This document shows positions 1 to 25,479 of a stretch of DNA of 25,479 nucleotides, one piece after another. Positions within the stretch are counted from its first letter, which is position 1. Every line of letters starts with the position of its first letter. Position numbers and translations under genes: made by a program. The stretch comes from a virus: positions 1 to 25,479 of the IMG/VR virus record IMGVR_UViG_3300043399_000515; one strand, 5' to 3'. Under the pieces are notes generated by a model. That model was not told the DNA's origin. It searched no databases and saw only the letters and a list, made by a program, of their open reading frames with translations.

Positions 1-120
1 GGAATGGTGCCGGTCGGATTCCGGTCAAGCAAACTGACCAAGGACCAGTTTTCCGACCTGTTTCTAGTGATCGAGGAATACGCCGCGAGGAACGGCGTCG
101 AACTTAAGGGGGATTTATGA
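1..120 (+). CDS. C-terminal end of an early phage protein, possibly NinB-like
   Basis: Open from the window edge to the TGA at 118-120, so only the last 39 residues are visible. They contain VPVGFRSSKLTKDQFSDLF followed by an amphipathic helix and a short tail (AARNGVELKGDL). The pattern 'P-x-[ST]S-x-L-[ST]' followed by a helix and '(A)A-x-x-NGV-x-L' resembles the C-termini of phage NinB-type recombination proteins, but 39 residues are too few to be sure. The stop overlaps the next start as ATGA, placing it in the same rightward operon. The family suggestion is weak; the coding call itself is supported by the overlap and frame. Confidence 0.55.
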   Translation, partial: GMVPVGFRSSKLTKDQFSDLFLVIEEYAARNGVELKGDL

Positions 121-239
121 CCACTATTACATGGACCGCCGCCGCTCTTGTGTACGGGGCCATCTGCGCTCTCGGTGGCGCATGGTGGGCAAGCAGGGAC
201 CGCATTTGCGAGGACATGGATTGGGAGGCGGGCGAGTGA
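117..239 (+). CDS. Small single-pass membrane protein, unknown function
   Basis: A 40-residue ORF whose ATG (117-119) overlaps the preceding stop as ATGA and whose TGA (237-239) overlaps the GTG of the methyltransferase gene as GTGA. Residues about 3-25 are hydrophobic (TWTAAALVYGAICALGGAWW) and form one probable transmembrane helix, followed by a short charged tail rich in Asp and Glu. It is too short to be assigned to a family. The perfect fit between two overlapping neighbours is the main evidence that it is translated. Confidence 0.55.
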   Translation: MTTITWTAAALVYGAICALGGAWWASRDRICEDMDWEAGE

Positions 240-988
240 ACAAGCTTCACACGCTAGATCTGTTCGCAGGGATAGGCGGCTTCTCGCTCGGCCTCGAACG
301 CGCTGGCTTGAGCGAAACTGTCGCCTTCTGCGAGCTCGACAAGGAAGCGCAAAAAACCCTTTGCAACCGCTACCCAGGCATCCCGATTTATGACGATGTT
401 CGAGAACTTACCGCAGACAGATTGCGATCAGACGGCATACGACCGGATGCAATCGTTGGAGGATTTCCCTGCCAAGATGTTAGTCTTGCAGGCCGTGGAG
501 AGGGTCTTGCAGGCGCACGCAGCGGGCTTTGGCGAGAGTACGCCAGACTGGTTGACGAGTTACGACCCAAGCTCGTCGGTGTGGAGAACGTCGCAGCATT
601 GCTTGGGCGGGGGCTTGGAACCGTTCTCGGAGACTTGGCCGCGCTCGGGTATGATGCTGAATGGCACTGCATACCGGCTTCCTACGCTGGTGCCAGACAA
701 CTTCGGGACCGAGTGTGGATTGTGGCCTACCCCCAACGCGACAGCGTTCAAGGGCGGCAGACAGTCACCGCGGCGTGGTGTCAATCGACCAGAGCGCAAC
801 AATTGGCAAGACTGGTGCAGCCTTGTTCTTGGCCAACGGTATCCGGTTCCAGAGACCGCGGAACAGGTCATGGGGTTCCCCGAGGGATACACCGCAATAA
901 GCAACTCGGGAACGCCGTAGTTCCGCAAGTTCCAGAACTGATCGGCAACGCCATCCTAGACGCAATTGGCTGGAGGCAAGCAGCATGA
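236..988 (+). CDS. dcm: C5-cytosine DNA methyltransferase (Dcm-like)
   Basis: A 250-residue SAM-dependent enzyme that would methylate C5 of cytosine in phage DNA, typically as protection against host restriction. I start it at GTG 236, preceded by GGAGGCGGGCGA and overlapping the upstream stop, because motif I (DLFAGIGGFSLGLERAG) lies right after it. Visible motifs in order are motif I, motif IV with the catalytic Cys (GGFPCQDVS), motif VI (ENVAAL), motif VIII (QLRDR) and motif X (QLGNAVVPQVPELIG). The target-recognition segment between VIII and X is only about 60 residues, short for the family. Most of the gene is overlapped by a second plausible gene in another frame (390-920). The stop overlaps the next gene as ATGA. 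Confidence 0.9.
   Translation: MNKLHTLDLFAGIGGFSLGLERAGLSETVAFCELDKEAQKTLCNRYPGIPIYDDVRELTADRLRSDGIRPDAIVGGFPCQDVSLAGRGEGLAGARSGLWREYARLVDELRPKLVGVENVAALLGRGLGTVLGDLAALGYDAEWHCIPASYAGARQLRDRVWIVAYPQRDSVQGRQTVTAAWCQSTRAQQLARLVQPCSWPTVSGSRDRGTGHGVPRGIHRNKQLGNAVVPQVPELIGNAILDAIGWRQAA
390..920 (+). CDS. Gene nested in the methyltransferase gene; phage 'WPTP/MGFP' methyltransferase-associated protein
   Basis: A 176-residue ORF lying wholly inside the methyltransferase gene, one frame over. Its product reads like a real phage family that I recall from methyltransferase loci, not like a random shadow. It has DFPAKML, then SSVWRTSQHCL, ETWPRSGMMLNGTAYRLPTL, GLWPTPNATAFKGG, and at the C-terminus EQVMGFPEGYTAI followed by NSGTP. 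The 'MGFP-x-G-[WY]-T' element resembles the segment just before motif X in C5 methyltransferases, so a role in target recognition or as a partner of the enzyme is possible (inference). The start is uncertain: ATG at 390, 396 or 450, none with a strong ribosome-binding site. The nucleotides for MGFPEGYTAI also encode HGVPRGIHRN in the methyltransferase frame. Confidence 0.6.
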   Translation: MTMFENLPQTDCDQTAYDRMQSLEDFPAKMLVLQAVERVLQAHAAGFGESTPDWLTSYDPSSSVWRTSQHCLGGGLEPFSETWPRSGMMLNGTAYRLPTLVPDNFGTECGLWPTPNATAFKGGRQSPRRGVNRPERNNWQDWCSLVLGQRYPVPETAEQVMGFPEGYTAISNSGTP

Positions 989-1125
989 CCTGGTTGCGCG
1001 TCCACCACACCGGCAACCCCTACGAGGTGCGCCAGCGCCCGTTGCCGATGGACCCCATTGAAGCCCGCGCGCAGCAGATCACGCGCGAGAGGCACCCCAA
1101 GTATTACCCACAGAAAGGAAACTGA
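985..1125 (+). CDS. Small basic phage protein, unknown function
   Basis: A 46-residue ORF starting at ATG 985, which overlaps the methyltransferase stop as ATGA, and ending one base before the next ATG. The product (starting MTWLRVHHTGNPYEV) is basic, without membrane segments or a recognisable domain. The tight spacing on both sides and the AGGAA ribosome-binding site of the next gene inside its last codons fit an operon of small early genes. Confidence 0.5.
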   Translation: MTWLRVHHTGNPYEVRQRPLPMDPIEARAQQITRERHPKYYPQKGN

Positions 1126-1126
1126 C

Positions 1127-1429
1127 ATGAGCGAAGCAATCACAATCAATGGCGTCGAATATGTTCCAGCCAGCAGCAAGCCTACCGGAACCCGCGCAGT
1201 CGTCGTGGTGGACCGTGGATGGATTTTCGCAGGCGATGTTACCCGCGAAGATGGGCGCATTCGGCTGTCGAACGCCCTCCATGTGTTCAAGTGGGAAAGC
1301 ATCGGTTTTGCCGGGATGATTGAAAACCCGAAGAAGGCAAATGCAGACCTTCGGCCCATTGCAGACGTTGATATGCCTGCGGGTGCGGAAGTGTTCTGCG
1401 TCCCTGTTGCTGACGGATGGGGGCGCTGA
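1127..1429 (+). CDS. Phage hypothetical protein (resembles DUF6948)
   Basis: A 100-residue soluble protein. The ATG at 1127 follows AGAAAGGAAACTGAC, a good ribosome-binding site, and is preferred to longer in-frame starts because it follows the upstream stop directly. The N-terminus ITINGVEYVPASS followed by a beta-rich stretch (RAVVVVDRGWIFAGDV) and a segment around FKWESIG resembles small phage proteins with a '[IV]-[ND]-G-V-E-Y' start classed as DUF6948. The function of that family is unknown to me. The resemblance is by eye only. The stop overlaps the ATG of the Gly-Tyr repeat gene. Confidence 0.55.
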   Translation: MSEAITINGVEYVPASSKPTGTRAVVVVDRGWIFAGDVTREDGRIRLSNALHVFKWESIGFAGMIENPKKANADLRPIADVDMPAGAEVFCVPVADGWGR

Positions 1430-1713
1430 TGGCCCCCACTTTTAGACCTGTAGGCTACGGCTCCGGCTACGGCTACGGCTCCGGCTACGGCTACGGCTAC
1501 GGCGACGGCTCCGGCTCCGGCTACGGCGACGGCTACGGCTCCGGCTACGGCTCCGGCTACGGCGACGGCTACGGCTACGGCTACGGCTACGGCTACGGCT
1601 ACGGCGACGGCGACGGCTACGGCTCCGGCTACGGCTACGGCTACGGCGACGGCGACGGCTACGGCTACAGCTCTGTGAGTAATAGCCTTGGCATTGTGAG
1701 CACGCACCAATGA
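1429..1713 (+). CDS. Gly-Tyr/Ser/Asp dipeptide-repeat protein
   Basis: A 94-residue low-complexity protein. The start at ATG 1429 overlaps the previous stop (TGATG). After MAPTFRPV come 36 consecutive Gly-X dipeptides, where X is Tyr, Ser or Asp, and then a short non-repetitive tail (SSVSNSLGIVSTHQ). Similar 'GYGSGYGDG' proteins occur in other phages without known function, from general knowledge. The composition predicts a disordered, aromatic-rich chain that could self-associate, which is inference. Repeat copy number could change without shifting the frame because every unit is six bases. The opposite strand is also open but encodes only an Ala-Val repeat and is treated as a shadow. Confidence 0.6.
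   Translation: MAPTFRPVGYGSGYGYGSGYGYGYGDGSGSGYGDGYGSGYGSGYGDGYGYGYGYGYGYGDGDGYGSGYGYGYGDGDGYGYSSVSNSLGIVSTHQ
1453..1668 (+). repeat. Hexanucleotide microsatellite, 36 units of GGC(TAC/TCC/GAC)
   Basis: An uninterrupted run of 36 six-base units. Every first codon is exactly GGC, and the second codon is always TAC, TCC or GAC, with single-base differences between them. The longest homogeneous stretch is six GGCTAC units in a row (1567-1602). The complete absence of synonymous variation (no GGT, GGA or TAT) points to recent slippage or gene-conversion-like homogenisation rather than old selection on the protein alone. Confidence 0.95.
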
Positions 1714-1745
1714 ACCTCAAGTATTACGAGAGGAAGCAGGGATGA
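1710..1745 (+). other. Possible 11-codon coupling ORF
   Basis: ATG 1710 overlaps the stop of the repeat gene (ATGA) and its TGA (1743-1745) overlaps ATG 1742 of the next gene (ATGA again). The peptide would be MNLKYYERKQG. There is no clear ribosome-binding site in front of it. The double overlap is suggestive of translational coupling but could easily be chance in an ORF this short. Confidence 0.2.
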
Positions 1746-2110
1746 ACGATAATCAGGAGATACCGAACTTAATCCTGCGAGAAGCGGCGACAAGTTCAGC
1801 CTTCCTGTTGCAGTTGTCCAAGACGCACATCGCGGCGCTGGATATGCTGGCCCACGATGATAGGTCTCGCTGGCCTGCTGGAATGCGCGATCTGTTCATC
1901 ACCGGGGTTCGCGGCCTGATCGAACGCGGTCTTGTGATCCACGCCGTCAACCCGAACCACAAAGGGCAGAGGCCCCCGCACACAAGCTCTGACACCCTGT
2001 CAGATTATTACCGCTTGACCCGTGCTGGATGGTTGATGCACGATCTTCTGGCAGAGGCTGGAATGGTCGATGCGGTCACATCCAAGAAACAGAGGAGGCT
2101 GGTGGCATGA
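1742..2110 (+). CDS. Phage hypothetical protein, possible winged-helix fold
   Basis: A 122-residue protein starting at ATG 1742 behind AGAGGAAGCAGGG, a good ribosome-binding site. It is largely helical (FLLQLSKTHIAALDML; DLFITGVRGLIERGLVIHA), and its C-terminal half contains YYRLTRAGWLMHDLL, an 'x-L-T-x-A-G' element typical of the winged-helix beta-hairpin region in small phage and MarR-like proteins. I cannot name a family. The fold suggestion is an inference from this pattern. The stop overlaps the next start as ATGA. Confidence 0.55.
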   Translation: MNDNQEIPNLILREAATSSAFLLQLSKTHIAALDMLAHDDRSRWPAGMRDLFITGVRGLIERGLVIHAVNPNHKGQRPPHTSSDTLSDYYRLTRAGWLMHDLLAEAGMVDAVTSKKQRRLVA

Positions 2111-2544
2111 CCTACCCCGAACACATACGTCAGGAAGCGGCGGGTAAACTGAACGATGCGTGGGGAACGAAAAACTGGAATGCCTACAATATCACGCAGG
2201 CGAGCGTCGGCCCTATTCTCTGCGCCACCATCGAAGAACTCCACGCCGCGAAGGCAGAGATTGCCGAACTGGTCGCGGGGGTGCGGGAATACATCGAGAC
2301 GGATGGCGGCATCGAGGAACTGGAACGCTTCCTCGTCAAGTACCCCGAGCCGAAGACCGATCCGCTGCTGATTGAGGCGCGGGATATTGCCAAGGAGGCG
2401 CTTGATCCAAGCAGTCATTCTAAATGCGGTTGTCGGGACGAAATAGATCGCGGCGAATGGGACAACAAGCGCACGGTCAAAGCAGCCCTAGCCGCTCTCC
2501 GTCGCGGCATGGAGATGGCAAGGGAGGCTCGCCATGACCGATGA
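2107..2544 (+). CDS. Phage hypothetical protein
   Basis: A 145-residue protein from ATG 2107, which overlaps the previous stop. The first half is helical and probably includes a short coiled coil (IEELHAAKAEIAELVAGVRE). A CGC pair is present around SKCGCRDEIDRGEW, followed by a C-terminal helix (KAALAALRRGMEMAREARH). No membrane segment is seen and I do not recognise the family. It overlaps the start of the Lar-like gene by 11 bases. Confidence 0.5.
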   Translation: MTYPEHIRQEAAGKLNDAWGTKNWNAYNITQASVGPILCATIEELHAAKAEIAELVAGVREYIETDGGIEELERFLVKYPEPKTDPLLIEARDIAKEALDPSSHSKCGCRDEIDRGEWDNKRTVKAALAALRRGMEMAREARHDR

Positions 2545-2854
2545 ACTCAAGCCGTGTCCCCATTGTGGAGCCGCTGCGGAACTGAGGTCTTGGGATTGGC
2601 CATACGACCGCTATCAGGTGCGTTGCTCCAAGAGGTGCAACGGTGGGCGCAAAGCCGTAGAAGCCGAAGCCATCGCAGCATGGAACACCCGCCAGCCCGA
2701 CCCCGCCGTGCTGGTCGAGGCGTTGAAGCGGATTGACGCACTGCGCGGCGGCTTTTGTTTCGACAGCGACGCCGATGTGTTTCGGCTGCTCGACAAGATC
2801 GAGGAAGTTAGCGCCGCAGCCCTCGCACAATGGAAGGACAAGAGCCATGGATAA
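2534..2854 (+). CDS. Lar-like restriction-alleviation zinc-ribbon protein
   Basis: A 106-residue protein. The first 52 residues have the hallmark layout of the Lar family: LKPCPHCGA, an aromatic beta strand (WDWPYDRYQVRCSKRC) and AIAAWNTR closing the domain. The two Cys pairs should form a zinc ribbon. Rac-prophage Lar is known to modulate host type I restriction-modification; many phage members carry only the fold, so the function here is inferred. The remaining C-terminal half (ALKRIDALRGGFCF onward) is helical and extra to the minimal domain. Its position in the same operon as a DNA methyltransferase fits a role in evading restriction. Confidence 0.75.
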   Translation: MTDELKPCPHCGAAAELRSWDWPYDRYQVRCSKRCNGGRKAVEAEAIAAWNTRQPDPAVLVEALKRIDALRGGFCFDSDADVFRLLDKIEEVSAAALAQWKDKSHG

Positions 2855-3053
2855 CCCGCCCGCATTTCCGCGTCCCGGCTTTACCGATCCAGCAGGGATG
2901 CAAGAAGGCATGACGCTCAGGGACTATTTCGCCGGTCAAGCTTTGGCCATCTGCATAAAGGATTTCAGCAAGCCTTATGAAGAATGGGCGCTTGAAGCCT
3001 ATGCCCTTGCCGACGCCATGCTCGCACAACGGGAGACCAGCAATGAGCAATGA
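2847..3053 (+). CDS. Small phage protein, unknown function
   Basis: A 68-residue protein from ATG 2847, overlapping the previous gene. It begins MDNPPAFPRPGFTDPAG and continues with GMTLRDYFAGQALA and a C-terminal helix (EEWALEAYALADAMLAQR). I recognise the pattern 'aFPrPg...GmtlrDyFAaqAL...A.laYalADAml' from many small early phage proteins, all without assigned function. The Asp-Tyr-Phe-Ala core is the conserved part as I remember it. No ligand-binding motif is visible. Confidence 0.6.
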   Translation: MDNPPAFPRPGFTDPAGMQEGMTLRDYFAGQALAICIKDFSKPYEEWALEAYALADAMLAQRETSNEQ

Positions 3054-3282
3054 GATAGAAGCACTGGCAGCGTGGCACGATTTCCAAGCCACCTACCACT
3101 ACAACGAAGCCAAGGCGAAGCATCAACAAACCGCCCAAGTCCTGCGCCAGCTACAGGCCGAGAACGCACGACTGCGAGAGAACGCGAAAGCTAACAACGA
3201 CCTCGCCCGCATGTACAAAAAGCAGGCCGACGAGTTTCGCGCCAAATACGTCGCATTTGCAGGGGATAGTAGCCATGACTGA
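3043..3282 (+). CDS. Small coiled-coil phage protein
   Basis: A 79-residue protein starting at ATG 3043, eleven bases inside the upstream gene. Residues about 20-60 form a probable coiled coil (QTAQVLRQLQAENARLREN), with Leu/Ala at heptad positions. There is no membrane segment and no recognised domain. The stop overlaps the next start, again consistent with coupled translation. Confidence 0.5.
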   Translation: MSNEIEALAAWHDFQATYHYNEAKAKHQQTAQVLRQLQAENARLRENAKANNDLARMYKKQADEFRAKYVAFAGDSSHD

Positions 3283-3538
3283 CAACATCCGCACCAACTT
3301 TTGCCCTGGCTGCAAGACGCTGGCCGATGAGAACGCCGCGCTCAAAGCCAGCGTGAAGGCGTTGGAAGGGGCGCTAATCCAACACAACGACTGCCTGCGT
3401 TCCGCCGCTCAGATTGCAGGCCGCGACGGCAAGGACACTAACTGGCTCTCGTTCCGGGGGCGGGTCCACTACACGTTGGCCGAGTACCACGACCTCACCA
3501 ACGAGTGCCGCGCGAAAGGCTCACCCCATGCCGAATGA
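3275..3538 (+). CDS. Small phage protein with CxxC and coiled coil
   Basis: An 87-residue protein from ATG 3275. It carries one CPGC pair (NFCPGCKTLADENAALKASV) leading into a short coiled coil, and two further single Cys residues. One CxxC is not a complete zinc site, so metal binding would need a partner or dimer. I do not recognise the C-terminal part (RVHYTLAEYHDLTNECRA). It sits in the string of overlapping small early genes. Confidence 0.5.
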   Translation: MTDNIRTNFCPGCKTLADENAALKASVKALEGALIQHNDCLRSAAQIAGRDGKDTNWLSFRGRVHYTLAEYHDLTNECRAKGSPHAE

Positions 3539-3854
3539 CGCTGACAGGCAAGTAGCCATCGCAATTGTGCTTCGTGACTTCAAAGGCGCGGTCGCAGCAA
3601 CACCCACCTTTGCCGCAGATGTCGAACGAGTGGCGAAAATGATCGAAACCCACCGCCTCGCAGCCTACCAAGCAGGCCAGCGTGATATGCAGAGCGCAAC
3701 CGGGCCAATGTGGGAAACCCTCGCCACCATCGCTGCAACCAGTGATTGCGAGGCGTCTCGCAAAGCGGCGGCAGAAGCGATGGCAGAGGTCGAGCCGGTG
3801 CTGGACGCTATCCTTGCCCTGCCAGTCAAGGAGACGCCTGATGGGGCTGTGTAG
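3528..3854 (+). CDS. Phage hypothetical protein, helical
   Basis: A 108-residue protein from ATG 3528, overlapping the upstream gene by 11 bases. The sequence is Ala-rich and helical (FAADVERVAKMIETHRLAAY; SRKAAAEAMAEVEPVLDAIL) and soluble. I do not recognise a domain. The choice of the short start follows the operon overlap, because longer in-frame starts would run deep into the previous gene. Confidence 0.5.
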   Translation: MPNDADRQVAIAIVLRDFKGAVAATPTFAADVERVAKMIETHRLAAYQAGQRDMQSATGPMWETLATIAATSDCEASRKAAAEAMAEVEPVLDAILALPVKETPDGAV

Positions 3855-4020
3855 CAACTTCGAGGACCACACGATTCAGCCCAAAGGTTATATCGAGTGG
3901 CACGCATGGGCCAAAGAAATGGGCAAGACGCATAAGCAGCGCCGATGCACCGCCTGCGGGCTTTACGCCATTTGGGAACCCAAGGGCGAACTCTTGAAGG
4001 AACTGAGCGATGAAGGTTGA
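3841..4020 (+). CDS. Cys-rich phage mini-protein
   Basis: A 59-residue protein from ATG 3841, overlapping the previous gene by 14 bases. It contains EWHAWAKEMGKTHKQRRC followed by TACGLYAIW. The 'HxWA...K-THxQxxCxxCGL[WY]xIW' pattern recurs, as I recall, in small early proteins of several phages. The CTAC pair plus the upstream His could bind zinc. Function unknown. Confidence 0.55.
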   Translation: MGLCSNFEDHTIQPKGYIEWHAWAKEMGKTHKQRRCTACGLYAIWEPKGELLKELSDEG

Positions 4021-4258
4021 CCGCCAAGACCTAGAAGACCTGATTGCCGACGCCATCGCGGACAGCTTCTATGCCCATTGGAATGAGCGAGACGGAGCAA
4101 TCGCTGTGGTTAAGGCGCTGGAAGAAGGTGGACTGGTCAAGTTCATCACGCGAGGCACCGAATGCCCATCCTCACCCACCGGCTTCCACATCGTTGATAC
4201 CAGTATGGAGAGCGGGCCGAACAACTGCTTCCACTGTGAAGGGAAGGTAAAATTATGA
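4010..4258 (+). CDS. Small phage protein, unknown function
   Basis: An 82-residue protein from ATG 4010, overlapping its neighbour by 11 bases. The N-terminal half is acidic and helical (DLEDLIADAIADSFYAHW). The C-terminal half has three Cys residues, including the CFHC pair near the end. No recognised domain; a partial zinc site is possible. Confidence 0.5.
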   Translation: MKVDRQDLEDLIADAIADSFYAHWNERDGAIAVVKALEEGGLVKFITRGTECPSSPTGFHIVDTSMESGPNNCFHCEGKVKL

Positions 4259-4431
4259 CCGCACAATGCCTTATGGTGAACTGCCGCAACCTGGCTCCAG
4301 ATGATGAGGCCATGTGCGCGGCGCATCGTTTCCCGAAGCCAAACCGCAAGGGCAATGGCGAACCATGCGGGGAATGCCATCTACGCCCCGGCGAACGGTG
4401 CGACATTTGTGGAGCCACACGCCCATGCTGA
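4255..4431 (+). CDS. Cys-rich mini-protein, probable zinc binder
   Basis: A 58-residue protein from ATG 4255 (overlapping the previous stop as ATGA) to TGA 4431. It has nine Cys residues, in a sequence that includes AQCLMVNCRN, CAAHRF, PCGECHLRPGERCDICG and a terminal Cys. The 'CGEC...CDIC' arrangement suggests at least one structural zinc site. I do not recognise the family. It is one of several consecutive Cys-rich mini-proteins. Confidence 0.5.
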   Translation: MTAQCLMVNCRNLAPDDEAMCAAHRFPKPNRKGNGEPCGECHLRPGERCDICGATRPC

Positions 4432-4619
4432 TCAACGTTGAATGTCCGCAATGCCACGGCAACGGCGAAGTCTGTGGCGTTAACCCGAACCTTCGCTCGC
4501 GCTTTGTTGGCATGGATGATCTGTCCCCCGATGACTTCACAATCGAGTGCCTCAAGTGCCTCGGCAAGGGTGTCGTCGATTACGATCCCGAGGACGATGT
4601 AGAGGATTGGATGCGATGA
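4425..4619 (+). CDS. Small zinc-finger protein with DnaJ-like CxxCxGxG motifs
   Basis: A 64-residue protein from ATG 4425, overlapping the previous gene by 7 bases. It contains CPQCHGNGEVCG near the N-terminus and CLKCLGKGVV near the C-terminus, two copies of a CxxCxGxG-type element as found in the DnaJ zinc-finger domain. One zinc site built from both pairs is likely. The acidic end (DPEDDVEDWMR) is not part of the motif. Phages commonly carry such mini-zinc fingers; their targets are not known to me. Confidence 0.6.
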   Translation: MLINVECPQCHGNGEVCGVNPNLRSRFVGMDDLSPDDFTIECLKCLGKGVVDYDPEDDVEDWMR

Positions 4620-4879
4620 ATGAACTGGTCGAGAAGGTCGCGCTGGCGATAGCCTTGGCACCGTTCGATGGAAACGAAGCTTTCATCGACATGGCAACCA
4701 ACACCAAAGCTGGCCGAGCAAGGCGCTTGCGCGAAGCAGCCGCCGCCATCAAAGCGATGCGCCCCGAGATAGAGCGGGAGATCGCGGATTGGTTGCGCCA
4801 ACCCCGTGTAGGCATGGGTTATGTCGGGCGCTGCATGGCCGACAAGATCGAAGCAGGCGAACACAGGAGCAAGCCATGA
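4616..4879 (+). CDS. Phage hypothetical protein
   Basis: An 87-residue helical protein whose ATG 4616 overlaps the preceding stop (ATGA). It is Ala/Arg-rich (AGRARRLREAAAAIKAMRPE), soluble and without recognised motifs. It ends overlapping the start of a membrane protein gene, keeping the pattern of 4-base overlaps. Confidence 0.5.
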   Translation: MNELVEKVALAIALAPFDGNEAFIDMATNTKAGRARRLREAAAAIKAMRPEIEREIADWLRQPRVGMGYVGRCMADKIEAGEHRSKP

Positions 4880-5133
4880 CCGACCGCAATAAGCTGATCG
4901 CCGCCATCTACGCAGCGGGCTTTGTCATCGCCTTTGGACACAGTGCTGCCGCAAGGCAGAACGCGGAAGACGCCGAATACGCTGCTTGCAAGGCCAAGCA
5001 GGATGCCTTGTGTTGGCGCAATATTGCAGGAGCACCCGCAGGAGCGATGATGGCGGGCCTTCTTTGGCCGCTCTACGTATCATGGGAGGCTTTTGAGCAT
5101 GGACCTCGCGCCCTTGCGGAGGACAAGCCATGA
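4876..5133 (+). CDS. Small membrane protein with two predicted helices
   Basis: An 85-residue protein from ATG 4876. The N-terminal hydrophobic segment (LIAAIYAAGFVIAFGHSAAA) and a second one around residues 50-70 (GAPAGAMMAGLLWPLYVSW) suggest a membrane hairpin, with a charged loop containing two Cys between them. No family recognised. It lies immediately upstream of the HTH gene and overlaps it as ATGA. Confidence 0.5.
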   Translation: MTDRNKLIAAIYAAGFVIAFGHSAAARQNAEDAEYAACKAKQDALCWRNIAGAPAGAMMAGLLWPLYVSWEAFEHGPRALAEDKP

Positions 5134-5366
5134 CCGCGCCCCACTGGCCCCAGGCAATGCGCCGCAAGACAGCCGCCGCCTACTGCGACCTATCCGAGGG
5201 CGCATTTATTCGCGAAGTTGCCGCTGGCAGGCTCCCGCAAGGCGTGACGTTCGGCGGGCGCGAGCATTGGCATAAGCCCGCCCTTGACGCAGCCCTTGCG
5301 CGAATTGCGGGGGAGATCGTGGACGATTTCGAGAAGGACTTCTGGAACCGTGGCAAAGCTGCCTAG
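5130..5366 (+). CDS. Excisionase/AlpA-like helix-turn-helix protein
   Basis: A 78-residue DNA-binding candidate. MRRKTAAAYCDLSEGAFIRE reads as the first two helices of a MerR/excisionase-type winged helix, followed by the wing AGRLPQGVTFGGREHW and a C-terminal helix. In temperate phages of this host group such a small HTH gene often lies directly before the integrase gene, which is general knowledge. Here the next ORF (5350-5478) starts like an integrase but is cut short. Roles as recombination directionality factor or regulator are both open. ATG 5130 overlaps the upstream stop. Confidence 0.65.
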   Translation: MTAPHWPQAMRRKTAAAYCDLSEGAFIREVAAGRLPQGVTFGGREHWHKPALDAALARIAGEIVDDFEKDFWNRGKAA

Positions 5367-5478
5367 CCTCAAGCACTGCAAGTTTGTCCGATCCAAGGGT
5401 AAGGTCTTATCGGTAAATTTGACAGTTAGCCTTTCCGCCACTTTTCGCGGGATGGGCTTTAAAACCGGACTCAATTGA
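5350..5478 (+). pseudogene. Possible 5' stump of an integrase gene
   Basis: A GTG start at 5350, within the end of the HTH gene and preceded at a distance by GAGAAGGAC, opens a 42-codon frame. Its first residues (AKLPSLKHCKFVRSKGK) resemble the usual N-terminus of phage tyrosine recombinases that follow such HTH genes ('LP.LkyvkFvrsKGk'). After position 18 the resemblance stops and the frame ends within 25 more codons, with no arm-binding or catalytic domain. I read it as a relic or an out-of-place start of an integrase gene. The match is short and could be coincidence. Confidence 0.35.
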
Positions 5479-5510
5479 ATCAATTACCTACTGATAGGGA
5501 TTAAAACCGA
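5458..5510 (+). promoter_or_regulatory. Operator-like dyad flanked by AAAACC repeats
   Basis: The 144-base gap between the HTH stop and the next gene ends with a compact set of signals. TTAAAACCG occurs at 5459-5467 and again at 5501-5509. Between them is the perfect inverted repeat AATTGA-A-TCAATT (5473-5485). A TTGACA hexamer lies at 5419-5424, but I see no convincing -10 box at the right spacing. The local sequence is AT-richer than its surroundings. A binding site for the HTH protein or a recombinase arm site would fit. Confidence 0.4.
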
Positions 5511-5840
5511 ATGAGCCGCAAGCAACGCCTTTACCGCAACCTGAGTGAGCGCATCACCGAGAGCGAGGCCAAGCGAAAATACCTGAACCCGCAACTGATC
5601 GACCGCGCTGACGCATCGATGAGCAGGGAGGACTTATCCGCCCTCATCCTGCACCATGCCGACGAATTGCAATGGCTGCTGGACAATCACTTCCGTGTGT
5701 TTGCCACCGGTCAGTATGTCGGCACCCGCCTAACCAAAAAGCGGCTCGCGGAACTGGCGAACCAATTGCATGATTGGTGGAACACCGCCGACATGCACAA
5801 ATGCGCTCACCCCGGCGAACCAATCATCTGGGAGGAATAA
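5511..5840 (+). CDS. Phage hypothetical protein
   Basis: A 109-residue protein from ATG 5511, directly after the repeat-flanked gap. It is helical and basic (KQRLYRNLSERITESEAKRK), with a conserved-looking core (LILHHADELQWLLDNHFRVF) and a C-terminal segment that includes LANQLHDWWNTADMHKCAHP. No domain is recognised. It is the first gene after a break in the chain of overlaps, so it may have its own promoter. Confidence 0.5.
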   Translation: MSRKQRLYRNLSERITESEAKRKYLNPQLIDRADASMSREDLSALILHHADELQWLLDNHFRVFATGQYVGTRLTKKRLAELANQLHDWWNTADMHKCAHPGEPIIWEE

Positions 5841-5842
5841 AC

Positions 5843-6139
5843 ATGGATGAGGACCAAGCCGAAATTAAGCGCACATGCTGGTGTTATCGCGCTGGTGCTG
5901 GCGAATGGCGAGACATATCAACCGCGCCCAAGGATCTCTATTTCCTTGCGTACGTCATGCCGTCCGAGAGTGAGCGCAAACTGCGGATGGCGCTTGGCTT
6001 TGATGCTCCGGGCGGTGAGATACTTGTCGCCCATAAATGGAAGGGTGATGCCAAAGGCAAGGTGCGCAGCGTCCCTAAAGGCACAATCTATAGTGCTAGC
6101 CACTGGATGCCTCTGCCCGCCCCACCTAAAGCCCCCTAG
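5843..6139 (+). CDS. DUF551-like phage protein
   Basis: A 98-residue protein from ATG 5843 behind GGAGGAATAAAC, one of the best ribosome-binding sites in the window. EWRDISTAPKDLYFLAYVM near the N-terminus and ASHWMPLPAPP near the C-terminus match the DUF551 signature (an N-terminal 'W..i...P.....vLvy' and a C-terminal 'vtHWMPLPepP'). Members are small phage proteins of unknown function. The middle portion (HKWKGDAKGKVRSVPKGT) is polar. Confidence 0.65.
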   Translation: MDEDQAEIKRTCWCYRAGAGEWRDISTAPKDLYFLAYVMPSESERKLRMALGFDAPGGEILVAHKWKGDAKGKVRSVPKGTIYSASHWMPLPAPPKAP

Positions 6140-6179
6140 CCCACTCGAACGCCTGCCGAGCATAGACAGAAGGAAAGCA

Positions 6180-6347
6180 ATGAGACTGGAACCCGGACGC
6201 CTCAAAAATGCTCGATGCATTCAATGTGGAGGACGTATCGCCGCTGTTATGGTCCGCAAGGCGCTATTCCCCGTCTGCGAGGTTTGCGGCCTGTCACCTG
6301 CTGAGGCGTACCTGAAAAAGCACGCAGATCAAAACCCAGTCAAATAG
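6180..6347 (+). CDS. Small zinc-ribbon protein
   Basis: A 55-residue protein from ATG 6180 behind AGAAGGAAAGCA. Two Cys pairs, CIQCGGRI and CEVCGL, spaced about 20 residues apart, form a typical zinc-ribbon layout. The ATG is preferred over a much longer upstream frame because of the ribosome-binding site and the position after the previous stop. It is the last gene of the rightward arm, and its stop lies inside the first copy of an 18-base direct repeat. Confidence 0.55.
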   Translation: MRLEPGRLKNARCIQCGGRIAAVMVRKALFPVCEVCGLSPAEAYLKKHADQNPVK

Positions 6348-6505
6348 CGAATGTCAGGAATTGCGCCGTTTCTGACATTCATTCAGGCCTAATATCAAAA
6401 CCCGGTCAAATGATTGAACCTGTAAGCAATTCTTACAAGTTGGCCGATCATTTGGCCGATCTTTCCCCCAAACCCTTCGCCCACCTATGCGCTTCCATGG
6501 CATAG
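6328..6505. repeat. Repeat-rich convergence zone (direct and inverted repeats)
   Basis: This is the gene-free stretch between the two convergent arms plus the end of the zinc-ribbon gene. ATCAAAACCCRGTCAAAT occurs at 6328-6345 and 6394-6411, differing at one base. Between the copies a 12-base stem (GAATGTCAGGAA with TTTCTGACATTC, one G-T pair, 6349-6380) encloses an 8-base loop. Further on are TGTAAG/CTTACA (6421-6437), a tandem TTGGCCGATC (6440-6449 and 6452-6461) and CTATGC/GCATAG (6485-6505). The main hairpin lacks a U tract on either strand, so it is a weak terminator candidate; attachment-site, origin or operator roles are possible. Confidence 0.6.
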
Positions 6506-6527
6506 ACCGCCGCGCCAGTGCAGGCGT

Positions 6528-6767
6528 TTAGCAGACCGACTTGATTGTCTCCATTAGCGGCACAACCCAAGCCAGCGTTCCCACCGTGTCTTGCCGTGAT
6601 ACCTGCCCCAGCGCCAGCGACGCGCATGGAACGTATTTAATCCCGGAAGTTGTCCGGGAACTTTCTGGCGATGGCATCGGCGGTGTCAGTGGGATTTTCG
6701 CTGATGGTGCGCACGATGCGAGTATCAGCGGCAGAGCGAGCAGCAGCAGATTTTGCTTGCACCTCAT
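6528..6767 (-). CDS. Rz1-like outer-membrane spanin lipoprotein
   Basis: A 79-residue lipoprotein. The ATG at 6767 follows AGGAAAGGG at good spacing. The signal peptide ends in a lipobox, LILASC, with the lipidated Cys at residue 19, and is followed by a Pro-rich segment (KIPLTPPMPSPESS). The C-terminus (VSRQDTVGTLAWVVPLMET) resembles the end of many phage o-spanins, where a 'D-T-x-x-T' helix precedes the last residues. It would sit in the outer membrane and join the i-spanin to fuse the membranes in the last step of lysis. It starts inside the i-spanin gene in a different frame and extends 109 bases beyond it. Confidence 0.75.
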   Translation of the reverse strand: MRCKQNLLLLALPLILASCAPSAKIPLTPPMPSPESSRTTSGIKYVPCASLALGQVSRQDTVGTLAWVVPLMETIKSVC

Positions 6768-6897
6768 TAGCGGCCCTTTCCTGTGCGAGATGTTCCTGTG
6801 CGCGGGCGTGGCTGTCCGCAATCTCGGTGATATTGGCCCTGCCCCGATTGGCGAACCAACCGAACAGCAGGGCCAGCAGCTTACCAAGCAAGCCCAT
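6637..6897 (-). CDS. Rz-like inner-membrane spanin
   Basis: An 86-residue protein from ATG 6897, overlapping the upstream stop (TGATG). An N-terminal hydrophobic helix (GLLGKLLALLFGWFA) is followed by a long charged helix with coiled-coil character (EHLAQERAANEVQAKSAAAR), the layout of an i-spanin. The last 131 bases of the gene also encode the start of the lipoprotein in another frame, the classical overlapping Rz/Rz1 arrangement, which is the strongest support for both calls. It is short compared with lambda Rz (153 residues). Confidence 0.7.
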   Translation of the reverse strand: MGLLGKLLALLFGWFANRGRANITEIADSHARAQEHLAQERAANEVQAKSAAARSAADTRIVRTISENPTDTADAIARKFPDNFRD

Positions 6898-7259
6898 CAC
6901 GCCGCCTTGAAACGTTCGTAAAGCCCCTGAATGACATAGACCAGCGCCCCGGTGAACTGCGACCAGATGCCAGACACGCCGCCTGCATCGACAAACGCAA
7001 GCCATGCATCCTTTGCCGCAGAGATCACCGCAGCAAACTTGTCATAGCCCGATGCGCTGGACGATTGTGCCGCGCTGATAAGGTTCATGATCGCCGTGCC
7101 GAGTTTGGTTTCCTTGATGTAGGAAACAAACATATCGAGCGCGGTTCCTGCCATTTCCTTGGCATAGGCCGCTACAGAGCCAGCCAACTTGCGGCCCTCC
7201 TCAACGATAGCTTCCAGCACATCGGCGGCGATTTCCTTAACTTCGGTCACGATGTTCAT
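6897..7259 (-). CDS. Lysis-cassette protein of unknown function
   Basis: A 120-residue, mostly helical protein from ATG 7259, whose start overlaps the upstream stop as ATGA. It is Ala-rich and contains amphipathic to mildly hydrophobic stretches (LVYVIQGLYERFKAA at the end), but no clear transmembrane helix and no signal peptide. It lies between the holin-like gene and the spanins, so a role in lysis or its timing is plausible but not shown by any motif. Confidence 0.5.
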   Translation of the reverse strand: MNIVTEVKEIAADVLEAIVEEGRKLAGSVAAYAKEMAGTALDMFVSYIKETKLGTAIMNLISAAQSSSASGYDKFAAVISAAKDAWLAFVDAGGVSGIWSQFTGALVYVIQGLYERFKAA

Positions 7260-7495
7260 TGGTCTTTTCCTTTCGTCAGTTCAGTGAGAATGTCGGTTTT
7301 CTGCGCGCTGCCTTCGGACGTTCCGAAGTAGTAGGCGAAGGCCATAGCGGGCCATGACAGGACATTGCCGAGTGCCATGAACAGCACCTTTTCGCTTTCG
7401 GCGGGGACGGCAAAGACATAGAGCGCGGCCACAATGCCGGACGCAACGAGGACGGCGAGGACGGCGAGGGAGAAGCGTTGCATCGAGCGGTTCAT
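7256..7495 (-). CDS. Holin-like two-TM protein
   Basis: A 79-residue protein from ATG 7495, overlapping the endolysin stop as ATGA. Two hydrophobic helices are visible, around residues 9-30 (LAVLAVLVASGIVAALYVFA) and 39-58 (FMALGNVLSWPAMAFAYYFG). They are followed by a polar tail (TSEGSAQKTDILTELTKGKD). Size, topology and position right after the endolysin gene fit a class II holin. The 'YYFG(S/T)S-x-GS-x-x-K' motif is common in small phage membrane proteins of this region. Function inferred from context. Confidence 0.6.
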   Translation of the reverse strand: MNRSMQRFSLAVLAVLVASGIVAALYVFAVPAESEKVLFMALGNVLSWPAMAFAYYFGTSEGSAQKTDILTELTKGKDQ

Positions 7496-7968
7496 GCTTG
7501 CCCCCTGTAAAGTTTCGCTTCCGCTTCGCGGCGACGGGTCAAGCCCCTCAGCGCCCGTAGACGACCGTTCACGCGCGCCTTGTCCCATCGCACGAATTGC
7601 TCGGCAGCACCGGCATAGTCGCCCTCATTGTGCATGCGCAGCAGGGTTGACCGGCGCAGCGCATCAGCCCCGAGATTGTAGGCGAATGACACCAGCGCAT
7701 CGAACCGATGCTGCCCGCCATGATCGCCCGCCAAGCGCGTAACGTCCTGCTCAAACACCCGCATGTCGTTTATCAGCCGGTCCTCGCATTGCTGGCGCGT
7801 CCAGACGAGACCAGGCTTAATGTCAGGCCCGGTGGTTCCGTATCCAATCGTCCACGGATCGCCGCCGCTCGCTGGATCAGGATAGGCTTCAATCTTCCCA
7901 TCCCGGCGAAGCCTCGCCAAGCCCTCAAAGTGCTTGATGAGTTCGATGCCGTCTCTGCTTGTTTGCAT
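7492..7968 (-). CDS. Endolysin, GH24 lysozyme (T4/P22-like muramidase)
   Basis: A 158-residue cytoplasmic muramidase that cleaves the glycan backbone of peptidoglycan. I choose the second of two adjacent ATGs (7968), which has GGAGG five bases upstream; the first (7971) would be too close. The catalytic triad is visible: Glu in IKHFEGLARL, Asp in AYPDPASGG and Thr in TIGYGTTGPD. Later helices include FDALVSFAYNLGADALRRST, typical of the family, and the C-terminus GLTRRREAEAKLYRG is a usual GH24 ending. There is no signal peptide or SAR segment, so it needs a holin for release. Length is normal for a single-domain phage enzyme. Confidence 0.9.
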   Translation of the reverse strand: MQTSRDGIELIKHFEGLARLRRDGKIEAYPDPASGGDPWTIGYGTTGPDIKPGLVWTRQQCEDRLINDMRVFEQDVTRLAGDHGGQHRFDALVSFAYNLGADALRRSTLLRMHNEGDYAGAAEQFVRWDKARVNGRLRALRGLTRRREAEAKLYRGQA

Positions 7969-8201
7969 CATGCCCTCCGCTCCATCATCCTGCCGATCAG
8001 CACAACATCGCGCCCGCAATCCTCTGGCGATGTACCGGCGCGGAGCCGTACAAGCACACGCTCTAATGCCTCTATGGTGGCCTCTACATGGTCGGAGCGT
8101 TCCTTCCCGCTCGAGACGTTTCCAGGAGCCATGCCCCATTTGCGCCGCGCCTCTTCCCGCTCGGGAATGTCGCCAAGCCAGAAAAAATGTCGTTCGCTCA
8201 T
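7968..8201 (-). CDS. Small phage protein, unknown function
   Basis: A 77-residue protein from ATG 8201 to TGA 7970-7968, between the phosphoesterase and endolysin genes with overlaps on both sides. It begins MSERHFFWLGDIPEREEARR and carries a helix HVEATIEALERVLVRLRAG. No membrane segment and no known domain. The overlaps and strand support it as a real gene. Confidence 0.5.
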   Translation of the reverse strand: MSERHFFWLGDIPEREEARRKWGMAPGNVSSGKERSDHVEATIEALERVLVRLRAGTSPEDCGRDVVLIGRMMERRA

Positions 8202-9349
8202 TAAGCCTCCAGCATCTCGGGGCAGACGGTGCTTGAGCCGACTTCCCCGAACGATTTGTGATAAGTCAGAGCGGACATCCGCCGCTCACTCCACCACCCG
8301 CCACGCGCCGCATAAGCATCGCGTGCAGCCAAGGTTGGGTGCTGGATCACTTCTGCGCCGGGATGCTCTTTCACTTCCCGATGGTGACGGTGGCCGGTGT
8401 GGATGGCGACCTTGTGGCATTGCCCCCACATTTCCCGGAACTGTGCCGCGAACAAGGCTGGCAACTGCCCATTTGCCTTCATATGGCCGTGGTGGAAGCC
8501 AAGCATCACGTTGCCCCAGCGTATCGCGTAGTAGGGCAATTCGCTGTCATGGACGGTAACGCGCGGCTCGTTTTCATAAAGCGCGGCGAACAGCTTACGC
8601 AGCCATAGACTGGAGGCTATATCGTGGTTTCCCTCGCATATCAGCAGGATGACTTGCTCATGCTTGGCAAGCGCCGTGGCGACCAGTTGGCGAATGAGCC
8701 GGATCGCAACGTCAACCACCTTACCAAACCGGGAATCCGCATCAAGCACATGGCCGTGCGTCGGAGTGACCGCCTGCAAACCGTCCCAATGCAGAAAATC
8801 GCCTTGCACGTTGACGATGGCGCTATGAGCGGGAGGGGAGCCATCGACCAGAGCCTGCATCGCCTTGACGCCGATCTGTTCTGCGATGGCGGTATCCCAA
8901 TCGGCCCCACCTTCCTTGTGCCAGCAGAGCGCGCCGACATGGTAATCTGTAAAGGTATATAACGTCAGGAGGCTATCTGTAGTGACATATGGGGCCTTAA
9001 CCGGAGATGCAGGTGATATGTCACCCGCCATTGCCTCCACAGCCTCCCTGAGAGCCGCAAGGGCACGCTCCTTATCAGGAGACTGCCTTTCCCATGTCCG
9101 CTCTACAGCGCCGTCAGGACCGCGCTGGACGGTAACCTTGCCTATAGTGAAGCCGGGAGCTACGCCGCTGTCAAAATGGCCCGGTGCATGGCCTTGCGAT
9201 GCCCGCCACTCCCTTGCCCGGTCCAGTCTGGAACGAAACGTCCCCTCCGGTATGCCCAGCGCCCTTGCTGCCGTGGCAATGCCGCCGTGTTCAACAAAGG
9301 CGTCTAGCGCCTCTGCCATTTTCTCAGGTGAGAGCGGTGGCGTAGGAAT
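8201..9349 (-). CDS. HTH domain fused to a calcineurin-like metallophosphoesterase
   Basis: A 382-residue protein with an N-terminal HTH (EHGGIATAARALGIPEGTFR) and a C-terminal phosphoesterase domain carrying the full metal-site set in order: TDYHVG (D-x-H), QGDFLHWDG, CEGNHD, FHHGHM and HTGHRHH. It probably hydrolyses phosphodiesters or phosphomonoesters using two metal ions; the substrate is unknown. The first ATG is at 9319, but I start the gene at an ATT (9349-9347). That codon has AGGAGG exactly five bases upstream, lies just after the preceding stop, and adds PTPPLSPEK, which reads as part of the domain. With ATG 9319 there is no ribosome-binding site. The family call is firm and the start moderately so. 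Confidence 0.8.
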   Translation of the reverse strand: MPTPPLSPEKMAEALDAFVEHGGIATAARALGIPEGTFRSRLDRAREWRASQGHAPGHFDSGVAPGFTIGKVTVQRGPDGAVERTWERQSPDKERALAALREAVEAMAGDISPASPVKAPYVTTDSLLTLYTFTDYHVGALCWHKEGGADWDTAIAEQIGVKAMQALVDGSPPAHSAIVNVQGDFLHWDGLQAVTPTHGHVLDADSRFGKVVDVAIRLIRQLVATALAKHEQVILLICEGNHDIASSLWLRKLFAALYENEPRVTVHDSELPYYAIRWGNVMLGFHHGHMKANGQLPALFAAQFREMWGQCHKVAIHTGHRHHREVKEHPGAEVIQHPTLAARDAYAARGGWWSERRMSALTYHKSFGEVGSSTVCPEMLEA

Positions 9350-9364
9350 ACGCGCCTCCTTTGT

Positions 9365-9607
9365 TTATTTGAGGAAATGCGCTGCCAGAAAGGCCACTAG
9401 CCCCGTCGCTGCGCCATAGATCCAGTGAGCGACACGAAAGCCGCCCTTGCGCTCGCTCTCGCGCTTCTCGATTACATCTAGCCGCTGGTTCAACTTGTCG
9501 AAGCCGTCCGAGACAATCTTTTCCAGCTTGCCCAAGCGGTCCCCCATGCCGTGCAAAGTGCCTTCCATGCGGCCTAGGTCGCGGTTCAAGTCGTCGTGCG
9601 TTGTCAT
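9365..9607 (-). CDS. Coiled-coil protein with C-terminal membrane anchor (XhlA/holin-type)
   Basis: An 80-residue protein from ATG 9607. Residues about 5-55 form a coiled coil (DRLGKLEKIVSDGFDKLNQR). A single C-terminal hydrophobic helix follows (IYGAATGLVAFLAAHFLK). This layout matches XhlA-like haemolysin/holin accessory proteins, and the first position in the lysis arm fits. It could equally be a small anchored structural protein. Longer in-frame starts lack support. Confidence 0.55.
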   Translation of the reverse strand: MTTHDDLNRDLGRMEGTLHGMGDRLGKLEKIVSDGFDKLNQRLDVIEKRESERKGGFRVAHWIYGAATGLVAFLAAHFLK

Positions 9608-9664
9608 TTGGCGGAATACTTCATTGCAGAGCGCCCCTAGTGCTTGAGAATAAAAAGGGATTCT

Positions 9665-9711
9665 GCTAACGAAAACGGGCCGGAATCGCTGCTTGCAACA
9701 GCGCCCGGCCC
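9665..9711 (-). terminator. Hairpin terminator after the tail-fibre genes
   Basis: On the minus strand GGGCCGG (9711-9705) pairs with CCGGCCC (9683-9677). An inner CGCTG/CAGCG stem (9703-9699 with 9691-9687) sits within it. GTTTTCGTT follows. It would stop leftward transcripts from the tail genes before the lysis arm. The U run is interrupted, so efficiency is uncertain. Confidence 0.5.
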
Positions 9712-9738
9712 TAACCACAACGCGAAAGGACCGCGCCG

Positions 9739-9951
9739 ATGGCTATGTTCGCCTTAGAACAGATTCCCGATTCCGATAAAGACCGATTTTGGTCGCTCGT
9801 GGATATCCGCACCCCACTTGAGTGCTGGACATGGAAGCGCCCGATCCACAACCCCAAGAACGCAGCACAGTTCTATGCCAGCGGGGTTACGGCACCTTCG
9901 ACGCACTTTTCGTTAGTCTTTGACGGTCGCGCGCGCCCATCGCCGCCGTGA
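9739..9951 (+). pseudogene. Truncated HNH endonuclease (N-terminal fragment)
   Basis: A rightward 70-codon ORF from ATG 9739, preceded by GAAAGGA. The product has DRFWSLVDIRTPLECWTWKR, the typical opening of phage HNH nucleases ('FWskVdi..p.eCW.W'), and HFSLVFDGRARP, matching the point where those proteins read 'HR.a...fdG..P'. It then stops, 24 bases before the end of the convergent tail gene. The catalytic HNH segment is absent. This looks like the remains of a homing-type nuclease gene, or a decayed insertion between the tail and lysis modules. Confidence 0.6.
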
Positions 9952-9975
9952 ATGCGCCGTTCGATGCTCAGGCGG

Positions 9976-11238
9976 CTATTGCAGAAACAGAATGAAGCCC
10001 TTTTTCCCCGTCCCCTGCACGGCGGAATAATTCAGCGTCATCCCGTCGCTGTCGAAGCTGGTCAGGGTCGCCTCGATGGCTGTGCAACTGGTCGCGCTGC
10101 CGCTGATAAGGGCGGTATTCTTCATCAGCGAAGCCGTGTCCGTCGGGTCCGCGCCGCTGTCGTTCCGGGTCGATGCCGACCATTGCTCATCGCCCACCAG
10201 TGAAATCGACAGGGCGCTATGCAGGTCCGATGTGGCAACGGGGAACGAAGGGTCGGTCGCCTCAAGGTTCGTCATGACAATGATCGCCGCGCTGGGCTGG
10301 AAGCCGACCCCGGTGATCGCGTGCGCGCCGGTGCTGGTGGGCGTGGTGAAGTCCACCAGCTTGTAGCCGCGCGATCCCATGTTGACCGCCAGCCATGAAC
10401 CGACATCGGTGCCAGCGGTGGCCGAGGGCGTGATGTCGAAGCCGCCTGAACTGAAATTGCTGATCGTCAGATCATAGTCATTGCCGCCGGTGGCGTCGTT
10501 GATTTGCATGCCGATGCGATTGGTCAGGATGGCTTGCAGTGGCCGCGCGTTGGCTGCGCCGCCAGGTTCAGCCACGACGACACATTTCTGCACGATGGTG
10601 CCGCTGTGATTGGTAGCAATGCCGAATGTTAAGCTTGATCGCCCGTTGACACTGCTTTGATCCAGCTGGCAGGCGCTGACATAAAAGACAATGTGCGGAG
10701 TGAATGCTGTCGCGCAGGACACAGCCGCGCCCGTACCCAGCGTGATGTCGTTGCTGAGCGCGGAAAAGCTGGCATCGCCAAAGGCCAGGAATGCCGCCTT
10801 AAGCTCGGGACTGGCACCGGCAACCCAGTTCAGTGAAATACCGCCCGAAATCACCGCACCATCAGCACTGCGATTGGCCGAACTCGCGCCAGCATTATAG
10901 GCGCGATAAGCCTTGCCGAGGTCATTGCCCCGCGCGCCGTTGGTCGATGCGACGTTATCCGCCGTCGCGAACATCGCCACGCGATCAGAAGACGCGGTGT
11001 TGCTGATGAAACCGACCGTCAACTGCTGAGTGGGCGTCTCGGCGCTGCCGTTGGCCGGATCATGGCCACAGCCGATTATCAGCACCCCCTTGGGCGTTAC
11101 CCCGGTGAGGGCCGTTGTGGTGTAATTGACCGACCCGACGGCGCTGGTGGCAGAGGTGAAATCCTGCACCGCGATAAGGCTGGGGACGAATGAGACGCCG
11201 GACAGCACGCCAAGCCGGTGCGTGAAGGTGCCGCCCAT
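9976..11238 (-). CDS. Putative tail fibre / tail-tip protein
   Basis: A 420-residue beta-rich protein from ATG 11238, overlapping the upstream stop (TGATG); a longer GTG start at 11343 would overlap the neighbour deeply. It contains a recurring element: VTPKGVLIIGCG, FTPHIVFYVSA and GFQPSAAIIVMTN, each probably starting a similar beta-sandwich repeat. No enzymatic motif is visible. The position at the end of the tail gene series and the Ser/Thr/Gly-rich composition suggest a receptor-binding or fibre protein. The exact function cannot be read from sequence. Confidence 0.6.
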   Translation of the reverse strand: MGGTFTHRLGVLSGVSFVPSLIAVQDFTSATSAVGSVNYTTTALTGVTPKGVLIIGCGHDPANGSAETPTQQLTVGFISNTASSDRVAMFATADNVASTNGARGNDLGKAYRAYNAGASSANRSADGAVISGGISLNWVAGASPELKAAFLAFGDASFSALSNDITLGTGAAVSCATAFTPHIVFYVSACQLDQSSVNGRSSLTFGIATNHSGTIVQKCVVVAEPGGAANARPLQAILTNRIGMQINDATGGNDYDLTISNFSSGGFDITPSATAGTDVGSWLAVNMGSRGYKLVDFTTPTSTGAHAITGVGFQPSAAIIVMTNLEATDPSFPVATSDLHSALSISLVGDEQWSASTRNDSGADPTDTASLMKNTALISGSATSCTAIEATLTSFDSDGMTLNYSAVQGTGKKGFILFLQ

Positions 11239-12053
11239 CAGGTAATCCCATCCCCGGTCAAGCGCCAGACAGTACTGGTCACCTTCAACAGCGTCGCCAC
11301 GCCGTTGGCCGCAATCGTGCGCGAGCCGGTCGAACTGCCCCACCGCAGCGTGTCAGTCGTGATGGCAAGGGTAATGGCTCCCGCCCCGTTCTCATTCACG
11401 ATGGCAAACACCGTTCCGATAGGAAATGCGACCGAGCTATTAGCCGGGATGGTCAGCGTGTGAGGCGTGGCGGATACGTGGTAATAATGTCCGCCCGCAT
11501 CGGTCAGGGCCAGCGTGTAATCGTCCTGATCGGCCATTTGCGGCGAGCCAAGGAAGCCGACCGAGTTGGCAACAGGCGTGCCGGATTGCGCTACTGTGCT
11601 TGCCATGGTCAGCGCGGCGGCCTCAACCGCCGTTTCAAGCGCCTGCAACGCCACCTTAACCGCGCTGCTATCGGCAATGGTCGAGCCGGTAAACGTGCCC
11701 AGATCAAGCGCGCTCGCCGCCAGTCCGAACACCGTATCATGCTTGTCTACACGCGCGGCCAACGTCGCCAGATCGGTCGAGACGGAGCCGCCAAGGAACT
11801 GCACATTTTCAATCGTGCGATAGGTCGCCCCGTCATAGGCAATGACAAGGCAGCCCTCATCCTGATCGGTGTAGAACTCAAAGAAGCCGGTGCTGTCCGT
11901 GGTCAGGGGATTGGACGCCTCCACCGAAAGCAGCTCATCCGTGTAGATGGTCAATTCCGCCCCATCCACCCCGTCAAGCACAGTGACGGACGCGCCGGAA
12001 ACGGGCTTGCCGGTGACGGAGTTCTCAACCGTGTCAAAAAAATGCGCAGGCAT
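11238..12053 (-). CDS. Putative tail fibre protein
   Basis: A 271-residue protein from ATG 12053. The N-terminus (TGKPVSGASVTVLDGVDGAE) looks like a carboxypeptidase-regulatory or Ig-like fold with the 'T-x-x-x-G-F-F-x-F' strand (STGFFEFY) often seen at the start of phage fibres. A helical linker follows. The C-terminal domain (FPIGTVFAIVNENGAGAITL and GVATLLKVTSTVWRLTGDGI) matches the terminal repeats of many phage tail fibres, where 'A-T-L-x-K' and 'W-x-x-[ST]-G' recur. It is one of three consecutive fibre-type genes. Confidence 0.65.
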   Translation of the reverse strand: MPAHFFDTVENSVTGKPVSGASVTVLDGVDGAELTIYTDELLSVEASNPLTTDSTGFFEFYTDQDEGCLVIAYDGATYRTIENVQFLGGSVSTDLATLAARVDKHDTVFGLAASALDLGTFTGSTIADSSAVKVALQALETAVEAAALTMASTVAQSGTPVANSVGFLGSPQMADQDDYTLALTDAGGHYYHVSATPHTLTIPANSSVAFPIGTVFAIVNENGAGAITLAITTDTLRWGSSTGSRTIAANGVATLLKVTSTVWRLTGDGIT

Positions 12054-12055
12054 AG

Positions 12056-12679
12056 TCAGACCCCAATCGAGAAAAGAGTGATGGAGACGCTGCTATCAGC
12101 CGCGCTGAATACGCTGGCGCTGGACAGGCCGGAGGACGTGACAGTCGGGTCATTGTCCTGTGCGTTCGTGTCGGCCCTGCCGCCGCTGCACCATGCCCTC
12201 GCCCAAGTGGCGTAGGTATGGGAGCCGCCATAGCTGATTGTGCTGGTCGAGTTGGCCGCCGCCGTTCCGTCAACCCATGTCAGGGTAAGCCCACCCAGCG
12301 TAATCTTGCCGCCCGAGCCGTTCCCGGTGACAGTCGGCTCGGCCATCGCGCCAATCGTGGTTCGCACCGCCGCTGCGTCCGCGTCGTCCAGAATGGTGCG
12401 GGCAAAAGCGGAAAGGGTCGCAAGCGCCGCTGTTCCAGAGCCGGTGAAATACGGCACCCTATTCGCTGCGCTGGTCAGGCCAGCAATGGCGGTCAATTCC
12501 GCATCAAGCGGCTGATAGCTCGCCCCCACAAAGGAACCATCATCCAGGCCCGTGGCAATGTCTGCCATCAGCGTGCGGATCGCATTATTGATATTCGCCG
12601 GGGAACAATTCTCGGCAATGTTGATGCCGGAAATGCTGGTATTTGAACCCGCAGTCGTGGAATAATCGGTTACGGCCAA
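12056..12679 (-). CDS. Putative tail fibre protein with phage-attachment N-terminus
   Basis: A 207-residue protein. I start it at TTG 12679 because GGAGG lies five bases upstream; the ATG at 12691 contains that same ribosome-binding site and would add only four residues. The N-terminus ([20 protein letters not shown] followed by [18 protein letters not shown]) is a motif I know from the start of many podophage fibre proteins. The stretch [20 protein letters not shown] and the segment [20 protein letters not shown] are classic fibre repeats. The C-terminal domain ([15 protein letters not shown]) is probably the tip. Confidence 0.7.
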
Positions 12680-12691
12680 GGGAGCCTCCAA

Positions 12692-12723
12692 TAAAAAAGG
12701 CCACCTGGATTAGGGATGGCCTT
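12692..12723 (-). terminator. Intrinsic terminator downstream of the 846-aa gene
   Basis: On the minus strand AAGGCCATCC and GGTGGCCTT form a stem with one bulged base around an eight-base loop. The T run TTTTTTAT (12698-12691) follows directly. It lies between the 846-aa gene and the fibre gene that starts at 12679, so it should set the ratio of fibre to internal-virion transcripts. Confidence 0.75.
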
Positions 12724-12750
12724 GCGTGAGTTTTGTGTTAGGCTAGGGGG

Positions 12751-12888
12751 ATGAGCGACCACATTTTACAGGTGATCGGTGTCACCTTTGGCCTTGGCCT
12801 TATTCGTGGCGTGTGGGAGTATTTCTCAATTCTGAGGAAGCAGCGCCACACTACCGACACCAGCAGGAACCCCAAAGATTCCGCCTAG
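12751..12888 (+). CDS. Possible small membrane protein, convergent to the 846-aa gene
   Basis: A rightward 45-codon ORF from ATG 12751 to TAG 12888. The product begins MSDHILQVIGVTFGLGLIRG, giving one short hydrophobic helix, and continues with a basic tail. It overlaps the end of the leftward 846-aa gene by 63 bases. The purine-rich TAGGGGG before the ATG is too close for an ideal ribosome-binding site. The protein-like composition is the only support; it may be spurious. Confidence 0.3.
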   Translation: MSDHILQVIGVTFGLGLIRGVWEYFSILRKQRHTTDTSRNPKDSA

Positions 12889-15366
12889 TCGCCTGTAAGC
12901 ATCCTTGCGCACCGCCATGTCCGCATTCTTCCCGGCGAGATCGTCCAGATATTGCAGGGCAAGGCGCGGATCAGTGTTGAACAGGACGGGGGCCATTTCA
13001 GCCGCATTGCGCTCGCCGCGCGTCCGCATATGGTCGGACACCTTGCGCGCCCCAAGCTGGAGCAATCCAAGCTTCGGGCTGGTAATCGCCTGCAAGGCAT
13101 TCGCCGTCACATCGCCATTGCCGAAAATCTCATCGGCCTGCTGGCGCGCGGCAGTGGGAGAGCCGCCAATCGTTTCATAGGCGGTTTTAGCCATGTCTCC
13201 TTCAAGGCCATAGACTCGCCCGAAGTCGTTAGCCCCATCAGGGAATAACGCGCCAACCTTCTGCTGTTGCAGCGGCGAGCCATAGACGGTGTTATAGGGA
13301 TTGGATGAAAGGCGCTGGCGCTCTACTGCGTTAGCCATCGCCGTTGCATAGCCGCGCTGCGCTTCTGGAATCCCAGCCTCCGGCATGGCCGCCAAGGACG
13401 CCTCAAATTCCCGCATAGGGACGTTGCCCTTGGGGAGAACCTCATACCCAGCCTTCAAGGCTGTGCGCGGAGCAATCCCATCCGCATAGGCTGCACGAGC
13501 CGCCGCATAGTCCGGGTTAAGGGTATCCACCCGCGCCCGGAAGTCCTGCAAGAGATCATTGACCGCCTTGCCCTTTGGATTCCCTTCCAGATTAAGCTGG
13601 CGCGTAATCGGATTGCGGAACGGCTCAAGTTCCTGATCAAGCCCGCGCTTTACAAGGTCGAGCGTTTCCATCGTCGGAGAATTAACCGCCCGCGTGGACA
13701 TCTCATAAGCCTCAGGCGGCGCAAACGGCACATCGCCAGCAGCGGAAACAGAGCGATCCACCAGCGGAACGCGGCCCGTCTCAAAGCGGACTTCCCGCGC
13801 AGCATTGGCCTCATCTACGGCGTTGCCGAAGCGTTCAATCTGCGGAATGTCATCCGGCAGGAAGCGGCGGTCCCAGCCTTCATGAGTGCCGCGCAAGGCA
13901 TCAAGGAATTGATTGACGCTAGGCCGTTCAGGAAGATCGGGGAAATACCCGGCTTCCCACGCCTTGAAAGCCGCATCGTCAAGGTTCATGCCGCCATCAT
14001 GGACAAGCGGACCGAACCGCTGTTCCTGGCCGACGAAATCCATTCCCCGGCGTGCGGCATTGTTGAGGCCCATATGCGACAATTCGCCGCCTTGATCCAT
14101 CAACCCACCATTAAGCCGGATGAAACCGACGAGATCGGTGGGGCCGACCTTGCTAACGTCCCTGTTCATGCCGCGCACCGTAGTACGGGTCAGTTCATCA
14201 GCCGGATTGCCAAGCTTGACATTGGCGTATCGGGACGCCTCATTGCCAATCAGATCGGCCAGCGTCGGCTGCCCCGCATCATCCAGCACAAAGCCCAACT
14301 CGCTAGGGTTGCGGCCAGAGTTCTGGGCAATCTCATAGGCATTAGCCAACGCAGACTTGCCAGCAGGACGGCGCAAGATATTCTGCAAGTCCGCATCGAT
14401 CGGCGCAGGTTGCGAGAAAGCATCCTGATAGAGCGGATCAGCCGCGTCCCATGCCTGCTTCTTGATTTGCGCCGCGCGCTGCTCAATGTTGGTAATCGGC
14501 GCAAGATGCGTGTCAATCGCGTTGACGGCCCGGTCAGCCTGTCCAAGATTGCGCGGGCCAAAGGTGTTTTCAGCCAGAGCGCGGGCAGAGGCCGACTTGC
14601 GAGCCACAGAGCCGCCGAGCATCCGCAATTCAGGCGCAGCATCAGCCAGCGAGTAAGGCATCCCAAGGCGCGCGGCATCGTCAAGATTCTGGCGCACGGC
14701 AGACAGTTCAGGGCTTACGCGCCCCATTGCCTTGTCCGTCTTGGTGAACTTGGGAAGCGGCAAGGACTTGATAGCATTGGAACCAAGCGCGCTATTCACG
14801 GCATTGGTTACGCGATTGGCGACAGCTCGAGCCGGAGCCGTGCGGCCAATACGTTCAGCAACAGGAGCGACCACCCGCTTGCCGACCACATCACCGACCT
14901 TGCCAGCAACGCCGCCGACCGCCGCATCACGCAGGATACCGCCGACAGTGCCATCCTCATTGAGCAATGCACCACCCGCCGCTCCTTGCGCAAACGCGCC
15001 ACCGGGGAGGGCCAGCGTCGGAAGCGTGCCGATAATGCCGCCAGTGATCTTGCCTACCGTGGAACCCCTGTAGCCGGTCCGGGAAAGCGCGCCCTTGACC
15101 TTGGCGTTGCCCGCCTTGACCTTTTCGGAATAGACGTCAGGCGTCCCCATAACCCTTGAAGCGGCCTTGGTTCCAACGAGGAACGGGTTCACATACTGCA
15201 TTGCCTTAGCAATGTTGGTGACAGCCGGAAGCGCACCCTCTGCAACGCCTTGCAGGAACGAGGTGGGCTTTTTTGATTGCGCGATCTTCTCTTGTAATTG
15301 AGCGCGCGTAGTCCCTTCCGGCACGTTACGAATAATCGTGCCGTCCGGCATCCTTACATCAGGCAT
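12826..15366 (-). CDS. Large internal virion / ejection protein
   Basis: An 846-residue protein from ATG 15366, with AAAGGA six bases upstream. It opens with VRMPDGTIIRNVPEGTTRAQ, a short N-terminal motif I associate with podophage virion proteins. A Gly/Ala-rich weakly hydrophobic region follows, from residues about 100 to 160 (GKITGGIIGTLPTLALPGGA), which could insert in a membrane. The remainder is a long, mostly helical Ala/Arg-rich body with no catalytic motif. Size, position between tail genes and the M15 peptidase, and composition fit a protein ejected with the DNA to form part of a trans-envelope channel, like T7 gp16 or P22 gp16/gp20, without clear sequence identity to them. Confidence 0.65.
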   Translation of the reverse strand: MPDVRMPDGTIIRNVPEGTTRAQLQEKIAQSKKPTSFLQGVAEGALPAVTNIAKAMQYVNPFLVGTKAASRVMGTPDVYSEKVKAGNAKVKGALSRTGYRGSTVGKITGGIIGTLPTLALPGGAFAQGAAGGALLNEDGTVGGILRDAAVGGVAGKVGDVVGKRVVAPVAERIGRTAPARAVANRVTNAVNSALGSNAIKSLPLPKFTKTDKAMGRVSPELSAVRQNLDDAARLGMPYSLADAAPELRMLGGSVARKSASARALAENTFGPRNLGQADRAVNAIDTHLAPITNIEQRAAQIKKQAWDAADPLYQDAFSQPAPIDADLQNILRRPAGKSALANAYEIAQNSGRNPSELGFVLDDAGQPTLADLIGNEASRYANVKLGNPADELTRTTVRGMNRDVSKVGPTDLVGFIRLNGGLMDQGGELSHMGLNNAARRGMDFVGQEQRFGPLVHDGGMNLDDAAFKAWEAGYFPDLPERPSVNQFLDALRGTHEGWDRRFLPDDIPQIERFGNAVDEANAAREVRFETGRVPLVDRSVSAAGDVPFAPPEAYEMSTRAVNSPTMETLDLVKRGLDQELEPFRNPITRQLNLEGNPKGKAVNDLLQDFRARVDTLNPDYAAARAAYADGIAPRTALKAGYEVLPKGNVPMREFEASLAAMPEAGIPEAQRGYATAMANAVERQRLSSNPYNTVYGSPLQQQKVGALFPDGANDFGRVYGLEGDMAKTAYETIGGSPTAARQQADEIFGNGDVTANALQAITSPKLGLLQLGARKVSDHMRTRGERNAAEMAPVLFNTDPRLALQYLDDLAGKNADMAVRKDAYRRLGGIFGVPAGVGSVALLPQN

Positions 15367-15376
15367 GGGCTATCCT

Positions 15377-16066
15377 TTAAGGAAGGTCGTTAAAGTCGAT
15401 GACTTTTGAACCACCGCCAGAGCGTGGGACAATGGGCTTATATTGTTGCCCGAGTGACTTATACGTTTCGGAAAGCCGGTTTTCGAGGTTGCCCAACTTC
15501 TCGACAATCTGCGTGTCATAATCTCGTGACGAAGGCCGATTAGCGTCAACAAACGCCTTCAATTCGGCATCAGACTGCGAACCAACGCCAGGAGTGCGAA
15601 AGGCGGAAAGGCCCATTTCGCCAATGCCCGCGCCCACTGTGTCAAATTGCTTATTCGCTGGCGTCGGGAGATAGTCGGCCAAACCAGCAAGGCCGGAAGT
15701 CTTGCCCGGCCCGGATTGGTAAAGCGAGTAAGCGCGCCGGATCTGCTGCGCCAACGCATTGAGCGATGCGAGCCGTCCATTGTCTTTGGTTGTAGCCTGG
15801 GGAGGTTTCCACCCCGGAATAGGCTCCGGTTTCCCACTTGCTCCAATACGAATACCCCCCTTCAGGAGATTGCCCTCCATCGAAGTCTGCGCACGCCTTT
15901 CCGATGCCTGCGCCCTTGCCTCTGCCTGCCGAGCCAAAGCCATGCGCTGCGCCGTACTATCGTTCTGTAGCTGCTTGCCGCGAGCCACTACAGGGTCTTG
16001 AGGTGCCGCATAGATATTACCGCCGCCCTGCGGAACGTCCGGGTCATTGTCCCAAGGATTAGCCAT
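15377..16066 (-). CDS. Putative internal virion protein
   Basis: A 229-residue protein from ATG 16066, preceded by GAGGAAG within the end of the upstream gene. It starts MANPWDNDPDVPQGGGNIY, a polar low-complexity N-terminus of a kind common in podophage ejection proteins. A coiled-coil stretch (QRMALARQAEARAQASERRA) and a helical C-terminal half follow. There is no enzymatic motif. Ejection protein is an inference from its place beside the 846-aa protein, ten bases apart. Confidence 0.6.
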   Translation of the reverse strand: MANPWDNDPDVPQGGGNIYAAPQDPVVARGKQLQNDSTAQRMALARQAEARAQASERRAQTSMEGNLLKGGIRIGASGKPEPIPGWKPPQATTKDNGRLASLNALAQQIRRAYSLYQSGPGKTSGLAGLADYLPTPANKQFDTVGAGIGEMGLSAFRTPGVGSQSDAELKAFVDANRPSSRDYDTQIVEKLGNLENRLSETYKSLGQQYKPIVPRSGGGSKVIDFNDLP

Positions 16067-16067
16067 C

Positions 16068-16361
16068 TTACTTCCTCAATCCCGTAGTGCCGCGTTTGCC
16101 AAAATAGGGAGCTTCCCAATCGCCTTCAGCGTGCACATGGTCGTTATGGATGAACGCCTTGCGCTTGCCGGGGAGACCCTGCACTTCAGCCAGAACCGCG
16201 TTCAAATCCGAGCCGTAGTAATCCACCGCGCGGCCCGTCAGATGCGCGCTATTCGGAACCCCGCCCACCAGCTTGTTACCTTCCGGCGTCCGGCGTCCGC
16301 TGGTCATGTAGCCAGACTTGAGTTTCTGCGGGGGACTAACGGGGAAACGGGCCGCCGCCAT
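16068..16361 (-). CDS. M15-type peptidase (D-Ala-D-Ala carboxypeptidase-like)
   Basis: A 97-residue small zinc peptidase candidate. The motif [20 protein letters not shown], then [13 protein letters not shown], supplies the first zinc ligands (His and Asp), and HNDHVHAEG supplies the last His and the catalytic-side Asp, as in the peptidase M15 family. This compact form lacks extra cell-wall-binding domains. Set in the virion gene cluster rather than the lysis arm, it probably acts from the particle, opening the peptidoglycan during DNA entry. It overlaps the upstream gene by 26 bases. Confidence 0.75.
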
Positions 16362-17007
16362 TGCTGGCAGCGCCTCCTTTAACCTTTAGCTTGCCCTCAG
16401 GTGTGCGGTATTGAGCGCCAGCGGGGATGGCGTTGTATGACGCTTCATCGCTAACAGTCGGAACGTCAGCCGGTTCAGCACCACCACCCAATGCCGCGCC
16501 CATGCCGGAACGTGGGCCAGCGTAATAGCGATTCCCCGGAAGCGGTGTGGTGACATAGGGATCGCCGAGATTGCGGAGATAGTTGTCTGCCGCCTCTTCG
16601 CCAAGCCGTTGCTTAATAAAGCCGTAATCGTTCACCGTGTCATTGTTGACCGGCTCCGGGTTTTCGCGCTTGTATTGCTGCTGCGCTACCCAGTCGTCCC
16701 ATTCCTGCTGGCGCTTGGCCTGCATCATTTGCATTTTAGCCCGTTCATCGCGCTGTGCCTCGACAGTCGGCGCGTAAATCGGCTGCATTCCGTTCATTTG
16801 CAACAAGGCGTCACCGATAGAGCCAGCAATTGCCCGACCAGTCCCACCCCGCCCGAAGAATTTGGGCTTGCCTTCCTGCTGCTCCTGAGGCGCGACCATT
16901 TGCGTCGGCACGCCACCGAACAGCCCGCGCTGCGATGCCGGGAACATGATGCTTTCCGCATCGTCCAGTTTTGGATAGCCGAACAGGCCACCGCGCCCCA
17001 TGCTCAT
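16336..17007 (-). CDS. Putative internal virion protein
   Basis: A 223-residue protein from ATG 17007, with GGAGGG five bases upstream inside the previous gene. The N-terminal part is Gly/Phe-rich ([16 protein letters not shown] and [11 protein letters not shown]). The centre is a Gln/Lys-rich helix ([19 protein letters not shown]). The C-terminal part is Gly/Pro-rich and probably flexible. No known domain; an ejection or tail-assembly role is inferred from its neighbours. Confidence 0.55.
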
Positions 17008-17657
17008 TTGAACCCTCCGCTCGCCCAACCAGACAGACCGGCACCCGCAAGGCCGCCAAGAAGCCCGCCGATGCCGCTCTTATTCTTTGTCTTGCTGTAC
17101 TGACCCAAAAGCCCCTGCACGCCCTGAGCATAGCCCCCAGCGGCCTGTAGAGGCGTTAGGGAGGCTTCGAGCGTCGAAAGCATCGGCGCAACCTGGATAA
17201 CGTCAGCAGCGGCCAGACCCGGAGCCATGCCCGCCGCGTTTGCCCTGCGGGCTTCCCAATTGTTGTAATCGTTATAGCGGGTGTTCAGCGTGTTTTCCGC
17301 AACCCGGTCGGAGATCAGCCCGGCATAGTTGGAACCGCCCGTCAGGCCCTTGACGCCCAGCGCGGCCTGCATCTGGTTCATGACGTCATTGTTGGAGCGC
17401 GCAAGAACATCGTCCAGAAAGGGGTTCTGGCTGTAATCGCTGCCCAGCGTGTCCGTGACGTAATCGGTTGCCGCGTTGACCCCGGCATTACCCGCCTTGT
17501 ATTTGTCGATCATGGACGGCAAAAGGCCCGTAACCTGATTGGTATAGTCCTGAATCTGCCCGCTGTTCTGCGCATAGCTGCCCTTGAGCGCGTTCGCCGC
17601 ATCGTCAATGTAGGGCTTGTATTCCTTCAGCGGCTTTGTGCTACTTGAACTCTTCAT
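17004..17657 (-). CDS. Putative internal virion / tail assembly protein
   Basis: A 217-residue protein from ATG 17657, which overlaps the upstream stop as ATGA. It is helical, with an 'NPFLDDVLARSNNDVMNQMQ' region and a repeated Asn-Tyr-rich stretch (NTRYNDYNNWEARRANAAG). The C-terminus is Gly-rich and weakly hydrophobic (SGIGGLLGGLAGAGLSGWAS), possibly membrane-active. I recognise this layout from small podophage ejection proteins but cannot name a family. Confidence 0.6.
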   Translation of the reverse strand: MKSSSSTKPLKEYKPYIDDAANALKGSYAQNSGQIQDYTNQVTGLLPSMIDKYKAGNAGVNAATDYVTDTLGSDYSQNPFLDDVLARSNNDVMNQMQAALGVKGLTGGSNYAGLISDRVAENTLNTRYNDYNNWEARRANAAGMAPGLAAADVIQVAPMLSTLEASLTPLQAAGGYAQGVQGLLGQYSKTKNKSGIGGLLGGLAGAGLSGWASGGFK

Positions 17658-18052
17658 AGCGGTAACTCCAAGATCACCATTCCATCCGCCTCCCGGCAGT
17701 TCCAATGCGGCAAGAGGCGTTTCCACCCCCTGCGCCCTTCAATTCTCAGGCAAGTGCAGTCATTGGCCCGCGCAAAGGCCGGAATATCAACCTTGACCGC
17801 TTCCAGCATTGCCCCGAGCGCGCCCATGCCAACAGCAAGCCAGATCACCAGCGCACCATCTTCCGCGCAGTCGAGAACCAAGGTCCCCCCATCGACCGGC
17901 CACAAAACCGAATGCCTCACGCCCAGCTTCCTTGCCAAATCGCCCGGTTCCGCCCCGCCTTTAATGGCAAGCGCCTCAAGGTCTCCGATTTGCGGACAAT
18001 CGGGATGGTGTTCGGGGTTTTCAAAGGCGGTAATCTCAAAGGCTGCGGCCAT
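17654..18052 (-). CDS. GNAT-fold-like phage protein (T7 gp13-type)
   Basis: A 132-residue protein from ATG 18052. The C-terminal half (CTCLRIEGRRGWKRLLPHW followed by VILELPL) matches a pattern seen in small phage virion-associated proteins with an acetyltransferase-like fold, where 'r-x-e-GR-x-GW-x-r-x-L-p' precedes the last strand. T7 gp13 is the best known comparison. The acetyl-CoA-binding loop is not evident, so it is probably structural. It overlaps its downstream neighbour by four bases. Confidence 0.55.
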   Translation of the reverse strand: MAAAFEITAFENPEHHPDCPQIGDLEALAIKGGAEPGDLARKLGVRHSVLWPVDGGTLVLDCAEDGALVIWLAVGMGALGAMLEAVKVDIPAFARANDCTCLRIEGRRGWKRLLPHWNCREADGMVILELPL

Positions 18053-18065
18053 AGAAGTCTATCCC

Positions 18066-20141
18066 CTAGGTCCAGCTTCCGACGAACGTGACCGTGCTTT
18101 CACCGACCTTGCGGATACGGAAATAACTGCCCGCCTTCATTACCGCAGCGGCCGCCGTAACCAGCGTAATGGAAGGAATGATGGATCCCGCCGTCGAGAC
18201 GCGGAACATACCCGTCATGGTTGCGGCCATGCCCGTACCCGTACCCGCCGTTACGGCAGATGCAGGCAATTGCTGCGTGACCGAAGCGGAACCGCCCTGC
18301 GCGCCAACCGCCAGGGGAGAGGTGTTGTCGATACCGCGTGCCGTCTGCCCCCAACGGTTGGTAACAGCCGTCCCAGCACCCACCGGATCAAACGATGCGT
18401 TTCCAGAGGTGGCGCTCATACTTGTGAGATAAGCGAACCACTCAAACACATAAACACCGGTTGGTAGGGTGAGTGTGCCATTGGTTGTGGTGTTGAACGC
18501 CTTCTGCTCGGTTGCGACGCTCGACAGCGTGTAATCTGCTGTCAGCATCACCCATTTTTCAGCGTAATCCTCAATCTTGTCATAGACCGCGTTCTTGGTT
18601 GGAACCTGCAAGGAGCCGTTCCAGCCAACCGCATAGGCATCATCAGACACAACCAGCGATGTTGCGCTGGCAGAACCGCTCACTTCCAGCTTGTAGGAAC
18701 CGGACGGGATAACCCCGATGCCTACATTACCCGCACCACTAGCGAAGAACGCATCGCCGGTGCTGCTGATCCTATGGCGTTCCGCCCCCGTGCCATCGTG
18801 AGCATAAACCCGGAGCGAGCAAGTGCCGGTTGTGGTAGTTGACCGGCCAAAGCGGTAATCTATAGCAGCCGTTGAAATCTCCGGCGCGTTGAAGTCGATG
18901 TTGACCGCAACGTCAGAACCCGCCCTTGCGTTAAGGACCAGCCCGCCCGCCGTTACCGCTGTTGTGATGTTTGAAGTGCCGCCAGAGCCGACAACGCCAA
19001 ACCCGCCCGTACTTCCACCAGCGGCGGTTACGGAATAGCCCGGTGAGGCCGTGCCGATGCCAAGCCGGTTGTTAGTATCATCCCAGAAGAATTGCGCATT
19101 GTCCTGGGAGTAAACCCCCGACGCGCCCGCGAACACAACAGAGCCGCTCGTAAAGGCCGTTCCCGTGCCGGTGCCACCATTTGCAACCGGAAGCGTGCCG
19201 GAAACCTTGGTCGTCAGGCCAACAGCGCCATTGTCAATGGTCCATACCGTCCCAGACCCGGAAACGGTAATATCGCCCTTGTCGCCGTCACTGACGCCAC
19301 CACCAGAGGGAGGCGCGGCCCATGAACCATCTGCGCGAAGGAAATTAGTTGTCCCGCCACCAGAGGCAGGAGCAACCCCCTTTGTTGTGGAGGTAAAGGC
19401 GTCAAGCAAGGCCGTGGCCTGCGTTCCGGTCAAATCCTCTGGATCACCCGTACCAGCCGTAGCCCGCCCCTTGATCGTTGCCGTCGCCACGCTCGAAAGC
19501 TTGGCATTGGAGACAACCCCCGCGCCAATCGTCGCGGCAAAGGAGCTAGTGCCGGAGCCTGTAACGTCCCCGGTAAGAGTGATGGTCTGATCGCCGCTAT
19601 TCGTACCAGTCAGGCCAAGATCGGTCTTGAGCGTGGCAAGCGTATTGACTTCAGGAGCACCCGTTCCCCCCGTCTTGCGATAGAACACCGTCGAGGTGGC
19701 AACGTCTGCCATGCGGGCAAGCGTAACGTGTCCGCTATCGACCGACGCTGACAGGGTGACATTTGCCGAGCCGTCAAAAGATACCGCCGCCGCAGTAATG
19801 CCCCCGCCGCTGATCGAGAAATTGCGCCCGGTTTGCAAAGCCGTTGCCGTGCCTGCATTGCCCGTAATCGTGGTTTGAACCGTGGACAGATCGCCCGCGC
19901 CTAGCAGGCTCGCCCCATTCACCGTCTTGATATTCGTGCCGGAAACCAACGCGGCCTGCTTAGCGTTCAAGGCGGTCTGCAAATCGGCCTGGCTGGACAG
20001 CGTGCCGGTAATGCTGCCCCATGCTGCCGTGCCACCGGCAAGCGCGGTTGTGTTTTGCAGGCGGTTAAGGACCGTCGCCACCTTGCGCGGCCAATCCGCT
20101 GTTTTTGCATCAACCGGAATGGGTGTGATGGCTTGCGTCAT
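18066..20141 (-). CDS. Large tail fibre protein
   Basis: A 691-residue protein from ATG 20141, which overlaps the upstream stop (ATGA). The N-terminal part (WPRKVATVLNRLQNTTALAG) links to classic fibre repeats: SSQADLQTALNAKQAALVSG, VNGASLLGAGDLSTV and GTKAT-like elements. A long Gly/Ser/Thr-rich shaft with KGDITVSGSGTVWTIDNGAV follows. The middle (FFWDDTNNRLGIGTASPGYS and RHRISSTGDAFFASGAGNVG) is a beta-helix-type trimeric fibre segment. The C-terminal 150 residues form a separate tip domain. It is the likely receptor-binding fibre. Confidence 0.85.
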   Translation of the reverse strand: MTQAITPIPVDAKTADWPRKVATVLNRLQNTTALAGGTAAWGSITGTLSSQADLQTALNAKQAALVSGTNIKTVNGASLLGAGDLSTVQTTITGNAGTATALQTGRNFSISGGGITAAAVSFDGSANVTLSASVDSGHVTLARMADVATSTVFYRKTGGTGAPEVNTLATLKTDLGLTGTNSGDQTITLTGDVTGSGTSSFAATIGAGVVSNAKLSSVATATIKGRATAGTGDPEDLTGTQATALLDAFTSTTKGVAPASGGGTTNFLRADGSWAAPPSGGGVSDGDKGDITVSGSGTVWTIDNGAVGLTTKVSGTLPVANGGTGTGTAFTSGSVVFAGASGVYSQDNAQFFWDDTNNRLGIGTASPGYSVTAAGGSTGGFGVVGSGGTSNITTAVTAGGLVLNARAGSDVAVNIDFNAPEISTAAIDYRFGRSTTTTGTCSLRVYAHDGTGAERHRISSTGDAFFASGAGNVGIGVIPSGSYKLEVSGSASATSLVVSDDAYAVGWNGSLQVPTKNAVYDKIEDYAEKWVMLTADYTLSSVATEQKAFNTTTNGTLTLPTGVYVFEWFAYLTSMSATSGNASFDPVGAGTAVTNRWGQTARGIDNTSPLAVGAQGGSASVTQQLPASAVTAGTGTGMAATMTGMFRVSTAGSIIPSITLVTAAAAVMKAGSYFRIRKVGESTVTFVGSWT

Positions 20142-21559
20142 CGCGCGCCGCCCGGCTCAAAGTCATAATCGAGCGCCTGTACATAATTCCACTCGGTTGC
20201 AGCCGCCACGCGAAGGCTGGTCGAGATATAACGCCCGGTAGTGCGCAGCGGCATGATGCCCGAAGCCTGTAGCGTCGAACCTGCCGTCAGGCTGTTAGTG
20301 TCTCCAAGCCGCGCCTTGGCATCGACAGAGAGCGACATGCCGGAAACCGCGTCCGTAATCGGGCGAACAGAGCGCATCCGCGTCACCCGTCCCGGCGTGA
20401 ACTGGTTAAAGCCCAAGTCCATCCGCGCGGCCAGTTTGTCGCCGGTCAGCGTGCCGATCTTGTGCGCAGAACTGACGCAATAGAGCCGGGGATTGCCCCC
20501 ACTCCACCGGGGGTCATCCAGCGTGTAAGGCATGGTGTCCAGATTGGTATAGGTCACCGCCAAATCATCCAACCCGATGGACGTGGTAAAGCCCGGCATG
20601 ATGCCCGTTATGGGCAGGGACATGGTGGACCAGCGGTCTAGCTCGAAATTGTAAATCCACACCGTGCCGGGAGCGCCTGGAACACACCAGAACACCAGCT
20701 TGTTCTGCGGGTCAACCGCCGTATAAAGCCCGGTAAAGTCATCGCGCGCGACCGCCTCGATAAAGGTGCGATCAACCTTTTCAGAGCCAATCGGCTTCAG
20801 CACCTGCCCGTCATCCAGTGCCATGAAGCCCCGGTCGGACAGAAAGAAAATCGTGCGCCCTGCCTGCGCCACCGAGGACCCTGAAGCGCATCCGAAATTG
20901 CTGGATACCTCGTCAAACTGGAATGGCGCGTCGGAATCGCCAGTACGCGTCATCCGCATGATGCGCTCGCGCTGGAGAACAATGCCGTACTCACCCCCGG
21001 CGATGGCCATCACCGAGCCGCCCGACTGCATTGGCAGAGAACCAGCCTGATTAACGCCGTCCGTCCAGCCCGTGTAATCCCGAAAGGCGGACCACTGGAC
21101 CAGCGAAATATCGCCGCCCGCCTGCCCGATTACGAGATAATCGCCGACCACCGCAATGGTAGCCCCAGTCGGAGCCGTCGCCAGCGCATTGGCCGTGCCG
21201 CCCGCCAGATCGACCGCGCGCGTGGTGGATCCGTTCACGGTAATGACGTAATCGCCAAACTGTGCAAACTTCCAGCGGTTGCCGATAGTCAGGCCGTTAA
21301 CCAACGTGGTCCATGACCCATCGGATTCCAGTTGATACAACCCCGCAGCGGTGCCAGCCAAAAGGTAGGCCGTGCCATCCGTTGCGATGGCGCTATACCC
21401 ACCCAGGAAGGCAGCCCCGAGCGCGTCACTGATCTCGTACAGGCTGCCGATGGAGCGATAGCCGTCCTGTGCCGGGAAGACGTTTTCCGCCCTCAGAAGC
21501 ACGCCGCTATTATTGGACTGGTCCGGCAGATAGGCCGGAAGCGTAACCCGTTCTATCAT
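20138..21559 (-). CDS. P22 gp10-like packaged-DNA stabilisation / tail hub protein
   Basis: A 473-residue protein from ATG 21559. The opening RVTLPAYLPDQSNNSGVLLR followed by AENVFPAQDGYRSI is the signature start of the phage stabilisation-protein family related to P22 gp10. The body contains propeller-like strands (YVITVNGSTTRAVDL, DYLVIGQAGGDISLVQWSAF). It would close the portal after packaging and attach the tail. It is followed at once by the tail fibre gene and preceded by the adaptor gene, the order expected for such a tail machine. It is of similar length to P22 gp10 (472 residues). Confidence 0.75.
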   Translation of the reverse strand: MIERVTLPAYLPDQSNNSGVLLRAENVFPAQDGYRSIGSLYEISDALGAAFLGGYSAIATDGTAYLLAGTAAGLYQLESDGSWTTLVNGLTIGNRWKFAQFGDYVITVNGSTTRAVDLAGGTANALATAPTGATIAVVGDYLVIGQAGGDISLVQWSAFRDYTGWTDGVNQAGSLPMQSGGSVMAIAGGEYGIVLQRERIMRMTRTGDSDAPFQFDEVSSNFGCASGSSVAQAGRTIFFLSDRGFMALDDGQVLKPIGSEKVDRTFIEAVARDDFTGLYTAVDPQNKLVFWCVPGAPGTVWIYNFELDRWSTMSLPITGIMPGFTTSIGLDDLAVTYTNLDTMPYTLDDPRWSGGNPRLYCVSSAHKIGTLTGDKLAARMDLGFNQFTPGRVTRMRSVRPITDAVSGMSLSVDAKARLGDTNSLTAGSTLQASGIMPLRTTGRYISTSLRVAAATEWNYVQALDYDFEPGGAR

Positions 21560-22248
21560 ACCATGTCCGCAAGATCGGTGCGCAATTGCCTGCGAACCGG
21601 AGGCGTAGGATAGGCCGTCAAAACCTGCTGCAAGCGGCTATCGAACAGGTCGAACCACTGCGCAGCCGTTTCCTTGTCGGGAAGGAACGTGTTCGCGTGG
21701 AACATCATTCCGTAAAGGTAAATATCCGAATGGTGCGCAAGGAACCAGTTGGACTGGTTAGCCGACGACAGGGCCGGAAGCCTCGCATAATAGAGCAGGC
21801 TTCCGGCGTAACTCACATCAGGGACGGGATAGACCCGCATTTCGCCGTCGATCACCGCACCGACTTCTGGTTCCCCGGTGTAGTCAACCGTAGTGGAGAA
21901 CAGCCATTCGTTAGGGACCGGATTGGCCGCATCATCGACCAGGCCCACGTGATCGACAAAGCGCAAGGACTTGCGCTCATCATAGGTGTTTTCAAAGTCG
22001 AGTGTCTGGACCTTCATTAGGTCGTCAGGCAGATCGACATATTCCGCATCGAGCGCGATGGTCTGCCGCGTCAGTTGCGGGCGAACCGGGCGCAGGGCAA
22101 GGCGGCGATTGATCTCGGATTCGACCAGCCCAACCCAGCCCCCGAGCTGCGTCGTGTCAACCTGCCCATCCAGATAGTCGGAAATGGCCGCAACCAGCGT
22201 GTCATAGCTATCATAGCCCGCTGAAGGGACTTGTATCGCAATAGCCAT
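21556..22248 (-). CDS. Head-to-tail adaptor (gp4/gp11-like)
   Basis: A 230-residue protein from ATG 22248, right after the previous stop (TAAATG). GWVGLVESEINRRLALRPVR, YVDLPDDLMKVQTLDF and FLAHHSDIYLYGMMFHANTF are features I know from the adaptor family of podophages, in which 'E-x-x-i-x-R-x-l', 'lP-x-D' and 'yl..a.l.ea..fl' form the conserved helices. It should bind the portal ring after DNA packaging and accept the gp10-like protein. Overlap with the gp10-like gene is four bases. Confidence 0.75.
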   Translation of the reverse strand: MAIAIQVPSAGYDSYDTLVAAISDYLDGQVDTTQLGGWVGLVESEINRRLALRPVRPQLTRQTIALDAEYVDLPDDLMKVQTLDFENTYDERKSLRFVDHVGLVDDAANPVPNEWLFSTTVDYTGEPEVGAVIDGEMRVYPVPDVSYAGSLLYYARLPALSSANQSNWFLAHHSDIYLYGMMFHANTFLPDKETAAQWFDLFDSRLQQVLTAYPTPPVRRQLRTDLADMV

Positions 22249-22911
22249 TTAACGCCCCCGCAACCAGTCGCCCAAATGGCCTTCAAATGTCTTGAATCCG
22301 ACATGCCCCAACTTGGCCTCGGGATTGACCCAAACCTTGCCGCCCATGTCGGTCCAGCGGCGGCAAAAGGCGTAATCCTCGCCCATCTTGTGCTTACCGA
22401 TGCGGTAATCCGCGAACAGCGCCCAAGCCCTCTGATCCGGGGCCGTTTCGACGTAGAATTCGCTGTCAGGGTATTGCGCGACCATCGCTTCCAATTGCCT
22501 GCGGCTCAATTTCATGAACCCGGCAGGCACACCCGCCACCTCAAGCAAGCCCGTCTCCGGGTCAGCCTGCAATTCCGGCCTGTCGAGCCATTTGACGCTA
22601 TAAGCGATAGGGTCCCGGCGCTGCGGATAGATGCAGGCCACCATGTCAACCGGAGAATCCACCAGCCTCAGGAGCGCGCCCGCTTCCCAGCAGACATCAC
22701 TATCAATGAAGACCAGTGTATCGCATTCGCTGGCAAGGAACTTGGCAACAATCAGCGCCCGCGCATCGGCAATCAGCGCGTTGCCGCACTCATCCATCAG
22801 CGTCCAGTCATCACCCCGCGCCTGAAGCGCCAGAAGGTCGGTGAACAGGGAGCGCATGGTGCCAAGATGAATTGTCCCGCTATAGGCGGGGATGGCGACC
22901 ATCACTTTCAT
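22249..22911 (-). CDS. GT-A fold glycosyltransferase (GT2-like)
   Basis: A 220-residue enzyme candidate. I use ATG 22911, which overlaps the upstream stop and has GAGGT before it, rather than the GTG six bases earlier. It begins MKVMVAIPAYSGTIHLGT, the first strand of a GT-A domain, and has CDTLVFIDSDVCWEAGAL with the metal-binding DSD motif. VDMVACIYPQRRDPIAYSVK, GVPAGFMKLSRRQLEAM and a C-terminal GEDYAFCRRW (E-D near the end as general base region) complete the domain. The sugar and acceptor are unknown. It lies between head and tail genes next to a methyltransferase, suggesting virion-protein or envelope modification. Confidence 0.8.
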   Translation of the reverse strand: MKVMVAIPAYSGTIHLGTMRSLFTDLLALQARGDDWTLMDECGNALIADARALIVAKFLASECDTLVFIDSDVCWEAGALLRLVDSPVDMVACIYPQRRDPIAYSVKWLDRPELQADPETGLLEVAGVPAGFMKLSRRQLEAMVAQYPDSEFYVETAPDQRAWALFADYRIGKHKMGEDYAFCRRWTDMGGKVWVNPEAKLGHVGFKTFEGHLGDWLRGR

Positions 22912-23429
22912 GCACACCTCGAAGGCTTGACCGCCTGCAAGGCAAATTCCAGCACGTCGCCGGTTTCGCGCAGGTGGATGATGTCAAAATCAGCCCGGTA
23001 GCAAAAGCGGAAGTCCGACATCGCGGTCTTGCCGACTTGCGCATAGGAAGGCTGATGGAGGAAGGTGAAGCTTTCCTTGGGGATCACCCGCGTATGTGAT
23101 GGGTCGCCCCATGCCCACACAGATCCGGGAAGCGGAACCGTGCCGAACAGGATGCCCGCAGGCTTCAGCAGCCGCCAGAAGTCGCTAAACTGCCCGAAGA
23201 AGAACCTGTAATCGCCTTGCGTGCCGACATGCTCAAGACACTCATAGCAATGTATTTCGTCAAATGCCTCATCCGCGAAGGGGAGAGGAAAGACCGCCAT
23301 GTCGTGCACCACATCGGGCTTGTGATCGGCGTTGTAATCCAGAGTGGTCAGGGAGGACCATTCAGCCCTCCCATCCCTATGCAGCTTCTTGACGCGGCTA
23401 GAACCGCAGCCAAGTAGAAGCTCACTCAA
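22908..23429 (-). CDS. Class I SAM-dependent methyltransferase (Methyltransf_11-like)
   Basis: A 173-residue protein starting at TTG 23429, whose start overlaps the upstream stop (TTGA). The N-terminus SELLLGCGSSRVKKL is motif I of a class I methyltransferase. TTLDYNADHKPDVVHDM supplies the acidic residue that binds the SAM ribose. FDEIHCYECLEHV is motif IV, and LLKPAGILFGTVPLP follows as strand 5. This type methylates small molecules, sugars or proteins rather than DNA. The next gene is a glycosyltransferase, overlapping by four bases, so both probably act on the same substrate (inference). Confidence 0.8.
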   Translation of the reverse strand: MSELLLGCGSSRVKKLHRDGRAEWSSLTTLDYNADHKPDVVHDMAVFPLPFADEAFDEIHCYECLEHVGTQGDYRFFFGQFSDFWRLLKPAGILFGTVPLPGSVWAWGDPSHTRVIPKESFTFLHQPSYAQVGKTAMSDFRFCYRADFDIIHLRETGDVLEFALQAVKPSRCA

Positions 23430-23632
23430 GCAATAATCCCCACCGTCTGAAGGCGGGAGATGATCGAATTAACCGCCGTGGCAATATCCGTTGCCGTGGG
23501 GGTGGTGGCCAGCGTGGTCACAGCCGCGCCCTGCACAACCGGGGTTTTGCCGTAAAAGCCCACCTTGTCAGTAGACGAACGGCCAACGTTCACACCGTCA
23601 TCATTGCCGGTGCCGACATATTCAACAGCCAT
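23426..23632 (-). CDS. Small head decoration / head-fibre-like protein
   Basis: A 68-residue protein from ATG 23632, with GGAAGG eight bases upstream. The motif SSTDKVGFYGKTPVVQ is shared, as I remember, by small proteins encoded next to coat genes in many phages ('…d-k-i-g-FyG-x-tPv-x-Q'). A short Thr/Ala-rich linker and a C-terminal helix (ATAVNSIISRLQTVGII), probably trimerising, follow. It lies directly downstream of the coat gene but behind a terminator, so it should be made in smaller amounts. Confidence 0.6.
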   Translation of the reverse strand: MAVEYVGTGNDDGVNVGRSSTDKVGFYGKTPVVQGAAVTTLATTPTATDIATAVNSIISRLQTVGIIA

Positions 23633-23646
23633 AAGGCTATCCTTCC

Positions 23647-23671
23647 AAAAAGAAGGGGGCCGAAGCCCCCG
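23647..23671 (-). terminator. Strong UUCG-loop terminator after the coat gene
   Basis: On the minus strand GGGGGC-TTCG-GCCCCC (23670-23655) forms a six-base GC stem capped by the very stable UUCG tetraloop. TTCTTTTT follows immediately. It lies 8 bases after the coat gene stop and ends just before the ribosome-binding site of the decoration-like gene. Leftward read-through would supply all the later head and tail genes. Confidence 0.85.
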
Positions 23672-23677
23672 AGGTTA

Positions 23678-24868
23678 TCAGTTGAAGTGGAGGCGCGTGG
23701 CCCACTGCGGACGGAGCGTCTTGTAGCCATAGAGGACGTCGATTCGACACGGCAGGTTGTCGTTGTTGATGTCATACTGGCGCACGATGCGCAGGCTGAT
23801 ACCGTCCACGACTTCACGCTTGCCGAAGTCCACGCCACCCGGCATCACAAGGTCAGCCGTCACGAAGGTGAAGGCGTCCTTGTGGTACAGAAGCGAAGTG
23901 GTATCCGCACCCGAGGCCGTACCAGCGACCACAACGGACTTGCTCGCGCCCGCCGAAGCAATGCTGATATTCTGCTTTGCGCCCGAGGTAATCGGGGTAG
24001 GCGAAACAGACACGTTGCCCGCGCCGCCCGCATAGGCGGCAGTCACCACGAACTGCTGCAATACGCCGGTGCTCACCTTGGTTTCGGGGTGAACCGAAGT
24101 CACGCCCACGATGGTGAACACGTCGCCCAGCGCCAGAGTGCCAGTGCCGCCCGTAACCGCGATAGTAGCGGTGCCGGAGGTGATGCCCGTCGAGGTGTTG
24201 ACGACATAGGAGCCATCTTCCGAGCCGCAGGTGTGACCCGGCCACATGGTGTTTTCCATGAAGTCGAAGCCCGCCGCGCGGCCCATGTAGCCTTCCTTGT
24301 ATGCCTTGGAAAGCTGCGCCTGGTCGTTGAACAGGGTCTTGGTGTCCTGGATCAGATCCGCCATGTCCTGCGAGTTCAGGTTGGCCGTGCGGTCATTCAG
24401 CGGGGCGAGGCCGTTCTGCATCTTGACACGAGCATCCAGCACATCATTGTAAGCGATGGCCGAACCCGGCGTCCAAACCGAATTGTAAACGTCCTTGTAC
24501 ATCGACATGGCGTCATATTCGATGTTGGCCGCAAGCACCGTCATGGCAGGCTCAAGGATGCGCTTCGAGAAGTCATCCAGCGACATGGTAAGTTCAGCAG
24601 ACGAAAAGTTCACGTCCACACCCTTCTGGGTGGCGACAGTGAGGGTCTGGCTCTCTTCCGCCGTGTCCTGCACATCGATGGTCTTGCCGGTGCGAACCGT
24701 GTACTGGTTCGGTTCACGGATCTTCAGCGTGGTGCCGATCTTTGCGCCGGACTTGGCGAAACTGTCATCATACTGACGGTTGATCGAGCCGACAAAGTTC
24801 AGCTTCTGGTGGAGGATACGAAGGGCCTCGCGGGTCACCTTGGTATCGGTAAGGATGGTCTGCGTCAT
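23678..24868 (-). CDS. Major capsid protein, P22 gp5-like coat
   Basis: A 396-residue protein from ATG 24868. The N-terminal region (REALRILHQKLNFVGSINRQ, then YDDSFAKSGAKIGTTLKIRE) is characteristic of the P22 coat family within the HK97-fold capsids. An insertion-type domain is visible at residues about 220-320 (TLALGDVFTIVGVTSVHPET, GVLQQFVVTAAYAGGAG). The C-terminus (GISLRIVRQYDINNDNLPCR, then IDVLYGYKTLRPQWATRL) closes the fold. Length is close to P22 gp5 (430 residues). The scaffolding gene directly upstream and a terminator downstream fit high-level expression. Confidence 0.9.
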   Translation of the reverse strand: MTQTILTDTKVTREALRILHQKLNFVGSINRQYDDSFAKSGAKIGTTLKIREPNQYTVRTGKTIDVQDTAEESQTLTVATQKGVDVNFSSAELTMSLDDFSKRILEPAMTVLAANIEYDAMSMYKDVYNSVWTPGSAIAYNDVLDARVKMQNGLAPLNDRTANLNSQDMADLIQDTKTLFNDQAQLSKAYKEGYMGRAAGFDFMENTMWPGHTCGSEDGSYVVNTSTGITSGTATIAVTGGTGTLALGDVFTIVGVTSVHPETKVSTGVLQQFVVTAAYAGGAGNVSVSPTPITSGAKQNISIASAGASKSVVVAGTASGADTTSLLYHKDAFTFVTADLVMPGGVDFGKREVVDGISLRIVRQYDINNDNLPCRIDVLYGYKTLRPQWATRLHFN

Positions 24869-24907
24869 GGTGTAAAGTCCAACTAAGGGCGGCGAGTGCC
24901 TACCCGG

Positions 24908-25479
24908 TTATCGCTTGTTGACCTGTGCGTTGCGCTGCTTGATCCACTCATCAGCCGAAAGACGGTCATCCAGTCCCCGCTTGGGAACGGAGCCGCCCTT
25001 GACCTTTGCAGCGGGCTTTGCCTGCACTTGGGCCGGTTGCTTGGGTTTGGCGTTCATCGCGACGTAGGCCGTGTGCATCAACTTCACGAATTTCGGGTCT
25101 GTGACGCTTTCGAGATACGCACGCGGGAAACCAAACTGCTTTTCCCCGAACTCCATCAGAGTGATCGCCTTTTGAGCGCTCCAATCAGGAATATCGCGTT
25201 CCAGTTCGGCAATGCCTTGCTGTAGGCGCTCGGCGGTCACCCGCTGCGCTTCAGCCTCACGCCTTTGGACGGCTCCTGTTAGTTCGGTGTCGAGATTTGC
25301 ACGCTGCTGTTGCAGCAAGGTGTAATTGCGGAAATGGCTCTGTGCGGCCTGGAAGTCCTGTGCCTCCAGTTGATTCCAGTCCACATTCGCATATTGCGAA
25401 AGGGCCGCATCAACCGCGACCATTGCGGCCCGCGTGTTCAGTTCGTCATCACTGGCCTGCTTGACCTCGGTAATGGCGC
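24908..25479 (-). CDS. Scaffolding protein (C-terminal part, cut by window edge)
   Basis: The last 190 residues or so of a leftward gene that is open to the right edge of the window; the true start lies outside. The visible part is polar and helical, with a probable coiled coil (RREAEAQRVTAERLQQGIAE). It then has PDWSAQKAITLMEFGEKQFG and a basic C-terminus (LSADEWIKQRNAQVNKR). A charged, helical gene ending in a basic segment immediately before a P22-type coat gene is the expected scaffold, whose C-terminal helices bind coat subunits. No catalytic motif is seen. Confidence 0.75.
   Translation of the reverse strand, partial: AITEVKQASDDELNTRAAMVAVDAALSQYANVDWNQLEAQDFQAAQSHFRNYTLLQQQRANLDTELTGAVQRREAEAQRVTAERLQQGIAELERDIPDWSAQKAITLMEFGEKQFGFPRAYLESVTDPKFVKLMHTAYVAMNAKPKQPAQVQAKPAAKVKGGSVPKRGLDDRLSADEWIKQRNAQVNKR

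What the first reader, a model, noticed from the sequence alone, without database searches (positions are those of the whole stretch)
22249..23429. Glycosyltransferase and methyltransferase pair embedded in the head module
Two enzymes of the types that build and cap glycans sit, overlapping by four bases, between the decoration-like gene and the head-to-tail adaptor. Neither is needed for assembly. They may glycosylate and methylate the decoration protein, coat or fibre, or change the host surface late in infection.
Basis: inference. Interest (0 to 1): 0.55.

Follow-up and report, generated by a model that had tools for sequence, protein, structure and literature searches.

The report
Capsid fibre tip with matched glycosyltransferase
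A phage head gene cluster carries a small capsid-fibre-like protein followed by a methyltransferase and a glycosyltransferase, and across many related phages the fibre tip and the glycosyltransferase change together, which suggests that these phages sugar-coat their own head fibres.

Summary
A class I methyltransferase (22908-23429, -) and a GT-A-fold glycosyltransferase (22249-22911, -) overlap by ATGA. They lie between a 68-aa gene after the P22-type coat gene and an SU10-type adaptor. The 68-aa gene also overlaps the methyltransferase gene by four bases (TTGA).

The small protein ("FYG", motif GFYGxTP) looks like a capsid head fibre: its family profile weakly matches the C-termini of the phi29 and crAss001 head fibres.

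The glycosyltransferase goes with the FYG tip, not with the coat. In 95 coat-gene-selected loci it occurs beside 10 of 23 FYG proteins, beside 0 of 60 proteins with the same N-terminal peptide but another C-terminal domain, and in 0 of 12 others. In 66 loci the FYG N-terminus co-varies with the coat (r 0.84) and the FYG tail with the glycosyltransferase (r 0.87); the adaptor beyond follows the coat. One narrower clade shows the link only weakly. Methyltransferases of other kinds, including one fused to the glycosyltransferase, recur in the cassette.

Best reading: the enzyme glycosylates the exposed fibre tip and the methyltransferase finishes the glycan. Modification itself is untested. The swappable tip-plus-enzyme cassette appears to be a new variant of known virion glycosylation.

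The parts
23678..24868 (-). major capsid (P22-type coat) protein; the N-terminal part of FYG co-varies with it
   Evidence: Pfam PF11651 3.7e-33; PHROG 283 6.3e-72
23426..23632 (-). FYG protein, 68 aa, head-fibre-like capsid protein; proposed glycan acceptor
   Evidence: ORF; follows the coat gene in relatives; family profile A4 hits phi29 head fibre 3qc7 E 0.0023, 6qvk 0.0075 and crAss001 head fibre 7qof 0.035
23561..23632 (-). FYG N-terminal part (residues 1-24), proposed capsid-docking peptide
   Evidence: co-varies with coat, partial r 0.78, n=66
23429..23539 (-). FYG tail/tip (residues 32-68)
   Evidence: co-varies with GT, partial r 0.82, n=66; AF2 pLDDT 80-86 with helix 47-64
23486..23506 (-). 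TTPTATD motif (residues 43-49), Thr-rich loop before the tip helix; candidate O-glycosylation stretch (inference)
   Evidence: invariant in alignment A1; TPTATD in 19 of 20 unique tails of MT+GT loci, 1 of 66 GT-only, 0 of 48 without GT; 22 synonymous DNA versions of TTPTATDIA
22908..23429 (-). class I SAM-dependent methyltransferase, 173 aa, TTG start overlapping the FYG stop (TTGA)
   Evidence: Pfam Methyltransf_11; conserved LLxGCG motif; junction
22249..22911 (-). GT-A-fold glycosyltransferase, 220 aa, ATG start overlapping the MT stop (ATGA)
   Evidence: AF2 model; STIV A197 Z 17.1, LH3 16.2, Mnn9 14.3; D70, D72, E178, D179, H203 invariant in A2
21556..22248 (-). head-to-tail adaptor, outside the cassette
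   Evidence: Pfam PF24175 SU10_adaptor 1.2e-25; in the larger adaptor family, adaptors co-vary with coat, not GT

Best explanation
The three overlapping genes FYG-MT-GT form a head-fibre glycosylation cassette. FYG docks on the P22-type capsid by its N-terminal peptide and displays a short C-terminal tip. The soluble GT-A enzyme transfers a sugar from a nucleotide-sugar donor to the tip, most likely to Thr residues of the TTPTAT loop in this lineage. The MTase then O-methylates the transferred sugar (or, less likely, the tip itself). Phages swap tip and GT together while keeping the docking peptide, coat and adaptor. SHOWN by computation: gene order, folds and motifs, purifying selection, association of GT with the FYG tip, co-variation, natural swaps. 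INFERRED: location on the virion, that the tip is the acceptor, residue and sugar, the methylation step, and the benefit (altered adsorption or shielding).
For: Coat-selected sample, chosen without regard to FYG or GT (95 loci with enough flank): GT beside FYG 10 of 23; beside proteins with the same N-terminal peptides but other C-terminal domains 0 of 60; neither 0 of 12; Fisher 1.1e-7 for 10/23 against 0/72. Co-variation in 66 loci: tail-GT r 0.87, partial 0.82, permutation p 0.002; head-coat r 0.84, partial 0.78; head-GT partial -0.08; tail-coat partial -0.14; the same without the MxNPG clade (n=39, tail-GT 0.84). Adaptor beyond the GT (n=22) follows coat (partial 0.91), not GT (0.21). Two-copy genomes (17 unique pairs): tails alike within a genome (0.73) although heads are not (0.07); between tail classes heads A-A 0.67 and B-B 0.59, tails 0.15 and 0.16. 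Natural swaps: of 289 pairs with similar coat and head, all 16 with different GT have different tails, and of 273 with similar GT only 1 has a clearly different tail; L391 has the window's coat and head but another tail and GT. MTases recur: a second Methyltransf_11 group between FYG and GT and a C-terminal MTase-like domain fused to GT (L391 Methyltransf_24 E 2.2e-4). GT structure is closest to STIV A197, from a virus with a glycosylated coat protein (passages of PMC10551542). crAss001 gp21 docks by residues 1-38 and its C-terminal domain resembles the phi29 head-fibre end (passages of PMC10172136).
Against: No biochemical or mass-spectrometric data. Tail and GT are neighbours, so part of the co-variation could come from joint recombination at the conserved GFYG motif. 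In the clade with a C8 neighbour (n=19) tail-GT partial correlation is only 0.25 and the downstream gene also follows GT (0.55). At coat clusters of 80% identity the FYG-GT association is not significant (17 clusters, p 0.10). Two of 17 two-copy genomes (L245, L255) have unlike tails. 13 of 23 FYG loci in the coat-selected sample have no GT, so the enzyme is dispensable. Ser/Thr enrichment of tails beside GT is small (0.238 against 0.206, Mann-Whitney p 7e-5, sequences not independent). The PDB head-fibre matches of the FYG profile are marginal and a fold search with the FYG model found nothing. Relatives of this MT mostly occur without GT or FYG (57 of 80).
Confidence: 0.66

Rival explanations
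1. Linkage only: tail and GT are exchanged together because recombination falls in the conserved GFYG motif and at the GT-adaptor boundary; the GT's substrate is another virion protein (coat, tail fibre).
For: Tail and GT are contiguous; GFYG holds the few invariant columns of the FYG family alignment. In one clade the downstream gene also follows GT.
Against: GT is absent next to the same docking peptides with other tips (0 of 60). In two-copy genomes the tail of copy A matches although the unexchanged head of copy B lies between. Coat co-variation with GT is low once tail and head are controlled (0.21).
Confidence: 0.17
2. Host-surface modification: the pair changes LPS or another surface polysaccharide of the host late in infection or in lysogeny.
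For: Methyltransf_11 and GT genes are typical of glycan gene clusters (general knowledge, no call).
Against: Embedded and overlapping in the late head operon. No membrane segment in GT or MT (highest 19-residue hydropathy 1.39 and 1.07) and no flippase among the window genes that gave family matches (not all genes gave matches or were scanned). GT tracks the FYG tip.
Confidence: 0.08
3. DNA hypermodification: the GT glycosylates phage DNA bases.
For: Viral GTs that modify DNA exist (cited in PMC12619734, passages). The window has a C5 DNA methylase at its end (131-988).
Against: No base-hydroxylating or nucleotide-synthesis gene among the window genes searched. The window is a 25.5-kb virus record with no completeness estimate, so absence is weak evidence. 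GT tracks a structural protein.
Confidence: 0.04
4. Accessory cargo: the genes confer no virion trait and sit in a permissive intergenic site.
For: Many relatives lack them with otherwise the same order.
Against: Strong purifying selection, overlapping starts, dependence on FYG tip type.
Confidence: 0.05

Closest known systems
Mycobacteriophage virion glycosylation (Che8, Corndog, Myrna; Freeman et al. 2023, seen only as cited in passages of PMC12363180, PMC11256854, PMC12691614 and PMC12619734)
   Same: Phage-encoded GTs modify the phage's own virion proteins, reported at the C-termini of capsid and tail-tube subunits
   Different: There the acceptors are coat and tail tube, and one announcement places a relative's GTs near the genome's 3' end (PMC11256854); here the GT is in the head operon, coupled to a separate fibre-like protein, with an MTase
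STIV A197 glycosyltransferase (PDB 2c0n)
   Same: Best structural match of the window GT (Z 17.1, rmsd 2.6, 163 aligned, 24% identity); minimal GT-A enzyme of a virus whose coat protein is glycosylated
   Different: Archaeal, unrelated virion; acceptor thought to be the coat protein, unproven
Head fibres gp8.5 of phi29 and gp21 of crAss001
   Same: FYG family profile matches their C-termini (E 0.0023 and 0.035); N-terminal docking and C-terminal display
   Different: FYG is much shorter than gp8.5 and linked to a GT; the matches are marginal; virion location not shown
Collagen hydroxylysine glycosyltransferases LH3 and COLGALT1
   Same: High-scoring structural neighbours (Z 16.2 and 13.7), enzymes that act on a protein side chain
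   Different: Fold similarity only, no function implied

Membership tests
GT-A fold glycosyltransferase | GT-A nucleotide-sugar-binding fold | tested here: met
   AF2 model pLDDT 87; 998 of 998 aligned chains Z>=5, best STIV A197 Z 17.1
GT-A fold glycosyltransferase | DxD metal-binding motif | tested here: met
   FIDSD; D70 and D72 invariant in A2 and in 66 of 66 FYG-linked GTs (numbered D72 and D74 there)
GT-A fold glycosyltransferase | sugar transfer activity, donor and acceptor | not testable with these tools
   -
Class I SAM methyltransferase (Methyltransf_11) | Pfam model above curated cut-off; glycine-rich motif I | tested here: met
   25.6 bits against 21.2; G7 C8 G9 invariant in A3
phi29/crAss001-type head fibre | homologous C-terminal fibre domain | tested here: inconclusive
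   profile E 0.0023 / 0.0075 / 0.035; fold search of a pLDDT 68 model without hit
phi29/crAss001-type head fibre | N-terminal part docks on the capsid | tested here: inconclusive
   indirect: FYG head co-varies with coat, partial 0.78
phi29/crAss001-type head fibre | oligomeric, present on the virion surface | not testable with these tools
   -
Phage virion self-glycosylation system | phage-encoded GT | tested here: met
   (fold and motif; activity not tested)
Phage virion self-glycosylation system | glycan covalently on a virion protein | not testable with these tools
   -
Serotype-conversion (gtr) cluster | membrane-bound glucosyltransferase (recalled) | tested here: not met
   no hydrophobic segment in GT, highest 19-residue mean 1.39
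Serotype-conversion (gtr) cluster | flippase partner gene (recalled) | tested here: inconclusive
   none among the window genes scanned, but not all genes were scanned and the record may be a fragment

The most novel reading that the evidence does not exclude
Phages with P22-type coats carry exchangeable fibre-tip modules: a capsid-docking peptide joined to one of several tips, each GFYG tip moving with its own private glycosyltransferase and often a methyltransferase recruited at least three times (two separate gene groups, one fusion), so that a phage changes its surface glycan by swapping one small cassette.
Probability: 0.5. Interest if true: 0.75.

Novelty: new variant of a known kind. 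Interest (0 to 1): 0.62.

Why it matters
Phages are usually thought not to be glycosylated; the known exceptions cited in the papers seen here are mycobacteriophages. If these small cassettes do glycosylate head fibres, virion glycosylation is widespread in uncultivated environmental phages and can be predicted from sequence, with an enzyme and a short acceptor that can be paired, swapped and tested in a tube. It would also suggest a function for PHROG 1574 (unknown function) and for a large group of small unannotated head proteins.

Tried and rejected
Serotype-conversion-type membrane GT: no membrane segment. Prophage hosts: a scan of genome contigs with the GT alignment gave 85 pattern matches but no relative, so the host is unknown. 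Known phage records: the MT and FYG of the window had no match among 50,697 records. The GT had distant ones, among which two named circular genomes, MW202573.1 and MW202691.1, show the FYG-(MT)-GT order. Cultured phage PAE2, close in coat, has no FYG in the gene after the coat. DSL-LC05 has the B-type docking peptide with another domain and no GT there. Simple Ser/Thr enrichment as evidence for O-glycosylation was weak and is not relied on. The TPTATD motif first looked tied to the MT. The exception L105 keeps the MT but has another GT and another tail, and the single GT-only case appears to be L090, which does have the MT, so the motif follows the GT clade. An independent adaptor-selected sample had almost no FYG (2 of 32 usable new loci; GT in 0 of 32) and so could not test the association; only its new loci were counted. 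Fold search of the FYG model gave nothing. Paper searches for a head-fibre or decoration-protein glycosyltransferase found no paper on it (PMC open-licence library only).

Full report
WHAT IS THERE. On the - strand the order is scaffold (24908-25423), P22-type coat (23678-24868), a 68-aa gene (23426-23632), methyltransferase MT (22908-23429), glycosyltransferase GT (22249-22911) and adaptor (21556-22248). The three middle genes overlap by four bases each (TTGA, ATGA) and the adaptor start abuts the GT stop. MT passes the Pfam Methyltransf_11 cut-off. GT passes no Pfam cut-off and belongs to PHROG 1574, unknown function. Its AF2 model (pLDDT 87) aligns best with STIV A197 (Z 17.1, rmsd 2.6 over 163 residues, 24% identity), then LH3 (16.2) and Mnn9 (14.3) (Foldseek list).

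THE SMALL PROTEIN. I call it FYG after its motif GFYGxTP. A profile of 43 relatives (A4) finds in the PDB the phi29 head fibre (3qc7, E 0.0023; 6qvk, 0.0075) and the crAss001 head fibre entry 7qof (0.035). These are marginal scores but they are the top three hits. In crAss001, residues 1-38 of gp21 sit in a capsid pocket and residues 42-97 resemble the phi29 gp8.5 end (passages of PMC10172136); in phi29 the N-terminal 110 residues form the base on the capsid (passages of PMC6542822). The window FYG model is poor overall (pLDDT 68) but its tail is better (80-86), with a loop TTPTAT followed by a helix.

CONTEXT OF RELATIVES. Of 80 GT-selected viral loci, 11 (all with 75% or more GT identity) have FYG and MT next to GT; the other 69 (26-31% identity) have neither. 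Of 80 MT-selected loci, 15 have GT and FYG, 7 GT without an FYG detected, 1 FYG only and 57 neither. So the trio is stable among close relatives, but both enzyme families are also used elsewhere. A DNA pattern for GFYGxTPV, blind to the rest of the protein, gave 120 stretches. In 116 an FYG ORF was found; 60 have a GT of this family within 2 kb downstream, 45 none, 8 too little flank, 3 GT elsewhere. Counting from that listing, ORFs of 125 aa or less have it in 59 of 86 usable loci and longer ones in 1 of 22.

GT FOLLOWS THE TIP. A coat-gene pattern, blind to FYG and GT, gave 95 loci with 1.2 kb or more downstream. Counting only FYG proteins of 130 aa or less, the table was 9 with both, 10 FYG only, 1 GT only, 75 neither (Fisher 7e-7; at 95% coat clusters 2e-7; at 80%, 17 clusters, p 0.10). 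The one GT-only locus, L350, has a 354-aa GFYG protein directly before the GT. With that included, GT occurs in 10 of 23 FYG loci, 0 of 60 loci where the same N-terminal peptides carry another C-terminal domain, and 0 of 12 others (p 1.1e-7). An adaptor-selected set added 32 new usable loci with no GT and only 2 FYG, too few to test.

CO-VARIATION. In 66 unique loci with coat, FYG and GT, FYG was split at GFYG. Head-coat distances correlate 0.84 and tail-GT 0.87. Partial values: tail-GT 0.82 (p 0.002), head-coat 0.78, head-GT -0.08, tail-coat -0.14, coat-GT 0.21. Without the MxNPG-headed clade (n=39): tail-GT 0.84. A first version with the whole FYG gave FYG-GT given coat 0.74. The adaptor after GT (n=22) follows coat (0.91), not GT (0.21), while tail-GT stays 0.83; in a narrower clade with another downstream gene (n=19) tail-GT is only 0.25 and downstream-GT is 0.55. 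Genomes with two FYG copies (17 unique pairs) keep two unlike docking peptides but like tails (within genome tails 0.73, heads 0.07; between tail classes heads 0.67 and 0.59, tails 0.15 and 0.16); L245 and L255 are exceptions. Of 289 pairs with similar coat and head, 16 have different GTs and all 16 have different tails; of 273 with similar GTs, 222 have similar tails, 50 intermediate, 1 different. L391 is the window's natural swap: coat distance 0.22 and head 0.10, but tail 0.85 and GT 0.85.

METHYLTRANSFERASE. Besides the window's MT, a different Methyltransf_11 group (c11) lies between FYG and GT in other lineages, and some GTs carry a C-terminal domain with weak methyltransferase matches, all below the curated cut-offs: L391 Methyltransf_24 2.2e-4; L265 Methyltransf_4 0.003; L287 PCMT 0.017. 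Repeated recruitment suggests that methylation belongs to the same pathway; the substrate is inferred.

MOTIF. TPTATD is in 19 of 20 unique tails of MT+GT loci, 1 of 66 GT-only and 0 of 48 without GT. The pattern scan used TTPTATD, but GT and MT scans found such loci independently. 22 distinct DNA versions encode TTPTATDIA, so the protein sequence is under selection. FYG tail dN/dS is 0.069 (24 of 28 pairs usable), MT 0.096 and GT 0.054 (6 of 28 each).

KNOWN AND NEW. Self-glycosylation of virions is known in mycobacteriophages (cited in passages; original not read) and proposed for STIV. Head fibres are known. GenBank genomes MW202573.1 and MW202691.1 already contain FYG-(MT)-GT, annotated as hypothetical protein, methyltransferase domain, 'A197 proteiN-transferasE' and 'polysaccharide biosynthesis'. 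I found no paper that links a head-fibre or decoration protein to a dedicated GT. I rate it a new variant of a known kind.

Noticed in passing
window 131-988 (+): C-5 cytosine DNA methylase (Pfam 2.2e-42) at the window's left end, on the strand opposite to the structural genes.
   Followed up: no
window 7492-8139 (-) and 8201-9319 (-): Phage lysozyme (5.5e-36) and a DNA repair exonuclease family protein (PHROG 704, 3.6e-113).
   Followed up: no
L343-L454 (coat-selected loci): The same short docking peptides (GVAYxD, YQxGDGN, MxNPGP) occur at the start of many proteins with other C-terminal domains, in 60 of 95 loci: a general capsid-docking tag with exchangeable domains.
   Followed up: partly
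L013-L081: Distant GT relatives (26-31%) in marine phages lie next to a second glycosyltransferase-like gene (c3, judged by eye) and small conserved genes, without FYG.
   Followed up: no
L101, L103, L112, L116-L136: Many relatives of the window's MT (55-60%) lie in an early-type region beside RusA-like and HNH-like genes (judged by eye), without GT; role there unknown.
   Followed up: no
L338:181-870 (+): FYG followed by an MptE-like protein (PF01973, E 2.2e-5, below cut-off) instead of the GT; L277 has yet another GT-like gene (PHROG 14945, 0.0016).
   Followed up: partly
L273:4087-6381 (+): Fusion of two GT2 domains with the FYG-linked GT in one 764-aa protein (Pfam PF00535, 1.1e-45, two stretches).
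   Followed up: no
L455:4158-4739 (MW202691.1): An annotated endonuclease sits between coat and FYG, a possible mobility gene for the cassette; similar genes (by eye) in L152 and L158.
   Followed up: no
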